NCBI RefSeq assembly: GCF_008035925.1
Contig: NZ_CP036264.1
Location: 7,597,641-7,661,640, forward strand
DNA: 64,000 nucleotides
Direction: 5' to 3'
Source: Stieleria maiorica
Lineage (GTDB): Bacteria > Planctomycetota > Planctomycetia > Pirellulales > Pirellulaceae
A program made the translations under genes and the position numbers. This document shows positions 1-64,000 of this stretch, in pieces. Each line of letters starts with the position of its first letter. Position 1 is the first letter of the stretch. A model generated the notes under the pieces. That model was not told the origin of the DNA. It was given only the letters and a program-made list of their open reading frames with translations, and did no database searches.

Positions 1-392
1 GCATCCTGGGTTGTGCCGCCGGCGGGCAAGCCGCTTGCGGTGCGATGCTGGACGTCGAAGGCGGCTACGGGCGACTGATCGGCGTCTCCGCACTGCCGTC
101 CTCGCAAACCATTTATGGCATCGTCGTGATGCTGTCGATGAACGGCAGTTTCCAAATCCAGGCCGCCCCGGGGATGTTTGCGATCGGGGTGCTGTGCGGG
201 TTGGCGTTGTTGTTCAGCGGTTGGTTCCAAGGAAAATGTTGTGCGTCGGCGATTCACGCCACCAAGAGCAAACCCGAGGTCTTCGGGCTGTCGGTCGCAC
301 CGGCGGCGATTGTCGAAGGTTTTGCCGTGTTCGCATTTGTTTTCGCTTTGATCCTTGCAGGCGGATTGCCCACCGCGGCCGGAGGTTCCTGA
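1..392 (+). CDS. atpK: V-type ATP synthase subunit K (proteolipid), 5' truncated
   Basis: This is the C-terminal part of the membrane rotor proteolipid of a V/A-type ATPase; the reading frame is open from base 3 and the 5' end lies outside the window. About 129 residues remain, holding at least three hydrophobic helices. LPSSQTIYG, the loop WFQGK and AAIVEGF carry the ion-binding positions: Ser/Gln, Gln and the essential Glu in the last helix. The set resembles the Na+-binding residues of Enterococcus NtpK (LPGTQ, Gln110, Glu139), but ion choice cannot be settled here. The stop lies 4 bases before the subunit E start, so the genes are clearly co-transcribed. Confidence 0.9.
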   Translation, partial: ILGCAAGGQAACGAMLDVEGGYGRLIGVSALPSSQTIYGIVVMLSMNGSFQIQAAPGMFAIGVLCGLALLFSGWFQGKCCASAIHATKSKPEVFGLSVAPAAIVEGFAVFAFVFALILAGGLPTAAGGS

Positions 393-396
393 TTCC

Positions 397-1068
397 ATGT
401 CATCTTCATCTCCGGATACCGGTGTCGGCGTTCAGGAATTGATCGACCGATTGAAATCCGAAGGCGTTCAGGAAGGCCAACAGCAGGCCGAGGCGTTGTT
501 GGCTGAAGCCAAGAAGCAAGCGGCCAAAATCATCGATGCGGCCCGCGCCGAAGCCGATGTGATCGTCGCCGAGGCACAGAAACAGGCCCAGCGGACCGAA
601 AACAACGGCAAACGGGCGCTCCAATTGGCCAGCCGCGACACCAGTTTAAAACTCAAGGAACAGCTCCAGCACGAATTCCGAAGTTGGGTCGGCGGATTGG
701 TTCGCGAGCAGTTTGACGATTCGAATTTCTTGATCCAATTGATCAAAGACGTCACCTCCCAGGCGGTCGCGGCGATCGATCACGGACCTCGGGGCGATGA
801 TCTCGAACCGGCGGTCAAATTGAATCTGCTGGTCGCCGACGACGGTGACAAGTCGGTCGATGCGTTCATCAAGGGCCAAGCGGCGGAAATGTTGCGACGC
901 GGTGTGGAGTTGAAAGCCGATCGCACGTTAAGCCAAGGCTTTCGCGTCCAGATCGTTCAGGACGACGTCGAAATCAACTTCAGCGACGAGGCGGTCACCG
1001 CGGCGCTGATGCGTTTTTTGGCCCCCAAATTTCGACAGCGGATCAGTTCGCTTGACGGGGAAGCCTGA
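397..1068 (+). CDS. atpE: V-type ATP synthase subunit E
   Basis: Peripheral-stalk subunit E, linking the catalytic head to the membrane sector. The 223-residue protein begins with a long charged helical stretch rich in Ala, Glu, Lys and Gln (about residues 10-100), typical of the E stalk coiled coil, followed by a compact C-terminal domain ending near FLAPKFRQRI. An in-frame ATG lies upstream at 355, inside atpK; ATG 397 was preferred because it follows the atpK stop by 4 bases and begins at the usual E-subunit N terminus. The next gene starts 6 bases after the stop. Family assignment is firm; the exact start is likely. Confidence 0.88.
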   Translation: MSSSSPDTGVGVQELIDRLKSEGVQEGQQQAEALLAEAKKQAAKIIDAARAEADVIVAEAQKQAQRTENNGKRALQLASRDTSLKLKEQLQHEFRSWVGGLVREQFDDSNFLIQLIKDVTSQAVAAIDHGPRGDDLEPAVKLNLLVADDGDKSVDAFIKGQAAEMLRRGVELKADRTLSQGFRVQIVQDDVEINFSDEAVTAALMRFLAPKFRQRISSLDGEA

Positions 1069-1074
1069 TTCGAA

Positions 1075-1737
1075 ATGGAATCCTATTACACGCTGATCGC
1101 ATCGCTTCCACCGCTGCCACGTGATTTTGATCGCGGGCCGATCCCGATCACGGCGGCCACGTTGTGGAATCGGCTGTCGATGCTGGACCACCACGACCGG
1201 GAAATCATCCGGCAGGTGTCCGATTTTTTTCGTTGGGACCGGCAACCGCGCGACCGCAGCGACGCCGAGATTCGCGTCACCCATCGCCGTCTGGCGAGCG
1301 AAATTCGGCATCCGCTAGTCGCCCGTCTGGTCCACCACCGGATCGAGATGCGAATCGTCGTTGCCGCGCTACGCTGTCAACGCGATGGATTGCCCCAGCC
1401 AGACTTCCCCGAGTTACCGTTGTCCGTCTGGATCCGTCGGCACTGGGACGAACCCTGTTTTCGGCTGAATCACCGTTTCGATTGGCTGTCGCGATTTTGT
1501 CAGGCGCTCGATGAAGATCAACCCCAACGCGCGCAGTGGCACCTGTTCACGGAATTATGGAATCTTTGGTGTCGCTTGGACGACCACTACACCTTCTCTT
1601 TCGAGTCGGTCGTGTTGTACCTGGCCCGCTGGGAAATCCTGCATCGTTGGGCCAGCCAAGACGAGCGGCGGGGCCGACAACGGTTCAACGATCTGGTCGA
1701 AGACATTTTGCACGTTGGAGGTGTGGATGCCGTGTGA
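1075..1737 (+). CDS. DUF2764 family protein of the V-ATPase operon
   Basis: A 220-residue soluble, Trp- and Arg-rich protein beginning MESYYTLIASLPPLP. This opening and its position between subunits E and A match the DUF2764 family found in bacterial V-ATPase operons (known for example from Chlamydia-type operons), where it occupies the slot of the central C-type subunit. A role coupling rotor and stator is inference from position. There is no signal peptide or membrane segment. The start is 6 bases after the atpE stop, and a 127-base gap separates it from atpA. Confidence 0.8.
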   Translation: MESYYTLIASLPPLPRDFDRGPIPITAATLWNRLSMLDHHDREIIRQVSDFFRWDRQPRDRSDAEIRVTHRRLASEIRHPLVARLVHHRIEMRIVVAALRCQRDGLPQPDFPELPLSVWIRRHWDEPCFRLNHRFDWLSRFCQALDEDQPQRAQWHLFTELWNLWCRLDDHYTFSFESVVLYLARWEILHRWASQDERRGRQRFNDLVEDILHVGGVDAV

Positions 1738-1864
1738 CCGAGGGCGCCGCGAGGCCCGTTGCTAACACGTGCGCCCTGGCATCATGCGACTGCTACGACA
1801 CTGACCCGATAACCCATTCACGACTCGCCACGCGTCTGCGTTTTGAACGACACTCGGAGATACG

Positions 1865-3676
1865 ATGAACGCTACCGCCAAACAACACGACTCGGGCACC
1901 GCAACCGTCTTGGGAGTCAACGGAAACATCGTCCGCATCCAAGTGTCTGGAATGCGGATCATGAAGAACGAGGTCGCTTTCGTTTGTGTCGGTGACCAGC
2001 GGCTGAAGGCCGAAGTGTTGCGGGTCAACGGCGACCAGGCCGAATTGCAAGTGTTCGAAGAAACCGACGGCGTTCGTTTTGGCGACAACGTCGAATTGTC
2101 CGGCGAGATGTTGTCGGTGTCGCTGGGCCCGGGGTTGCTGGGCACGGTCTATGACGGTTTGCAAAACCCGCTCGCCGAATTGGCCGAGCTGGACGGTTTT
2201 TTCCTCAAACGTGGGCGCGACGTTGCCGCCCTCGCCGCCGACACGACGTGGGATTTCACCCCGTTGTGCGGCGTCGGCGATCAAGTCGTCGCCGGCGAGG
2301 TGCTGGGGACGACACCGGAACGGAACATCGTTCACAAGATCATGGTTCCTTTTGACACAACCGGCACGATGACGGTCAAATCGATCGCCGAGGGGCGATT
2401 GCGGACCGATGCGAACGTCGCCACGCTGACCGATTCCAGGGGCCGCGACGTCCAGATACCACTCGTGCAAACCTGGCCCGTCCGCCGCCCGATTTCGGCA
2501 TTGATGCAGCAACAGCGGTTGATCGAACGCGAGTTTCCGTCGCAGCCGTTGATCACCACCACGCGAATCATCGACACGTTTTTTCCGATCGCCCGCGGCG
2601 GGACCGCGTGTATCCCGGGCCCCTTTGGTGCGGGCAAGACCGTGCTGCAAGGATTGATCGCCCGCTACAGCACCGTCGACGTCGTGATCGTGGTCGCATG
2701 TGGCGAGCGGGCGGGCGAGGTCGTCGAGACGATTCATGACTTTGCCGAGATGCCCGATCCACGCACCGGCGGAAAGCTGATGGACCGCACGATCATCATC
2801 TGCAACACCTCGTCGATGCCCGTCGCGGCACGTGAAGCATCCATTTACACCGGCATCACCCTGGGCGAGTACTACCGCCAAATGGGATTGGACGTGTTGC
2901 TGCTGGCCGATTCAACATCCCGATGGGCTCAAGCGATGCGGGAAACGAGCGGACGGTTGGAAGAGATCCCCGGGGAAGAGGCGTTTCCGGCGTATTTGGA
3001 CAGCGCGATCAAGGAATTGTATGAGCGTGCCGGTGTGTTGCGGATGGCCGACGGCCAGACCGGCAGTTTGACCATGATCGGATCGGTCTCACCCGCCGGT
3101 GGCAACTTCGAAGAACCTGTGACCCAGTCGACCCTGGGCACGGTCAAATGTTTTTTGGGTTTGTCCTATGACCGCGCCTACAAACGCTTCTATCCGGCAA
3201 TCGACCCGTTGATTTCCTGGTCACGGTATCGAGATCAATTGGCGCCGTTTTTCAAATCCGAAGTCGATCCCCATTGGACCACCGCCGTTTCCAAGATGCA
3301 CCAGTTGTTACGCGACGGCGAAAGTATCGACCAGATGATGCAGGTCACCGGCGAAGAAGGGATTTCGATCGAGGACTATGTGACGCACCAGAAAGCGTTT
3401 TTCCTGGACATGGTCTACTTGCAACAGGATGCATTCGACCCGGTCGACGTCTCCGTGCCACTGGAGCGACAGAAGGAGATGTTCTTGTTGTGTTTGAAAC
3501 TGATCAACGACGAGTACGCGTTTGCAGACAAAGAGCAAGCACGTGTGTTCTTCACCGAATTGATCGGGCTGTTCAAGAACCTGAACACCGCCGAAAGCGA
3601 TTCGGAGGATTTCAAACGATTCCGAACACGGATCTCCGAACTGCAAGCCACCGCATTGGTCGTCGACGCAAGCTGA
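1865..3676 (+). CDS. atpA: V-type ATP synthase catalytic subunit A
   Basis: Catalytic nucleotide-binding subunit of the V/A-ATPase head, which hydrolyses or makes ATP at the A-B interfaces. The 603-residue length is usual for the family. The P-loop GPFGAGKT is at residues 252-259, followed by ACGERAGEV, the acidic LLLADSTSRWAQAMRE stretch, SGRLEEIPGEEAFPAYL and GSVSPAGGNFEEPVTQ, all diagnostic of subunit A rather than B or F1-beta. The non-homologous insert expected between the N-terminal beta barrel and the P-loop is present. It is the last V-ATPase gene here: genes B, D and I are absent downstream and must lie upstream of the window or elsewhere. Confidence 0.95.
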   Translation: MNATAKQHDSGTATVLGVNGNIVRIQVSGMRIMKNEVAFVCVGDQRLKAEVLRVNGDQAELQVFEETDGVRFGDNVELSGEMLSVSLGPGLLGTVYDGLQNPLAELAELDGFFLKRGRDVAALAADTTWDFTPLCGVGDQVVAGEVLGTTPERNIVHKIMVPFDTTGTMTVKSIAEGRLRTDANVATLTDSRGRDVQIPLVQTWPVRRPISALMQQQRLIEREFPSQPLITTTRIIDTFFPIARGGTACIPGPFGAGKTVLQGLIARYSTVDVVIVVACGERAGEVVETIHDFAEMPDPRTGGKLMDRTIIICNTSSMPVAAREASIYTGITLGEYYRQMGLDVLLLADSTSRWAQAMRETSGRLEEIPGEEAFPAYLDSAIKELYERAGVLRMADGQTGSLTMIGSVSPAGGNFEEPVTQSTLGTVKCFLGLSYDRAYKRFYPAIDPLISWSRYRDQLAPFFKSEVDPHWTTAVSKMHQLLRDGESIDQMMQVTGEEGISIEDYVTHQKAFFLDMVYLQQDAFDPVDVSVPLERQKEMFLLCLKLINDEYAFADKEQARVFFTELIGLFKNLNTAESDSEDFKRFRTRISELQATALVVDAS

Positions 3677-3701
3677 CACCGCGGTTGAACAAAATCCGCC
3701 T

Positions 3702-3737
3702 CCATCTGCCCATCATTCTGCCCCGCGTCATTCTGCC
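3702..3737 (-). repeat. 14-bp G-rich repeat family, C-strand copy, about 3 units
   Basis: Just after the atpA stop, units of the type CATCATTCTGCCCC occur about three times with slight variation. They are the reverse complement of the GGGGGCARAAYGAT unit that forms arrays at 9003, 13022 and 22024. The family is recognised by its recurrence in at least seven intergenic places in this window. Confidence 0.7.
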
Positions 3738-3788
3738 ATCCTTCTCCTGATTCCCACCGACGTGACAAAATTCGGTAGCCGAGTGGAG

Positions 3789-3877
3789 AGGTAGGAAGAT
3801 TTTGGAGGTAGGGAAATTGGCTGCATCGAAGGGAAAGTGGGTTTCACCATTTTCTTACCTCCGAAATCTTCTTGCCT
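3789..3877. repeat. 25-bp inverted repeat with 38-base loop
   Basis: Arms lie at 3789-3814 and 3853-3877, sharing the core GAAGATTTYGGAGGTA. The four differences between the arms are all transitions that would give G-U pairs in the plus-strand transcript, so the RNA could form an uninterrupted stem. No U-tract follows, so this is not a standard intrinsic terminator. It sits about 110 bases past the atpA stop and may be an mRNA 3' end or processing structure; that role is inference. Confidence 0.65.
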
Positions 3878-3970
3878 GATTTGCCCCGAAAGCGTGGCCG
3901 TTTGATGTCAGGTGTGCTTTCCTGCCCAGTCGGACAGTTCATTTCTGGTCGATCGGAATGCAGGAAGGAA

Positions 3971-4050
3971 GAAAGCCCACGGATGGCAGAGCGTACCCAC
4001 GGATCCCAGGCAGCATTTCATCCGAGGGTACGCCTTGCCATCCGTGGGCT
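3971..4050 (+). repeat. ~80-bp nested palindromic element, copy 1
   Basis: Outer arms of 25 bases (3974-3998 and 4026-4050) share AGCCCACGGATGGCA and CGTACCC with two mismatches, and an inner CCCACGGATCCC block repeats part of the arm. A second copy in inverted orientation lies at 6896-6977, about 80 percent identical by eye. The remainder of the 3677-4201 gap holds no gene that I can support. Confidence 0.75.
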
Positions 4051-4201
4051 GATTTGTTTCGGCTACGACTGCGCGCTCAGACGGTGCGTCGAGTCGATTA
4101 CACTTGGGCGAAACGGATTCCACCCGCAGCGACCTGTTTCAGATCTCAGGGCATCATGCGTTTGAATCCCGGTCACCAGAATCCCTGCGGAACAAGCACG
4201 A

Positions 4202-5815
4202 ATGAAGTTTTTGTCTGTCACAACCGCGTTGGTATTGTGTTTTGCCGTCACGGAGTTGTCCGCCGGTGACACGTGGCATCAGCCGGCCGGCCCTAATGGT
4301 AACTGGCAGGTTGACGGCGATCCGCCGACTCGCTGGAGTGCCACGCGGAATGAGAACATTCGCTGGCGGACGCCGATGCCGGAAGCCGGAATGAGCGGCG
4401 TGACGGTCTGGGGCGATCGTGTTTTTGTGACGACGCATGTCCCCATCACGTCGATCGGACAAAAGGAGGCGGTGACAGACATCATGGGGTTCTGTCTCGA
4501 TGCGAACACGGGCAACCGGCTGTGGCAGGTCACGCTTCCCGGCACCGCCTTCATTTCCTTGGCGGGCGGATTCACCGATGGAACCGTCTTCGCGCCGATC
4601 ACCGACGGCGAACACGTTTGGTTTTTCAATCGCTGTGGTTCGATCGGCTGTTACGACCTGTCGGGCAACCAAGTCTGGCTGCGGACATGGAAACCGCGCT
4701 TCAAACACAACAACCGTCAAGCCGAACCCTACCTGGTCGGGGACGTGATCCTGTACGTCGAAGTGGCCGACAAGGAACAGGGCGCGAAGATCCAAAAATG
4801 GGCGGCGCCAGGTAAGAAGTCATCCGGTACCGCCGTGCCGGAGGGAGTCGACGAGAAACAAGTCTGGACCTATCTGCATGGGATCGACAAACGGACCGGA
4901 AAAGTCCTGTGGCGGGAAAACGTTGGGACGGTCGTCCACAACACACCGGTGGTCGGTCGGACGGCCGAGGGCGCGTTGGCCGTGTCGCATGCCCGAGGTG
5001 GTCCCCACCAACCGCTCGAACAACCCGCCGGGCACAGTCTGACCCGACTTGCCCCCGGCGAAGCGGGCAAGACGATTTGGAGCACGGCGCTGGAGCGTTA
5101 CGACCCTTCGTTCGCATCGCATTGGAACCAGAAGTATGTGTTCGGTTTCCGTGGCGGCAATCACGTCGTGCTCGATGCGGCTTCCGGCCAACTGCTTCGC
5201 GAACAACCGCTGTACACCGACGCGACGCTCTGGAAATTTAACGCAAAAGATCGTGATTGGACGAAGCGGATGCACGTCGCGGTGAAAGCCGGCAAGGGCC
5301 ACCCGAACACGAATCAGGCCAACCTTGTCATCGGCGATTGGCATTGGTTTCTCTCCCACAACGTCCACTACCTAGGCCGAGTCAACGTCGAAAGCGGCGT
5401 TGTCGAGTACCTTGAACTGCCGGCGCAGTTGATGCCGAGTGCCGAGACACGCGACCAGGATGTTTGGCTTTGGGGCAAGGGGGACCCGAACAACCGTCCG
5501 ACCAACGCGTCCGGATTCGCCGTTGGTGACAAGGGCCAAACGGGCACGGGGTGGGGGCACATCTCCGCCGCCAGTCCGACACGCGTCGGCCGCTACCTGT
5601 TTCTGCCCGTCGTGACCGGAACGGTCTATGTGATCGATACGGACATCGATGCGTTGACGCCCGAAGCACTGGTCAGCGTCAATGATCTCGGTCCCGGCGG
5701 AGAAACTTGGACGCTGGCGACGGTGAGCTATGCGAACGAGCGTTTGTACGCGCACACGATGAAAGAGATCCTGTGCATCGAAGCAGAGGGCGACAATGAT
5801 TCACGCAGCGAATAG
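4202..5815 (+). CDS. Secreted PQQ-like beta-propeller protein
   Basis: A 537-residue protein with a clear signal peptide ([21 protein letters not shown] then G-DTW). The mature part opens like many planctomycete PQQ-like proteins ([13 protein letters not shown], then [24 protein letters not shown]) and carries blades of the form [41 protein letters not shown] and [14 protein letters not shown], about seven in all. This is the beta-propeller repeat of BamB and quinoprotein dehydrogenases; no quinoprotein catalytic residues were recognised, so an enzyme activity is not claimed. Probable location is the periplasm or cell surface. A second propeller gene follows after 74 bases, and the pair is flanked by inverted copies of the ~80-bp palindromic element. 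Confidence 0.75.
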
Positions 5816-5889
5816 ACTGGCGACGGCCAACGCATTCGTCTGACTCTGAAATGCCGCGGTATCAACCAATTGAACGGAAGAGAGATCAA

Positions 5890-6825
5890 ATGAGACGATG
5901 TCTGCTGGTAGCCACGATTTTCCTGGCCGGCGTTTGCAATCACGTAGAGGCGGAAGAGACGACGCACCGTTTTCTTGCATGCGGTCAAAAGACTTACATC
6001 ATGGAGGCCGACGGAAAACCGAGTTGGACGTACCCGGCGGCCACCCGCGACGGTTACGTGCTCGATGACGGCACCATCATCCTGACGCTCAGCAAATCGA
6101 AACGTCACCGAGGCGGAGCCGTCGTCCGCATCGCCCCCGACGGAAAGGAGACCGTGATTTGGAAAGGCACCCAAAGCGAGGTCAACAGCGCACAGCCGAC
6201 CGCCGACGGCACGTTTGTCATCACCGAGGCGGGAGACGATCCCCGGTTGTTAGAGCTCAGCTCCAGCGGCGAAGTCATCCTGGAATTCCCGTTGGCCTGC
6301 CAAAAGAAGAACCATCACATGCAGACTCGGATGGCGCGTAAGATCGACGATGGGACGTTTCTCGCGCCGCACCTGTTCGACTTCGCCGTGTATCACTATT
6401 CGCCCGATGGGACGGTGTTGGGCAAACTGGACACAACGGTTACCGGCGATCAGGATCATGAGATCCATACTTGGCCGTTCACTGCGATCCGACACGGCGA
6501 CGGTCGCACGCTGGTTTGTTGCACTCATGGAAACTGCATCGTTGATTTTGACGCGTCCGGCAAAATCGTTTGGACGCTGACCAATGAAGACCTTCCCGGC
6601 AACTGGTTGCAGGACCCGTGCGGCGCCCAGGTGCTGCCCAGCGGGAACATCGTCATCACCAGCTACGCCGCCGGACGCGCGGATCCCCAAGCCCCGAAGA
6701 TGTTCGAAATCACACCGGACAAAAAGATCGTGTGGCAATACGCCGACGGGCAAAAGATCGGCATCCATCACTTTCAGATTCTCACCACGAACGGTGAAGA
6801 GTTATCTGGGCCGATTTTAAAGTAG
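5890..6825 (+). CDS. Secreted beta-propeller protein, arylsulfotransferase/PQQ-like
   Basis: 311 residues with a signal peptide (MRRCLLVATIFLAGVCNHVEA). Repeats of the type SGEVILEFPL, DGTVLGKLDT, SGKIVWTLTNEDLPG and DKKIVWQYADG recall the propeller repeats of arylsulfotransferase-like and PQQ-like proteins. ATG 5890 was chosen over 5851 because a GGAAGAGAG ribosome-binding site lies just upstream and the signal peptide starts there. It follows the 537-residue propeller gene by 74 bases and is probably in the same transcript. Function is unknown; binding or sensing of a periplasmic ligand is only a guess. The stop codon overlaps the hairpin repeat at 6822-6846. Confidence 0.7.
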   Translation: MRRCLLVATIFLAGVCNHVEAEETTHRFLACGQKTYIMEADGKPSWTYPAATRDGYVLDDGTIILTLSKSKRHRGGAVVRIAPDGKETVIWKGTQSEVNSAQPTADGTFVITEAGDDPRLLELSSSGEVILEFPLACQKKNHHMQTRMARKIDDGTFLAPHLFDFAVYHYSPDGTVLGKLDTTVTGDQDHEIHTWPFTAIRHGDGRTLVCCTHGNCIVDFDASGKIVWTLTNEDLPGNWLQDPCGAQVLPSGNIVITSYAAGRADPQAPKMFEITPDKKIVWQYADGQKIGIHHFQILTTNGEELSGPILK

Positions 6826-6846
6826 CGGAAGTCGCCAAGACTTTCG
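6822..6846 (+). repeat. 25-bp hairpin repeat over the stop codon, copy 1
   Basis: The sequence GTAGCGGAAGTCGCCAAGAC then TTTCG includes the TAG stop of the preceding gene. It folds as GAAGTC-GCCAA-GACTTTC. A second copy at 62977-63001, after another stop codon, has GAAGCC-GCCAA-GGCTTTC, a paired change that keeps the stem. This compensatory change suggests the structure matters at the RNA level. Confidence 0.6.
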
Positions 6847-6895
6847 GTATCATGACAACGCGTCGATGACACCGTCGGCTGACAAATCTTGTATT

Positions 6896-6977
6896 AGCCC
6901 GCCGATGGAAGAGCGAACCCACGGATGGAAAGCGGTCAGGGATCCGTGGGTTCGCGCTGCCATCCGTGGGTTTTCTT
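6896..6977 (-). repeat. ~80-bp nested palindromic element, copy 2 (inverted)
   Basis: Reverse-complement copy of the element at 3971-4050, with inner perfect arms GCGAACCCACGGAT (6913-6926) and ATCCGTGGGTTCGC (6942-6955) and an outer GCCATCCGTGGG. Together the two copies flank the beta-propeller gene pair in inverted orientation. Confidence 0.75.
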
Positions 6978-7378
6978 TCTGTCGGTGCTCTCGGTATCTC
7001 CTGTTGATTTCAATCGGTCCCCTGGCCTGTTGTCCGCTGGGGAACGCCATTACCAATCTGTTCGTCTGTCACTCGCTCACCCTGCTGGCGTGGTTCGGCC
7101 CGCCGGTCGGGTTGTCGGTTCGAGAACCGGGACATAGGTTTCTGCGTGCCCGTCATTTCACGTCGGGCTGCGAAAAGAGGACAGGAACCGCGGGTGTGGC
7201 GGCTTTCGCCGCCCACTGTCGCTGCGAATCAGCGACCGGGAATCGCCTAAAGGCTAAACACCAGCGGTGACGCCCGTGCCATTTGTGCCTGACCCCTTTT
7301 CGTGAATTCGAATTTGACACGCAGTGTCGTCTGTTCACGGACGTTCGTTGCCCCACAGACCTGAAAGGGATTGTTTTG
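6978..7378. other. Gene-free stretch before the CAP-like gene
   Basis: About 400 bases with no supportable gene. It contains short self-complementary pieces (GGCGGCTTTCGCCGCC near 7199 and GCCTAAAGGC near 7248) and the phrase GTGCCTGACCCCTTTT near 7286. These look like remnants of small repetitive elements. The last 50 bases should hold the promoter of the next gene, but no convincing -35/-10 pair was found. Confidence 0.4.
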
Positions 7379-7894
7379 ATGAAATCACGTTTGATGCTTT
7401 TGGCCGCGTTTGCATTGACCTCCGCCACCATCGCTCAGGGTGGCGCCTTTGACGAAGTCAACGCGTGGCGTCGCGGGGCGGGGTTGCCGGAATTGATCGA
7501 AGACCCCGAGATGACCAAGTTCGCGCAGCAAAAGGCGGAGTACCGTGCCGCCCGCGGATTGAAGAACGGGCATCAAGGTCCCTCGGTACCGGGCGGTTGG
7601 ACCGAGGGTTGCGGTGAAGCGACGGCAACCTGGGGATGGTTGACCTGTGCGACCGAATGTGATTTCCGATACGCCGGGGCGGGGATCGCGACCGGGGCCG
7701 ACGGCGAGCGGTACATGGTGTTCGTCGGTCGTGGCGGCAGCGGACGGGCGCTGATCAATCCCGACCGCTACCCGATCATCAAGACCGCGCACCTGACGCC
7801 CAAGCCGATCCGCGGGTTGGTGAAGGCCGCTGCGTCGGCAAAGGCCGCCGTGTCAGCCACCCAACGCTGTCCCAAGTGCGGCCGAATTCACTGA
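7379..7894 (+). CDS. Secreted CAP (SCP/PR-1)-like domain protein
   Basis: 171 residues with a signal peptide (MKSRLMLLAAFALTSATIAQG). The mature N-terminal part FDEVNAWRRGAGLPELIEDP followed by FAQQKAEYRAARGLKNGHQG fits the start of a divergent CAP domain: the NAWR helix, then a helix and a GH motif. GCGEATATWGW and the late YMVFVGRG strand follow. CAP proteins are secreted and of varied function. The C terminus ends RCPKCGRIH, half of a zinc ribbon, which is odd for a secreted protein. ATG 7379 was chosen over the longer frame from 7283 because the signal peptide begins there. Confidence 0.6.
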   Translation: MKSRLMLLAAFALTSATIAQGGAFDEVNAWRRGAGLPELIEDPEMTKFAQQKAEYRAARGLKNGHQGPSVPGGWTEGCGEATATWGWLTCATECDFRYAGAGIATGADGERYMVFVGRGGSGRALINPDRYPIIKTAHLTPKPIRGLVKAAASAKAAVSATQRCPKCGRIH

Positions 7895-7929
7895 CCGCTG
7901 CGAGGCAAACGCCAGCCAGAGCCCCGACT

Positions 7930-8080
7930 GCAATCGTCGCCGTGTTCTCCGAACTCGGCGTGCGAAACAGCGATGCGATGCCCCGCGCCGATCGCAACCG
8001 TCGCCGTGTTCTCCGAACTCGGCGTGCGAAACAGCGATGCTTTGCCCCCGCGCCGACCTCGGAGAGGACGGCGACTGTCC
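7930..8080. repeat. 64-bp-period direct repeat with an inverted third copy
   Basis: Two 47-base copies at 7930-7976 and 7994-8040 differ at one base and include GTGTTCTCCGAACTCGGCGT. A third, diverged copy in reverse orientation lies at about 8055-8080 (reverse complement of GTCGCCGTCCTCTCCGAGGT), so the transcript could fold. The repeat fills the 7895-8212 gap; the reading frame running through it to the sigma factor gene is judged non-coding upstream of 8207. Confidence 0.65.
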
Positions 8081-8212
8081 AGCGCCATCGAAAACGAAAC
8101 TGCGGTAGACGACTCGGTGGTCGTCGCGTTCTCGACGATGTTACACTGGGGGTTGGGGCGCCAAAGAGGTGTGATCGTGACACCCGGGCTCGTTGACGTT
8201 GGGAGGATGCGG

Positions 8213-8965
8213 ATGAATCGTAATCAACGCGTTTCGGTCGCCGATTTTTGTCGCTTTCCGACCACGCAATGGACGTTGGTCCAGGACGCGTGCGAAGACG
8301 TCAGCAAGGATCAACGTCAGGCTCTCAATGAGGTCTTGAGTCAATACTGGCCGGCGATCCGAGCGCATCTGGTGATCCGGAAAGGTGTCGATCCGAACGA
8401 CGCCGACGATTTGGTGCAGAGCTTTGTCACCGATCGGGTGCTCAACAGTGATTTGTTGCTCGCGGCTGATAAGGATCGGGGCAAATTCCGATCGCTGATC
8501 GTCAAAGCGCTGGAAAACTATCTGGCCAATGAGTTGCGTCGACGCAATGCCAAGAAACGCCAAGCCGAACGGGCCGTCAGTCTTGCCGACGACGTTCTGG
8601 CCGATCTGAACACGACCGCACAAACACCGGAAAAACTTTCCCAGACCGCTTGGGCTCAGGAAACACTTGCGACCGTGTTGCAACAGATGAAGGACGAGTG
8701 CCAGGCCAGCGGTCGCGATTGTTTGTGGCAGGTTTTTCAGGGCCGGATCCTGGGGCCGATTCTGGAAGGGACAGAACCGACGCCGTACGAACAGATCGTG
8801 CGACGCGGCGATTTCGCGACCAACGCACAGGCTCAAAATGCACTGGTCACCGCCAAACGCATGTTTTGCAGAACGATGCGATCCCTGTTGCAAAACCGTG
8901 GAGCAGCCGAAGCGGATATCGATGCCGAGATCCAAGATTTGGAACAGTGTCTGTCGGCGTACTAG
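8213..8965 (+). CDS. ECF-type RNA polymerase sigma factor, planctomycete kinase-linked type
   Basis: A 250-residue sigma-70-family protein. FCRFPTTQWTLVQ at residues 12-24 is the hallmark opening of a large planctomycete ECF group. Region 2 follows (YWPAIRAHLVIR, then DADDLVQSFVTDRVL), and region 4 is represented by PYEQIVRRGDF and NALVTAKRMFCRTMRSLL. GGGAGG at 8201-8206 supports ATG 8213 (MNRNQ); ATG 8207 is a close alternative. The gene lies 318 bases before a giant kinase gene. Such sigma factors are known to be encoded beside Ser/Thr kinases, which suggests phosphorylation control; that link is inference. Confidence 0.8.
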   Translation: MNRNQRVSVADFCRFPTTQWTLVQDACEDVSKDQRQALNEVLSQYWPAIRAHLVIRKGVDPNDADDLVQSFVTDRVLNSDLLLAADKDRGKFRSLIVKALENYLANELRRRNAKKRQAERAVSLADDVLADLNTTAQTPEKLSQTAWAQETLATVLQQMKDECQASGRDCLWQVFQGRILGPILEGTEPTPYEQIVRRGDFATNAQAQNALVTAKRMFCRTMRSLLQNRGAAEADIDAEIQDLEQCLSAY

Positions 8966-9002
8966 TGGTTTTCTAACGCTGTCCATGGTGTGGGAATCAC
9001 GG

Positions 9003-9170
9003 AGGGATGGCAGAACGATGGGGGCAGAACGATGGGGGCAGAACGATGGGGGCAGAACGATGGGGGCAGAACGATGGGGGCAAAATGATGGGGGCAAAAT
9101 GATGGGGGCAAAACGATAAAGGGCAGAATGATGTGGGGGCAGAATGATGTGGGGGCAGAATGATGTGGGG
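9003..9170 (+). repeat. Tandem array of the 14-bp repeat, about 11 units
   Basis: Consecutive units of GGGGGCARAAYGAT occur with a 14-base period (unit starts at 9011, 9025, 9039 and so on). The last three have 15-16 bases because of an extra T and G. Together with the array at 13022 it flanks the giant kinase gene in direct orientation. Reading frames through the array are artefacts. Confidence 0.85.
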
Positions 9171-9283
9171 GAGTGGAGGTTCGCGACGAAGACGTTGATC
9201 TCCATTGGACGCCGGTCGATTCGCGCCAGCGGAAGCGGTCGTTCCGTTAGTCTCTCCTTCGCGGGATCGCCACCAGTTCTTAC

Positions 9284-12200
9284 ATGCTTCCCGCTGTCGT
9301 GCCCATGAAGTTTTCTGGATATCAATTGCTGTCGCAGCGGGGGGCCGGAAAGGATTGCGTCGCCTATTTGGCGCGGGAGTTGTCCAGCGGGAATCTCGTT
9401 CAGTTGTGCGATCTGACGTCGGCGGCGAAACATCAACGCCGCTGGGCTCGGCTGACGCGGCAGCTAAAAAAAATCGCCGTGTTCTCACATCCCGCCGGCC
9501 GACCACTGATTCAGCTGCAACTGAACACCGATCCGCGGTTTGCGGTGTTGGGTTTGACGGGAACACGGACCCTCGCCGACAACTTGCAGCAACCTTCTTT
9601 GCAGTGGCCGACGGCGCTGGCGATCTGCTTGCGTTTGTCCGATTGTTTGATGCATGCCCATCGCCTCGGCATCTCGCACGGCAATCTTTGCCCCAGCGGG
9701 ATCGGGATCGACGACGATGATGAACCAATTGTCGACTTCACCCAATTCCTGGCGATGGGAATAACTTCGTCGCAAACCTCGGATCCATTGGACCGGTGTT
9801 GTCTGCCAAAATCGTCCTCCACGGTCGGCGCTGATCCGGCCGCGAACGACATCTATGCACTCGGCGCAATGCATTCGATGTTGTTGGGGATCGGACGATT
9901 CGGACGTCTGTGCAACGCGCCGATACCGCCTTTGTCCGAAGGTGAGAGCGCGTCACTGGAGTCGCTGATTGATTCGATGCTCGACGACGATCCGCTTGAT
10001 CGGCCGTTAGCCGACGAGGTCGTGCGGGAGCTGAACGCCGGCCTGCGGGCACATCTCAACCAGGCACATCTCAGCGATCCGGGATTTGGCTCTGTTACAT
10101 CCGCGCCGACACCATCTGGTGGCGCGGAAACCGGCGGCGACGCGGAGACGATCGGGCTGATGAAACCAGCGCCGGCAATGGGCAATGAACGGGGCCTTGA
10201 AGGCCGGCGATTGGGGCGATTTCAAATCGAACGCCGGATCGGATCGGGGGCATGGGGAGCCGTGTTTCGCGCGATCGATGTGGCCGACGGCGCGACGGTC
10301 GCCGTGAAGGTCTTGCATCCCGAGCATGCCAATTGCAGGGACGTGGTCAAACGGTTTCGCGACGAAGCACACATTCTGGCCGGTATCGACAATCCCCACG
10401 TCGCAAAACTGTTGGACGTCAATTGTCAGGACGGGGTTCATTATTTGGCGATGGAGTTTGTCGACGGACCCAACTTGGCGTCCTTGTTGGCCCGGCACGG
10501 CTCTATCGACGAGCCACGGGCGCTGCAGATTCTCGCCGATGTCGCGCGGGCGTTGGTCGAGCCGCATGAATACGGCGTGGTGCACCGCGACATCAAGCCG
10601 GCAAACATCATCATCCGGCTTGCCGAATCGGGCGGCCGTCAGCGAGATGCTGTGGGGAGACAGCCCGATCGGTCGCAAACCGCGGCATCGGATGGTATGG
10701 GAATCGAAGCGGCGACGTTGGTCGATTTCGGGCTCGCGCAAGATCTGTTTGACGACCGACCGGAATCCGACGCCGGCGAACAATCTGCCCCGCGGGCCAT
10801 CGTCGGGACGCCTGCCTACATGTCGCCCGAGCAATGCGGGGGTGAGCCCGTCGGCCCCGAGACGGATGTTTACGCGATGGGGGCGACCCTGTTTCACCTG
10901 CTCGCCGGTCGCCCTCCGTTTCTGGGCGACAACATCCAAGCGATCATCGATCAACATCGCAACCAGGCACCGCCACGGATCAGCGAATTCCGAGCCGGGA
11001 TTCCTGATTCCGTCACCGAGACAATCGATCGGGCGCTCGCCAAGCGGCCGGTGTTGCGACATGCCGACGCCGAGGCCTTGCTGGTCGACGTCGAGCGGCT
11101 GTTGCGCGGCGAACCGGTCTCGATCGAAAGTCATCCGTTCGCGCCGGGCGACCCGAGTGCCGCGATGCGGTTTCAATTCCAGTGGCCGCTCAGGTCTTCC
11201 CCGGCTGCGTTGTGGCCCCATGTGTCCAACACCGAACGTTTGAACGAGGCGATCGGGTTGCCGGTGGTCGATTACACGCGGCAAGTGGATGACGAAGGCG
11301 GTGTCACGCAGACCGCCAGTGCAGAGCGATTGGGAATGAAATTCCAGTGGCGGGAACATCCGTTCGAATGGATCGAAGGAAAACGTCTCGCCGTTTTACG
11401 AGATTTCCAATCCGGGCCGTTCAAGTGGATGATCAGCCGGGTCGAGTTGCAGGCTTCGTCCGACGGCGGCACGCATCTGAGTCACCACGTAATCGTGCAG
11501 CCCCGAAGTGTCCTCGGCCGGGCCGCGGCGGCGTTGGAAGTCGGTGTCAAAGCCAAACGGGCGCTCAAACGCGTCTACTTTCACATCGACCGGACGGTCG
11601 CGGCCAACGGCGTCGGCGATCCGTTTCGCCAGCCCAACCGATTGAAACTCGCCCGACGCCGACGACTCGATCAGTTGATCGAGCGGTTACGATCGCGGGA
11701 ATTGAATGCACACGTTGTCGCGCGTTTGAGTGACTGCATCGAAAAAGCTCCCGCGCAGGAACTTGCGAGAATCCGACCGCTTGCCTTTGCCCGCCAATAC
11801 GGTTTGAACGCGGATGCGGTTGTTGACACCTTTCTCGCCGCCGCCCATGAGGGGCTGTTGGTGTTGTACTGGGATATCCTTTGCCCGAGTTGCCGAATCC
11901 CGTCGGATATCAAAGAAACCCTCCGCGAGGTAAAGAATCACAGTCATTGCCCCGCCTGCAATCTGGATTTCGAACTCGATTTTGCCGGCTCGGTCGAATT
12001 GATCTTTCGCGTCAGCCCGCAGATCCGCCAAGCGGACGTCAAGACGTATTGCATCGGTGGGCCCGCGCATTCGCCACACGTGGTCGCACAACTACGCATC
12101 GATGCGGCGGAACGATTACGGCTGGACCTGTCGCTGGACGTGGGCAGCTACCAACTTCGTGGGCTGCCCTGTGCGCTGGTGATCGATTTCGAAGTTGCCC

Positions 12201-13003
12201 ATCCCGGCGAAACATCACGTTGGGACATCGACGTGGACGCGGATTCGCTATCAACACCGCTTGATGTGCCGCTGCAAGGCCCGGAGATGAAGGCCGGTCG
12301 CCAATGCCTGGTTCTGGCCAATCATTCGCGTCGCGAGCAGGTCATCCGCGTCGAGCGTCGATCGCCCAGGACCGATGTCCTGACGGCCGCGCGAGCGTCC
12401 ACCTTGCGATCCTTCCGCCAATGGTTTCCCGGCGAGATTCTCTCACCCGGTGAGTTGGTCGGCGTGGGCGCGATGGCGCTGATGACTCTTTCGATTTCGG
12501 ATGATCCGCAGGCCGGCCAGGTTGCCAATGCGCTCGCAGGCCAGTCCTTTCTCAAGATGACCTCGGAGGTCGTCGAGCGATTCGGAGGCACTACCCTGCC
12601 GGGGCCTGCCGATCGCGTTCGCGTTGCGTTCGACGATCCCAGTCGAGCACTGTTGGCCGCGCTCGATCTGCATCAGTCATGGAGTGCCGACGGATCGATC
12701 AAGCATCGTCGATTAAAAATCGCATTGGATCATGGAGGTTCAGTGGCGGTGAGCGTCCAGGACCAGCTCGACTATTTGGGCGAAACAGCGAGAGCCGTCG
12801 AGCGGATCTTTCAGCAGACGCAACCGGGTGAATTGACGATGTCCGTCCGCGCCGCAAGTGATCCTGTGGTCGCGTCGCTGCTCACTGAGCGGCAACTCGA
12901 CGGGCGGATGGAAACGATCGAGACGGATGATCATGGTCCTGTTTTGATCCATCGGTTTGGAATCGAGAGTGTCCGGGCGGATGTGGATCGAGTCTCCGAC
13001 TAA
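9284..13003 (+). CDS. Tandem pseudokinase-Ser/Thr kinase with DUF5939 and degenerate cyclase domain
   Basis: A 1239-residue multidomain signalling protein (ATG 9305, MKFSGYQ, is an alternative start). Residues ~10-260 resemble a protein kinase but have HGN at 132-134 in place of HRD, DFT at 151-153, and no clear VAIK lysine: a pseudokinase. Residues ~310-595 form an intact kinase: GSGAWGAV loop at 320-327, Lys342, HRDIKPAN from 434 (catalytic Asp436), DFG at 481-483, then GTPAYMSPEQ. Residues ~615-780 look like an SRPBCC fold. A CPSC (867-870) and CPAC (889-892) zinc-ribbon pair follows, as in the DUF5939 region of adenylate cyclases. Residues ~1055-1215 align with class III cyclases (DYLGETARAVERIFQQTQPG) but lack both metal-binding aspartates. 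No membrane segment was seen. An ECF sigma gene lies upstream. Confidence 0.82.
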   Translation: MLPAVVPMKFSGYQLLSQRGAGKDCVAYLARELSSGNLVQLCDLTSAAKHQRRWARLTRQLKKIAVFSHPAGRPLIQLQLNTDPRFAVLGLTGTRTLADNLQQPSLQWPTALAICLRLSDCLMHAHRLGISHGNLCPSGIGIDDDDEPIVDFTQFLAMGITSSQTSDPLDRCCLPKSSSTVGADPAANDIYALGAMHSMLLGIGRFGRLCNAPIPPLSEGESASLESLIDSMLDDDPLDRPLADEVVRELNAGLRAHLNQAHLSDPGFGSVTSAPTPSGGAETGGDAETIGLMKPAPAMGNERGLEGRRLGRFQIERRIGSGAWGAVFRAIDVADGATVAVKVLHPEHANCRDVVKRFRDEAHILAGIDNPHVAKLLDVNCQDGVHYLAMEFVDGPNLASLLARHGSIDEPRALQILADVARALVEPHEYGVVHRDIKPANIIIRLAESGGRQRDAVGRQPDRSQTAASDGMGIEAATLVDFGLAQDLFDDRPESDAGEQSAPRAIVGTPAYMSPEQCGGEPVGPETDVYAMGATLFHLLAGRPPFLGDNIQAIIDQHRNQAPPRISEFRAGIPDSVTETIDRALAKRPVLRHADAEALLVDVERLLRGEPVSIESHPFAPGDPSAAMRFQFQWPLRSSPAALWPHVSNTERLNEAIGLPVVDYTRQVDDEGGVTQTASAERLGMKFQWREHPFEWIEGKRLAVLRDFQSGPFKWMISRVELQASSDGGTHLSHHVIVQPRSVLGRAAAALEVGVKAKRALKRVYFHIDRTVAANGVGDPFRQPNRLKLARRRRLDQLIERLRSRELNAHVVARLSDCIEKAPAQELARIRPLAFARQYGLNADAVVDTFLAAAHEGLLVLYWDILCPSCRIPSDIKETLREVKNHSHCPACNLDFELDFAGSVELIFRVSPQIRQADVKTYCIGGPAHSPHVVAQLRIDAAERLRLDLSLDVGSYQLRGLPCALVIDFEVAHPGETSRWDIDVDADSLSTPLDVPLQGPEMKAGRQCLVLANHSRREQVIRVERRSPRTDVLTAARASTLRSFRQWFPGEILSPGELVGVGAMALMTLSISDDPQAGQVANALAGQSFLKMTSEVVERFGGTTLPGPADRVRVAFDDPSRALLAALDLHQSWSADGSIKHRRLKIALDHGGSVAVSVQDQLDYLGETARAVERIFQQTQPGELTMSVRAASDPVVASLLTERQLDGRMETIETDDHGPVLIHRFGIESVRADVDRVSD

Positions 13004-13021
13004 GTGATGCCTTCTTTAGGG

Positions 13022-13175
13022 AGATGGCAAAACGATGGGGGCAAAACGATGGGGGCAAAACGATGGGGGCAAAACGATGGGGGCAAAACGATGGGGGCAA
13101 AACGGTGGGGGCAGAATGATGGTGGGGCGGAATGATGGGGGCAGATTGTTTTGCCCCCATTGTTTTGCCCCTTCA
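13022..13175. repeat. Tandem array of the 14-bp repeat ending in an inverted unit
   Basis: About nine direct units of GGGGGCAAAACGAT (caaaacg at 13028, 13042, 13056, 13070, 13084, 13098, then variants) start 18 bases after the kinase stop. At 13141-13173 the orientation flips to GTTTTGCCCCCATTGTTTTG, giving a GGGGGCA/TTGCCCCC hairpin. The array lies between the ends of convergent genes and could act as a terminator for both; this is inference. Confidence 0.85.
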
Positions 13176-13207
13176 GTCTTCGCCGAGATCGTTCGCCGGC
13201 GCGGCAC

Positions 13208-14590
13208 TTACCGAACGCGGCACTTGAACTCAATCTTGGCGGTCTCGCCGACGGCCAACGGTTCGGTCAGAGTCCACTTCATCCGGACCGATCCGGCGGC
13301 GTTGCCGGCGGTGCTGAAGTCAGCCTTGCGATCGCATTGCTGTGAGCCTTCGACGTACTCCAGACGGCCGACCAGGCTGTCGGCGATTTCGATGTTGTCG
13401 ACCGGCGAGTCGCCGACGTTTTGCAGATGGATGGCGAACGACACTTCGTCACCCTGTTGGGCATGATGCTTGTCGGCGACCTTGATGATTTGCAATCGTC
13501 CGGCGTCGGGGAAATCGTATTCCACGAACCCTTCGACCTTGGCGTCACGCGTCAGCACCGGCGGCGCCATGCTTTCGATCATGACTTCGACCGCATCGCG
13601 GACCATCCAAGAGTGGGCGGCCACGGCACCTTGCTGCAAGATGGCGATTTGGGATTCATCCAAACGATTGAGCGAGATCGCGTCGAGCGTGGCAAGGATT
13701 TCCAAGGCGTCTTCGGCCAGCAGCGGTTGCACGATGCCTTCGACCGGCACGCCGCGGTTGCGATCACGCATCGCGTCGACACGTCGAGCAACGTCGGCAC
13801 GGGCCAGTTCCAGGCTTTCGCCGACGACCAGACTGGGCTGCGTCAAACCGATGCCTGTCGGGCCGACGGGCTGCGAAGTGCCGCGAAGCCCGACCGCTTT
13901 CTCTCCGGCAACCGCACCGCTGACTTGACGCACGGCGCCAAAGCGAGGCGAGTATAGGCAAACGGGGTTGCTTTGCTGGACCTCGATTTTGCCGGATTCG
14001 GTCGTGTAGTGAACCACGGCATCTTGGGGCTCCAGTCCGCCGATCCGGTCGTCGATCATCACCCGCGCTTGCGGGGGAAGATCGCCGCCGTTGCACAGAA
14101 ATTCCTGTGGGTCCATCGGCTGTCCCATTGCAAGCGGCGAAGCGGCGGGGGCACATGCTTGGCAAGCGGCCCCATCGGTGCTTTGGATGCACCCCTGGCA
14201 GGATCCGTCCGGTTGCCCCGCCCGATCGCTCAATCGACCGAAATATCCGACTTGGGCGATTTCACTGGTGGTGGATGCGTGTTGCGGCGCGGAGTCGACT
14301 GATGACGTGTCGCTGACGCCGGGAACGGCCGGAGTTTTTCCACCGGGGGTCAACTCGGGCGTCGGCGCCTGGTGAATGCCCGGCAAGTTCGGTGTCCCCG
14401 GCAAACGAAATCCCTTGGTCGCTCCCGGCGACTGGCACCCGGCAAAGACCACCAACGCTGCGAGCAGTGCCGGCGCGAGCAGTGAGGTTGCGGCGACGTT
14501 GTGGCCACGAAAATTGCCCCGACAGAAGAAGCCGCGAGATGCAAAGCAGTGGATCATGGTCGGATGATTTGATAGGTGTGTCGGGAACAA
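13208..14590 (-). CDS. Cys-rich lipoprotein with C-terminal DUF11-like domain
   Basis: 460 residues with a hydrophobic leader and lipobox VVFAGC (Cys52; an internal start at 14557 would shorten the leader). A Pro-rich segment follows, then a SEIAQVGYFGRL motif and two CxxC pairs (SCQGC, ACQAC). After a middle region the C terminus (about 365-460) has the beta-sandwich features of the DUF11 repeat family: GDEVSFAIHLQNVG, then LVGRLEYVEGS and AVGETAKIEFKCRVR. Such domains occur in surface and secreted proteins. The SEI-QVG/CxxC motif is shared with the lipoprotein at 15501-16811 (EIQQVGFVQRM, SGCM), so the two probably share a partner. Substrate unknown. Confidence 0.7.
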   Translation of the reverse strand: MFPTHLSNHPTMIHCFASRGFFCRGNFRGHNVAATSLLAPALLAALVVFAGCQSPGATKGFRLPGTPNLPGIHQAPTPELTPGGKTPAVPGVSDTSSVDSAPQHASTTSEIAQVGYFGRLSDRAGQPDGSCQGCIQSTDGAACQACAPAASPLAMGQPMDPQEFLCNGGDLPPQARVMIDDRIGGLEPQDAVVHYTTESGKIEVQQSNPVCLYSPRFGAVRQVSGAVAGEKAVGLRGTSQPVGPTGIGLTQPSLVVGESLELARADVARRVDAMRDRNRGVPVEGIVQPLLAEDALEILATLDAISLNRLDESQIAILQQGAVAAHSWMVRDAVEVMIESMAPPVLTRDAKVEGFVEYDFPDAGRLQIIKVADKHHAQQGDEVSFAIHLQNVGDSPVDNIEIADSLVGRLEYVEGSQQCDRKADFSTAGNAAGSVRMKWTLTEPLAVGETAKIEFKCRVR

Positions 14591-14623
14591 AGGGTGTGTT
14601 CAGCCGTCAGACGGTTGAATCGA

Positions 14624-15394
14624 TCACGGTTGCTGGGTGGCGGGATCGGGTTTGTAGATCGGCGCCCAGGCGGGGAAGCCGAAGTAGAACTGAGGCTCCA
14701 GGGCCGGGTTGCGCGGCGGCGACTTGGAACCGACACGCACGATGGCGATCGGTCGACCGAGTGAATCGGCCGTGGCCAGCGCGTCTTGGTCCAGCGGAAT
14801 GTCGATCGGCCGCGACTCGGTTCGTTGTTGGGCCAGCGGGATCGCCGTTTGGGGGTCTTCCAGATAGATGACCCGTGTCACCAAGTTGCCATCCAGGGCC
14901 TCTTCCAAGTCCGATTGGCTCAGGTTGATCGGGATCGGGTAAAGGGTTTCCAATCCGGGCGGCGGGTACGTTCGACCGATCAATTCGACGGTCGGGTACA
15001 GTTCGGCGCCGATCGCGCCGGAGATGCCGGTGATTCGGAAACGGTACACCGCACCGACCAGCAATCCGGCCATCAGGTTCGGCTCACTTTCGGCGTGGCT
15101 GCCCGCCAGCGGCAGCGAAAACTCGGTTCCCTCGGGTCCCGAGAACGCGACCGGTTGAAACGCACCTTGGTGCATGGTCACCGCCGCGGGGCTTTGCCAA
15201 ATCGCTCCCGGAGGCAGTGCTTTGTGATACAGCGGGTGTCGGCCACCGGTGGGCAGGGGTTCGGCCGCGGCGGCGACGCTGCTGTACAAGATGATCAGTA
15301 ACAAAAAGGCGAACATGCAAACCTTCGCACCAGCACGGTGGCTCGATTCGGGCATGTCGATCGCGATGGCGATGGTTTTCGGCCTGGTTTGCAT
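14624..15394 (-). CDS. Secreted protein, paralogue of the adjacent lipoprotein
   Basis: 256 residues. The hydrophobic segment FAFLLLIILYSSVAAAA near residues 28-44 is a signal peptide; starts at 15355 or 15316 would be more conventional. The core RFRITGISGAIGAELYPTVE continues to ISQ-like SDLEEALDGNLVTRVIYLED and aligns with RIKLTNIPGREGVELYPTIE and FVTKVLYLPD of the next gene, so the two genes are paralogues by duplication. It has no lipobox or CxxC. Function unknown; a surface or envelope role is likely from the company it keeps. Confidence 0.65.
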   Translation of the reverse strand: MQTRPKTIAIAIDMPESSHRAGAKVCMFAFLLLIILYSSVAAAAEPLPTGGRHPLYHKALPPGAIWQSPAAVTMHQGAFQPVAFSGPEGTEFSLPLAGSHAESEPNLMAGLLVGAVYRFRITGISGAIGAELYPTVELIGRTYPPPGLETLYPIPINLSQSDLEEALDGNLVTRVIYLEDPQTAIPLAQQRTESRPIDIPLDQDALATADSLGRPIAIVRVGSKSPPRNPALEPQFYFGFPAWAPIYKPDPATQQP

Positions 15395-15500
15395 AGTGGT
15401 TCACTCAAACGTGGGCGTCGGTCATCCGAAAATCAGATGCCGACGCCGCGTGCTTTCAACAGTTACCTCGATCAGCCCTTCGAATTACGACGCCCTGGGG

Positions 15501-16811
15501 TCAGGGCTGGCAATTCGGATCGACTGATTGACTGCCTTGCAGCAGGGGACGTCCGGCGGGAGCACCCGGGTGGATGTTCTGCTCGGTGATCCGCACCCGA
15601 CTGACCGGGTTGGGATAGCTGTATCCGGGCTGGTGTCGCACGGTCGTCCGCATGGTTTCGACCGGTCGTGGCAGATTCATCGGCGTGCGGTTTTTCATCA
15701 CGTGTTTCTGCAATCCGGCGGGCGATCCCAAGGGGATGTGCGGCGGTCCGGGCAACCCGATCGGAGTGCCGCTGATCGGCATGCCGTACTGGGGTGCGTT
15801 GACGCCGGCGATCATGCCGGGCAATTGCGGCGGAGCGGTCGCACAGACGCCACCTTCGGGGCAGCAGCCTTCGGTCGACGCCGGGGCGAACGGAGCCGGC
15901 AGTCCGGCAATCGGTGGAGCCATTCCCAGGCCCATGCCGCCGGAGCCGGGCATTTCGATGTCCTTGTCACCCAAACGGATGATCGCCAGGATCGAACCGC
16001 GGCGGTCGGCTTCGACGATCGGGTCCACACCGGGATCCAGTCGGGTGCTGACCAAGGTATCGATCCCCGCCAACGCCGGTCCTTGGAAATCCGGATCGGG
16101 CAAGTACAGCACCTTGGTGACAAAGTTACCGGTGACGACCTGATCGAAATCCTCTTCGTCAAACTGAAGCGGAATCGAGTTGTGTGCCAAATAGGCTCCG
16201 GTGCGCGGATTGGCGTAAGCCAATTCGATCGTCGGATACAGTTCCACGCCCTCGCGTCCCGGGATGTTGGTTAGCTTGATCCGGAACAAGCCACCCTGGG
16301 GAAAGTTTTGACGGGCGGGGACGATCAGCGGTTCGCTGTCGAACATGCCGCTGCCGCTTTGGTCATAGCGGACTTGCATGCCTTCGGGGCGACCGAAGGT
16401 GACTTGAACGGCTTGGTTGATCGGTGCGGCGACCATCATGCCGGCTCCGCCGGAGACGGTTCCGCCGGAGTCGCTCATGCATCCGCTGCAGGCGGCACCG
16501 CCGCCTTGCATTCGCTGCACGAATCCGACTTGCTGGATCTCGCTTTGGCTCGGGTCTCCGCCGGCAGCGGCGATTTGCGACGCGACGTCCGCGGGCAGCT
16601 CGTTGGCCGCCACGGCACCGGGGCCTGCCGGAGCCGCCATGGCACCTGCGTACGGCGGTGGTCCCAGGACACCGGGGCCGGGGCCTCCGACTCCGGGGCC
16701 GGGTTCCATCAGTTGCTGTGCCGGCGGCAAATTGTGGCGAGTCGGTACGCATCCGGTCGCGACCATCGCACCAGCCGCAATCAGCGACAAGTGAGTGACG
16801 AATCGTTTCAT
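15501..16811 (-). CDS. Cys-motif lipoprotein, paralogous core
   Basis: 436 residues with lipobox MVATGC (Cys21). The start at 16811 is supported by a GGGGGAAAAG Shine-Dalgarno stretch and the signal peptide; the frame extends further upstream but looks non-coding. A Pro/Gly-rich stretch, then SEIQQVGFVQRMQGG and CSGCM, precede the paralogous beta-rich core (residues ~185-300). The tail is Pro/Met-rich and low in complexity. Upstream gene of the three-gene minus-strand cluster and divergent from the LolA-like gene at 17034, so the 222-base space between must hold two promoters. Likely an outer-membrane or surface lipoprotein; role unknown. Confidence 0.7.
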   Translation of the reverse strand: MKRFVTHLSLIAAGAMVATGCVPTRHNLPPAQQLMEPGPGVGGPGPGVLGPPPYAGAMAAPAGPGAVAANELPADVASQIAAAGGDPSQSEIQQVGFVQRMQGGGAACSGCMSDSGGTVSGGAGMMVAAPINQAVQVTFGRPEGMQVRYDQSGSGMFDSEPLIVPARQNFPQGGLFRIKLTNIPGREGVELYPTIELAYANPRTGAYLAHNSIPLQFDEEDFDQVVTGNFVTKVLYLPDPDFQGPALAGIDTLVSTRLDPGVDPIVEADRRGSILAIIRLGDKDIEMPGSGGMGLGMAPPIAGLPAPFAPASTEGCCPEGGVCATAPPQLPGMIAGVNAPQYGMPISGTPIGLPGPPHIPLGSPAGLQKHVMKNRTPMNLPRPVETMRTTVRHQPGYSYPNPVSRVRITEQNIHPGAPAGRPLLQGSQSVDPNCQP

Positions 16812-17033
16812 CTTTTCCCCCATTCCTTGGGTAGCACCGCGCTCGAATGCGGTTTGCGGGTCGGTCCCCGCCTGGGCTGAAAAATCAAAGGTAGTTCTTT
16901 GTGCTCGATCTGCCTGGACGTGCGACCCGAATCGCATCTACGATTCGCGCCACGCAGCGGACAGAACGGCCACGTGATGTACCCATCGGCACGTTGTGTC
17001 CCGATTCTTTGGAAAAATCGCCACAACCCGACC

Positions 17034-18125
17034 ATGAAGATCGATCGACACGACCCCGATCCGCCGAATCGACTCGTGAAACACTGTTTCACGACGAAGG
17101 CATGGCGAAGGTCCATCGGATGTGTGCTGGCAATGTTGTTGATCGTTTCCTCTTCCGCCGCGCAGTCATCACTTGGCCAGCAGTCGCCGTGGGCGACCGA
17201 GTCACCGCCGTCACTGGAAGCCGACCTCCGACCGCCCCGCGAAGACGCCGTCCCCGAACCACGATCTGAACAGCAGCGCGTCAACGACCAACAGCGCGCT
17301 GCCGCATTGATCGATCAAGTCATCGACAGGCTTGCCAACGGTGCCGCGTTTGACTGCAAGGTCCGACAACGTGTGCGGACCGCCGGACGTGAAGTGTTGG
17401 GCGTGGGCACCTACCTGCAAGTCGGCGGCGGCAGCGGACAGTTTTCCTTTCAAATCGAAATGCACGACGGCGATGGAAAACATCGGCTGCAACAGATCAG
17501 TGACGGGCGTTTGGCTTGGACCCGCACTCAGATCGCCGGCGTCGTTTCGCTCAGCCGCGTCGATGTGGGGTGGCTGGATGAAGGTGCCCGAACTCTGCGT
17601 CGCAACGACCGCATCAAGCCGAGCATGATGGTGGGGGGGCCGAGTGAAATGCTCGATAGCATTCGGCGAGACTACGACTTGAAACTCGGCAAAAGCTCGC
17701 TGTCCGGACGCCCGCTCTTGGTCGTCATCGGAACACTGAAACAGAGTCGACGCGACCAGATCGGTGCGTTCTCGCATGATGGCGTCCTCCCGCCGCTTTT
17801 TCCCACGCGGGTCAACGTTGCCATCGCGCAAGATGACGATCCCGAGATTGATTTTGGCAAAGGGCTGCCCGTAAGGATCGAGCACTTCAGTGATCCGATC
17901 GCCGAACCCCGGGACGCTCAACAGGACGCCGCCCAGGCGCCGAAGCGGCGGCAGATGATCTCGCTGTTGGAATTTTATTCGATCCGTCCGGTTGCCCCGC
18001 CGCCGATTCAACGCTTTCGTTTCGAGAACCAAGACACCGAAATCGATTTCGTCAACGAAACCGGCCGCTATGAAAACCGCTTCAACATCCGCGTTAGCGC
18101 CAAAGAACGCCAGCGGTACCGATAA
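17034..18125 (+). CDS. Secreted LolA-like protein of unknown function
   Basis: 363 residues with a signal segment at about 27-43 (IGCVLAMLLIVSSSAAQ). Starts at 16899 or 16977 are possible, but ATG 17034 places the leader best. The body begins ALIDQVIDRLANGAAFDCKVRQ; successive strands such as REVLGVGTYLQVGGGSGQFS and RLQQISDGRLAWTRT resemble the LolA/LppX half-barrel of lipoprotein-sorting proteins and planctomycete homologues. The family match is by fold-like pattern only. Divergent placement next to three envelope proteins would suit a carrier or chaperone for them, which is speculative. Confidence 0.55.
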   Translation: MKIDRHDPDPPNRLVKHCFTTKAWRRSIGCVLAMLLIVSSSAAQSSLGQQSPWATESPPSLEADLRPPREDAVPEPRSEQQRVNDQQRAAALIDQVIDRLANGAAFDCKVRQRVRTAGREVLGVGTYLQVGGGSGQFSFQIEMHDGDGKHRLQQISDGRLAWTRTQIAGVVSLSRVDVGWLDEGARTLRRNDRIKPSMMVGGPSEMLDSIRRDYDLKLGKSSLSGRPLLVVIGTLKQSRRDQIGAFSHDGVLPPLFPTRVNVAIAQDDDPEIDFGKGLPVRIEHFSDPIAEPRDAQQDAAQAPKRRQMISLLEFYSIRPVAPPPIQRFRFENQDTEIDFVNETGRYENRFNIRVSAKERQRYR

Positions 18126-18247
18126 ATCGGGAAGATGAGGAATAGGCAAATTCGGGGATTTCAACTTGACGAACCGGGCCCTTCACTGGAACGTATAGGC
18201 AAGCAACACCTCCTTTTTGTGCAGATGAAGTCACTCCGAATACCTAC

Positions 18248-18676
18248 ATGAACTCTCTGGCCGGCAAGACGATTTCCGTGCTGCTGTGTGGTTTGGTCCT
18301 GCTGGGCCAATCTGCGGCGTGGTTGCATGTCGCCACTTGCGAGGGGGGGTGGGCGACGACTCAGGCGCGAGGGGAGCACGCTGATCTGGTCGTCACCCAG
18401 CGCGATCACGGGCATCCCGGCTGTGGGCATCATCATGCTCATGGAATTCCATCGTCGAAAACGTCCGATCACGACTCGTCGCGGCCGGCACATTCACATG
18501 ACAGCGACCACTGTGCCGTTTGTCAGTCCCTGGCCTGGATCGGCGGAACGGTTGTCACAGAGTCGCTTGCTGTAACCGGCGACGCATTTGTCGAGCGTCA
18601 ATTGGTCGTCGATGCGCCGTTTGTCGAGAGCTTCGTTGTCTCTTGCCCGCGTCTCCGCGGCCCGCCGATCGGCTGA
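18248..18676 (+). CDS. Small His-rich secreted protein, DUF2946-like
   Basis: 142 residues: signal peptide (MNSLAGKTISVLLCGLVLLG), then a metal-binding-looking segment HGHPGCGHHHAHG, several DH/SH pairs and HSDHC, then CAVCQSLAW. The late CxxC plus a hydrophobic strand recalls DUF2946-like proteins often found near metal transport genes. It may bind Zn, Cu or Ni; no particular metal can be assigned. A DUF1559 gene follows after 69 bases in the same direction. Confidence 0.55.
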   Translation: MNSLAGKTISVLLCGLVLLGQSAAWLHVATCEGGWATTQARGEHADLVVTQRDHGHPGCGHHHAHGIPSSKTSDHDSSRPAHSHDSDHCAVCQSLAWIGGTVVTESLAVTGDAFVERQLVVDAPFVESFVVSCPRLRGPPIG

Positions 18677-18745
18677 ATGAAACCTTTGGTCTGCCCCTGA
18701 TCTGTCCTGCGGGCTTCTCTCGATCATTCTTCATTCAGCAATCCC

Positions 18746-19996
18746 ATGTTTCTTCATCACTCAAGTCGTGCGCGCCGGCCGCGCCCGCAACGAGCGTTCA
18801 CGCTCGTCGAATTGTTAGTCGTCATCGCCATCATCGGTATCCTTGTCGGCCTGTTGTTGCCGGCCGTTCAGGCGGCACGCGAAGCGGCGCGGCGAATGAG
18901 CTGCAGCAACAATCTGAAACAACTCGGGCTTTCGCTGCACAACTATCACGGGGCTTACAAGCAGCTGCCGACTTACAAGGGAGGCACCTGGGTCAACGGT
19001 CTGGACGGATCGACGGACCAGGACAACCGTATGGATCTATCGATCTGGGTCGGGCTGATGCCCTACATGGAGCAGCAGGCGCTGTGGAGCCAGATCAGCA
19101 ACCCAAATTCCAACCTGGCGAATTCGGACAGTCGCCGCACACCACCATGGCCGGCGATGGGGCCGCGGACCTCGCAAGCCAATTACCCGCCGTGGATGGT
19201 CGAGGTTCCGACGCTGCGCTGCCCCAGCGATCCGGGGACAGGACTGCCGGCAATGGGCCGTACCAATTATGCCGCGTGCCTGGGCGATTCGGTCGTGCTG
19301 ATGGACCAAGGCCCGTGGCACCAAGTCAATCATGTCGTCACGTCACCGCCGATAGCGATCGCAGTTGAGGCGAATGCGGCGTGCCGCGGCGCGTTTGTCG
19401 CCCGCAAACAAATGCGTTTCCGAGACGTCTTGGATGGATTGTCCAACACGATCTTTGCCGGTGAAATCACGACGGACCTGGGGGATCGCGACAAACGGAC
19501 GATCGCCTCGATCCAGGGCGAAGACGATGAGATTCGTGACGAGCCGGATCACTGCGAGCACGAGGGCTACATCAGTCCCGAACGCCCGCGGTTTTGGTCC
19601 GATGGAACCGACGGTGGCACCGCGCCGACGCTGGCCGCCAGCAACCAGGGACGCGGTTTTCGCTGGGCCGCCGGTGGGACGGTTTATACGGCGATGAACA
19701 CCATCCTGCCGCCCAACAAAGATCTGTGCTTGGGCGGCGACGCCGCCGGCGACGAAAACTCCATGGGCATCGCTCCGCCCAGCAGCCGGCACCAAGGCGG
19801 CGTTCACGTCTTGATGGGTGACGGCGCCGTGATCTTCTTGACCGATTCGATTGAAGCCGGTGACGTTCACCACACCAACGTTTGGAGCGGTGGCACCGGC
19901 GCGTCGGTGCCCGGTGCGCAAAGCCCCTACGGATTGTGGGGCGCGCTGGGAACGCGTGCTTCTCGGGAAACCGTGCAAGAACAGCTCAATCAGTGA
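18746..19996 (+). CDS. DUF1559 domain protein with prepilin-type N terminus
   Basis: 416 residues. The prepilin peptidase motif [19 protein letters not shown] (residues 16-34) is followed by [17 protein letters not shown] and [21 protein letters not shown], the invariant start of the planctomycete-expanded DUF1559 family. The C terminus has [19 protein letters not shown], the H-x-G-G...DG type signature near the end. These pseudopilin-like proteins are probably exported through a type II secretion or pilus-like system; their function is unknown. No pilin machinery genes are nearby. Confidence 0.88.
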
Positions 19997-20006
19997 GCCG
20001 GATGCC

Positions 20007-20287
20007 GGGCCGCTCGCCGACGCGTCCCGCTGGCATGGGATGCCAGCACGTGGCGTGAGCCAGTGGCGGGCGGTGATGGTGGAGTTGGCTGGCGGGCCGC
20101 TCGCTGACGCTTCCCGTTGGCATTGGGTTGCCAGCACGTGGCGTCAGCCAGTGGCGGAGTTGGCTGGCGGGCCGCTCGCTCACGCTTCCCGCTGGCATGG
20201 GATGCTAGCACGCGGCGTCAGCCAGTGGCGGGCGTTGATGGTGGAGTGGACTGACGGGCCGTTCGCTGACGCTTCCCGCTGGCATGG
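20007..20287 (+). repeat. Tandem REP-like palindromic elements, four units
   Basis: Four units begin at 20007, 20094, 20169 and 20256 with GGGCCGCTCGCTGACGCTTC (variants), then CCCGCTGGCATGGGATGCC, then AGCACGTGGCGTGAGCCAGT. Each full unit holds a perfect hairpin GCTGGCAT-GGG-ATGCCAGC inside longer complementary flanks (GCTCACGC / GCGTGAGC). Further copies lie at 29844-29956 and 42179-42232. They fill the 19997-20330 gap and give rise to false reading frames on both strands. Confidence 0.85.
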
Positions 20288-20334
20288 GGATTGCGTCTCG
20301 CCGGGGTCTTGCACGCCGCTTGCGACCTGCTAAA

Positions 20335-20344
20335 GTCTATAGAC
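20335..20344. promoter_or_regulatory. Candidate operator of the GntR regulator
   Basis: GTCTATAGAC is a perfect 10-base palindrome 23 bases before the GTG start of the GntR gene. Short palindromes of this kind just upstream of FCD-type GntR genes are commonly autoregulatory sites. It would overlap a promoter -10 region (TATAGAC). Assignment is by position and symmetry only. Confidence 0.45.
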
Positions 20345-20367
20345 CTCTATGAACTTGAGCGTCGCCC

Positions 20368-21069
20368 GTGACTTCCACCCACGCCCAACTGGCCTACCAA
20401 CACCTCCGATCCCGGTTGATCGCCGGCGAATTCCAACCGGGCAGCCGGATTCGCTACGGCCCGATCGGCCAAGAGCTGGGCATCAGCGCCACGCCGGTCC
20501 GCGAGGCGATGGGCCTGTTGGCCAACGAAGGGTTCGTCGAACTGGTCCCCCAACTCGGCGCGGTCGTGCGCACGATCGGACGTGAGGAATTGGTCGAACT
20601 GTACGAGATGCGCGAAGCGATCGAGCCCTACGCGGCGGCCAAGGCGGCCGAGCGGGCCAGCCCCTCGCAACTCGCCGCGATCGAGCGCGCCCTGGGGAGG
20701 ATGCGATCCATCGCCGCCAAGGTGTCCAAGACGAAAAACCGAACGGCCGGCAAACGCGACACCGCCGAGTTTGAAAAGGCGGACCTCGGCTTCCACATGT
20801 TGATCATCGATGCGACCGGAAATCAAACGATGGTCCGTTCCAGCGAAAGTTCCAATGCGCTGGTGCGCGTGTTTTCGGCCGATCGACATGCCTACGACGC
20901 GAGCATCATGGAAGCGACGTGTGACGATCATGCCTCGATCCTTGACGCGATCCGATCCGGGGTGGCCGACCGGGCACGCGATGCGATGCAGCGTCACATC
21001 GCATCGGGACTGCAATTGACGCTGCAAGAAATTGAATCCAGGGAAACCAATCGATGGGAAGTGCCGTGA
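20368..21069 (+). CDS. GntR-family (FCD) transcriptional regulator
   Basis: 233 residues starting with GTG. The winged-helix domain occupies residues ~1-72 ([40 protein letters not shown]) and the all-helical FCD ligand domain residues ~78-220 ([49 protein letters not shown]). The Asp/His residues of FCD metal sites appear to be present. Regulators of this group usually repress sugar-acid or sialic-acid catabolic genes. The next gene, a DapA/NanA-family lyase, overlaps its 3' end by 16 bases, so it very likely controls the 20368-26663 operon. Confidence 0.88.
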
Positions 21070-22019
21070 CAGACAGTGTCGGTGGACAAACAGAAACACA
21101 ATCAACCACACTCTCGTTGCAGGGCATCGTCCCGCCGTTGGTGACACCGTTGGCGGCCCGCGATCAACTGGACCACGACGGGCTGCAACGGTTACTCGAC
21201 CACGTCATCGATGGCGGCGTTTCCGCCGTGTTTATCCTGGGGACCACCGGTGAAGCGCCCAGTTTAAGCTACCGTTTGCGGCGTGAAATGATCCAGCAAT
21301 CGGTACGGATCACGGCCGGACGTGTGCCGGTTTTGGTCGGGGTGACCGACACCGCGTTTGTCGAATCGGTGGCGCTGGCCGAATACGCCGCCCAGTGCGG
21401 AGCGGACGCGGCCGTGCTGACGACGCCGTACTACTTTCCCGCCGGCCAGACCGAACTGACCCGCTACGTGCAAAGCATCACGCCGAAGATTCCCTTGCCG
21501 TTGATGCTGTACAACATGCCCGGGCTGACAAAGGTCTGGTTCGAAATCGAAACGTTGGAGCGACTGGCCGAGATCCCGTCGATCATCGGCGTCAAGGACA
21601 GCAGCGGAGACCTGGAGTATTTCGAACGGCTGTGCCAATTGAAATCGCAGCGCCGTGATTGGCAGGTCTTGATCGGCCCCGAAGCGCTGTTGCCCCAGGC
21701 ACTCGAGCTCGGCGGCGATGGCGGCGTCAACGGAGGTGCCAACGTGATGCCCCGTGTCTTTGTCGATTGCTACCAGGCGATCAAAGCCGGAAACACCGAA
21801 GCGGCCGATGCCGCCTTGGCGACGATCTTGAAGTTCCAGGAAATCTACGAAATCGGAAAGTATGCCTCGCGGCACATCAAGGCGACCAAGTCGGCGCTCT
21901 CGCTGATCGGCATTTGTGAAGATCTGCCCGCCGATCCCTTCAACCGGTTTTTGGAGCCGCAACGCGAGCAGGTTGCGGAGGTGTTGCGCGAGATCGGGGT
22001 GTTGGGGAAGGCAGAGTGA
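21054..22019 (+). CDS. DapA/NanA-family aldolase-lyase
   Basis: 321-residue TIM-barrel class I aldolase related to dihydrodipicolinate synthase and N-acetylneuraminate lyase. GTTGE at 63-67, YNMPG from Tyr153 and GVKDSSGD with Schiff-base Lys181 are present. The genome's true dapA is unlikely to sit in such a context: here a GntR regulator overlaps upstream and sulfatase and SSS transporter genes follow, so cleavage of a sialic-acid-like or sugar-acid substrate is more probable than lysine synthesis. The exact substrate is not determined. A 14-bp repeat block follows the stop. Confidence 0.85.
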
Positions 22020-22023
22020 GAGG

Positions 22024-22104
22024 AGGCAGAATGATACGGGGCAGAATGATGGGGGCAAGACGATGGGGGCAAGACGATGGGAGGCAGAATGATGGGAGGG
22101 GCAA
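22024..22104 (+). repeat. 14-bp repeat family, about 6 units
   Basis: Units of the type CAGAATGATACGGGG and CAAGACGATGGGGG follow directly on the lyase stop, in the same orientation as the arrays at 9003 and 13022. They separate the lyase from the sulfatase gene but need not end the transcript. Confidence 0.75.
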
Positions 22105-22165
22105 ATCGGAGCACTGAGAAGTAGAACTTGAAACCTGAAACTTGAAACTTCCCCAGGCGGACTCA

Positions 22166-23608
22166 ATGATTCGAACATCTGTCATCCTTGCTTTAACGTT
22201 AGCATTCTCAACGGCACTCACCCCGCGTCTTCTGGCCGGCGATCGACTGAACGTGTTGTTCATTGCGGCGGATGATTTGCGTTGTGATTTGGGGTGCTAC
22301 GGGCACCCGTTGGCCAAGACCCCGCACTTGGATCGGTTGGCGCAGCGCGGGATTTGTTTTGATCGGGCGTACTGCGCCCAAGCACTCTGCAATCCGGCCC
22401 GCAGCAGCCTGTTGACCGGTCGCCGGCCGAACACGTTGACGCAGTACAATCTGACCAAACATTTTCGCGACGCGATTCCCGACGTTGTGACGCTGCCGCA
22501 GTACTTCAAACAGAACGGCTACTTTTCTCAGAACGTCGGCAAGATCTTTCACAACTGGGCAACGGAAGTGAAAGGTGATCCGGATTCCTGGAGCGTGCCG
22601 GCGGTGATGCATTTCGGGTCGCACCGGCACGACGACCCGAAAGTTGACGGACAGCTTCCGCCGAACCTTGCCAAGGCGATTCGCTGCGAATGTCGAGACG
22701 TCCCCGACGACGCGTATTACGACGGGCGGATCACGAATCTTGCGCTCGACGCTTTGCGAGAGCGCGCCCAAGCGGATCAGCCGTTTTTTTTGGCGGTCGG
22801 TTTTTGGAAACCCCATTTGCCCTTCAACGCCCCCAAGAAGTATTGGGACTTGTACGATCGCGACGAAATCTCGTTGCCGCAGTGCCCGCAGTGGCCCGCC
22901 GGGACACCTCGCATCGCCTGGCACAACAGCCAGGAGTTGTTGGGCAAGAGCAAGCCGGCAACGCTGACCCCGGAGGACGAGCAAGAGTTGCGCCACGGTT
23001 ATCTGGCCGGCATCAGTTACATGGATGCACAAGTCGGACGGTTGTTGGACGAACTGGACCGATTGCATCTGACCGATCGGACGTTGATCGTGTTCTGGTC
23101 CGATCACGGTTTCCAGCTCGGCGATCACACGTTGTGGTGCAAGACGTCCAACTTTGAACTCGACGCCCGCGTTCCACTGATCATCGCGCCTCCAGGTGGT
23201 GTTGCGGTCAATCGGACCGACGCCATCGTGGAGTTGTTGGACCTTTATCCGACGCTGGCGGAGTTGTGTGGTTTGGACCGTCCTGATGGGCTGGAGGGTG
23301 TCAGTTTGAAGCCGTTGATCGACGGCGTCGCGGACAAGGTCAAAGACGCCGCCCTGACACAGCATCCGCGTCCGTCTTACTACCGGCATCCGATGGACGC
23401 GATGGGACACAGCGTTCGCACCGACCGGTTCCGGTACACCGAATGGCGTTCACGTGATGACGGCGCGTTGATCGGAGCGGAGTTGTATGATCACGACGTG
23501 GATCCGGCCGAGTCGGTCAATCGGGTCGATGAAGACGCTTACCAAGTTCACCTTGCGGGATTGCGCCAGGTTTTGAAGTCGCTTTCGGGGGCATCGAATC
23601 AACCGTGA
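22166..23608 (+). CDS. Secreted sulfatase, iduronate-2-sulfatase-like
   Basis: 480 residues with a signal peptide (MIRTSVILALTLAFSTALT). ADDLRCDLGCYG supplies the metal-binding Asp pair, and CNPARSSLLTGRR holds the formylglycine site CxPxR with Cys75, modified in the export pathway by an FGE. WSDHGFQLGDHTLW is the second metal site of iduronate-sulfatase-like enzymes. ATG 22166 is preferred over 22142 because the leader begins there. Predicted to remove sulfate esters from an extracellular glycan before uptake. The SSS symporter gene begins within its stop codon (TGATG). Confidence 0.9.
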   Translation: MIRTSVILALTLAFSTALTPRLLAGDRLNVLFIAADDLRCDLGCYGHPLAKTPHLDRLAQRGICFDRAYCAQALCNPARSSLLTGRRPNTLTQYNLTKHFRDAIPDVVTLPQYFKQNGYFSQNVGKIFHNWATEVKGDPDSWSVPAVMHFGSHRHDDPKVDGQLPPNLAKAIRCECRDVPDDAYYDGRITNLALDALRERAQADQPFFLAVGFWKPHLPFNAPKKYWDLYDRDEISLPQCPQWPAGTPRIAWHNSQELLGKSKPATLTPEDEQELRHGYLAGISYMDAQVGRLLDELDRLHLTDRTLIVFWSDHGFQLGDHTLWCKTSNFELDARVPLIIAPPGGVAVNRTDAIVELLDLYPTLAELCGLDRPDGLEGVSLKPLIDGVADKVKDAALTQHPRPSYYRHPMDAMGHSVRTDRFRYTEWRSRDDGALIGAELYDHDVDPAESVNRVDEDAYQVHLAGLRQVLKSLSGASNQP

Positions 23609-25203
23609 TGATCGCAGCGACATTCTTTACGGGCATCGACTGGTCGGTGCTGGTGGTCTACTTCGTCGGCATTCTGGCCATCGGGGTGGTGTTTTGGCGG
23701 CGCAACAAATCGGCCGACGACTTCACCGCCGGTGGTCGTTCGTTGCCCGGGTGGTTGTGCGGCATGTCGATCTTTGCGACCTACTTGAGCAGCATCAGTT
23801 ACCTGGCGCTGCCGGGCAAAGCGTTCGTCGAAAACTGGAATGCCTTTGCATTTTCGCTTGCCCTACCGCCGGCCGCCTGGATCGCGGTTCGGTTTTTCCT
23901 GCCGATGTACCGGGCTTCGGGTGAAGTCAGCGCGTATTCGTTGTTGGAGCATCGATTCGGGTTGTGGGCCCGACTGTTCGCCAGTTCATTCTACCTACTG
24001 TTTCAAGTCGCTCGCATCGGCGTGGTGATGTACCTGATGGCGTTGCCGATGGCGATTCTGTTCGGCTGGGACATTCGCACCTTGATCCTGGTGACCGGCG
24101 TGATCGTCACGGCGTACTCGTTTATCGGCGGCATCACGGCCGTCATCTGGGCCGACGCCATCCAAGCGTTTGTGCTGTTGGGCGGCGCCTTGTTGGCGCT
24201 GTTGATCTTGCTGATGGGCATGCCGGACGGCCCGGGACAGGTGTTTGCTGTCGCATCGGCCGAGGGAAAGTTCTCGCTGGGAAGCCGATCGTTGACCGAG
24301 GTCGCCACGCCGACCCTGTGGATCGTGTTGGCCTACGGGCTGTTTGAAAACCTAAAGAACTTTGGGATCGATCAAAGCTACGTCCAGCGTTACATCGCCT
24401 CGAGCAGTGATCGGGAAGCCCGCAAAAGTATCTGGCTGGGGGCGCTGTTGTACGTTCCCGTCAGTGCGTTGTTTCTGTTCATCGGGACGGCGCTCTATGC
24501 CTTCTATCAGAATCATCCCGAGGACATGGACGCCGTGCGGAACATCGTGGCGAGTCAAAAGTTGATGCAAGCGGGCGTGGATGCCGACGCGGCCGACTAC
24601 GACGCCCAGCTTCAGACGACGGCGTCCGGGCTATCCGAAACCGACTTGGGCGATCGAGTCTTCCCGCACTTCATCGCCGCGCACCTGCCTGTCGGTGCAC
24701 GCGGATTGTTGATTGCGGCGGTGTTTGCGGCGGCGATGAGTACCGTTTCGACGGGGCTGAATTCGTCAGCGACTTTGGTGATGAGCGATTTTTACAAGCG
24801 ACTGCTGCGACCCGATTCCAGTGACCAGGCCAGCGTGCTGGTGTTGCGCGGCGCGACGTTGGTCTGGGGAACACTCGGGACGATCGTGGCGTTGATCCTG
24901 GTCCAGCTGACCCACAGCGTGCTGGACATCTGGTGGACGCTTTCGGGGGTGCTCGGCGCGGCCATCATCGGGTTGTTCCTGCTCGGTATCACGTCGCCAC
25001 GACTGCGAGAGCGGCCGGCGGTCTTGATTCTGGCCGCGGGAGTCGCGCTGATCGCTTGGATGACGTTTTCAAAGACCGTCTATTGGCCGACGTCGCTGGA
25101 ATCGATCGCCAGTCCGTTTCACCCCTTCCTGGTGATCGTTTTCGGACCGGCGGTGATGGTGATTCTTGGGTTGGCTGTTTCGCGTGGGAGGGCAGTGCAA
25201 TGA
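23608..25203 (+). CDS. Sodium:solute symporter (SSS family)
   Basis: 531 residues with about 13 membrane helices; ATG 23608 overlaps the sulfatase stop by one base (GTG 23605 is also possible). Family marks are FTAGGRSLPGWLCGMSIFAT and YLSSISYLALPGKAF early, GGITAVIWADAIQAFVLLGG in the middle, and FGIDQSYVQRYIAS, equivalent to the Gln-x-x-RY motif of SGLT-like carriers. The family imports sugars, sialic acids and other organic solutes with Na+. Its position between two sulfatases and after a NanA-like lyase suggests it imports the desulfated monomer. The following sulfatase overlaps by 4 bases (ATGA). Confidence 0.9.
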   Translation: MIAATFFTGIDWSVLVVYFVGILAIGVVFWRRNKSADDFTAGGRSLPGWLCGMSIFATYLSSISYLALPGKAFVENWNAFAFSLALPPAAWIAVRFFLPMYRASGEVSAYSLLEHRFGLWARLFASSFYLLFQVARIGVVMYLMALPMAILFGWDIRTLILVTGVIVTAYSFIGGITAVIWADAIQAFVLLGGALLALLILLMGMPDGPGQVFAVASAEGKFSLGSRSLTEVATPTLWIVLAYGLFENLKNFGIDQSYVQRYIASSSDREARKSIWLGALLYVPVSALFLFIGTALYAFYQNHPEDMDAVRNIVASQKLMQAGVDADAADYDAQLQTTASGLSETDLGDRVFPHFIAAHLPVGARGLLIAAVFAAAMSTVSTGLNSSATLVMSDFYKRLLRPDSSDQASVLVLRGATLVWGTLGTIVALILVQLTHSVLDIWWTLSGVLGAAIIGLFLLGITSPRLRERPAVLILAAGVALIAWMTFSKTVYWPTSLESIASPFHPFLVIVFGPAVMVILGLAVSRGRAVQ

Positions 25204-26663
25204 TGCAATCACGAATGATGCGTCCGCTGGCGTATGGGTGGCTGCTGGCGGTGTTGATCGGCATGCCGGGCGCGGCGAGCAAAGGTGTTGCCGAGGCCTC
25301 CGATCCCCCCAACATTCTGTTCATCCTGGCCGACGATCTGGCTTGGTCGGATCTCGGATGCTACGGGCACCCTTGGCACCAGACGCCCAATATCGATCGA
25401 CTGGCCGCAGGCGGCGTGCGATTGAATCACGCGTACGCGTCGGCACCGATTTGTAGCGCCTCGCGGGCCAGCCTGATGACCGGAAAAACGACGGCTCGTT
25501 TGGGGTTTGAATTTGTCACCAAGGACAAGCCGGGGTTCCAGAAGATCGAGGGGACGACGTTGCTGCAGGCGCCGCCGTTGACGCTGGATCTGCCGCTGGC
25601 AGAGTCAACGGTCGCCGAGCATTTGAGTGGACTCGGGTATCAGACGGCGTTTTTCGGCAAGTGGCATTTGAATCAGCATCACGGCGGCTATCTGGGCTGG
25701 AGTCCGACACATGGGCCGGCGGCGCAGGGTTTCGAAACTGCGGTCGAAGATTTTGGTGCCCATCCGTATTCGTGGAAACGCAATCCCGTGAAGACCATCG
25801 AGCGTGTCGGCGAGTACGCGCCTGATTCGATGGTCGACCAGGTTTGTCAGTACCTGGGGAAAAAGCACGAGCGACCGTTCTTCGCGATGGCATCATCGTT
25901 TTTCGTCCACACGCCGGTAAGGACGCCCTGCAAATGGCTGGTCGATCGATTCGACCGGAGCATTCCCCAAGGGATCGCCAATCGTGATCAACGTGTCACC
26001 TATGCCGCGTTCTTGCAGACGTTGGATCATCACGTCGGCCGAATGCTGAACGCCCTGGACGCGTCGGGTCAAGCCGATAACACGCTGGTCGTGTTCATGT
26101 CCGACAACGGCGGGCACCCGGAATACGTCTCCAACGCGCCGCTGCGCGGTTCGAAATGGAACCTGTACGAAGGTGGGATTCGCGTGCCGATGATCGCCAA
26201 ATGGCCGGGCGAGATTGATGCCGCGACCGAGTCTGACACGCCGGTGGTCGGCTATGACTTGTTGCCGACCTTTGTCGACGTCGCCGGCGGTGTGGTCGAT
26301 GACGTCGACGGGGTCTCGATCCGGGGTGTGTTGCAGGGCGAATCCGTCGCCTTGGAACGCAGCCTGATCTGGCACTTTCCCTACTATCATCCCGAACGCG
26401 GTTACAAGGACGCGAAGCGGTCGATCGGAATCGACGACTTTTGCGTCAGCCAGACGCGTCCGCAATCGGCACTCCGCCGCGACCGATACAAGTTGCTTTG
26501 GTTCGCCGAAGACGATCGCGTCGAGCTTTATGATTTAGAATCCGACCCCGGTGAACAGCACGATCTGTCGGCGACGTCCGCGGAGATCGCAGGCACGTTG
26601 CGCCGCGAATTGCGTTTAAAGTTGAAGTCGATGAACGCCCGGATGGCGACGCCCGTCGAATGA
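25200..26663 (+). CDS. Secreted arylsulfatase
   Basis: 487 residues from ATG 25200, which overlaps the symporter stop by 4 bases; the frame is open further upstream inside the symporter gene but this is overlap. Signal region LAYGWLLAVLIGMPGAAS. LFILADDLAWSDLGCYG and the formylglycine site CSASR (Cys85, the CxAxR variant) followed by SLMTGK define a type I sulfatase. GKWHLNQ and FMSDNGGHPEY complete the active site. It is closest in layout to arylsulfatase A-like enzymes. Likely acts on the same glycan as the sulfatase at 22166 but at another sulfate position. Confidence 0.9.
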   Translation: MMQSRMMRPLAYGWLLAVLIGMPGAASKGVAEASDPPNILFILADDLAWSDLGCYGHPWHQTPNIDRLAAGGVRLNHAYASAPICSASRASLMTGKTTARLGFEFVTKDKPGFQKIEGTTLLQAPPLTLDLPLAESTVAEHLSGLGYQTAFFGKWHLNQHHGGYLGWSPTHGPAAQGFETAVEDFGAHPYSWKRNPVKTIERVGEYAPDSMVDQVCQYLGKKHERPFFAMASSFFVHTPVRTPCKWLVDRFDRSIPQGIANRDQRVTYAAFLQTLDHHVGRMLNALDASGQADNTLVVFMSDNGGHPEYVSNAPLRGSKWNLYEGGIRVPMIAKWPGEIDAATESDTPVVGYDLLPTFVDVAGGVVDDVDGVSIRGVLQGESVALERSLIWHFPYYHPERGYKDAKRSIGIDDFCVSQTRPQSALRRDRYKLLWFAEDDRVELYDLESDPGEQHDLSATSAEIAGTLRRELRLKLKSMNARMATPVE

Positions 26664-26668
26664 AGAGA

Positions 26669-26795
26669 GGCAGAATGATACGGGGCAGAATGATGTTAGT
26701 CACCGCTGAGCCTACGACCTGTCCTCCTCCAGCCTCCCCATCATTCTGCCCCCCATCATTCTGCCTTCCCCCCTATCACCCCATTGTTTTGCCCC
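26669..26795. repeat. 14-bp repeat units in facing orientation, ~27-bp stem
   Basis: Two G-strand units at 26669-26695 face C-strand units at 26739-26795 (CATCATTCTGCCCCCCATCA and so on). The arms match at about 25 of 27 positions with a 43-base loop, so the transcript between the sulfatase and the FG-GAP/sialidase gene could form a long hairpin. Confidence 0.75.
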
Positions 26796-26844
26796 TGACT
26801 CATTCCGCCTCCCACCCCTTCCTTTCCCCACCGACGACAAATCT

Positions 26845-29826
26845 ATGAATCGCCTCACCCGCCACCTCCTGCCACTTTGTCTAGCCGTCGCGGCCGGTTT
26901 TTCGCACGCGGCCGACCCCGAGTGGAAACTGCAGCCGCTGCCGTACAACAACCCCGGACTCGAAGTCGATCTCGGCGTCGGACTTTGGGCTTGGCCGATG
27001 CCGATGGATTACGACGGCGATGGCGACTTGGATCTGCTGGTCGCCTGCCCCGACAAGCCGTCCGGCGGCGTCTATTACTTTGAGAACCCGACTCAGGATC
27101 CGAGCATCAAAATGCCCGTGTTCAAACCCGGCGTTCGGCTCGGCAAGGCCGGTCACAACCTGCAGATCAGCTATGTCGATGGGCAACCGAGGATCTTGCA
27201 ACCGGGAAGCGAATTTCCGCGTGAGGCGTCATCCGGAACGTTTGATTTTGATAAGCCGAAAAAGATTTACCCCAAGTCTAACGTTCACGCCAACAAGGTC
27301 CGCGGCAACATGTGGCGCTACGTCGACTTTGATGGCGACGGAGACCAGGACTTGGCGGTCGGAACCGGTGATTGGACCGACTATGGCTGGGATCACGCTT
27401 ACGACTCTGCCGGGCGATGGCGAAACGGACCGCTGCACGGAAACGTCTACATCATCAATAACGACGGAACCGACGAGCAACCGGAATACTCGGCGACGCC
27501 CGAGCGTTTGACGGCTGCCGGCGGCGACATCGACGTCTACGGTTGGCCGTCACCGAATTTTGCGGACTTTGACGGCGACGGCGACTTGGATCTACTGTGC
27601 GGTGAGTTCTTGGACGGATTCACGTACTTCGAAAATATCGGATCACGTACCGGACCGGTCTACGCCGCCGGCATCAAGCTCAACGACCAGTTGGGCAACC
27701 CGCTGGTGATGCATCTGCAAATGATCACGCCGACCGCGACGGACTGGGACGGCGACGGCGACATCGATTTGATCGTCGGTGACGAAGACGGTCGGGTCGC
27801 ATTGATCGAGAACACGGGGAAACTGCGGGACCGCCAACCGGTCTTCCTGCCGCCGCAATACTTTCGCCAACAAGCCGACACGCTCAAGTTCGGTGCGCTG
27901 GCGACACCGTACGCCTACGATTGGGACGGCGACGGCGACGAAGACATCCTCTGCGGCAACACCGCAGGGAACATCGCGTACTTTGAAAACCTGGGCGACG
28001 GCGGCAATGGGTTGCCGAAGTGGTCGGCTCCTTCATTGATTGAAGTGCAATCGGCCGATGGGCGAACCAGTGAACCGTTCCGCGTGATGGCCGGACCGAG
28101 CGGTTCGATCCAGGGACCGTGCGAAGCAAAATGGGGCTACACGACACTTTCGGTTGCCGATGTCGACAGCGACGGTGACCCCGACATCGTCTACAACTCG
28201 ATCTTGTCCCGCGTCCAGTGGTTGCGAAACGACGGTGGCGTGCTGGTCCAGGCCGAGACCGCTGGGACACCTACGGAGGCACCGCCGGCGTGGTACTGGT
28301 GGCGAACCAAGAGCCAATCGGCACTGACGCAGTGGCGGACCACACCGCTGGTGATCGACTTCGATGGCGATCAGAAACTGGATCTGGTGATGCTGGACCA
28401 GGAAGGTTATTTGACGCTGCGAAAGGATGCCGGTGAGGCACAGCGTGTGTTCGTCGACGAGCAACTGAACCCGATCCGTATGAACTCGAAATCCTGCGGC
28501 GGATCCGGCCGATACAAACTGGCCGTGGTGGATTGGGACGGCGACGGGCGGCTGGATGTGCTGGTCAATTCCGAGAACGCGATCTGGTACCGCAATTGTG
28601 ATTCTGTGGATGGAAAGATCGTTCTCAAACGCGTCGGCAATCTGGCCCGCCGTAACGTCGCCGGCCACACGTCCAGCCCCTCGGCCTGTGACCTGGATCG
28701 CGACGGCAAGCCCGATTTGATGGTCGGGGCAGAGAACGGGCGGATCTACTACATCGCCCATGACGATTGCATCCAGTTTTCTGAAACGCAAACCACGGCC
28801 AAAGTGGACGACAAAGCGAAGGAGCCGAGGATGCCCGGTCTGGTCAGCGAAGAGTTCGTTTCGGACAAGATGCCGACCAAGGAGTGTCACGCGTCGACGA
28901 TTTGTCAAACCAGCCGCGGGTTGGTGGCGGCTTGGTTTGGCGGGACGAAAGAAAAGCACAAGGACGTCGGGATCTGGGTCAGCTATCACGACGGCAGCCG
29001 CTGGTCATCGCCGTCGCAAGTCGCCACGGGAGTTCAGCATGATGGACTGCGGCACCCGTGTTGGAATCCGGTGTTATTTCAGCCGCCCGGGGATGCCCCC
29101 ACGTTGTTGTTTTTCAAAGTCGGCCCCGACCCGCAAAGCTGGTGGGGCGAGATGATGGTCAGCTATGACCGCGGACGAACGTTCCGTGACCGAGTGCGTT
29201 TGCCCGAGGGGATCGACGGTCCGGTGCGTTGCAAGCCGATTTTGACCGACGATGGACGTCTGCTGAGTGGTTCGTCGACCGAATACGACGGGTGGCGCGT
29301 GCATTTTGAGAAAGTCGATCTCGTGGGTGGGCAGCCTGCGGGAACCTGGACGCGGATCGGACCGATCAACGATGCATCGAAGTTCAACGCGATCCAGCCG
29401 ACGATCCTGCGGCACGCCGATGGCAGTCTGCAGGCTTTGTGCCGCAGCAAGGAGGGCGTGATCGTCAGCACCCGCTCCGGCGACGGTGGCAACACCTGGT
29501 CGGAGCTGAAAGCGTTGGATCTGCCGAACCCCAATTCGGGGATCGAAGCCGTCTCACTGGCCGATGGGCGTCACTTGTTGATCTACAACCATCTGGGCAG
29601 CGGAAGCAGCGGCTGGGGACGACGCGGGATGTTGAATCTGGCTATCTCCGAGGACGGCGATCATTGGACGCGCGTGGGAACGTTGGAGCAAGAACAACGC
29701 GCCGAGTTTAGTTATCCCGCGATCATCCAGACCGACGATGGCATGGTTCATGCCACGTACACCTGGAAACGGCAAAAGGTCAAGCACGTCGTGATTGATC
29801 CGAGCAAACTGGTGCCGGAAGAGTGA
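26845..29826 (+). CDS. Secreted FG-GAP/VCBS propeller fused to a sialidase-like domain
   Basis: 993 residues with signal peptide (LLPLCLAVAAGFSHA). Residues ~50-640 carry nine calcium-binding repeats such as YDGDGDLDLL (55), FDGDGDQDLAV, WDGDGDIDLIVGDED, VDSDGDPDIVYNS and LDRDGKPDLMVG, an FG-GAP/VCBS beta-propeller. Residues ~660-990 form a second propeller of the BNR/sialidase superfamily (ECHASTICQTSRGLVAAWFG, VSYDRGRTFRDRV, RSGDGGNTWSELKALDLPNP). The classical FRIP arginine motif is not evident, so sialidase activity is uncertain; a glycan-binding or related hydrolase role is possible. The gene follows the lyase-sulfatase-symporter operon after 181 bases, supporting a shared glycan substrate. 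Confidence 0.8.
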   Translation: MNRLTRHLLPLCLAVAAGFSHAADPEWKLQPLPYNNPGLEVDLGVGLWAWPMPMDYDGDGDLDLLVACPDKPSGGVYYFENPTQDPSIKMPVFKPGVRLGKAGHNLQISYVDGQPRILQPGSEFPREASSGTFDFDKPKKIYPKSNVHANKVRGNMWRYVDFDGDGDQDLAVGTGDWTDYGWDHAYDSAGRWRNGPLHGNVYIINNDGTDEQPEYSATPERLTAAGGDIDVYGWPSPNFADFDGDGDLDLLCGEFLDGFTYFENIGSRTGPVYAAGIKLNDQLGNPLVMHLQMITPTATDWDGDGDIDLIVGDEDGRVALIENTGKLRDRQPVFLPPQYFRQQADTLKFGALATPYAYDWDGDGDEDILCGNTAGNIAYFENLGDGGNGLPKWSAPSLIEVQSADGRTSEPFRVMAGPSGSIQGPCEAKWGYTTLSVADVDSDGDPDIVYNSILSRVQWLRNDGGVLVQAETAGTPTEAPPAWYWWRTKSQSALTQWRTTPLVIDFDGDQKLDLVMLDQEGYLTLRKDAGEAQRVFVDEQLNPIRMNSKSCGGSGRYKLAVVDWDGDGRLDVLVNSENAIWYRNCDSVDGKIVLKRVGNLARRNVAGHTSSPSACDLDRDGKPDLMVGAENGRIYYIAHDDCIQFSETQTTAKVDDKAKEPRMPGLVSEEFVSDKMPTKECHASTICQTSRGLVAAWFGGTKEKHKDVGIWVSYHDGSRWSSPSQVATGVQHDGLRHPCWNPVLFQPPGDAPTLLFFKVGPDPQSWWGEMMVSYDRGRTFRDRVRLPEGIDGPVRCKPILTDDGRLLSGSSTEYDGWRVHFEKVDLVGGQPAGTWTRIGPINDASKFNAIQPTILRHADGSLQALCRSKEGVIVSTRSGDGGNTWSELKALDLPNPNSGIEAVSLADGRHLLIYNHLGSGSSGWGRRGMLNLAISEDGDHWTRVGTLEQEQRAEFSYPAIIQTDDGMVHATYTWKRQKVKHVVIDPSKLVPEE

Positions 29827-29843
29827 TTTTTTGGAAAGTAGCG

Positions 29844-29956
29844 CGCCGCTCACTGACGCTTCCCGCTGGCATGGGATGCCAGCACGTGGCGTGAGCCAGT
29901 GGCGGGCGTTGGTTGCGGGGTGACCTCGGGCCGCTCGCTGACGCTTCCCGCTGGCA
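29844..29956 (+). repeat. REP-like palindromic element, one full and one partial unit
   Basis: A full unit (GCGCCGCTCACTGACGCTTC, then GCTGGCATGGGATGCCAGC and GTGGCGTGAGCCAGTGG) and a partial one from about 29929 belong to the family that is tandem at 20007-20287. It lies between the convergent ends of the sialidase-like gene and the sulfatase at 29972. Confidence 0.8.
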
Positions 29957-29971
29957 GAGACGCACCCCCGC

Positions 29972-31813
29972 TCACTCCACGCGTTCCAATGTGATCCGAT
30001 TCAAACGCATCAATTCGCGTCCCGGGCACGTCTCGACTTCGGCGACGAGTTCCACGTGGCCTTGTTCCAGATGCAGCGTGCCGACGACGTGACTTTCAAA
30101 TTGGTCGGCGGTTGTGCTGGCCTGGACGTGGTGTGTGATCGCGTGGTCGCCGCTCTGGAGCGACAGTTTGCCGCCGGCGTCGAGTGGACGGCAACCGTAG
30201 GTCAGACGCACGTGATATCGACCGGCTTGTTCGACATCCAGATTCCAACTCGCCCGCTCACCGGATTCCCGCCAACCCTGGATCGTATCCCAGTCATACC
30301 CGTCGAACACGTACTGAATGTTGTCCCCGGTCCAAGTCGACCAGCTCGGTTCGATGTCGACGGGCACCTCGCCGACCGGAACGGGAACCGGAGTGTAGGT
30401 TTGTTCTGCGGTGACGTCGGCAAACCAGCGGACGAATTCGCTTCGCAACCGCTCCACCTGTTCCGGATTCCTGGACGCGACGTTGTGTTTTTCTCCCGGG
30501 TCGGATTGCAGATCGAACAATCGCCAGTGAGATCGCGAGGACGTGGTGGTGCTGCCGACTTGGCACAGCAACTTCCAGCGGTCATCGCTGATCGACCAGC
30601 GTTTGTCGGCGTTGGGTTGGTAGCGATCCCAGGTGTGATAAACAAACGCGTGATGTGGTTGATCCGCCCCGGTGGTCAGCAGGTTGACCAGGCTGACGCC
30701 ATCGATGGTGCGATCCTGCGGAATCCCGACGCCGGCCAGTTCACAGAAGGTCGGCAGCCAGTCGACGTGTGAGGTCTGACCGTGGACGATCTGCCCCGGT
30801 TTGATTCGTTTCGGCCAGCAGACGAAGCACGGCGCCCGGACTCCGCCTTCGTAGACACTCGCCTTGTTGCCATTCATCCCGCCTTTGAAAAACTTGCTGA
30901 CGCCACCGTTGTCACTGGTGAACACGACCAGCGTGTTGTCGGCGGCGCCGGCCCGTTCTAGGGCGTCGAGCAGTCGTCCGATGTTCTGGTCGACGCGGTC
31001 GATCAAGCCGTAGGTCCGTGCTTCACGCATCGGCAGCCCGCGATCGAGGTACTTTTTCAGCGTCTTGTCGCCTTCGGGTTGGGCGTAGTGCGACGTGTCC
31101 AATAAGAACGGTGAATGGGGAGCATTGAACATCAACGCACAATAAAATGGTCCGTCATGCGTCTCGGCGGCGTGTTCGATGAAATCGATCGACGCGTCCG
31201 TGAACACATCGCTGACGTAGCCGCGTGCATCGACGGGACGCCCGTTGTGGTAGACCTGGTCGGGAAACTGGTAACGCTCGATGTGGCCATGGTAATGGCC
31301 AAAGAACTCGTCGAAACCGCGTTCTTGCGGTTGGTAGCCGGGATACTTGCCCAGGTGCCATTTGCCGAACAATCCGGTCCGGTAACCCGCCTTCTTCAAC
31401 AACTGGGCGACGGTGATTTCGCTGAGCCCCATCGAATCGCCGCCGAACCGCGTGTTGTACAAACCGGTACGCAGGTAGTAGCGGCCGGTCATCAATCCGG
31501 CACGCGTTGGCGCACAAACCGGCGCGGCATAATAGCGGTCCAACTGAATCCCCTGCTCGGCAATCGCATCCATGTTCGGCGTGTCGATGTGCGGATTGCC
31601 GGTCACGCCGGTGTCCCAGTACCCCTGGTCATCGGTCATGATGAACACAATGTTGGGGCGCGGCGGTGACTGGGCGCTTGCGACAAACACAACCAGGGAT
31701 TGCGTCGCCACAACTGCAATTGCGAGACGAGCGAGTGTTGCGATTCGGTGAAGCAGACGACGTGGGGATGTCCGGCGGTAACCGCGCCGTATCGAGGCGG
31801 GGCATGGAATCAT
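29972..31813 (-). CDS. Secreted arylsulfatase with C-terminal carbohydrate-binding-like domain
   Basis: 613 residues; leader segment ~25-48 (TLARLAIAVVATQSLVVFVAS). NIVFIMTDDQGYWDTG, the formylglycine site CAPTR (Cys100) with AGLMTGRYYLRTGL, GKWHLGKYPG and TSDNGGVSKFFKGG define a type I sulfatase. After the catalytic part (to ~475) a beta-sandwich stretch (WNLDVEQAGRYHVRLTYGCR, LSLQSGDHAITHHV, LHLEQGHVELVAEV) resembles CBM6/CBM35-type or DUF5077-like domains added to planctomycete sulfatases. Encoded convergently to the sialidase-like gene at the end of the glycan locus; third sulfatase of the group. Confidence 0.9.
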   Translation of the reverse strand: MIPCPASIRRGYRRTSPRRLLHRIATLARLAIAVVATQSLVVFVASAQSPPRPNIVFIMTDDQGYWDTGVTGNPHIDTPNMDAIAEQGIQLDRYYAAPVCAPTRAGLMTGRYYLRTGLYNTRFGGDSMGLSEITVAQLLKKAGYRTGLFGKWHLGKYPGYQPQERGFDEFFGHYHGHIERYQFPDQVYHNGRPVDARGYVSDVFTDASIDFIEHAAETHDGPFYCALMFNAPHSPFLLDTSHYAQPEGDKTLKKYLDRGLPMREARTYGLIDRVDQNIGRLLDALERAGAADNTLVVFTSDNGGVSKFFKGGMNGNKASVYEGGVRAPCFVCWPKRIKPGQIVHGQTSHVDWLPTFCELAGVGIPQDRTIDGVSLVNLLTTGADQPHHAFVYHTWDRYQPNADKRWSISDDRWKLLCQVGSTTTSSRSHWRLFDLQSDPGEKHNVASRNPEQVERLRSEFVRWFADVTAEQTYTPVPVPVGEVPVDIEPSWSTWTGDNIQYVFDGYDWDTIQGWRESGERASWNLDVEQAGRYHVRLTYGCRPLDAGGKLSLQSGDHAITHHVQASTTADQFESHVVGTLHLEQGHVELVAEVETCPGRELMRLNRITLERVE

Positions 31814-32322
31814 GTTGCATCCTATTCGTTGGTAACGCGGGCGTCAGGCGAGGCAGAATCGATCAGGCGTTTGAGTCGCACAGCCAATCCGAGACGTCCC
31901 AAAAGTCGGGCGCGGGGTTAGCAGCAAGCCGAGCTGCCATCGCGAAATCAACAGCGTGTGGCTTCCATTTTCGAAGAACGATTACGTTGATGCAACCGTG
32001 CGGAGTCATCCAACGAAATATGGGCAAAACGATGAGGGCAAAAATCGTGCGATGGGACCAAAGAGACTTATGCGACTTATAGGTCCCCTTTGTCCTATTG
32101 GTCCTATCACGCCCCTGCGCCGCATCGCCTGGACCATCGGCGGGTTGAAAGAATCCACCAAAGATGTGACGACCAGTTCGGTCCAAACCCGGCGGAAACC
32201 GGATCCGCATGTGTGCGGCACCATTTTTGCACTGAATCGACGGATCAGGGCTGAATCAGGCGCCGACCTGCGACCGGCCACCCTCACCCTTTTTTTGCTT
32301 ACCTTAACGAAACAACAAACTC
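31814..32322. other. Gene-free divergent promoter region
   Basis: About 500 bases between the divergent sulfatase and AhpD-like genes. It contains a short piece of the 14-bp repeat family (GGGCAAAACGATGAGGGC near 32027) and a run of short direct repeats at 32066-32108 (GACTTAT twice, GTCCTATT-GGTCCTAT). Reading frames through it are not supported by composition or similarity. Promoters for both genes must lie here but no clear boxes were found. Confidence 0.45.
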
Positions 32323-32838
32323 ATGCCGCACGTTCAACCACTGAAACAATCCGAGGCACCCGCCAAGTCACAACCCATCTTGAAGGCGATCGAAGAACAG
32401 TTTGGTCAATCATTGAACATTTTCAGTACGCTCGCCCACCAGCCTGATGTCCTGGGGGGCACGACACAGATCAATGACGGAATCCGCGAGGATTTGCCCG
32501 CGAAACTCCGGGAATTGGCGTACTTCAAGTCCTCCCAAATCAACGGTTGCGAATATTGTTCGCACTACCACCGCCAAGCGGCCAAAAAAGCCGGTGCGAC
32601 CGACGAGCAGATCGAGGCGATCGACCGGTACGCGCGAAGCGATGCCTTCGACGAGCAGGAGAAAGCAGTGTTGTCGTATGCCGAACAATTGACCAGGACC
32701 GCGGCGGTTGAAGCGAACACGGTCGCCAAGGTCAAAGAATTCTTGAGCGACAAACAACTGGTTACGCTTGCAGCGACCGTCGCATTGGCGAATTTCACCA
32801 ATCGTATCAATCACGGGTTGGACATTGAACTGCCATGA
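32323..32838 (+). CDS. AhpD-like carboxymuconolactone decarboxylase family protein
   Basis: 171 residues of the CMD/AhpD fold. RELAYFKSSQINGCEYCSHY ending in H keeps the full catalytic set of alkylhydroperoxidase AhpD: a Glu, CxxC and a His three residues after the second Cys. Known AhpD proteins reduce hydroperoxides or partner peroxiredoxins, regenerated by dihydrolipoamide dehydrogenase-type enzymes. The next gene, a flavin disulfide reductase, overlaps by 4 bases (ATGA), which fits a reductant-peroxidase pair. No peroxiredoxin gene is nearby. Confidence 0.85.
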   Translation: MPHVQPLKQSEAPAKSQPILKAIEEQFGQSLNIFSTLAHQPDVLGGTTQINDGIREDLPAKLRELAYFKSSQINGCEYCSHYHRQAAKKAGATDEQIEAIDRYARSDAFDEQEKAVLSYAEQLTRTAAVEANTVAKVKEFLSDKQLVTLAATVALANFTNRINHGLDIELP

Positions 32839-34193
32839 GTGCGACACATTTTGATGTGATCGTGATCGGAACCGGTCCAGCGGCGTCGACGGTCGCCGAA
32901 AACGCAAATGAAGACGGACGCCGCGTGGCGATCGTCGAAGCACGGGAGTTCGGGGGCACCTGCGCATTGCGGGGGTGTAATCCCAAGAAAGTGTACGTCA
33001 ATGCCGCGGACCTGATCGATCGGTCACGCGCGGCCAATGGGAAACTCATCGACGCCGAACGTCTCGCCATCAACTGGCCGCAACTATTATCGTTCAAACG
33101 CGAGTTCACCGACCCGGTTGTTGAAAAATCGGAACGCTCGTACTTGAAAAAGGGGATGGCGACATTCCACGGCCAAGCATCTTTTGACGGACCCGATGCG
33201 ATCCTTGTCAACAATGTTCGATTGACCGCCGACCGTCTCTTTATCGGCAGCGGCGCGCGTCCGCGACCGCTGGACATCCCTGGTGGGGAGCGTGCGATCC
33301 ACAGTGATGCCTTTCTGGAACTGGCGGAAATCCCATCACGTGTCGTCTTCATTGGTGGCGGTTACATCTCGATGGAGTTTGCATGCGTCGTCGCGAGATC
33401 CGGCTCTGAAGTCACCGTTCTGCAGCAAGAGGAGCATGTCCTGTCGCCGTTCGATGCCGACCTTGTCAGTCAACTGGTGGAGTATTCCGCGCGGCACGGA
33501 ATCAACATTCACACGTCGTCCCAAGTGAACGCGATCGAGAGTTCCGGCGATGCAGCGATGAAGGTCCGATATGAGCAGTCAGGGGAAGAAAAGTGGGGCG
33601 AAGCCGACCTGGTGGTGCATGGTGCCGGCAGGATTCCCAACGTTTGTGACTTGAACTTGAAAGCGGGCGAGATCGAATACAGCGACCGAGGGATCACCGT
33701 CGATGAATTCATGCGGAGCGTGAGCAACCCCCGCGTGTATGCCGCGGGAGATTGTGCCGACACGGGAAAGCCGATGCTAACGCCGACGGCCAATGAGGAG
33801 GCTCGAATCGTAGCCAAAAACCTATTCGCCGAATCGCCTTCTCGGCGGCCTGATTACGGCGTCATTCCCCAGGTCGCTTTCACGGTCCCTGCGATCGCCG
33901 CGATCGGATTGTCTGAGAGTGAGGCGAAGCGGTCATTCGATGTCGATGTCCGTCACGCCGACACCTCCGGTTGGAACTCCGTTCGGAAATCTTGTCAAGA
34001 ATGTTCGGGCTATAAAGTCCTCGTTGACAAACAAACAGATCGTATCCTTGGCGCCCATCTGCTCGGCCCGTCGGCAGAGGAGACGATCAACCTGTTCGCT
34101 CTGGCGATGAAACACGATTTGACAGCGACCGATCTCAAATCGACCCTGTTCGCCTTTCCTACGTTTGCTTCCGACGTGCGGCAGATGGTATGA
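32835..34193 (+). CDS. FAD-dependent pyridine nucleotide-disulfide oxidoreductase
   Basis: 452 residues, glutathione reductase/lipoamide dehydrogenase family. FDVIVIGTGPAAST is the FAD-binding motif; GGTCALRGCNPKK holds the redox pair Cys43-Cys48; IGGGYISMEFA is the NAD(P) Rossmann motif; and VYAAGDCADTGKPMLTPTAN binds FAD. The dimer-interface tail reads FAFPTFASDVRQM, where classical enzymes have the HPT..E catalytic His-Glu, so the usual active-site base is missing. This variant tail is also seen in some uncharacterised bacterial relatives, as I recall. Coupled to the AhpD-like gene, so a disulfide-reductase role for that partner is the best guess. Confidence 0.85.
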   Translation: MSATHFDVIVIGTGPAASTVAENANEDGRRVAIVEAREFGGTCALRGCNPKKVYVNAADLIDRSRAANGKLIDAERLAINWPQLLSFKREFTDPVVEKSERSYLKKGMATFHGQASFDGPDAILVNNVRLTADRLFIGSGARPRPLDIPGGERAIHSDAFLELAEIPSRVVFIGGGYISMEFACVVARSGSEVTVLQQEEHVLSPFDADLVSQLVEYSARHGINIHTSSQVNAIESSGDAAMKVRYEQSGEEKWGEADLVVHGAGRIPNVCDLNLKAGEIEYSDRGITVDEFMRSVSNPRVYAAGDCADTGKPMLTPTANEEARIVAKNLFAESPSRRPDYGVIPQVAFTVPAIAAIGLSESEAKRSFDVDVRHADTSGWNSVRKSCQECSGYKVLVDKQTDRILGAHLLGPSAEETINLFALAMKHDLTATDLKSTLFAFPTFASDVRQMV

Positions 34194-34230
34194 CCGACTG
34201 CTGTATCGACGGGCGGGACGCCTCTTTCAC

Positions 34231-35304
34231 TCAATCATCTCGCGACGTCGGCGGGTCGCGATGCAGCGATGCGAAGTAGCTTGCAAGCTGTTTGGATTGT
34301 CGTTCGTTGATCGCGTCGGAAATCTTGTGCATCAGGTTGCCGCTGTCGGATCCGCCTCGTGTACGCTCGCGAAACAGTCTCAGTTGACGATCCAGATACT
34401 CTGCCGGCTGACCGGCCAAAATGGGATACGCGGGATCGTTCGATTCACCATGGCAATCGGAACAGACTGCGATCTTCAGCGTGTCGTCTTGCTGCGAGAG
34501 CAATTCACGGCCTGCCTGGACCTCCTTGTCATCAAGATCCGGTTGCGGGCCGGCGGGCGGGGCTTGCGATGCATACCACTGGGCGACGTCGTCGATTTCG
34601 TCATCGTCCAGTCGGGCGGCGATCGGTTCCATGACTCCGCTGTGTCGGTTCCCACGGGCGAACGCACGCAGTGAATCACGCAAGTATGCTTCGTTTTGAC
34701 CGGCCAGGATCGGCACGCGAGCACTGCCGCATCCAGATCCATCGTCGGCATGGCAAACCGCGCACGCTTCGATCACGATCTCAGGCGCATCGGTGTTCTC
34801 TTCCACGGCGAGCAATTCATCGTAGCTTTGGGCGCTCATGCCGCCCGCCTGTTTCAAAAACGCGACCAACGGCCAGATTTCATCGTCACGTTGCTCGGTC
34901 GGCCACGCGGGCATGCCGGTGAATTTGATTCCGTGTTTGACGATGTAGAACAGTTGATGCGTTTCCCAGTGGTCGACGACATCGGGCAAGAACGGTGGGG
35001 CGGGCGTCATTCTGGACGTCGCGCGTGGCTGAACTGATCCCGGCCGACCGTGACACCACTGGCAATTGGATTGGTAGGTCCCGGCCCCCAACGTCAACAT
35101 GCCGGGTTCATCTAACATCGGAACTTCAATGCCTGCGCTGTGCGTTGAAATCGAACGGTCGCTGGCGAAATCCAGAATCCAATGGGTGATCGGCCAATGC
35201 CCACTGCTGGCTTTGACCGGCACGATCCCGGTGACCAGCGCGAAGATCCCGAGGACGGCGACGAACAGCCCAAGTAGTGTCAGTTTCTTAAAAAAGTCCT
35301 TCAT
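34231..35304 (-). CDS. Tri-haem cytochrome c of the oxidase operon
   Basis: 357 residues with an N-terminal membrane anchor (LTLLGLFVAVLGIFALVTGI). Three haem c motifs are spaced exactly 100 residues apart: CQWCH (81-85), CAVCH (181-185) and CSDCH (281-285), each followed by a Met-containing c4/c553-type domain. ATG 35304 overlaps the ctaG stop by 4 bases, which fixes the start; the frame upstream is ctaG overlap. It is the last gene of the oxidase operon and probably carries electrons to the oxidase. Confidence 0.88.
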   Translation of the reverse strand: MKDFFKKLTLLGLFVAVLGIFALVTGIVPVKASSGHWPITHWILDFASDRSISTHSAGIEVPMLDEPGMLTLGAGTYQSNCQWCHGRPGSVQPRATSRMTPAPPFLPDVVDHWETHQLFYIVKHGIKFTGMPAWPTEQRDDEIWPLVAFLKQAGGMSAQSYDELLAVEENTDAPEIVIEACAVCHADDGSGCGSARVPILAGQNEAYLRDSLRAFARGNRHSGVMEPIAARLDDDEIDDVAQWYASQAPPAGPQPDLDDKEVQAGRELLSQQDDTLKIAVCSDCHGESNDPAYPILAGQPAEYLDRQLRLFRERTRGGSDSGNLMHKISDAINERQSKQLASYFASLHRDPPTSRDD

Positions 35305-35975
35305 GTTGATCTCTCCACGATTGCCGGTTGAACGATCGAATTGCCGTCTCGCGACGTGGCGTCCGTTGCACGGTTTCGCAACAGGTCTCCTGTCAAGACG
35401 AGCCCGCCGGCCAAGTAGACGATCCCGCCGACGACCAGCATGATCGCGCCACCGAGATGCTGATCTTCCAGGGGAGTCAAGCCGCTCAATCCGTGCGGGT
35501 GTTGAAACAACAGCCGGGGAGAGAGGGCAAGCAACGCGCCGAGCAGCGTCATGTGCATCGATGTGAGTAACAATCCGACGACGCCGGCGGCGCTCCGCCC
35601 GCGTGAACGTGGCCGATCGCCTCCGAAGGCCGACAACCAAACCCACACGCCCGCGGCCAGAAAGCTGGACTGTTCCACGACGAAACCCGACAGGTCATGC
35701 CGGGCCCAATGATGCAGGCCGGGGCCGTGCCAGGCCCAAACGATGACCAGCTCGCCGACCGACGCCGGGATCGGAGAAAAGAACGCCGGGCACTTTTTGA
35801 CCGGATCGTAGCGCAGACCCGACGCCGCGATCGATAATAGCGGCGCGGCGATCGCGACGATCAACATGTGCAGCGTCATGTGTGCGGCGAACGAGTTGCG
35901 GGCAAGACCGGGAAGCGGGCCCAGCCAAGCGAGCGCCAACACCATCCAACCGAGATTCCACAGGAACAATCGCAT
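35301..35975 (-). CDS. ctaG: Cytochrome c oxidase assembly protein, caa3-type CtaG
   Basis: 224-residue integral membrane protein with about six helices. HMTLHMLIVAIAAPLL, then WAWHGPGLHHWARHD and HMTLLGALLALSPRLLF with their conserved histidines match the caa3_CtaG family, which helps insert copper into caa3-type oxidases. Start overlaps the upstream stop by one base (TGATG), and its stop overlaps the tri-haem cytochrome gene by 4 bases. Confidence 0.88.
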   Translation of the reverse strand: MRLFLWNLGWMVLALAWLGPLPGLARNSFAAHMTLHMLIVAIAAPLLSIAASGLRYDPVKKCPAFFSPIPASVGELVIVWAWHGPGLHHWARHDLSGFVVEQSSFLAAGVWVWLSAFGGDRPRSRGRSAAGVVGLLLTSMHMTLLGALLALSPRLLFQHPHGLSGLTPLEDQHLGGAIMLVVGGIVYLAGGLVLTGDLLRNRATDATSRDGNSIVQPAIVERST

Positions 35976-36367
35976 CAGTGACAGGTCCCCACGAAAACAA
36001 GCACCAACGCGGTGAAGACGGTCGCAACCGCACTCAACAATGCCAACAAGAAGGTTGAAAACCCGATCATCCGCCGCTGAGCGTCCCGGCCGGAATCGTC
36101 ATGCGACGTGAATTGACGACCGTGATGATGATGACGAAAGCCAATGACCGCGATCGCGACAATCAATAGCAGTGCGATGACGGTGTAAATCATCACGGCA
36201 AGTTGCACTTCACCTGCCGAACCATCCGAATCGGCGAACTTCGCACAAAAAACCGCTGCGGTCATGTAACTGGCCAGGAAATGCATCGCCCAAATCGCCG
36301 GGGCGCTGACGATCGCCCACAACGGCGAAATCCGGTTGTCGTGCAAATTTGATTTCGACATCGTCAT
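35975..36367 (-). CDS. Small membrane protein of the oxidase operon
   Basis: 130 residues with three to four membrane helices (PLWAIVSAPAIWAMHFLASY, LAVMIYTVIALLLIVAIAVI, FSTFLLALLSAVATVFTALV) and a polar loop GFRHHHHGRQF. ATG 36367 overlaps the preceding stop by one base. A gene of this type commonly sits between the fused subunit I-III gene and ctaG in bacterial oxidase clusters; its function is not known to me. It may be an accessory or subunit IV-like protein. Confidence 0.75.
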   Translation of the reverse strand: MTMSKSNLHDNRISPLWAIVSAPAIWAMHFLASYMTAAVFCAKFADSDGSAGEVQLAVMIYTVIALLLIVAIAVIGFRHHHHGRQFTSHDDSGRDAQRRMIGFSTFLLALLSAVATVFTALVLVFVGTCH

Positions 36368-38883
36368 CACCTCGCGACCATCGGAAACGCGGCGACCACC
36401 AACCACGTGATCAAGCTGGTCAGAGCGATGAAGTGCCAGTACAACGTGACGTTGACGATGTCGGCGTCATAGCGCGCGGTCATCTTGCCCGCCATTCGTC
36501 GCGCCGCACAGTACAGCTGCATCACAATCCCGACGACAACGTGCAAGGCCGTCCACAGGACCAACACCCACACGATTGCCGGATAGACGTGCGAGGTTGG
36601 GTCCATCGCATGGCTGGACGGTCCCATCAGCAAAGCCCAGACGCCCGCCAGGCTGAGCGTGACGCCGAAAGCGATCGCCCCGTAAAACATCGGGCCGCGA
36701 TCCTGGCGATTCCATGTCCGTGCCGCCATCACCGCCAACCAGACCAACGTGATCGTCAGCAGTGCCGCGGTGGGGTAAATCCAACCCGGTCCGTTCGAAC
36801 CTTGTGGCGGAAAATCCTCTTGAATCGTCCAGTAAAAGAAGTAACCGAATACAAGTGAAATGAAGGCGGTCATGTCGCCCAGCATCGTGATGAACATTGC
36901 CCACCAGCCCACGGCGCGGGAACCGGAGACATAAATCGGGAGCGTCACACCACGACCGACGTCTTTTTCGTGTTTCTCTGGGATCCACGCCGTCCCCGTC
37001 CACAACCAGACCAGGATCGTTGCCACCGCCAGCACGCCACTGATCGCTGCGGCAACGTACCAGTGGAACGTGGACAAGATAAAAACGCCGCCGGTAAACA
37101 CCGCCGCGAGATGTGTCAGGAACGTCGGCCCGGGAACCCGCAGGCACTGAATCGGTTCCGCATCGACGACCGATGTCACCAGGGTTTCGCGTTTTCCTTC
37201 GTCCGCACCGGGTAGATAAAACCGCCCCTCGTCGACATCGTCAACGAACCGTTCTTGCTCCCACAGCGGGTAGCGCGTTTCGACAATCGGAATGCTGCGG
37301 ACACCCCAGGGTTTATCCGGCACTTCGGCCAACCATTCCAACGTTCCCGCATTCCAAACGTTGCGCGGCGCGAGTGGCTGGCGCGATTTGGGCCTGAGCA
37401 CGTCCCACAGGAAAACCAGGAAACCCGCTGCCAACACGAATGCGCCGATCGTCGAAATCAGATTCAATGTTCCGACGTGCAGCTCGGCCTGGTAGGTGTA
37501 AACTCGCCGCGGCATCCCCAGCAAACCGCTGAAGTGCATGGGGAAAAAGCTGATGTTGAAGCCGATCAGCATCAACCAAAACGCACTCCGCCCCAAACGT
37601 TCGGACAGTTGTTTTCCGGTGACCGCCGGATAGTAGTAATAAACGCCGGCCACAATCGGAAAGATGGTTCCGCCGATCAACACGTAGTGCAGGTGCCCGA
37701 CGATGAAGTACGTGTCGTGTGCCTGGTAGTCGAACGGAGCGACGGCGACCATCACGCCGGTCAGGCCGCCGATGATGAACGTCGCCAGTCCGCCCAGAGT
37801 GAACAATAAACAGACCGACTTGGTGACGCGGCCGACCAACAGCGTGGCGATGAAACAGAACAGCTGAATCCCGGTCGGGATTGCGACGGCTTGTGATGCG
37901 GCCGAAAAGATGCCGATGGAGATCGCCGGCAGCCCCGTCGTGAACATGTGGTGGACCCACAAGCCGAAGCTCAGGAATCCGGTCCCCACGGCCGCCAGCA
38001 CGATCCATCCGTAGCCCACCATCGCGGTGCGAGCAAATGTCGGCACGATCATCGCAAGCAGAGCGACCGAGGGCAGAAAGACGATGTAGACTTCGGGATG
38101 GCCGAAAATCCAAAACAGATGCTGCCACAACATCGGGTCGCCGCCACGCGAGGCATCGAAGAACGGCCAATCGAGCGATCGTTCCAGTTCCATCAACAAG
38201 TCGCCGGCGATCAACGGCGGAAACGCGAACAAGATCATCACGGCGACGACCAGGATGTACCACGCGTACAGCGGAATCAGGTTCAATCGCATTCCCGGTG
38301 GGCGGCACTTCAGGACGCCCACGATCAATTCAACCGCCGCGGCGATCGACGCCACTTCGATAAACGACAATCCCAACAGCCAGATGTCCACGCCGACGCC
38401 GGTTTGATACTCCGTCGTCATCGGCGGGTACATGAACCATCCGCCCTCGGGAGCCACGCCGAAGAAGATCGATCCGCAGACAAAGACGCCACCGATCAGG
38501 AAGCACCAGAACCCGTACGCCGAAAGTCGGGGGAACGGCAAGTCACGCGCACCGAGCATCTCGGGCAGCAATAAAATCGAAATCGCTTCCAGGATCGGCA
38601 CGGCAAACAAGAACATCATCACGCTGCCGTGCATCGTGAACACTTGATGGTACTGATCCGCGGTCAGGAAGTCGTTTTCGGGAACCGCCAGCTGAATCCG
38701 CATCAACAGCGCGAGGATTCCGCCGAACAAAAAGAACGTGAACGATGCGACCACGTACCACAGTCCGACTTCGGAGTTGTTGACGGCCGACCAGTATCGC
38801 CACCCGGTCGGTGTCCGCCATGCATCGAACAACCGCTTGGCGTCGGGGTCACGGGATTCGGTGGTGGTCGCGTCGGCAGTCAA
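36367..38883 (-). CDS. Haem-copper oxidase subunit I-III fusion
   Basis: 838 residues. The first ~560 are the A-type oxidase catalytic subunit: TMHGSVMMF (low-spin haem His), GHPEVYIVFLP (CuB His and crosslinked Tyr), WVHHMFTTG (CuB His pair) and HDTYFIVGHLHYVL (haem ligands). After a linker, residues ~620-838 are subunit III-like (GWWAMFITMLGDMTAFISLV, FYWTIQEDFPP, late helices with HFIALTSLITW). This fusion is the arrangement of CaaA-type caa3 oxidases. The 3' end overlaps the small membrane-protein gene by one base and the 5' end overlaps the subunit II gene by 4. Confidence 0.93.
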   Translation of the reverse strand: MTADATTTESRDPDAKRLFDAWRTPTGWRYWSAVNNSEVGLWYVVASFTFFLFGGILALLMRIQLAVPENDFLTADQYHQVFTMHGSVMMFLFAVPILEAISILLLPEMLGARDLPFPRLSAYGFWCFLIGGVFVCGSIFFGVAPEGGWFMYPPMTTEYQTGVGVDIWLLGLSFIEVASIAAAVELIVGVLKCRPPGMRLNLIPLYAWYILVVAVMILFAFPPLIAGDLLMELERSLDWPFFDASRGGDPMLWQHLFWIFGHPEVYIVFLPSVALLAMIVPTFARTAMVGYGWIVLAAVGTGFLSFGLWVHHMFTTGLPAISIGIFSAASQAVAIPTGIQLFCFIATLLVGRVTKSVCLLFTLGGLATFIIGGLTGVMVAVAPFDYQAHDTYFIVGHLHYVLIGGTIFPIVAGVYYYYPAVTGKQLSERLGRSAFWLMLIGFNISFFPMHFSGLLGMPRRVYTYQAELHVGTLNLISTIGAFVLAAGFLVFLWDVLRPKSRQPLAPRNVWNAGTLEWLAEVPDKPWGVRSIPIVETRYPLWEQERFVDDVDEGRFYLPGADEGKRETLVTSVVDAEPIQCLRVPGPTFLTHLAAVFTGGVFILSTFHWYVAAAISGVLAVATILVWLWTGTAWIPEKHEKDVGRGVTLPIYVSGSRAVGWWAMFITMLGDMTAFISLVFGYFFYWTIQEDFPPQGSNGPGWIYPTAALLTITLVWLAVMAARTWNRQDRGPMFYGAIAFGVTLSLAGVWALLMGPSSHAMDPTSHVYPAIVWVLVLWTALHVVVGIVMQLYCAARRMAGKMTARYDADIVNVTLYWHFIALTSLITWLVVAAFPMVAR

Positions 38884-39827
38884 TGCAGTTGCTCCAAGTA
38901 CGCGACAATGGCATCCACCTCGCCTTCGTCGAGCGATTGAAACGCCGGCATCGTCACCCCCGGTTTGACGTGGTGTGTCTCGGTGATCCAGCGACGCAGG
39001 TTCTCGGTATGATTCGGCTTGATGGCGGCGCCCAGGCTGATGCGGCTGGCCAGATGTGTCAGATCGGGACCGACCCTGCCCTGTGCCTCCGTGCCTCGGA
39101 TCGTATGACAGGCGCCACAGCCCTTGCGTTTAAATAACACGCTTCCACGGATCGCCGGTTGCTGTGCCGGTTCTCGAGCCTCACTGCGTTGACTGCTCAG
39201 CCAATCGTCAAACTCCGGCCGCCGCATCACGATCACATCGAATCTCATCTGGGCGTGGGCCGTGCCGCAGTACTCGGCGCAGACCCCGCGGAACGTACCA
39301 ACCCGTGTCGGGTGAAGTTTCAAACGGGTCATGCGCCCTGGAATCATGTCCACCTTGCCGCCGAGGGAAGGGATCCAAAACGAATGGATCACATCTTCGC
39401 TGGTCAACTTGAAATCGACCGCTTCGCCGACGGGCAATCGAATCTCATTGGCCGTTTCGATCGTTTGGCCATTGTCGGTTCGATACTGAACGCGCCACCA
39501 CCAACGCACGCCGCTGACCTGAACGGTCAGGCTTCCCGTCGGCGGAGGTTGGTGAAGATCCGGCAGCATCGCCAACGCGTAGCACAGCAGCGATGACAGC
39601 ACAATCGTCGGAACGACGGCGCCACCGCCGATCACGAGCGTCTTGGTCAATCGAGGGCGGTGTCCCCTGGGAACTACGATCGAATAGACCGCCAACCCGA
39701 TGACGATCAACCAGATCACTACCCCGCCACCGACCATCCAATGGAACAGATCGGCGATTCGTGCGGCACCGACTCCCGCCGGGTCGAGCGCCGATTGTGA
39801 AACATCGTCGATCAATTCAGGACGCAT
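38880..39827 (-). CDS. Cytochrome c oxidase subunit II with fused cytochrome c
   Basis: 315 residues. Two membrane helices (WMVGGGVVIWLIVIGLAVYS, VVPTIVLSSLLCYALAM) precede a cupredoxin domain with the CuA ligands in HSFWIPSLGGKVDMIPG and CAEYCGTAHAQM. The C terminus adds a haem c domain with CGACH and the distal Met in TMPAFQSLDE. ATG 39827 (MRPELIDDVS) is chosen; the frame runs further upstream into non-coding sequence. First gene of the oxidase operon, divergent from the CaCA exchanger gene. Confidence 0.9.
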   Translation of the reverse strand: MRPELIDDVSQSALDPAGVGAARIADLFHWMVGGGVVIWLIVIGLAVYSIVVPRGHRPRLTKTLVIGGGAVVPTIVLSSLLCYALAMLPDLHQPPPTGSLTVQVSGVRWWWRVQYRTDNGQTIETANEIRLPVGEAVDFKLTSEDVIHSFWIPSLGGKVDMIPGRMTRLKLHPTRVGTFRGVCAEYCGTAHAQMRFDVIVMRRPEFDDWLSSQRSEAREPAQQPAIRGSVLFKRKGCGACHTIRGTEAQGRVGPDLTHLASRISLGAAIKPNHTENLRRWITETHHVKPGVTMPAFQSLDEGEVDAIVAYLEQLH

Positions 39828-40169
39828 GACGGCTGGATCGGATTTGACCAGGTTGCACGAATTCGGACCATCGCAGCGGCGTCCTCCGAGGACTGGCAAC
39901 GCTTTCACCGACGACGAGAAAACGGTTAGCGCTGGCACGCAAATGTCATGCCCACAAAACGACGGTGGGCGACGAAGAAGGCACTCTGCAACCGCGGACC
40001 ACTGTGACCGGGCGGCTGGATCCGTTTTTCGTTCTCTGCGCGGCTCGCGGTCATCGGCTGGGAGCGGCGGCCAGCCGACCGGCGTGACGGTTCGCGAAGG
40101 AAAATTCGCTGGCCGAGAAACGCTGTGACGCCGCCGCTCGGTATGCGTGTTGCTGCGGGAGAATCGGTC
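39828..40169. other. Divergent promoter region, oxidase operon and CaCA exchanger
   Basis: About 340 bases without a supportable gene; promoters for both directions should lie here. I see no repeat of the families found elsewhere and no convincing operator. No site like the NsrR-type boxes at 45076 and 45271 was seen, so the oxidase is probably outside that regulon. Confidence 0.4.
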
Positions 40170-41225
40170 ATGAGCTTCGAAGACTATTCCATCGGCGCCA
40201 ATCTTTCCGTGTTCGCTGTCGGTGCGCTGTTGGTGTGGGGAGCAGGAACCAAGCTCAGCAAGTACGTCGACTTGATCGCGGACCGGACGGGGCTGGGCAA
40301 AGCGTTTGCCGGTGCGCTGCTGTTGGGTGGCGCGACGAGCCTGCCGGAATTGGCCACGACGCTCACCGCCTCGTCTTCCGGTGCCGCCGAGCTTGCCGGG
40401 ACGAACCTGTTGGGGGGCGTCGTGATGCAGATCGCGGTGCTCGGTTTGATCGACGCGTTCGTGTTGCGCGGTCAACCGCTGACGCTGTTTTCACCACGGT
40501 CGTCGTTGCTGATGGCGGGCATCATGCTGATCGGGCTGGTCGCGATGGCATCCGCCGCGGTCACGAGCGGCGAACTCTATTCGTGGAAAGGCATCGGCAT
40601 TTGGCCGATCGCGTTGTTTGCCGCCTACCTGCTTTCGATGGGCGTGATCTACCGCTACGAAGGCGATCCGCGATGGGAGCCGCGCGGCGAGATCGCTCAG
40701 CCGCCCGAGTCTGCCCGCGACCTAAAGGACGCGCACCGGGACGCTTTCAAAGGCGTCTCGATGGCGCGGTTGGTCGCTTCGTTCCTGCTGGCGTCGTTGG
40801 TGGTGCTCGTCGGCGGGTTTCTTGTCGCCCGAGCCGGCGAAACGATTTCGGAGCAAACCGGGATCGGGCAAAGCATCATCGGTGCGACGCTGGTTGCCCT
40901 GGCGACCAGTTTGCCGGAGGTCAGCACGACCTATTCCGCCGCGCGATTCGGGGCCTACAGCATGGCCGCGGCAAATATCTTGGGGACCAACAGCCTGGAG
41001 ATCGCGCTGTTCTTGCCTGCCGAACTCGCCTATCGAGAAGGCCCCATTTTTGATGCCATGCAACCACCGGTCGCGTTTCTCGGCGCGCTCGGGATCCTGG
41101 TGACTTGCTTGTACCTGTGGGGGATTCTCGAACGACGCGACCGGACGATCCTGGGGATGGGAGTCGACTCCTTTGCCGTGCTGACCGTGTACGCCGGTGG
41201 CATGGCGATCTACTGGACGCTGTAG
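40170..41225 (+). CDS. Sodium/calcium exchanger family membrane protein (CaCA)
   Basis: 351 residues with about ten helices in two inverted halves. The two alpha-repeats carry GGATSLPELATTLTAS and ALATSLPEVSTTYSAA, the ion-binding motifs of CaCA antiporters, with GTNLLGGVV and GTNSLEIAL in the partner helices. GGGAGA ten bases upstream supports ATG 40170 (MSFEDYS) over 40125. The likely role is Ca2+ or other cation extrusion in exchange for Na+ or H+. Divergent from the oxidase operon. Confidence 0.85.
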   Translation: MSFEDYSIGANLSVFAVGALLVWGAGTKLSKYVDLIADRTGLGKAFAGALLLGGATSLPELATTLTASSSGAAELAGTNLLGGVVMQIAVLGLIDAFVLRGQPLTLFSPRSSLLMAGIMLIGLVAMASAAVTSGELYSWKGIGIWPIALFAAYLLSMGVIYRYEGDPRWEPRGEIAQPPESARDLKDAHRDAFKGVSMARLVASFLLASLVVLVGGFLVARAGETISEQTGIGQSIIGATLVALATSLPEVSTTYSAARFGAYSMAAANILGTNSLEIALFLPAELAYREGPIFDAMQPPVAFLGALGILVTCLYLWGILERRDRTILGMGVDSFAVLTVYAGGMAIYWTL

Positions 41226-41278
41226 GCGGTTGAGCTGCCGGTGTACCAAGTTATCAATCCGAATGAATCAAAACCACA

Positions 41279-41389
41279 TGAGCCGACGGCGCCAGCCGCG
41301 GGCCCGTGCTCCACCAGGATTCATGCGAGGCCCGCGGCTAGCGCCGACGGCTCACTTGTGCCAGGCCCGAGGCTAGCGCCAACGGCTCA
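41279..41389. repeat. 26-bp-arm palindromic repeat, copy 1 plus a half copy
   Basis: Arms TGAGCCGACGGCGCCAGCC... (41279-41304) and its partner GGCCCGCGGCTAGCGCCGAC... (41329-41354) form a long hairpin with one or two mismatches; a further half element lies at 41364-41389. A second copy is at 46646-46722. Located between convergent genes. Confidence 0.8.
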
Positions 41390-41434
41390 CAAGAAACGCG
41401 CCGAGCGACTGTGAGCGGCAAAGCGACTCGAGGT

Positions 41435-42004
41435 TCACTGATCGAGCCTGAGCGGCATCGAAATCAATAGCCCCGCGGTTCGGTCTTCCGTGCTGGTTCG
41501 GTGTTTGACGTGACATTTCAAGCATTGTGACGCCAGACGGATCGGGCCGGCGAATCGATAGCGAGATGGCTCGACCGCTTCGTGCCGGGGCTTCCCTGCC
41601 TTGAGCGCGACGACCGCCGCCTTTTCGAATTCATCGTCGGCCTGATGGTCAACGTTGACGATGTCGGTTTCGACGATCAGCCATTTGAGTTCCACGGAGT
41701 ATTGTTCGGCCAATGCGTCAAAGACGTCTTCGAGCGAAGCGGACGGGATCGCGTGGGCGTCGTCTTCATCAAACAGGTCTCGGTGAGCCACCTGCAACGC
41801 TCCATGCATCGATTCGTAGAGCAACACGGCCCGCGCACGGGCTTCGGGAACAGTTGTCGAGGGTGGGACCTCTGGGGCGGCCGCTTGCCCGTGTGCCACC
41901 GCCGCAGGCTCGTTGGCCCTCCCCGGCGACTCGTCGACAACCAGCACCAGGATCGAGATCGTCAGAATGCACAAGGAAAACGCGAGCCTTGTTGGATTTT
42001 TCAT
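41435..42004 (-). CDS. DUF3365 (Tll0287-like) haem c protein
   Basis: 189 residues with a signal peptide (AFSLCILTISILVLVV). The C-terminal stretch YRFAGPIRLASQCLKCH then VKHRTSTEDRTAGLLIS is characteristic of the DUF3365/Tll0287-like family, with a single haem c motif CLKCH. Such proteins are periplasmic or membrane-anchored and are linked to redox sensing or electron transfer; the exact role is unknown. Convergent with the CaCA gene and followed by the palindromic repeat. Confidence 0.8.
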   Translation of the reverse strand: MKNPTRLAFSLCILTISILVLVVDESPGRANEPAAVAHGQAAAPEVPPSTTVPEARARAVLLYESMHGALQVAHRDLFDEDDAHAIPSASLEDVFDALAEQYSVELKWLIVETDIVNVDHQADDEFEKAAVVALKAGKPRHEAVEPSRYRFAGPIRLASQCLKCHVKHRTSTEDRTAGLLISMPLRLDQ

Positions 42005-42333
42005 TTTCGGTCCTCGGCCTGGTTCGGGCCTTTCTCAGCGATTTTGGATTGGCGGGCTTGATGCTACAATCGCGGCATCGATCGTGATTCGGGTTCCAAC
42101 TTCCTGGGCGGGGGTTGTTGATGCCCCTCAATCGGTATTGGTGCCTGCGGCGTGAGGCTGTCGCGGGTGTTCGTGTCGGTTCCCGTTGGCATCGGGAGCC
42201 GCTCGCTCACGCTTCCCGCTGGCATGGGATCGGACGTGGAAGGTGGGTACCGGTGATCGGCATTGGCCGGCACTGCCGGGCTGAACAACGCCTCATCTTG
42301 TCTGTTTCACCCGACCCGACTGTTGCGATTTCC
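42005..42333. other. Gap upstream of the nsrR-like gene with a REP-like fragment
   Basis: This stretch holds a partial REP-like unit at about 42179-42232 (GGAGCCGCTCGCTCACGCTT then CCCGCTGGCATGGGAT). The frame from 42115 that joins the Rrf2 gene is translated repeat and is not considered coding. No NsrR-like box was seen here, so autoregulation is not indicated. Confidence 0.55.
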
Positions 42334-42753
42334 ATGAAGCTGACCACTCAGACCGATTATGCGTTGCGCACGTTGATGTTTTTGGCGACGCGATCGTCTC
42401 GCGCAAACGTACGTGATATCGCAACACTGTTTGGGATCTCGGTCAATCATGTGGCGAAGGTCGTCAATTTGCTCGCACGCGAAGGCTACATTCTTAGCAC
42501 CCGAGGCGTCGGCGGGGGGATCGAATTGGCGAAGCCAGCGGAGGAAATTTCCGTCGGGCAGGTCGTCGCTGCCATGGAAACCGACATGCATCTGCTTTCC
42601 TGTGTCGGCAGCGATGACTCCTGTGTCATCCATTCGTTCTGTAAGCTCAAGGGCGTGTTGGCCGAAGCCGAGCGCGTGCAGCGCGAATACCTTGACGGTG
42701 TGACGCTTGCGGACGTGGTCCCGACGCGTCGGCAACTCAATCGTGTGCAGTAA
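42334..42753 (+). CDS. nsrR: Rrf2-family Fe-S regulator, NsrR-like
   Basis: 139 residues. The N-terminal winged helix begins MKLTTQTDYALRTLMFLATR and includes RDIATLFGISVNHVAKVVNL, as in NsrR. Three cysteines at 90, 97 and 103 (LLSC, DDSC, HSFC) match the three-Cys pattern that holds the NO-sensitive [4Fe-4S] cluster of NsrR. Hmp, the classical NsrR target, lies 2.6 kb downstream, and NsrR-like operators are present in its promoter region, so the assignment is stronger than from the sequence alone. ATG 42334 is the family's usual start. The last 17 bases overlap the convergent GyrI-like gene. Confidence 0.82.
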   Translation: MKLTTQTDYALRTLMFLATRSSRANVRDIATLFGISVNHVAKVVNLLAREGYILSTRGVGGGIELAKPAEEISVGQVVAAMETDMHLLSCVGSDDSCVIHSFCKLKGVLAEAERVQREYLDGVTLADVVPTRRQLNRVQ

Positions 42754-43195
42754 CGCATTGATCTGTGAGCCCGATATAGATGGCCACCGAGCTCGGATCG
42801 GCCGGATCATGGATCTCGAAATCGGCGAGAAAGTTGCGGCGTAAGTTGCCCGATCGGATCTGTTGCCAAGTTTCAGCCAAGGAGCCCGGCTGGTCACCGC
42901 GGGACTGAAAAACGGCGTAGGTGCCGGCGGGAATCTCACGGATGGCAAACCCTTCCTCTGGACAGCAGGCGTCGAACACTTCGCAGCCCAGAAAGTACGT
43001 GCGGGCCCCGGAACGATCGCCTTCGTATTCCAGGTAGGCCGCGATCAGAAAGTCATCGACACGCTCGGGCATGTCGTCGATCAGGCCCTCGGAATGGAAC
43101 CGCTCCCACAGGGCGCTGATCTGATCGTCGCACTCACCGGAGACGCGCGTTTCGATTCCATAGAGCATTCGGACGGGGTGTGTTTCGATCTTCAC
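42737..43195 (-). CDS. GyrI-like/effector-binding domain protein
   Basis: 152 residues beginning with GTG (VKIETHPVRMLYGIETRVSG); AGGAG lies 10 bases upstream. The frame continues upstream but lacks sense there. ISALWERFHSEG, YLEYEGD, YFLGCEVFDACCPEEGFAIR and IPAGTYAVFQSRGD are the strands and loops of the AraC effector-binding/GyrI-like (SRPBCC-like) domain. Stand-alone members bind drugs or small ligands. It is placed between the nsrR-like and reductase genes, so a role in the same stress response is possible. Adjacent cysteines (DACCPEE) are notable. Confidence 0.7.
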   Translation of the reverse strand: MKIETHPVRMLYGIETRVSGECDDQISALWERFHSEGLIDDMPERVDDFLIAAYLEYEGDRSGARTYFLGCEVFDACCPEEGFAIREIPAGTYAVFQSRGDQPGSLAETWQQIRSGNLRRNFLADFEIHDPADPSSVAIYIGLTDQCVTAHD

Positions 43196-43253
43196 CGTTG
43201 GGCGACTCCTGACGCTTGAGAATCCGGACTTTGACTCGCAGGGGCGGGCCTGA

Positions 43254-45035
43254 TTAATCGGCGACCTCGCAGGGTCGGGACAGTTCCTCGACACCGATCC
43301 GGTCACAGAAATCACCAAAGCTTTCGCCGGCGGCTCGCTCCTGTTTGAATCGAAGGAACACCGGCCGCAGCGTCACCGCGATCTCACTGCGCGGCACTTG
43401 ATCTTTGTAGATTGCCGCCATCTGGTTGCCGCGAAGATTGCCGCCTAGGAACACGGTGTAGCGACCTTCGCCGGTTTTTCCATCCATGCTGCGCCCGACC
43501 AATCCGACATCGGCGTTGTAGGGTCGGGCACAGCCATTGGGACATCCCGTCATGCGAATCGAAAACTGCTCGGCGGACAGGCCCAAATCGTTGAGTTCCG
43601 CTTCGAGATCATCGATCACACCCGGCAACGCTCGTTCGCTTTCGGTGACGGCCAGGCCACAGGTCGGCAGCGCCGGGCAAGCAAAGGAGAATCGACGCGC
43701 ATTGCTGATTTGTTCAACCGTCACAACACCGTGGTCGGCCAGGATGGATTTGATGGTCGGTCGTTGCTCCGGTGCGATGTCGCACAACAAGAGGTTTTGC
43801 TGGGCGGTCAGCCGGCAATTGGAAACATGGTGGCGAAACAGTTCGCGCAGCGCCGTCTTGAGTCGCAAATCACCTTCGTCCTTGACGCGTCCGTTTTCGA
43901 TCGGCAGCCCCAAAAACCACTTTCCGTCCCCTTGTTCATGCCAGCCCATGTGGTCGTCGTGGCCGGTCACGTCGTCGGGGTGGGGATCAGGCAACGGTCG
44001 TGGGACCGTTCCACGGGGCATGCCACAGATCGACTCGGCCTGGTCGAGGTATTGTTCGACCTTGGTCTTGAACGCCGGCAATCCCATGTCGGCGATCGTG
44101 TACTTCAGACGTGCCTGGCTGCGGTCGGCGCGGTTGCCGAGGTCCCGCTGCACCATGATGACCGCCGTGATGACGGCCCGCAGATGCTGGGTTTGAACAA
44201 ACGCCAGACGCTTTGCCAATGCCGGAAAACATTGCTTCTTGCTGGGCGTTGTCCCCATCCCGCCGCCGACCAAGACGTTGAACCCGATCAGCGTGTCGCC
44301 TTCGGTCACTCCCAGAAGTCCCAGGTCGTTGTCGTAGACGTCGATGCAGTTGTCGCTGCACAGCGCCAATGCGATCTTGAATTTTCTCGGCAGGTAGGCT
44401 TCGCCGTAGATCGGGTCGTGCTCCGAGTCGTCCGGTGCGCCGACGACTTGCTCACGCCGGCCGGTTTCCGGGTCTTTGATCCATATCTCGTGATAGGCAC
44501 CGGTTCTGGGGCGGACATGGTCGGCGATTTCGTCGGCTAATTGCTGCAGCTGGTCTCGCAAACCGTCATGCCGCAGCGGAGCCGGGCAGCAGCACACGTT
44601 TCGTGTCACGTCACCACAAGCCGATTGCGTGGACAGCTTCATCGCGTTGATCCGATGAATCACGTCCCACAAGTTATTCTTGACCACCCCGTGCAACTGA
44701 ATGCTCTGCCGGGTTGTGATCCGGATCGTCCCGTTGCCAAGTTCGTCGGCGATGTCGAGTTCGCCGAGAAATTGCGCGGCGGTCATCTTTCCGCCGGGAA
44801 TGCGATTGCGAACCATGAAGGAATACGCTTTGCCGAGTCCTTCTTTTCGTCGCGACTTTCGCAGATCACGATCGTCCTGCTGGTAGGTCCCGTGAAACTT
44901 CAACAGCTTCGTCGTCGCGTCTTGGACATGGTCGGTGGAGGAATCGGCCAGCTCGGCCGCGATGCTGCCACGAAGCCCGTCGCTGGCTTCCTTGATCAGT
45001 TCAACTTTTGACTTCTTGCGTTCTTCTGTGGGCAT
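43254..45035 (-). CDS. Sirohaem-[4Fe-4S] sulfite/nitrite reductase
   Basis: 593 residues with the duplicated reductase fold. The first half has NRIPGGKMTAAQFL and RITTRQSIQLHGV (sirohaem pocket), then TRNVCCCPAP. The second half carries the cluster ligands CPALPTC and TGCPNGCARPY (Cx5C...Cx3C). Length and motifs match assimilatory sulfite reductase haemoprotein (CysI/Sir), but nitrite reductases of the same superfamily cannot be excluded. It is divergent from hmp; its promoter holds an NsrR-like box over the -10 region, so nitrite or NO-derived substrates are worth considering. Confidence 0.88.
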   Translation of the reverse strand: MPTEERKKSKVELIKEASDGLRGSIAAELADSSTDHVQDATTKLLKFHGTYQQDDRDLRKSRRKEGLGKAYSFMVRNRIPGGKMTAAQFLGELDIADELGNGTIRITTRQSIQLHGVVKNNLWDVIHRINAMKLSTQSACGDVTRNVCCCPAPLRHDGLRDQLQQLADEIADHVRPRTGAYHEIWIKDPETGRREQVVGAPDDSEHDPIYGEAYLPRKFKIALALCSDNCIDVYDNDLGLLGVTEGDTLIGFNVLVGGGMGTTPSKKQCFPALAKRLAFVQTQHLRAVITAVIMVQRDLGNRADRSQARLKYTIADMGLPAFKTKVEQYLDQAESICGMPRGTVPRPLPDPHPDDVTGHDDHMGWHEQGDGKWFLGLPIENGRVKDEGDLRLKTALRELFRHHVSNCRLTAQQNLLLCDIAPEQRPTIKSILADHGVVTVEQISNARRFSFACPALPTCGLAVTESERALPGVIDDLEAELNDLGLSAEQFSIRMTGCPNGCARPYNADVGLVGRSMDGKTGEGRYTVFLGGNLRGNQMAAIYKDQVPRSEIAVTLRPVFLRFKQERAAGESFGDFCDRIGVEELSRPCEVAD

Positions 45036-45075
45036 CTAAGGTCTTCTCGGGGCGCGGTTGGACGCCAGTGTTGTA

Positions 45076-45098
45076 AACATGCATGGGGAATACATGTT
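45076..45098. promoter_or_regulatory. NsrR-like operator at the reductase promoter
   Basis: AACATGCAT-N5-ATACATGTT matches the known proteobacterial NsrR operator pattern AAGATGCAT-N5-ATACATCTT at 16 of 18 fixed positions with the same 9-5-9 spacing; the two changes are symmetrical (G to C and C to G), so the site is a fully symmetric palindrome in its arms' outer part. On the minus strand TTGACA (45125-45120), an 18-base spacer and TAAAAC (45101-45096) form a promoter whose -10 touches the box, 41 bases upstream of the ATG. Binding there would block transcription. Confidence 0.7.
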
Positions 45099-45126
45099 TT
45101 AGTCGCGGCGAAGACGAAATGTCAAC

Positions 45127-45182
45127 GGCAGCCCGTCAACATCGGCAGCCAGTCAACATCGGCAGCCCGTCAACATCGGCAG
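45127..45182 (+). repeat. 17-bp tandem repeat, 3.3 units
   Basis: Three units GGCAGCCMGTCAACATC at 45127, 45144 and 45161, then a partial unit, lie between the two NsrR-like sites in the reductase-hmp intergenic region. They might set the spacing between the two promoters; no known protein site is recognised in the unit. Confidence 0.7.
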
Positions 45183-45263
45183 TGTCAACCGTTCGGCAGA
45201 GACAACCGGCTGTTGATGCTGGCACGATCGACAGGTGGTGTCGACACGATCCGGTTCTCCCGG

Positions 45264-45293
45264 TTGACGCCCAATGCATAAACTATACACTGG
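45264..45293 (+). promoter_or_regulatory. hmp promoter with second NsrR-like operator
   Basis: CCAATGCAT-N5-ATACACTGG at 45271-45293 keeps ATGCAT and ATACA of the NsrR pattern at the right spacing, though the outer bases differ. It lies inside a plausible promoter: TTGACG at 45264-45269, 16-base spacer, TACACT at 45286-45291. The site is weaker than the one at 45076 but co-located with the classical NsrR target gene. Confidence 0.55.
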
Positions 45294-45350
45294 CATGCAG
45301 ATTTGGTGTTTCCTGTCATGTTTTCCCGCCAAAACGAGCTGCCGAACAAG

Positions 45351-46586
45351 ATGCTGAGCGAACAAACGATTCGAATCGTCAAAGAAATCACCCCCCTGGT
45401 CGCCGCCAATGCCGAAACGATCACGCGGCGATTTTACGAGCGGATGTTCCAGGCCAATCCCGAGGTCAAGGCGTTTTTTAATCAATCACACCAACACACC
45501 GGCGGCCAACAGAAGGCGTTGGCCGGGGCGATTTGTGCCTATTTCACGCACATCGACAATCCCGCCGTGCTGATGCCCGCGGTCGAACTGATCGCCCAGA
45601 AACATTGTTCGTTGGGCATCAAAGCCGAACACTATCCGATCGTCGGCAGCAATCTGCTCGCGGCGATCAAAGACGTGATGGGCGACGCGGCGACCGACGA
45701 GATCATCGACGCCGTTGCAGAAGCGTACGGTTTCTTGGCAGACATCTTCATCGGTCGCGAGTCAGCGATCTACCGGCAGCAGCAGGCGGCACCGGGCGGC
45801 TGGAACGGGACACGGACCTTTGTCGTCACCAAGAAAGTCGCCGAAAGTGACGTCGTCACTTCGTTTTATTTAACGCCCGAGGACGCGGGGCCACTGCCGC
45901 CGTTCAAACCCGGTCAGTACATCACGGTTCACATCGATCATCCGCACACACCAACTTCCCCACGCAACTACAGCTTGTCGGATCGTCCCGGTCAACCGCA
46001 CTATCGCATCAGCGTCAAGCGCGAAGAAAGGCTGACTGCCGACGCGCCCGACGGTTTGATCTCCAGCCACCTGCATGACGCAATCGACGAAGGCCACCAC
46101 ATCAAACTCGGACCGCCTTGTGGCGAATTCACGGTGGACCCTGCGGCAGTGGCCCGGCCGGTCGTGTTGCTCGCCGGCGGTATCGGAGTGACGCCGCTGT
46201 TGTCGATGGCGAAGTCGATCGCCCATGCGAATCCCGACGTGCCGATCTACTTCCTGCAAGCGGCGCGCAATAGCCGCGTTCACGCGTTCGCCGACGAACT
46301 CCGCAATCTGGCCGAAGTTGCGTCGAACGTGCAGACCCACGTCGTCTACGATCAGCCGTTGCCGGGGGACGTCGAGGACGGAAGGTGTGATGCGGTCGGA
46401 GTCGTGACGACGGAGTTGCTGCGTGACTGGACGCCGTATGCGGACGCCGAGTTTTATTTCTGCGGACCCAAACCATTCATGCAAAGTATCCACGCGAGCC
46501 TGCGGGAACTCGGTGTCGATGAACACCGCGTGCGTTACGAATTCTTCGGGCCGAAGCAAGAGCTGGATGCCGCAGTCCCCGCGTAA
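45351..46586 (+). CDS. hmp: Flavohaemoglobin (nitric oxide dioxygenase)
   Basis: 411 residues. Converts NO and O2 to nitrate with NADH or NADPH. Starting at ATG 45351 ([12 protein letters not shown]) aligns with E. coli Hmp and puts the haem residues at the same numbers: Tyr29, Gln53 and proximal His85 ([10 protein letters not shown]). The FAD domain follows ([16 protein letters not shown]), then the NAD domain ([26 protein letters not shown]). Upstream in-frame ATGs at 45303 and 45318 are less likely. Divergent from the sirohaem reductase; an NsrR-like site covers its promoter. Confidence 0.93.
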
Positions 46587-46628
46587 CACCACCGCGAGTG
46601 ATTGGCCAATTCGATCGCGAAAGGGGGG

Positions 46629-46758
46629 GCGGCCTGTTGATTGAGTGAGCCGACGGCGCTAGCCGCGGGCCTAGCGGTGCCAGCATCACCCTTCGAGGCC
46701 CGTGGCTAGCGCCATCGGCTCACGATCGTTTCGGTTGCGATTATTTCAACAGGCCGCA
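46629..46758. repeat. 26-bp-arm palindromic repeat, copy 2, with outer arms
   Basis: Arms TGAGCCGACGGCGCTAGCCG... (46646-46671) and GGCCCGTGGCTAGCGCCATC... (46697-46722) match copy 1 at 41279. It is wrapped in a further perfect 12-base inverted repeat, GCGGCCTGTTGA (46629-46640) and TCAACAGGCCGC (46747-46758). Located between the convergent hmp and aconitase genes, it could end both transcripts. Confidence 0.8.
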
Positions 46759-46778
46759 TGCACCTCGAAGCCGCACGC

Positions 46779-48710
46779 CTAGATTCTCGATCGCATCCAA
46801 GGGATCAGCCCACCGGCGATCAGCACGTCTTGTTGTCGCTGCGAGAGGCCATGATGGGCAGTCAGGCGAGTTGATCGAGTTTGATTGATGACGGTGACAT
46901 CGATCCCGGCGCGAAGTTGTTTCGCCGGCTGGTCGATCGATAACACGTCATCGGATTGGAAGTGCTCCCGTGCGGATTCGATCGTGAGTGGCAGAATGCC
47001 AAAGTTGATCAGGTTCTGCCAGTGAATTCGTGCAAAACTTTCGGCGATGACCAGTCGTAAGCCGAGAGAGTGTGGAGCGATCGCTGCATGTTCTCGGCTG
47101 GAACCCTGGCCGTAGTTGACACCGCCGACGATCGCGTGCACGCCCTCGTGGGCTTTGGCTCGATCGACGTAGGATGGATCCACGTCGATGTAGGTGTAAT
47201 CGGCGATGCGGGCAATGTTGCTGCGGAACGGCAACACGCGGGCTCCGGCCGGCATGATTTCGTCGGTGGACACGTTGTCGCCGACCGACAGCAGGATCTT
47301 CACCTGCAGCGAATCGGCAAGCGGTTGGAATTCGGGCAGCGACTTGATGTTCGGGCCTTTGACCAAGTCGACCTGTTCTCCAGCAGAAGAGCTCGGCGGT
47401 GGAGTGAACTGATCGGTGTTGATGATCGGCTTATCAGGATCTTCAATTCTGGGATAGCGCCCGTCCATCTCGCGTGGATCGGTGATTTTGCCGGTCAGGG
47501 CCGATGCGGCGGCGGTTTCGGGACTGCACAAATGCACGGCGTCTTCGCGGGTGCCGCTGCGTCCGGGGAAATTGCGGGGGACGGTTCGCAGGCTGATGCG
47601 GTTGGTCGCCGGTGCTTGCCCCATCCCGATGCATCCGTTGCAACCCGCCTGGTGAAGTCGTGCACCGGCCTGCAGCAAGGAAAGCACGTGACCGTCGCGG
47701 GCGAGGTTTTGCAAGATCTGTCGCGAGGTCGGGTTGATGTCCAACGAAACGCCGTCGGCGACGCGGCGTCCGGAGACCATTTCCGCAACGACCGCAAAAT
47801 CACGGTAACCGGGATTGGCACTGGATCCGACGTAGGCTTGATAGATCGGCTTGCCGGCGACTTCGCGAACCGGGACCACGTTCCCAGGACTGGTGGGAAG
47901 CGCGATCAACGGTTCGAGCGTGGACAATTCGATGACGTCTTCGCGATCGTAATGCACCCCCGGTTCGGCAGAGATTTCGATCCAATCCTGCTCACGTCTC
48001 TGGGACCGCAAGAAACGCCGCGTTTGTTCGTCCGAAGGAAACACGCTGGCCGTCGCGCCCAATTCGGCGCCCATGTTGGCGATCACGTGCCGATCCATTG
48101 CCGACAATCCACTGAGCCCCTCGCCGCTGTACTCCAGAATCCAACCCACGCCGCCTTTGACGTCGTGTCGTCGCAACAGCTCCAAGATGATGTCTTTGGC
48201 GCTGACCCAATCGGGCAACTCACCTTCCAAACGCACGTTCCAGACACGCGGCATTTTGACAAACATCGGCTCTCCGGCGATCGCCATTGCGACTTCCAGT
48301 CCGCCCGCCCCGATCGCCAACATACCCAGCGCGCCGGCGGCGCAGGTGTGCGAGTCAGAACCGAGTAGCGTCGCACCGGGCTTGCCGAAACGCTCCTGGT
48401 GAAGCGGGTGGCTGACGCCATTGCCGGGGCGGCTGAACCAAAGTCCGAATCGCTCTGCGGCACTTTCCAAAAAGAGATGGTCGTCCGGGTTTTTATGGTC
48501 TTCTTGCAGCAAGTTGTGATCGACGTATTGAACCGACACGTCCGTTTTCGCGCGGTCCAACCCCATCGCTTCGAGTTCAAGCATGACCAGCGTCCCGGTC
48601 GCGTCCTGTGTCAATGTCTGATCGATTCGCAGTCCGATTTCACTGTCCGGATCCGGCGAACCGGAAACCAAATGGCTTTCAATCAGTTGATGGGTGATGC
48701 TTGAAGCCAT
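46779..48710 (-). CDS. Aconitate hydratase, short type
   Basis: 643 residues; isomerises citrate and isocitrate in the TCA cycle using a [4Fe-4S] cluster. Cluster cysteines are in GSDSHTCAAGALG and AGCNGCIGMG; the swivel domain follows with GDNVSTDEIMPAG, GGVNYGQGSSREHAA and RIHWQNLINFGILPL. The short length and motif spacing match the Aquifex-type aconitases rather than the ~900-residue AcnA. Aconitase clusters are known NO targets, so its position beside hmp is notable but may be chance. A probable transcript with the upstream APH/kinase gene is suggested by the 12-base gap. Confidence 0.92.
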   Translation of the reverse strand: MASSITHQLIESHLVSGSPDPDSEIGLRIDQTLTQDATGTLVMLELEAMGLDRAKTDVSVQYVDHNLLQEDHKNPDDHLFLESAAERFGLWFSRPGNGVSHPLHQERFGKPGATLLGSDSHTCAAGALGMLAIGAGGLEVAMAIAGEPMFVKMPRVWNVRLEGELPDWVSAKDIILELLRRHDVKGGVGWILEYSGEGLSGLSAMDRHVIANMGAELGATASVFPSDEQTRRFLRSQRREQDWIEISAEPGVHYDREDVIELSTLEPLIALPTSPGNVVPVREVAGKPIYQAYVGSSANPGYRDFAVVAEMVSGRRVADGVSLDINPTSRQILQNLARDGHVLSLLQAGARLHQAGCNGCIGMGQAPATNRISLRTVPRNFPGRSGTREDAVHLCSPETAAASALTGKITDPREMDGRYPRIEDPDKPIINTDQFTPPPSSSAGEQVDLVKGPNIKSLPEFQPLADSLQVKILLSVGDNVSTDEIMPAGARVLPFRSNIARIADYTYIDVDPSYVDRAKAHEGVHAIVGGVNYGQGSSREHAAIAPHSLGLRLVIAESFARIHWQNLINFGILPLTIESAREHFQSDDVLSIDQPAKQLRAGIDVTVINQTRSTRLTAHHGLSQRQQDVLIAGGLIPWMRSRI

Positions 48711-48722
48711 GACGCTGCATCC

Positions 48723-50249
48723 TTAGATTATCGCGGTGAGCATCTTGATATTCTCTTCGACGCGGTTTGTGGTGTCGAGCACTATCCCGCGCAGATTTGC
48801 CGGGAAGTCCGCAGACTCGCTGCGCTGCCTGCGATAGATGGTCTGGTCGGCTTCCGAAAACGAATCGCCTTGTCGCTCCCGTCGGCGAATCCGATCGATG
48901 GCGACGTCATCGGGGCAAGCACACGTCACCGTCACCACGTTGCCACCCGCGTCGTGAAGTCGGTCTATCGCTTCTCGCAGCAGTTCGGGGGCCAGAAAGG
49001 TACCATCCAGAACGACCGGGCATCGCGTTTGGAGTTGCTGTTCGCCTTGTCGGAACATTTTCTGATAAACCAAGCGGCGAGATTCAACATCGTAATTCGC
49101 GTTGTCGCCATCGAAACAAGCGCGACGAATCTGATCTGTCGCCAGGTGAGCTGCACCGATCGAATCGGCGATCCGCTCGGCCAGCGTCGTTTTCCCTGTG
49201 CCGCTGAGTCCACGAACGATCAATGCGAGTGGATCGTCGAGGCGACGGGCGTATTGGTCGGCGAGTTTCAGCAACTCCATCGCTCGGTGATGCGCGTTGT
49301 GCTCCGCGTTGCCCGTCGTCTGGTCGGTTCGCAGCGCGGCAACCTTTGCTCTCACGCACGCCCGATAGGTGCGATAGAAGTCGAGTAGTCGTTTGTCCGG
49401 TGAATCATCCAAGTGATCACAGACACGCTTCAACACGCGTTCGCCCAGGTCATGGGCGTTCAAGTGATCGCATGTGGTCGCAAAGAAACACAATTCATCC
49501 GCCGTGTCGACCAATCGAAGTTCGCGGCTGAATTCGATCCCGTCGATCACCACGGGCGGATCGGTCATGTAAACGTGCTCGGCACGCAAATCACCATGGC
49601 CTTCGACGATGTGTCCGTCGGTGACTCGCTTTTTTAGGATCTCGTCACCATGTTGAAACAGAAACTGAAGTTGTGCCGCTTGAACGCGGTGGATCAATTC
49701 ACCGGGTAACTCGTGTCGCCGCGCCACCAGTTCGCCACCATTGTCAACGATGTGTTCGCGGTAGCGGTCCACGTAATTCGGCATTTCCACCGCAGGCAAA
49801 CCGCGGTAGAAGGCACCGAGCATGGACGCGATGTCTTCGGCATGCCGTTTGTCGGACTGGCCAACAAGGACAAGTTGTTTCAGGCATCGGTCTTCGGGCA
49901 ACCGCCGCATTTTAACCAGCCAATCTTCAGCCGGTGCGTCGCCGCCGATCATCCAGCGACCGCAGCGGTGACGACCGATCGACACGACGTCCAGGTAGAC
50001 ATCGGGCGCCAGTCGCCGGTTGAGTTTAACTTCCGCACGGCAGGCCCGTTCCCGATTCTCCAGCGTCGAATAATCCAGAAAGCCGAGGTCCACCGGTTTC
50101 TTCAACTTGTAGACATGCGAATCCGTCAAGAAAACATAGGAGATGTGCGTCTCGATCAACTCCGGCGTCTCGGTCGCTTCAGCGTACGTCTTCGCACCGC
50201 GCAGTGCGTCGACCGGCTGCTGAATCATCGCGGGCGAATCAGACAGCAT
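48723..50249 (-). CDS. Bifunctional APH-like/P-loop kinase protein
   Basis: 508 residues. The N-terminal half is an aminoglycoside phosphotransferase-like kinase fold (YVFLTDSHVYKLKKP, VEGHGDLRAEHVYM, VIDGIEFSRELRLVDTADEL). The C-terminal part is a P-loop kinase with GLSGTGKTT near residue 346 and VVLDGTFLAPELLR, as in gluconate-kinase-like or zeta-toxin-like enzymes. The fusion is a widespread family of unknown substrate. GGGGA eight bases upstream supports ATG 50249. The start overlaps the small membrane-protein gene by 11 bases. Confidence 0.82.
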   Translation of the reverse strand: MLSDSPAMIQQPVDALRGAKTYAEATETPELIETHISYVFLTDSHVYKLKKPVDLGFLDYSTLENRERACRAEVKLNRRLAPDVYLDVVSIGRHRCGRWMIGGDAPAEDWLVKMRRLPEDRCLKQLVLVGQSDKRHAEDIASMLGAFYRGLPAVEMPNYVDRYREHIVDNGGELVARRHELPGELIHRVQAAQLQFLFQHGDEILKKRVTDGHIVEGHGDLRAEHVYMTDPPVVIDGIEFSRELRLVDTADELCFFATTCDHLNAHDLGERVLKRVCDHLDDSPDKRLLDFYRTYRACVRAKVAALRTDQTTGNAEHNAHHRAMELLKLADQYARRLDDPLALIVRGLSGTGKTTLAERIADSIGAAHLATDQIRRACFDGDNANYDVESRRLVYQKMFRQGEQQLQTRCPVVLDGTFLAPELLREAIDRLHDAGGNVVTVTCACPDDVAIDRIRRRERQGDSFSEADQTIYRRQRSESADFPANLRGIVLDTTNRVEENIKMLTAII

Positions 50250-50442
50250 GTTGATCCCCGTTGTCGTCCCAGAAATATTTTGGCCAAAGTAGAGATTGCA
50301 CCGCGCCGGACAGGAATGCGAGTCCGAGTGAGCCGAGTACCGACAGCAGAACGATCGCGAGTGTCAATGTTGATTGAACGATCGTCGCCAAGCTGAGAAC
50401 TGCGTCGACAATGACAAATCCGAATGCGGTCAGTCGTGACAT
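50239..50442 (-). CDS. Small two-helix membrane protein
   Basis: 67 residues with one or two hydrophobic helices (LTAFGFVIVDAVLSLATIVQ, LAIVLLSVLGSLGLAFLSGA) and a short polar tail. It overlaps the next gene's start by 11 bases on the same strand, which favours translation. No family recognised. It could still be a chance frame, as no ribosome-binding site was identified. Confidence 0.45.
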   Translation of the reverse strand: MSRLTAFGFVIVDAVLSLATIVQSTLTLAIVLLSVLGSLGLAFLSGAVQSLLWPKYFWDDNGDQHAV

Positions 50443-50945
50443 CGGAGTCTCCGAAAATAAGACGGTTGCGATTCTTGCCCTTGGAACCAGTCAGGCTACG
50501 TCAATGAACGAGCACGCTGGCTGGTTTTGTGTCAGCTTGGTTTGTCGCCGAGCTCTTTTTTTGTTCACTACCGCCGGGAGGTTTTTTGACACACCGCTTG
50601 CGACGCCGAAGTCGACGATACGCACGATCGCTAGCCCTTGCGGTTTCCTCCGCTGTGGAAGGATGAAATAGGCGGTCGAGCAGTCTCCTATTTGAAGTCA
50701 TCAAACGCGTCGAAACGATGCGTGAATTCAAACCAGACGAAAGCGTCCACCGATGCAAACGATGCGCCGAAGAATTGATTTCGACCTGCACGATCGCCGG
50801 ATTGCACCCGGAGCAGAGGTGCAATCGCTATCATTGTCCATCAGAGGCCCATGAAGTTTGCGTGGGGCGACGAGTGGCTTGTTGCGTTGCAAGGGGATGA
50901 AAGATGTATCCGGCACGGTGGGAAGGATTGTTGAAAGGATCTTCG
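50443..50945. other. Gene-free stretch upstream of the DUF1593 gene
   Basis: About 500 bases with several short frames on both strands, none with a recognisable domain, signal peptide or good start. A U-rich run (CTCTTTTTTTGTTCAC near 50550) lies in it. None of the repeat families was seen. The final bases hold the ribosome-binding region of the next gene. Confidence 0.4.
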
Positions 50946-52019
50946 ATGATGTGCATGACACGACGCGGTGTTCTGATTGTGTTCGGGTTGCTTGTTCTCT
51001 CATTCGATGCGGCCGGTGCCGATGAACGTCCACGACTGGCGGTTTTGACGGACATCGGTGGCGATCCCGACGACACTCAATCACTGGTTCGGTTGATGGT
51101 CTATGCCAACGAATTTGAGATCGAAGCGTTGATCGCCAGCGCATCGGGGACACCGGGCGAATTGAAGCAATCGGTCACACGAACCGATTTGATTCTGGAC
51201 GTTATCGATGCCTATCAGATCGTGCGTCCGAATCTTGCGCGTCACGCCGACCGATGGCCCGAGGCGGAGCAACTGCGGCGGGTCGTCCGGTCGGGCAATC
51301 GTTTTCGTGGGCGAGAGGCGATCGGCCAAGGGCATGACACCGACGGATCCGCGTGGCTGATCGAACGCGTCGACGACGGCACACCTGATCGACCGCTGAA
51401 CATTGCGATCTGGGGTGGCCAAACGGACCTCGCCCAAGCGTTGTGGCGGGTCAAGCACGACCGCGGCGCGGACGGGCTGGCAGCGTTTGTCGCCAAGCTG
51501 CGGGTCTATGACATCGCCGATCAGGACGGAATTGCGTCGTGGATGTGCGAGTCATTTCCGGGCATGCACTACATCCTGAATCGCGCGCCCGAGGGACAAG
51601 ATAAACGCAAGGCGACTTTTCGCGGCATGTATCTGACCGGCGATGAATCCCTGACCAGCCGCGGTTGGATCGATGAGAACGTTCGATCCCGCGGCCCGCT
51701 CGGTGCGCTGTACCCGACGAAAACGTGGACGGCTCCCAATCCACACAGCTGCATGAAGGAAGGTGACACGCCGTCGTGGTTTTTCTTCTTGCCGACCGGA
51801 GGCAATGATCCGGCCGATCCGACCAAGCCGGGTTGGGGCGGCCGCTTCCAACGACAAGCCGACGGATGGTATCGTGATCTGCCGGCGACTGATTCGTTTG
51901 ACCCGCGGTCGACCGTCAGCCGCCACCGGGCCGCATTCCAAATGGATTTTGCCAAACGGATGCGTTGGTGTCTGGCCGATTCGGCCACCGAAGGCGTGCA
52001 GGCCGGCGGTGGCCGATGA
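50946..52019 (+). CDS. Secreted DUF1593 nucleoside-hydrolase-like protein
   Basis: 357 residues with a signal peptide (RRGVLIVFGLLVLSFDAAGA). RLAVLTDIGGDPDDTQSLVR holds the DxGxDPDD metal site of the nucleoside hydrolase fold, and LNIAIWGGQTDLAQALWRVK plus SWFFFLPTGGNDPADPTKPG WGGR fit the DUF1593 family. These enzymes are probably glycan- or ribosyl-hydrolases; the substrate is unknown. ATG 50946 has AAAGGA upstream and begins the signal peptide; ATG 50904 is possible. Confidence 0.78.
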   Translation: MMCMTRRGVLIVFGLLVLSFDAAGADERPRLAVLTDIGGDPDDTQSLVRLMVYANEFEIEALIASASGTPGELKQSVTRTDLILDVIDAYQIVRPNLARHADRWPEAEQLRRVVRSGNRFRGREAIGQGHDTDGSAWLIERVDDGTPDRPLNIAIWGGQTDLAQALWRVKHDRGADGLAAFVAKLRVYDIADQDGIASWMCESFPGMHYILNRAPEGQDKRKATFRGMYLTGDESLTSRGWIDENVRSRGPLGALYPTKTWTAPNPHSCMKEGDTPSWFFFLPTGGNDPADPTKPGWGGRFQRQADGWYRDLPATDSFDPRSTVSRHRAAFQMDFAKRMRWCLADSATEGVQAGGGR

Positions 52020-52039
52020 GCGGCGCTTCGTTTCTCGAT

Positions 52040-53095
52040 TTAGCGAAGCTCGATCACGGTGCCGTCGATTGCGATCGACTTCGCCACCATCAGGATCTGG
52101 TCGTTGGAGCGAACCGGAGTGCCGACGATCGTGATCGTCGACTTCGGAGTGATTCGGGAATCAAACGTCGACACCGGTCCCAAGTCGACCAGCATTCGGG
52201 AACCATCACTTTCGACAATCGCGATGTACTTCGGGCCGTAGTCGAATTGCACCTCTTTCAGGTCGATGACCGTCGCCTCAATCGATTCTTCGAAGCTCCG
52301 ATCGATGCGGAGGACTTGATCGCCGTTGGTGGCCGAATTGGCGACTAGCAGTTGCTTCTCGCCGATCTGTTCGGTCCAGCCAGTGGCCTTGACGTTGGCG
52401 CCGACCGTCAGCCCCAGTTGGTTCGCACGGTCGACCGGTCCCAGGTCGACGCCGTCAACCGATGGCGCCCCGCTGCGGAGATCAAGCTTGGCAATCAGGT
52501 GCTCCTTGCCGCCGACGCGCGACTGTTTCAACGCGACCACTTCGCCTTCGACGGTGACCGATTCCACCGCCCCGACGACGCCGGTTGTGGATGCTTTTGG
52601 ACGCGATTCTTCAATCGGGGAAGTGAGCGTCTGGGTCTCGACGACCGTCGGGTAGGTGTAGGACGGAACGATCGTGTAGTAGTCGTAGAACCACGCGGTC
52701 GCCGGGGCGTTGTTGCGGAAACCGTACCAATCGGATCGTGTCCCCGCTTGCGAGGAGACATCGACATCGAACCGGCCGTCGACCGCAGCGGCGCGATCGC
52801 TGGCGATTTCATTTGCCGCGGCGCGGTTTTCAGCCACCGCCGCGTTGTTCATCGCGCGGGCGGCACGATTGAACGCCCATTGCGGGTCCACACCGTTGCT
52901 GCGAATCCATGGATTAAGTTCTTGCCAAGCCTGCTGCGTAAAGTAGCTGGCCCGTTCCATTCGACGTTCAGCGCGACGTTCCAGTCGGTCGGCCCGTCGT
53001 TCGAGTGCACGTTCGGTTTGAGCGTGGATCGAGCTAGCACCCACCATGGACATGGCTCCGCAAAGAGCCAGCGTGAGAGAGTGAGTCTTAGTCAT
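52040..53095 (-). CDS. Secreted protein with two OB-fold-like domains
   Basis: 351 residues with a signal peptide (LTLALCGAMSMVGASSIHAQ). An Arg/Glu-rich helix (ERALERRADRLERRAERRME) follows, then an Ala/Asn-rich helix. Two beta-barrel-like units come next: VEGEVVALKQSRVGGKEHLI... and IEATVIDLKEVQFDYGPKYI... Each has the G/A-V-V-x-L-K start and LDLGPV/VDLGPV centre, so they look like an internal duplication resembling small OB-fold/DUF5666-like domains. ATG 53095 starts the signal peptide; the frame upstream is non-coding. Function unknown, probably periplasmic. Confidence 0.65.
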   Translation of the reverse strand: MTKTHSLTLALCGAMSMVGASSIHAQTERALERRADRLERRAERRMERASYFTQQAWQELNPWIRSNGVDPQWAFNRAARAMNNAAVAENRAAANEIASDRAAAVDGRFDVDVSSQAGTRSDWYGFRNNAPATAWFYDYYTIVPSYTYPTVVETQTLTSPIEESRPKASTTGVVGAVESVTVEGEVVALKQSRVGGKEHLIAKLDLRSGAPSVDGVDLGPVDRANQLGLTVGANVKATGWTEQIGEKQLLVANSATNGDQVLRIDRSFEESIEATVIDLKEVQFDYGPKYIAIVESDGSRMLVDLGPVSTFDSRITPKSTITIVGTPVRSNDQILMVAKSIAIDGTVIELR

Positions 53096-53580
53096 TTCGT
53101 GGTTACCTGTTGAGGTTGAGTGAGGTAGAAAACAAGGCTCCTCGCGATTTGCAAAACGTGTGCCGATCGCGTGGCACCACAGAGGCCGATGCCGGCAGTT
53201 CGCGGCGGAGATCGAGGGGCCAGCGAGTTTCCACGCCGAAAACCTTGCCGCCGAATCAATGCACGCGGATGGAGTGGCGTTCCATCGGCCAGCGCAGCTG
53301 GTCGTCGCGTGACCATCCTGGATCGCCGGAGAGCGAAACGGGGGCGAGGTTGACGCCGCCCGGCGCTTTCCCCGGGGGCCTCTTGCAGGTAAATCGATTG
53401 CGGCTATGATTCTTGCGATTGATTCGCAATAGCATCTTGCATGCGGATTCACAGCCAGCGACGCGCTCTCTTCTGGACCGCTAGCCAGCCACGCTCGCCC
53501 CGCTCGGGAAACCGTTTTCCGAGCCGGATCCCTTTGTGGGATCCCCCTCGCTGTGCCTGACCCAGATTCGGAGCCCTATT
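53096..53580. other. Divergent leader region before the second DUF1559 gene
   Basis: About 485 bases; promoters of the OB-fold-like gene and the DUF1559 operon lie here. It contains the Fur-like site at 53413 and C-rich sequence near 53370. A frame on the minus strand continuing from the OB-fold gene has no protein-like composition and is rejected. Confidence 0.4.
53413..53433. promoter_or_regulatory. Candidate Fur-like box
   Basis: TTGCGATTGATTCGCAATAGC contains the perfect inverted repeat TTGCGA-N5-TCGCAA and, by eye, agrees at 16 of 21 positions with a commonly cited Fur-box form (TTGCAAATGATTCTCATTT then GC). It lies about 150 bases before the DUF1559-PepSY-DUF2271-DUF4198 genes, whose families often accompany TonB-dependent metal uptake. 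Regulator identity is inference. Confidence 0.4.
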
Positions 53581-54819
53581 ATGCCGTGCTTTCCGGCCCT
53601 CGCATTGATTTCACATCCGGTCGTCCCCGCCCCCCCAGGGGACGGTGGTTCGTTTGGTGATTTGATGTTCGACCGCCCTTCGCGTCGCTCGACTCTCCTG
53701 CCAGCCGCGTTGCTTCAGAGCAAACTCACGCCCGCTTCATCGGACGGAGCAGACACTTCATCGGACGTGGCAGGGCGACCGGGGGCGACGCCGTCACGGA
53801 CGTCCCGTCGACGGCGCGAGGCGTTCACCTTGGTCGAATTGCTGGTCGTGATCGCCATCATCGGCATCCTGGTCGGCCTGCTGTTGCCGGCCGTCCAAGC
53901 GGCCCGCGAGGCGGCGCGGCGGATGTCGTGCAGCAACAACATGAAACAGATCGGACTGGGGCTGCAGAACTATGCCTCGACCTACAAGGGGCGTTTTCCC
54001 AATGCCGGATACAACGGGATTCGCTACCTGAATGATTACTCGCCCCAGGCCAAATTGCTGCCGTTCTTGGAGCAACAGAATCTGATCAATCTGATCGACT
54101 TTGACATCCAGATGGGCCATCCGGGCCGCGATGATCTGCCGCAAAAACTGCACGAAGCGGCCCGCACGGTCGTCCCGACATTCCTGTGCCCGAGTGACCC
54201 CGAAGCGCCCACGCACATGTTGACGATGCCTTCGGGGGCGGAGATTCCGATCGCCGGAACCAATTACGGCATGAATCACGGCAGCGGCATGGATGGAAAC
54301 TTCCACCCTGTCTATGAAGGCGACGGGCTGTGCTGGGCAAACGCCGAAATCCGTTTCGCGTCGATCTTGGACGGCACCAGCAACACGCTGGTGTTCGCCG
54401 AGACGATCCGCGGACCCGGTGGCAACATGTCGGTCTTGCCGAATAACCGCATCACCTCCCAAAGCTATCGCACCGCGATGAATCCGAGCAGCTACTTGGA
54501 CGAAATCGACTCCGACGACTTCGACACGATCTTCAACGCGACGACCGATTGGGATGGTGGCCGGCATGAGTATTGGCTTCGCGGCACCGTGCCCAATGGT
54601 CCGTTGGTGATCGGCCGCATGCCGCCCAACTCCCGCGTTCCCGACTTCACGTATCGTTCCTCCAAGATCAACTCCGCACGTAGTCACCACACCGGCGGCG
54701 TGATGGCGGTGTTTGCCGACGGCAGCGTGCATTTCATCACTGACTCGATCGACCGCGAGATCTGGCATGCGACCTGGACTCGCAAGGGGAATGAAGTGGA
54801 GACGGTGTCGACGCAATGA
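53581..54819 (+). CDS. DUF1559 protein with long N-terminal extension
   Basis: 412 residues from ATG 53581 (ATG 53536 and 53665 are alternatives). The prepilin motif [19 protein letters not shown] is at about 80-98, so about 80 residues rich in Ser, Pro and Arg precede it, unlike the short leader of the DUF1559 protein at 18746. After it come [36 protein letters not shown] and the late [19 protein letters not shown] signature. The start is therefore doubtful. The PepSY gene overlaps its stop by 4 bases, so it belongs to the metal-associated operon. Confidence 0.82.
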
Positions 54820-55460
54820 GCACATCGGCGACAACGGCTCGTAAGCGAAAACGCAGTCGTCGATCGATCTGGTTGCGGTTCCTGATCCACTCGCACTGGA
54901 TGAGTTCCGCGATCAGCTTGATCGGGATGGTGTTGTTTGCCATCACCGGCATCACGCTCAACCACGCCCGTCAAATCGAAGCCGAGCCGGTAATCGAGAA
55001 CCACACCGCTGATTTGCCGGCGAATCTGCAGCAAGTCCTTCGCGATCAAAGTCACGAGGAAACGGCTCCGCTGCCTGCGGAGCTAACGGCGTGGCTGAAG
55101 CGCCGGTTGTCCGTTTCCACCTCCGGCCGCGACGCGGAATGGTCCGAGGACGAGGTTTACCTGTCGATGCAAGGCCCCGGAAGCGATGCCTGGATCGCGA
55201 TCGATCGGGCCAGCGGAGCGGTTGAGTACGAATCGACCAGCCGGGGCTGGGTCGCCTACTTCAATGATTTACACAAGGCGCGTCATACGCCAACGGCATG
55301 GGTCTGGTTTCTGGATGTGTTCGCCGTCGCGACGCTGGTGTTCTGCTTGACCGGCTTGTTGTTGCTGTACGAACGCGCCGACAAACGCCGATCGACTTGG
55401 CCCCTGGTCGGTCTCGGTCTGATCGCTCCCTGGATTTTGATCTTGATTTACATTCACTGA
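54816..55460 (+). CDS. PepSY-associated membrane protein
   Basis: 214 residues with an Arg/Lys-rich N terminus, a first helix ([20 protein letters not shown] then HARQIE), a periplasmic loop and two or three C-terminal helices ([38 protein letters not shown]). [14 protein letters not shown] with its His residues is typical of PepSY_TM family proteins, which accompany siderophore or metal reductase systems. ATGA overlap with the DUF1559 gene implies coupled translation. Possible ferric reductase-like partner; unproven. Confidence 0.75.
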
Positions 55461-55468
55461 GAGTCCCA

Positions 55469-55993
55469 ATGAAACAGCTCTTTCTACTCGCGCTGATGTC
55501 TGTGGCAGTTTCCTCGGTCTCGGCCGACGATCCCCCGCCCCGGATCGAAGTCTCTGTCAACATTCCTCGGCTGAACGTTTCGGAGTATCACCGGCCCTAC
55601 GTCGCGGTTTGGATTCAGGACAAAAACCGCAAGGTCGTCGCGAATCTGGCGGTTTGGTACCAGATCCGAGGCAACAACAAAGACGAGGGAACCAAGTGGC
55701 TTCCCGATCTTCGGCAGTGGTGGCGACGCAGCGGCCGCAGCCTCGATCATCCCGTCGATGGCGTTTCGGGGGCAACTCGCCCGGCCGGAGAGCACACGTT
55801 GCAGTTCACCGGTGACGAAAAACGATTCGCAAACATGCGGCGCGGTGACTACGAGTTGGTCGTCGAAGCCGCCCGCGAAGTCGGCGGGCGTGAAATGGTG
55901 CAGATCCCGTTCTCATGGCCCCCGACCAAAACGTCCACCCAAACCCAATCCGGCGAAACCGAACTCGGTGACGTCTCGCTCACGATCCGTTGA
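55469..55993 (+). CDS. Secreted DUF2271 protein
   Basis: 174 residues with a signal peptide (MKQLFLLALMSVAVSSVSA). The mature part (YHRPYVAVWIQDKNRKVVAN, NLAVWYQIRGNNKDEGTKWL, PDLRQWWRR, DGVSGATRPAGEH) is typical of the DUF2271 family, which commonly sits in metal-uptake operons next to PepSY and DUF4198 genes. Start 8 bases after the previous stop; the longer frame from 55298 overlaps the PepSY gene and is not used. Function unknown; periplasmic. Confidence 0.82.
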   Translation: MKQLFLLALMSVAVSSVSADDPPPRIEVSVNIPRLNVSEYHRPYVAVWIQDKNRKVVANLAVWYQIRGNNKDEGTKWLPDLRQWWRRSGRSLDHPVDGVSGATRPAGEHTLQFTGDEKRFANMRRGDYELVVEAAREVGGREMVQIPFSWPPTKTSTQTQSGETELGDVSLTIR

Positions 55994-56026
55994 ACCTTCC
56001 ACCACCACCTTTCCTGGAGAAACTTG

Positions 56027-56830
56027 ATGACTCGATTCCTTCTTTCCGCGCTCGCCGTCGCCGTCATCGGCACCACCGGATTTGCGCACAAGGTTTGGCT
56101 GCGTCCCTCGCAAACTCAATTGTCCGGCGCTGAACCTTGGGTGACGGTCGACGCCGCGGTGTCGAACGACCTGTTTTACTTCAATCACTTCCCGTTGGGG
56201 CTGGATGGCCTGGTCATCACCGCTCCCGACGGAAACCAGGTCGAAGGCGAAAACCAATCGGTCGGCAAGTACCGCAGCGTTTTCGATGTGCCGCTGCATC
56301 AGCAGGGCACCTACCGGATCGCCATCGTCAATGGGGGCGTCTTCGCCAGCTATGAACAGGGCGGCCAGCGACGACGTTTCCGAGGCTCCATCGAATCGCT
56401 CGAAAAAGAGATTCCCGCCGACGCGACGAATCTGCGGGTGACCGAGCGACTCGGACGGATCGAAACATTTGTCACCAACGGCGCGCCGACCGACGAAGCA
56501 CTCAAGCCCACCGGCAAGGGCGTCGAACTCGTTCCGGTCTCTCACCCCAACGATCTTTACGTGGGGGAAGAATCGACGTTTCGTCTGCTGGTCAATGGCA
56601 AGCCGGCCAAGGGATTGGAGATCGAACTCATCCGCGGAGGCACCCGCTATCGTGATGCACAAGATGAAGTGCACCTGACGACGGATGCCAACGGCGAGTT
56701 CAGCGTGACCTGGTCCGAACCCGGCATGTACTGGCTGGAAACCAGCACGGAGGACAAGGAAACGTCGGTTCCCCAGGCGACATCGCGTTACCTGAGCTAC
56801 GCGGCGACGTTCGAAGTCCTGCCGCAGTAG
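56027..56830 (+). CDS. Secreted DUF4198 protein
   Basis: 267 residues with a signal peptide ([20 protein letters not shown]) ending at [13 protein letters not shown], the HxxWLxP-like opening of DUF4198 proteins. Two beta-sandwich-like regions follow ([60 protein letters not shown]). The family is associated with nickel, cobalt and iron uptake loci. ATG 56027 is preceded by GGAG; TTG 56024 is a weaker alternative. Last gene of the operon from 53581. Confidence 0.85.
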
Positions 56831-56848
56831 CTCACCGGTCCGCCTTGG

Positions 56849-58117
56849 CTACGCATTGACGTCGTAGCAGAACACCTTGTCGCCTTCGCGGAGGTACAGT
56901 TTTCCGCCGACGACGACGGGGTGTGCCCAGCTGGGACGCTCGCCACTGTCGGGGACTTTAAAACTGCCTTGCTCGTCGTATTCTTCGGGCGAGGCAGGCA
57001 CCAGCACGACGGTACCGTCGCTGTAGCGGATGAACAGTTTTCCGTCGGCGGCGGTGACGCTGGCCGACTTCTTGCCCGAGCCGCGGGATTTCCACTCGGT
57101 TTCGCCGGTCATCAGTTCGGCACAGAACGGGACGCCTTGGTCATCCGAATCGCCGTACAGGTAGTCGCCCACCAGCACGATGCCGCCGTGTTTGTTGCCC
57201 AGCTTGGGATTGGGCGGATAGATCTCGTCGACCGTCACACCGTCTCCCTGGGCGACTTGGCGCAGCAGCGCGCCGCCGGTGCCGTAGCCGGCGGAAAAGA
57301 AGACCAGGTCGCCCCTGACGATCGGGGTGGGGATCACGGCGGTGGTGCGTTGGATCTCGTAGGACCACAGCAGTTCTCCGTCGTCGGCACGCACGCCCAG
57401 GGCGCCGCTGCCGGTCGTCTGGACGTAGACTTTTGTGCCCTCGACGTCAGCGATGACGACCGATGCGTGCCCGGCGCCACGATCCTCCTCACGCGCGGTC
57501 GTCCACAGGGTTTCGCCGGTCGCTTTGTCGAGTGCCGCCATGGTGCACTGGGGGCCACCGGGGGTGCAGATCAGCTTGTCGCCGTCGATCAGGACGGATT
57601 CACTGTAGCCCCAGCCGTCGGCTTTCTTGCCGCCAAGATCGTCTTTCAGGTGCCGCCGCCACTGCTCCTGGCCGGCGGTGCTGAAGCAGATCAATTCGCC
57701 AAACGCGGTGACGACATAGACGCGGTCTCCGTCGACGGTCGGTGTGCTACGTGAACTCTGCCAAGATTCTTTGCCGCTGTTCCAAGGGACGCCCGTTTTG
57801 CTTTTCCAGAGTTGCCGTCCGGTCTTTTGGTCGAAGCACACCAGGTATTCGTCGTCGTCATCAGCGGTGGAAAGGCCATCGCCCAGGGTGAACAGTTTCC
57901 CGTCGGCGATCGCGACACTCGCGTAGCCCCGCCCGGCACCTTCGGCGGTCCAGACCAATTTGGGGCCATCTTCGGGCCACCGGTCCAGCAATCCGGTGTC
58001 GCTGGAAACGCCGGTTCGATCCGCACCACGAAACGTCGGCCAGTTGTCTTCGGCGAAAGAAAATGGCGGCACTGCCAGGACGGTGAGGATCGCAATGCAA
58101 GTCAGGTTACGGATCAT
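56849..58117 (-). CDS. Secreted PQQ-like beta-propeller protein (BamB-like)
   Basis: 422 residues with a signal peptide (LTCIAILTVLAVPPFSFA). It begins NWPTFRGADRTGVSSDTGL, the common start of planctomycete PQQ-like proteins, then carries blades such as FDQKTGRQLWKSKTGVPW, STAGQEQWRRHL, DKATGETLWTTAREEDRG, RADDGELLWSYEI and LMTGETEWKSRGSG. No catalytic quinoprotein residues are recognised. ATG 58117 is the signal start; the frame upstream overlaps non-coding sequence. The ECF sigma gene lies 99 bases upstream on the same strand, and a shared transcript is plausible. Confidence 0.82.
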   Translation of the reverse strand: MIRNLTCIAILTVLAVPPFSFAEDNWPTFRGADRTGVSSDTGLLDRWPEDGPKLVWTAEGAGRGYASVAIADGKLFTLGDGLSTADDDDEYLVCFDQKTGRQLWKSKTGVPWNSGKESWQSSRSTPTVDGDRVYVVTAFGELICFSTAGQEQWRRHLKDDLGGKKADGWGYSESVLIDGDKLICTPGGPQCTMAALDKATGETLWTTAREEDRGAGHASVVIADVEGTKVYVQTTGSGALGVRADDGELLWSYEIQRTTAVIPTPIVRGDLVFFSAGYGTGGALLRQVAQGDGVTVDEIYPPNPKLGNKHGGIVLVGDYLYGDSDDQGVPFCAELMTGETEWKSRGSGKKSASVTAADGKLFIRYSDGTVVLVPASPEEYDEQGSFKVPDSGERPSWAHPVVVGGKLYLREGDKVFCYDVNA

Positions 58118-58216
58118 TTTTGTGGGGCTCGATTGACGTTCGATTCGGAGACTCCGCGCAGCAGCACAGGTGAAGCGGGGGCGGGGAATGGAGGGGGGAT
58201 CACGCCACAACGACCA

Positions 58217-58939
58217 TCACGATCGTTTCAGTGCGAACGTGCTTCTGCGATACGGGATACAAGTCCTCAGCATATCGTCTATCTCTTCCCCATGTTCCTT
58301 TTGGAGCGTTTTTTTCAGCCCCGCGCGTGCCCGCTGAACGAGTGACTTCAGAGCCATCTCGGAAAGCATCAATTCCTGCGCCGCGGCCAGGTAGCTGTAG
58401 CCGTGGAAGTGCACCAGTTGCAGCGCTGCTTGCTGGCGCTGTCCGAGTCGGCTGATCGCTTGCTGGACCGCCACTCGGCACTCGCCGCGAATCACTTCGA
58501 CGGCCGGATCCGAGTCGACAGAAACATCCAACGTGCACTGCGTCTCGGAAAAGACGTCCGGAATTCGCTGGAGTGGCACTTCACGCCGCCGGGCCAGTTG
58601 TCGATTGGTGTTGGAGACGACGTTGCGTGTGATGGTGTACAGCCAACTCGAGAATTTGGCGGTCGGCTGGTACGTGTGTCGGGACTTGTAGACCCTCAAA
58701 AAAACCTGCTGCGTCAGATCTTCGGGATCGACAATCCCCGGAGTCTGGAAATGGCGAATGAATCGCAGCACGGTCGCTCGATTGCGTTGCACCAGTCGCT
58801 CAAACACGTCGCATTCGCCGTTGCGGAGCCGTAACATCAGCTTGGCATCGATGTCATCCGGGGTGTGAAAGTGGCTGGGGGCGATCATGGAATCGATAGG
58901 CGAGGTGGGCAACGGCTCGTGAGCTTGATAATCGTTCAA
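58217..58939 (-). CDS. ECF-type RNA polymerase sigma factor
   Basis: 240 residues. Region 2 includes FERLVQRNRATVLRFIRHFQ and DPEDLTQQVFLRVYKSRHTY followed by FSSWLYTITRNVVSNTNRQL; region 4 includes AISRLGQRQQAALQLVHFHG and MLSEMALKSLVQRARAGLKK. It is of ordinary ECF build, unlike the kinase-linked one at 8213. No anti-sigma gene is adjacent; the PQQ-like gene downstream may be its target or partner. Confidence 0.85.
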   Translation of the reverse strand: MNDYQAHEPLPTSPIDSMIAPSHFHTPDDIDAKLMLRLRNGECDVFERLVQRNRATVLRFIRHFQTPGIVDPEDLTQQVFLRVYKSRHTYQPTAKFSSWLYTITRNVVSNTNRQLARRREVPLQRIPDVFSETQCTLDVSVDSDPAVEVIRGECRVAVQQAISRLGQRQQAALQLVHFHGYSYLAAAQELMLSEMALKSLVQRARAGLKKTLQKEHGEEIDDMLRTCIPYRRSTFALKRS

Positions 58940-59210
58940 ACGGCACCCGGTCCGCCATTTACACTCGGTTTGCGGAAATTTATTTGGCGTCAGCCTCCGC
59001 GCACCTCATCACTCTGCCCCTCATCATTCTGCCACCCTTCCCCTCGTCCCCCCGTTTCAACGGGCCGACGCTTGCTTCGGGACTAGGCGGCCAGACAGAT
59101 TGCGTGACTTTCCGCGCCCGATGGTCGCATTCGCTCTCCGGCACCACGTCGAAACGATTAAGATCGACCCGATTGATTCACCACTGACCAACTGACCGAA
59201 ACGGGATCCG
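58940..59210. other. Divergent promoter region with a 14-bp repeat fragment
   Basis: About 270 bases between the sigma factor and the large haem protein. Two C-strand units of the 14-bp repeat family (CATCACTCTGCCCC, TCATCATTCTGCC) lie at about 59006-59033. Nothing else is recognised. Confidence 0.5.
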
Positions 59211-62200
59211 ATGGGACTGCTGCGATATTTACTGTTAGGCCTGTTCACTTCGGCCGCGATCATCGGGAGCTGCGAAAGCCCGCGATACCAAGTCCTTTTC
59301 AACGGCAAGGATCTGTCGCAGTGGAGGGGACTGGCCCCCTATTGGACGGTCCGCGATGGGGCGATCGTCGGGGAAACGACCAAAGAGAACCCAGTGAAGT
59401 CCAATACGTTCTTGATCTGGCAAGGCGGCACGGTCGGCGATTTCGAGTTTCGTTGTCTGGTTCGTTTCGAAGGCAACAATTCGGGGGTGCAATATCGCAG
59501 CGAGTTGGCCGACGAAAATCAGTTGGCACTGCGAGGCTATCAAGCCGATTTGCATCCGCGGCCCGACTACATGGGCATGATGTACGGCGAGAAAACAGGG
59601 CGGGGGATCATCGCCACCGGCGGCCAGCGCGTGGTGATCAACGCGGACGGCAAATCCGATGCGACCGATGCATTCGCCCCGCTCGGCGATATCGCGACCG
59701 AACGTTGGAATGAATTGGTGATCGTCGCGGTCGGAAACCGAATGATCCATCAAATCAACGGCGTCACCACCGTCGACGTGACCGACGATCATCCCGACGC
59801 TCGGCGCAGCGGTCTACTGGGACTGCAATTGCACCAAGGACCCGCGATGAAAGCGGAATACCGAAACCTGTTGTTGCGTTCTCTCGATGGTGACCAGGCC
59901 CGGCGCGTGCTGCAAGCGGCGATCGATTCCTCTTCATCGGCCAGTGCTGCGGCAACGAAGGACGCGACACAAGCGGCCGTGACCAAACCGAACGCAGAAA
60001 CCTGGCTGCAACAGACGCCTAAACCTCAATGGATCTGGGCCGACCGATCGGCGACGAATCAAAAGGTCTGGTTTCGCAAATCATTTCAAATCACCGCGGC
60101 GGCCAAACACACGCGATTGTACGCGACGTGCGATAACCGCATGACGCTGTTCATCAACGGAAAGCAAGTGGCCAACAGTGACGCTTGGCAATCGCCGATC
60201 GATCAGGATGTGACGCCATTGATTCAGCCCGGGCGGAACGTGATCGCCATCGCCGGTCAAAACGAAGGTGGCGTTGCGGCGCTGGTCGCCAAGTTGACGG
60301 TCACCGAATCGGACGGAAACGAAACCTCGATCGTGACCGACAACTCCTGGAAGCGATCTGAATCACCCGCGAAAGATTGGAACGCCACTGAATTTGACGA
60401 ATCCGACTGGACGGCGGCGAAAATCATCGACCAGATCGGGGCCGGGCCGTGGGGAATCCCGGGACAAGAATCCGGGAGTGCCGGTGGGGCGACCGTGATT
60501 CGTCCGCAGGAAATTGTTGCACCGCCGGGGTTTGTCGTCGAACAAGTCTATTCGGTGCCGAAGCAGCAAGGCAGTTGGGTTGCGCTGGCGACCGACCCCC
60601 AAGGCCGTTTGTATGCCTGTGACCAAGGCGGCGCCGGATTGTACCGGCTGACGTTGCGGACAGGAGATTCGCCATTGGTCGAAAAGGTCTCGATCGGGTC
60701 GCTGGCCGACGTTTCGGGCGCCCAAGGTTTGCACTGGGCCGAGGACAGTTTGTGGTTTCATCGCAACGGCGGACACCTGATCCGGTTGACCGATTCCGAC
60801 GGTGACGATCGCTTGGACGCGGCGGAAACTTATCCAGGGACGACCGGCGGCGGAGAGCACGGCAACCATGCGGTGTTGCCGATGCCGGGCGGCGAGGGGC
60901 TGTTTCTCGACGGAGGCAATGCGGCGCCGTTGGCCAGCCACCGCCGCAGCCGCGTGCCGACCTGGTACGAAGGGCATCTGTTGCCGCGGATGTGGGATTC
61001 CAACGGACACGCCCGCGGTCGCCTGGCGCCCGGAGGCTGGGTGACGGAACTGGACGTCGATTCGAAAGAGCAAGTCGTTCGCACGGTCGGCTTTCGCAAT
61101 CAGTATGACATCGCACTCAATCGCCACGACGACCTGTTTGCCTATGACGCGGACATGGAATGGGATCTCGGCTTGCCCTGGTATCGCCCGACCCGAATCT
61201 GCTTGGCCGCCAGCGGGGCGGACTATGGTTGGCGCAGCGGATCGGGAAAATGGCCCAGTTACTACGAAGATTCGCTGCCGCCGGTTGTCGACATCGGCCC
61301 GGGATCCCCGACCGGACTGGTCGCCGTATCCGACGCCGATTTTCCGACCCGCTATCGCGATGCACTGTTTGCCTGTGATTGGACGTTCGGAACCATGTAC
61401 GCGATTCACCTGGAACCCGCCGGCGCGGGTTATCGCGGCGTCGCCGAACCGTTCGTGTACGGTTCGCCGCTGCCGTTGACCGATGCCGTGATCGGTGTCG
61501 ACGGCACGTTGTACTTTGCCATCGGCGGCCGAGGGACAGGTTCGGGATTGTACCGAGTGCGTTATCTCGGCGACGCCTCACGCGTCGAACCGACGCACAC
61601 CGATCCCGCCGCGGCACAGGCTCGCAAGCTGCGTCGATCGTTGGAAGCGTTTCATGGCGTTGAGTCGCCCGACGCGATCGCGGCGGCGTGGCCGGTGCTG
61701 TCAAGCAGCGATCGGTTTCTGCGCCATGCGGCTCGCGTCGCGGTCGAAAGTCAGCCGCTGGAATCATGGGCCGAGCGCGCGGTGCTGGAACCCGAACCAC
61801 AGGCTCGCATCACGGCCATCGTCGCACTGGCGCGGATGGGCGACGAGTACCATCGCGCCGGTGCCATGGTCGGATTGATGGGGCTTCGTCCCGATTCGCT
61901 AGACAAGAGCCAGTTGTTGGGCATGCTCCGCGGCTACGCGCTGATCTTCGATCGACTGGGTAAACCGACCGAACGCGAAAGCGAGCAGGTGATCGCGCAG
62001 CTCGATCCGCTGCTGCCCAGCGATGATGCCGAAGTCAACACCGAACTGATTCGTGTGTTGACGTATCTGCGAAGCGAGTCGGTGATCGGCAAGACGATCA
62101 AGCTGATCGATAACCGCCCGCCGACCGAACCGCCGGCGTGGTCCGAGCTGGCCAGTCGCAATAAGGGCTACGGAAGGGCCATCGACAACTTGATCCAGTC

Positions 62201-62963
62201 GACGCCGCCGTCGCGCGAAATCATGTACGCGTTCCTTTTGCGGAACTTAAAAGACGGTTGGACGCTCGATCAGCGTCGCAGCTACTTCGCCTTTCTCAAC
62301 GAAGCCGCCAAAGCATCCGGCGGGGCCAGCTATGCGGGCTACCTGACGCGGATCCGTGACGAAGCATTGGCCAATTGTTCCAACCAGGAACGCGTGGCGC
62401 TGCAAGACATCACCGGCGAAGATTTTAATCCCCAACCCGATTTTCCGATTGTCGAGCCCCAAGGTCCCGGCCAGAAGTGGACCGTCGAGGAAGCCTTGGC
62501 GACCAGTCGCGGTCCGAAGAATTTCGAGCGCGGGCGTTCACTGTTCTTCAGTGCCAAATGCGCCGCCTGCCATCGTCTGGGCGGACTGGGCGGAGCGATC
62601 GGACCCGACCTGACCAGCATCCCCAACAAGTTCGACGAACGCTACCTTGTCGAAGCGATCGTGCATCCCAGTAAGGACATCTCGGACCAGTATGGATCGT
62701 CACGGGTGTTGACCGATGATGGCCAGGTATTGATCGGCTTGGTGGTCGAGAAAGAAAACGGTGATCTCACAGTTTATCCGATCGACGAAAACGCCAAGGC
62801 GGTGGAAGTCGATGCGGACAGCGTCGAGTTGATCGAAGCGTCCAAGGTGTCGCAGATGCCCGAAGGTTTGTTGGATCGACTGGGCCGCGACGAAGTCCGC
62901 GATCTGCTGACTTACCTGATGACCGCCGGGAATCCGAACGACAAACGCTGGGGACGGAATTAG
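59211..62963 (+). CDS. PVC-type multidomain protein: DUF1080, propeller, HEAT-like, haem c
   Basis: 1250 residues. An N-terminal hydrophobic leader ends at GSCES, a possible lipobox. Residues ~25-220 are a DUF1080/3-keto-disaccharide hydrolase-like domain (YQVLFNGKDLSQWRG, GGTVGDFEFRCLVRF, GLLGLQLHQGPAMKAEYRN). Residues ~275-420 resemble a galactose-binding-like sandwich (RKSFQITAAAKHTRLYATCD, LFINGKQVANSDAW). Residues ~440-790 form the PVC-type dehydrogenase propeller (LATDPQGRLYACDQGGAGLY, FRNQYDIALNRHDDLFAYD). Helical HEAT-like repeats follow. The C-terminal haem c domain has CAACH at 1117-1121 with GPDLTSIPNKF. Such proteins are thought to oxidise or hydrolyse glycans at the cell surface; the substrate is unknown. 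Confidence 0.88.
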   Translation: MGLLRYLLLGLFTSAAIIGSCESPRYQVLFNGKDLSQWRGLAPYWTVRDGAIVGETTKENPVKSNTFLIWQGGTVGDFEFRCLVRFEGNNSGVQYRSELADENQLALRGYQADLHPRPDYMGMMYGEKTGRGIIATGGQRVVINADGKSDATDAFAPLGDIATERWNELVIVAVGNRMIHQINGVTTVDVTDDHPDARRSGLLGLQLHQGPAMKAEYRNLLLRSLDGDQARRVLQAAIDSSSSASAAATKDATQAAVTKPNAETWLQQTPKPQWIWADRSATNQKVWFRKSFQITAAAKHTRLYATCDNRMTLFINGKQVANSDAWQSPIDQDVTPLIQPGRNVIAIAGQNEGGVAALVAKLTVTESDGNETSIVTDNSWKRSESPAKDWNATEFDESDWTAAKIIDQIGAGPWGIPGQESGSAGGATVIRPQEIVAPPGFVVEQVYSVPKQQGSWVALATDPQGRLYACDQGGAGLYRLTLRTGDSPLVEKVSIGSLADVSGAQGLHWAEDSLWFHRNGGHLIRLTDSDGDDRLDAAETYPGTTGGGEHGNHAVLPMPGGEGLFLDGGNAAPLASHRRSRVPTWYEGHLLPRMWDSNGHARGRLAPGGWVTELDVDSKEQVVRTVGFRNQYDIALNRHDDLFAYDADMEWDLGLPWYRPTRICLAASGADYGWRSGSGKWPSYYEDSLPPVVDIGPGSPTGLVAVSDADFPTRYRDALFACDWTFGTMYAIHLEPAGAGYRGVAEPFVYGSPLPLTDAVIGVDGTLYFAIGGRGTGSGLYRVRYLGDASRVEPTHTDPAAAQARKLRRSLEAFHGVESPDAIAAAWPVLSSSDRFLRHAARVAVESQPLESWAERAVLEPEPQARITAIVALARMGDEYHRAGAMVGLMGLRPDSLDKSQLLGMLRGYALIFDRLGKPTERESEQVIAQLDPLLPSDDAEVNTELIRVLTYLRSESVIGKTIKLIDNRPPTEPPAWSELASRNKGYGRAIDNLIQSTPPSREIMYAFLLRNLKDGWTLDQRRSYFAFLNEAAKASGGASYAGYLTRIRDEALANCSNQERVALQDITGEDFNPQPDFPIVEPQGPGQKWTVEEALATSRGPKNFERGRSLFFSAKCAACHRLGGLGGAIGPDLTSIPNKFDERYLVEAIVHPSKDISDQYGSSRVLTDDGQVLIGLVVEKENGDLTVYPIDENAKAVEVDADSVELIEASKVSQMPEGLLDRLGRDEVRDLLTYLMTAGNPNDKRWGRN

Positions 62964-62976
62964 GCGTTCATCGTTC

Positions 62977-63001
62977 GTAGCGGAAGCCGCCAAGGCTTTC
63001 G
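62977..63001 (+). repeat. 25-bp hairpin repeat, copy 2
   Basis: GTAGCGGAAGCCGCCAAGGC then TTTCG. It matches the element at 6822-6846 except at two positions that pair with each other in the stem, so base pairing is kept. It lies 14 bases past the stop of the large haem protein. Confidence 0.6.
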
Positions 63002-63108
63002 CACGCCGGATCTGGTGGTTGAAGTCGAAATCACTTGGTCGACGATTCGGAAATTGGACCTTGTCGAGAGCATCCTGACGCAACGATCTGATATCGGCGA
63101 AAACGCCC

Positions 63109-63411
63109 TCATTGCGATGTTCCGTGACCGGGTAAGCGGCTGCGAATAATTTTGGTCGTTGGGTCACCCGGCAAAATCGTATCACTCCACAGTTCGTCTT
63201 CGAAGCGATAGCGGACTTGGATCGCGCGGGCCGTGCCCTGGACGAACGCGGCTTCGGCATCGCCCAGTGTCACGGCGGCATCGTCCGAATCGGTCCGCAG
63301 TTGCACGTGTTGGATCTCCGTCCCGGCATCCAGATCGGCGAACAAGGCCATGATCTGGTCGCTGCCCCATTCGGCTTGCAGGATCTCTGGCAGTGGCGGT
63401 TGGTGGGTCAT
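63109..63411 (-). CDS. Small conserved-looking protein coupled to the NapG-like ferredoxin
   Basis: 100 residues (MTHQPPLPEILQAEWGSDQI then MALFADLDAGTEIQHVQLRT), acidic and soluble, ending IRSRLPGHGTSQ. ATG 63411 overlaps the ferredoxin stop by 4 bases (ATGA), so the two are translated together. No family recognised. Position suggests an accessory role such as a chaperone or regulatory subunit for the ferredoxin, which is speculation. Confidence 0.55.
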   Translation of the reverse strand: MTHQPPLPEILQAEWGSDQIMALFADLDAGTEIQHVQLRTDSDDAAVTLGDAEAAFVQGTARAIQVRYRFEDELWSDTILPGDPTTKIIRSRLPGHGTSQ

Positions 63412-64000
63412 GAGGGAAGGCTCGGACGGTTGAACAGGGGCATCAATAGGATCGCGTTTTCGGGAGCCGGGCAGACGTAACGGCAGACGCCACAGCCCGT
63501 GCAGCGGTCTTCGTTGATCGTCGGTTTCCCATCGGTCACCTCGATCACGCCTTTGGTCGGACAACGTTCGCTGCAAACGGTGCAGGTCGTGGAGTGATGT
63601 GCCAAGCACAGGTGCTCGGTGATCTTTGCAGTGCCGATCGTTTTGGGCAGTGAGAGATTCAGCACTCCGGGCTTGCAAGCGGTGATGCAGGGAAAGCCGT
63701 CGCACATCAGACACGCGTTGGCATCGGCGTCGATGGTCGGGGTCCCGGCGACCTGGCCCAAGCGATCAGGGGCTTTGACGATGGCGTCATGCGGGCAAGC
63801 GTCGGAGCAATCGTTGCAGCGGGTGCAGCCGGCCAGGAACTGTTTTTCTTCGACGGCACCGGGTGGCCGAAAGATGGGAAAAGATTTTGCCGGCGTGCTT
63901 TCATCGAAATCCGTCGGTCGGACCGGTTCGATCGCGATGCCGCCGATACTGCGCGGCGGGGCGGTGCTTGATTCAGGTGCCGAAGTGCCCGCTTCCTGAC
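63408..64000 (-). CDS. NapG/MauM-like 4x[4Fe-4S] ferredoxin, 5' truncated
   Basis: About 197 residues are visible; the frame is open to the window edge. RPPGAVEEKQFLAGCTRCND then CSDACPHDAI is the typical NapG/MauM opening. Four cluster motifs follow in order: CTRCNDCSDACP, CLMCDGFPCITACKP, CTVCSERCP and CTGCGVCRYVCP. Such proteins pass electrons from quinol to periplasmic nitrate reductase or related enzymes, often with NapH. The likely partner gene would be upstream, outside the window. A twin-arginine signal, if present, is also outside. Confidence 0.85.
   Translation of the reverse strand, partial: QEAGTSAPESSTAPPRSIGGIAIEPVRPTDFDESTPAKSFPIFRPPGAVEEKQFLAGCTRCNDCSDACPHDAIVKAPDRLGQVAGTPTIDADANACLMCDGFPCITACKPGVLNLSLPKTIGTAKITEHLCLAHHSTTCTVCSERCPTKGVIEVTDGKPTINEDRCTGCGVCRYVCPAPENAILLMPLFNRPSLPS

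Follow-up and report, generated by a model that had tools for sequence, protein, structure and literature searches.

A very probable NsrR-type operator at the promoter of a sulfite reductase paralog and a probable NsrR-type circuit in Planctomycetota

The 282-bp intergenic region between a sulfite reductase gene (sir2) and a flavohemoglobin gene (hmp) in Stieleria maiorica raises the question of which of these genes is under the control of a nearby Rrf2-family regulator, and whether this regulator is of the NsrR type. The initial annotation of the window, i.e. of the whole 64-kb stretch of DNA that was analyzed, had proposed two NsrR-like operators, each touching the -10 hexamer of an outward promoter, and had considered them as an extension of a well-described NO-sensing circuit to planctomycetes. 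Both palindromes are indeed present in the sequence, and the features relevant for their interpretation are collected in Table 1.

Table 1. Features of the sir2-hmp region and the adjacent regulator locus (positions refer to the window)
Feature	Position	Strand	Basis and remarks
Tll0287-like (DUF3365) c-haem protein gene	41435..42004	-	PF11845; CLKCH motif; N-terminus resembles a signal sequence when read by eye; transcribed divergently from the nsrR-like gene
nsrR-like gene, Rrf2 family, 139 aa	42334..42753	+	PF02082, 121 bits; CX6CX5C
sir2, sulfite reductase hemoprotein paralog, likely target	43254..45035	-	NF010029, 706 bits (cut-off 457)
Operator 1 (NsrR-type, well-supported)	45075..45099	.	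AAACATGCAT-N5-ATACATGTTT, spacer ggggA
sir2 promoter	TTGACA 45125-45120, TAAAAC 45101-45096	-	18-nt spacer; read from the sequence; -10 overlaps operator 1
hmp promoter-like element, TTGACG-N16-TACACT	45264..45291	+	promoter scan
Candidate operator 2 (doubtful)	45271..45293	.	CCAATGCAT-N5-ATACACTGG; core 45274-45290, one mismatch
hmp copy 1 (flavohemoglobin NO dioxygenase)	45318..46586	+	NF009805, 546 bits (cut-off 432)

The NsrR consensus described for gamma- and betaproteobacteria is gATGyAT-N5-ATrCATc (Rodionov et al., 2005; PMC1274295). Operator 1 agrees exactly with its core (ATGYAT-N5-ATRCAT, 45079-45095), while the outer g/c are C/G here. The genome-wide pattern search suggested by the initial annotation was carried out and yielded exact matches at two places in 9,894,293 bases, namely operator 1 and G000:C1:2558087, and matches with one mismatch at 14, as opposed to a single match for the reversed-pattern control. 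Three near-identical one-mismatch core matches (ATGTATYGCTGATTCAT; G000:C1:3377493, 6479692 and 8439177) are perhaps parts of a repeat. Within the window alone, the occurrence of two matches at up to two mismatches lies within chance (shuffled sequences gave a mean of 3.23 and at least two matches in 81 out of 100 cases). A matrix built from 42 planctomycete sites, of which operator 1 is itself one, assigns 32.2 bits to operator 1 with its AAA/TTT-flanked arms and no more than 6 bits to any other position of the window. In five random windows with matching dinucleotide composition, the top scores were 16.3, 6.9, 4.8 and 4.3, with one window lacking any score above 4. In Rhodopirellula sp. JC639 the operator is partly kept (AAACCTGTAT-N5-GTGCATGTTT), and both hexamers of the sir2 promoter are conserved. 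This promoter was not reported by a consensus promoter scan because the scan accepts only second hexamers that end in T. The postulated contact with the -10 hexamer is seen for operator 1; at hmp, the scan finds the promoter-like element and it is the site itself that is doubtful. Judged by its match to the consensus, its score and its position, operator 1 very probably is a real operator.

A candidate for the cognate repressor is encoded nearby. The three cysteines previously noted in the Rrf2 protein are confirmed as C90, C97 and C103 and are kept in 50 of 51 orthologs (CX6CX5C in 47, CX7CX5C in three); the one ortholog without a full triad is a partial sequence of about 90 residues. The best NCBIfam equivalog model for the protein is NsrR (NF008240) with 107-108 bits, compared to a curated cut-off of 182 that serves as a naming threshold and is narrow: eight of 14 control genomes match the model and one passes. 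E. coli and B. subtilis are both among the matching control genomes, and an nsrR ortholog is described for B. subtilis in the available text of PMC1274295. Four matches to the NsrR model occur in the genome, with the window gene in first place (107 bits) and the next at 43 bits. Scores with the RirA, IscR and CymR models amount to 82, 71 and 41 bits, respectively, versus 108 for NsrR, and the best match in the PDB is NsrR from S. coelicolor (5n07, E = 2e-16) with the cysteine triad aligned. The protein shares 37% identity with E. coli NsrR, again with aligned cysteines, and a second Rrf2 protein of the genome shares 24%. By equivalog and PDB scores, the window protein appears to resemble NsrR most among the Rrf2 groups; assignments as IscR, RirA or CymR were set aside on the basis of lower model scores and the PDB matches. 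No operator is visible in the promoter region between rrf2 and the divergent tll gene (no matrix match above 0 in 41950-42400), and autoregulation is therefore not seen in this genome.

The gene facing operator 1 encodes a protein with NIR_SIR domains whose best PDB matches are sulfite reductases. A function as nitrite reductase was considered and set aside, as both equivalog and PDB matches denote sulfite reductase. The genome contains a second sulfite reductase copy (G000:C1:2068716-2070398) that is 53% identical to sir2. Two further operators are present in this genome. One (34.5 bits, 2.558 Mb) has metH on one side and the relic of a decayed sir2 on the other. The other (2.553 Mb) precedes a DUF2024-type gene in the vicinity of the second hmp, a quinol NO reductase (qNOR) gene and a scdA/ytfE-type gene. 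The metH gene itself is apparently split by a transposase-like ORF (L001:1354-2511; about 2.553-2.558 Mb, L001:982-5980), and its putative C-terminal end was found by reading at L001:982-1260. Fragments of the sulfite reductase paralog reside beside metH at L001:6221-6361 and at another locus, L129, near 5819, with the strong operator still present. In a relative (G172, locus L126), sir2 and metH are divergent and have one operator in common. A simple reading is that a sir2-metH pair was split, that one sir2 copy decayed and that the operator stayed with metH.

The operator is conserved well beyond this genome. In 64 loci, most of which were picked for Rrf2 or sir2, the core with up to one mismatch gave 26 matches at 25 distinct places (two of the loci overlap), as opposed to zero for the reversed control. 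The extended motif derived from these matches, AAA(C/G)ATGYRY-N5-RYRCAT(C/G)TTT, occurs with up to one mismatch in 30 of 199 genomes of the family (reversed control: five). Its presence is linked to that of the Rrf2 ortholog, which was detected in 54 of the 199 genomes (E up to 1e-15): the motif is found in 28 of these 54 and in two of the 145 others (Fisher, p = 5.7e-17, shared ancestry ignored). A phylum sample of 392 genomes (Rrf2 at E up to 1e-20), nine of which belong to the own family and are shared with the first sample, gave a similar picture, with the motif in 21 genomes and the reversed control in five. Here, 13 of 37 genomes with Rrf2 and eight of 355 others contain the motif (p = 6.6e-10), and the proportions outside of the own family are 11 of 34 and eight of 349 (p = 2.4e-8; Fisher with shared ancestry ignored in both cases). 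At this strict setting, 26 of the 54 Rrf2-containing family genomes and 24 of the 37 in the phylum sample are devoid of a site, and in some of them weaker sites precede rrf2.

Outside of the family, a site precedes the Rrf2 gene by 17-64 bp in seven of the 34 Rrf2-containing genomes. At L275 the site is flanked by rrf2 and a divergent qNOR gene, and at L272 and L273 a site precedes a gene for a Tll0287-like protein. In one other planctomycete family (L271), a site (L271:1501) is situated 38 bp before a gene for a small bacterial globin (PF01152), and in another (L284) there are two sites (L284:1501 and 1728), one at rrf2 and the second (23.8 bits) again before a small globin (PF01152). No such neighbours accompany the sites in the eight genomes without Rrf2 at the setting used (G413, G557, G537, G580, G495, G423, G308 and G521). 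When applied to E. coli K-12, the planctomycete matrix had its top match within 8 kb at the site that precedes hmp (15.5 bits) and its top match within 12 kb at the site before ytfE (28.0 bits), both of which match the core exactly; the hmp value is near that of the best random 64-kb window (16.3), the ytfE value well above it. Taken together, these sequence comparisons lend good support to the presence of an NsrR-type circuit in Planctomycetota. Operator form and NsrR-type regulator both appear to be present in the phylum, as the initial annotation had it, while its claim to novelty is partly pre-empted by NsrR homologs retrieved by BLAST in magnetotactic Planctomycetota (PMC11014258), for which the available text gives no operators.

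Gene neighbourhoods may help to answer the question of which targets are served. Among 49 sites in the 199 family genomes, 46 adjoin a small set of genes, and one site can count for several of the following classes. Genes for Tll0287-like proteins are the most common neighbours (25 sites; 17 directly upstream, seven with the gene in second position behind rrf2, one more distant). The sir2 gene is near 11 sites, two of them 748 bp away; the sir2 match in G197 is likely a fragment because this genome otherwise lists only the other sulfite reductase. The rrf2 gene itself is downstream of ten sites, and a site just upstream of a regulator gene is the usual sign of autoregulation. The metH gene is near seven sites, DUF2024 near five, hmp and qNOR near three each, a pyridine-nucleotide oxidoreductase near two and a Rieske protein near one. 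The qNOR gene follows 613-620 bp downstream of the site, after DUF2024, and two of the three hmp cases are reached across the sir2-hmp region. Three sites are without a reference neighbour, two of them in genomes without Rrf2. This tally is partly circular, since sequences beside sites supplied the references for metH, qNOR, DUF2024, two others and seven of the eight Tll0287-like proteins. The matrix was built from the sites themselves. With the window genes rrf2, sir2, hmp and the Tll0287-like gene as sole references, 30 of the 49 sites are explained, and 22 when the Tll0287-like reference is left out. Four MetH, eight Tll0287-like proteins, one Hmp, one qNOR and one DUF2024 protein (27.2 bits, cut-off 27) were confirmed as examples by Pfam. 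The DUF2024 candidate of this genome has no Pfam match at 1e-5 and is 39% identical to the confirmed DUF2024 protein. In five genomes (L226, L228, L231, L138, L065:8571-8837), an operator is located 47-76 bp before a small gene of the DUF2024 type, and in three of them this gene is followed by qNOR. Judging by position only, NO-detoxification genes near sites comprise those for qNOR, the small globins of L271 and L284, and hmp.

In a hand-made list of 45 site-gene pairs, which is distinct from the 49-site set, TTGACA (up to one mismatch) is found at the spacing of a -35 element in 28 cases on the side towards the target gene and in eight on the opposite side. This bias and the overlap of the sir2 -10 hexamer with operator 1 fit a repressor. 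In L219 (G180), hmp adjoins a site that has TTGACA inside it and could in part represent the promoter of hmp; we therefore see it as weak support for hmp as a target.

With the setting used, Hmp is encoded in 76 of the 199 genomes of the family, in some of them recognized by the reductase part only. CCTTGAC is found in 41 of 55 distinct hmp upstream regions and a fuller box (CCTTGAC ... TATACC ... AGGT) in 12 of them. A relative of the second Rrf2 is encoded within 600 bp of hmp in 22 of 55 cases, and the fuller box and the second Rrf2 occur together in six. The second hmp of this genome has a CCTTGAC-type box and a divergent second Rrf2 gene (both genes at L065:6128-7930), and adjoins a qNOR-like gene, named by reading its sequence, and a gene for a ScdA/YtfE-type protein. 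These counts indicate that in this family hmp is often under a system of its own. An hmp gene next to sir2 is found in the window and the nearest relative only, among the loci compared. By the criterion of site positions, hmp is not the main target of the planctomycete NsrR-type circuit.

From these patterns we arrive at the following explanation, which as a whole we regard as likely. The Rrf2 protein of the window would be an NsrR-type repressor in which C90, C97 and C103 probably hold an Fe-S cluster. Its dimer would bind operator 1 over the -10 hexamer of the divergently oriented sir2 promoter and prevent transcription. NO would destroy or nitrosylate the cluster, whereupon the repressor would leave and sir2 would be expressed. 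The same repressor would act on the operator between metH and the sir2 relic and on that of the DUF2024-type gene, and in relatives mostly on the genes for Tll0287-like c-haem proteins, on its own gene, on sir2, metH and DUF2024-qNOR. What the sequences show is that the operator is conserved, that it is tied to the Rrf2 ortholog and to the genes named, and that it sits in a promoter; binding, repression, the Fe-S cluster and NO as the signal are what we infer here.

A different proposal, that of the initial annotation, is control of the window's hmp by the same repressor via site 2, with two operators 195 bp apart marking an hmp promoter circuit. The core of site 2 deviates by one mismatch, touches the hmp -10, and from the genome-wide density the chance of a one-mismatch core in the 282-bp region is only about 4e-4. 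In register, however, the planctomycete matrix gives it -22.0 bits, the AAA/TTT arms of the family are missing, and in JC639 the right half, i.e. the -10 (AAACTATACACTG), alone survives while the left arm is lost. When the motif was sought upstream of hmp in relatives little was found: among the hmp upstream regions compared, 11 or 12 of the 12 core positions agree in the window's own alone, and none of the others exceeds ten, a value reached on the side of sir in JC639 (one locus, present in two copies) and also in L013, L019, L028 and L029. Of the two predicted sites, the first has thus held up as exact and above chance, whereas the second is probably not a conserved NsrR site, which makes control of hmp through it improbable. 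The usual element at hmp is CCTTGAC, and the pair of sites can hardly be taken as the mark of an hmp circuit. The window's hmp, a normal flavohemoglobin by model score, may still be co-controlled from operator 1. The better reading appears to be that operator 1 belongs to the sulfite reductase paralog, with metH and the Tll0287-like haem proteins as co-targets.

With sir2 and metH being sulfur genes, the signal might not be NO. The Rrf2 protein could respond to sulfur or Fe-S status in an IscR- or CymR-like manner, with sir2 and metH as its actual targets, and have kept an NsrR-type operator, a view in line with sulfur-assimilation genes at a good part of the 49 sites (sir2 at 11, metH at seven), the rarity of hmp among the neighbours, and the different box and different Rrf2 at hmp promoters. 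We rate it as unlikely in the face of qNOR and small globins among the neighbours, Tll0287-like c-haem proteins as the largest class, the identity of the operator with the published NsrR consensus, the CX6CX5C spacing and protein matches that favour NsrR over IscR, RirA and CymR. That the motif is a palindrome arisen by chance, or belongs to a different regulator, is far less probable still. The three unassigned sites, the eight of 21 motif-containing genomes in the phylum sample without Rrf2 at the setting used, and the five genomes matched by the reversed control in each sample could be taken in that sense, but they are set against 30 versus five genomes in the family, 21 versus five in the phylum sample, 26 versus zero matches in 64 loci and the strong tie to the Rrf2 gene. 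Genome counts, this tie and the neighbour tally also speak against a pattern that is common at unrelated promoters, the objection that the initial annotation had formulated against itself.

If the NsrR-type explanation is adopted, a rewired regulon can be envisaged. In such a regulon, NO would derepress the genes for three kinds of proteins, namely a dedicated sulfite reductase, the cobalamin-dependent and N2O-sensitive methionine synthase, and c-haem proteins of the stand-alone Tll0287 type. The cell would then answer NO stress with substitutes for poisoned sulfur and methionine metabolism and with an extracytoplasmic haem sink or sensor, and hmp would mostly be left to a second Rrf2 regulator. 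We put this forward tentatively and would give it somewhat less than an even chance. NO reductases yield N2O. Such targets are plausible, since cobalamin-dependent MetH is poisoned by N2O (PMC13059711) and since haem Cache proteins fused to signalling modules show properties of NO sensors. A preprint (PMC12889525) proposes NO sensing for fused and redox roles for stand-alone Tll0287/DUF3365 members and, in its available text, describes a stand-alone-like haem Cache protein that does not bind NO strongly; neither NsrR nor planctomycet occurs in its main text. The NsrR-type explanation itself carries a known NO-sensing circuit, together with operators and targets, into a phylum that is widely important in water and soil, provides the poorly understood stand-alone Tll0287-like haem proteins with a regulatory context, and connects the NO response with methionine synthesis by MetH.

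In the literature searched, which leaves most subscription journals outside its coverage, we found neither this operator nor the present targets described for planctomycetes. The words planctomycet and Pirellula are absent from PMC1274295. As far as their available text goes, PMC8139620 names beta- and gammaproteobacteria, Streptomyces and Bacillus as holders of NsrR, and a study of a mat community that includes planctomycetes reports nsrR in no phyla beyond the two studied (PMC10866078). RirA, IscR and CymR belong to the same protein family and are less similar to the window protein by model score. The closest solved relative by sequence is the S. coelicolor NsrR mentioned above. The stand-alone Tll0287/DUF3365 c-haem Cache proteins share the Pfam family PF11845 and a CXXCH motif with the product of the window's tll gene. 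For Bacillus and Streptomyces, candidate NsrR sites are described only upstream of hmp genes in the available text of PMC1274295, compared to which the set of neighbours in planctomycetes is wider. The NsrR regulon of E. coli with hmp and ytfE is alike in its three-cysteine Rrf2 protein, in the form of the operator and in the presence of NO-detoxification genes among the neighbours. In contrast to the proteobacterial systems, planctomycete operators prefer AAA(C/G)ATG...CAT(G/C)TTT and their neighbours are chiefly Tll0287-like genes, sir2, rrf2 and metH, while hmp mostly resides under another element.
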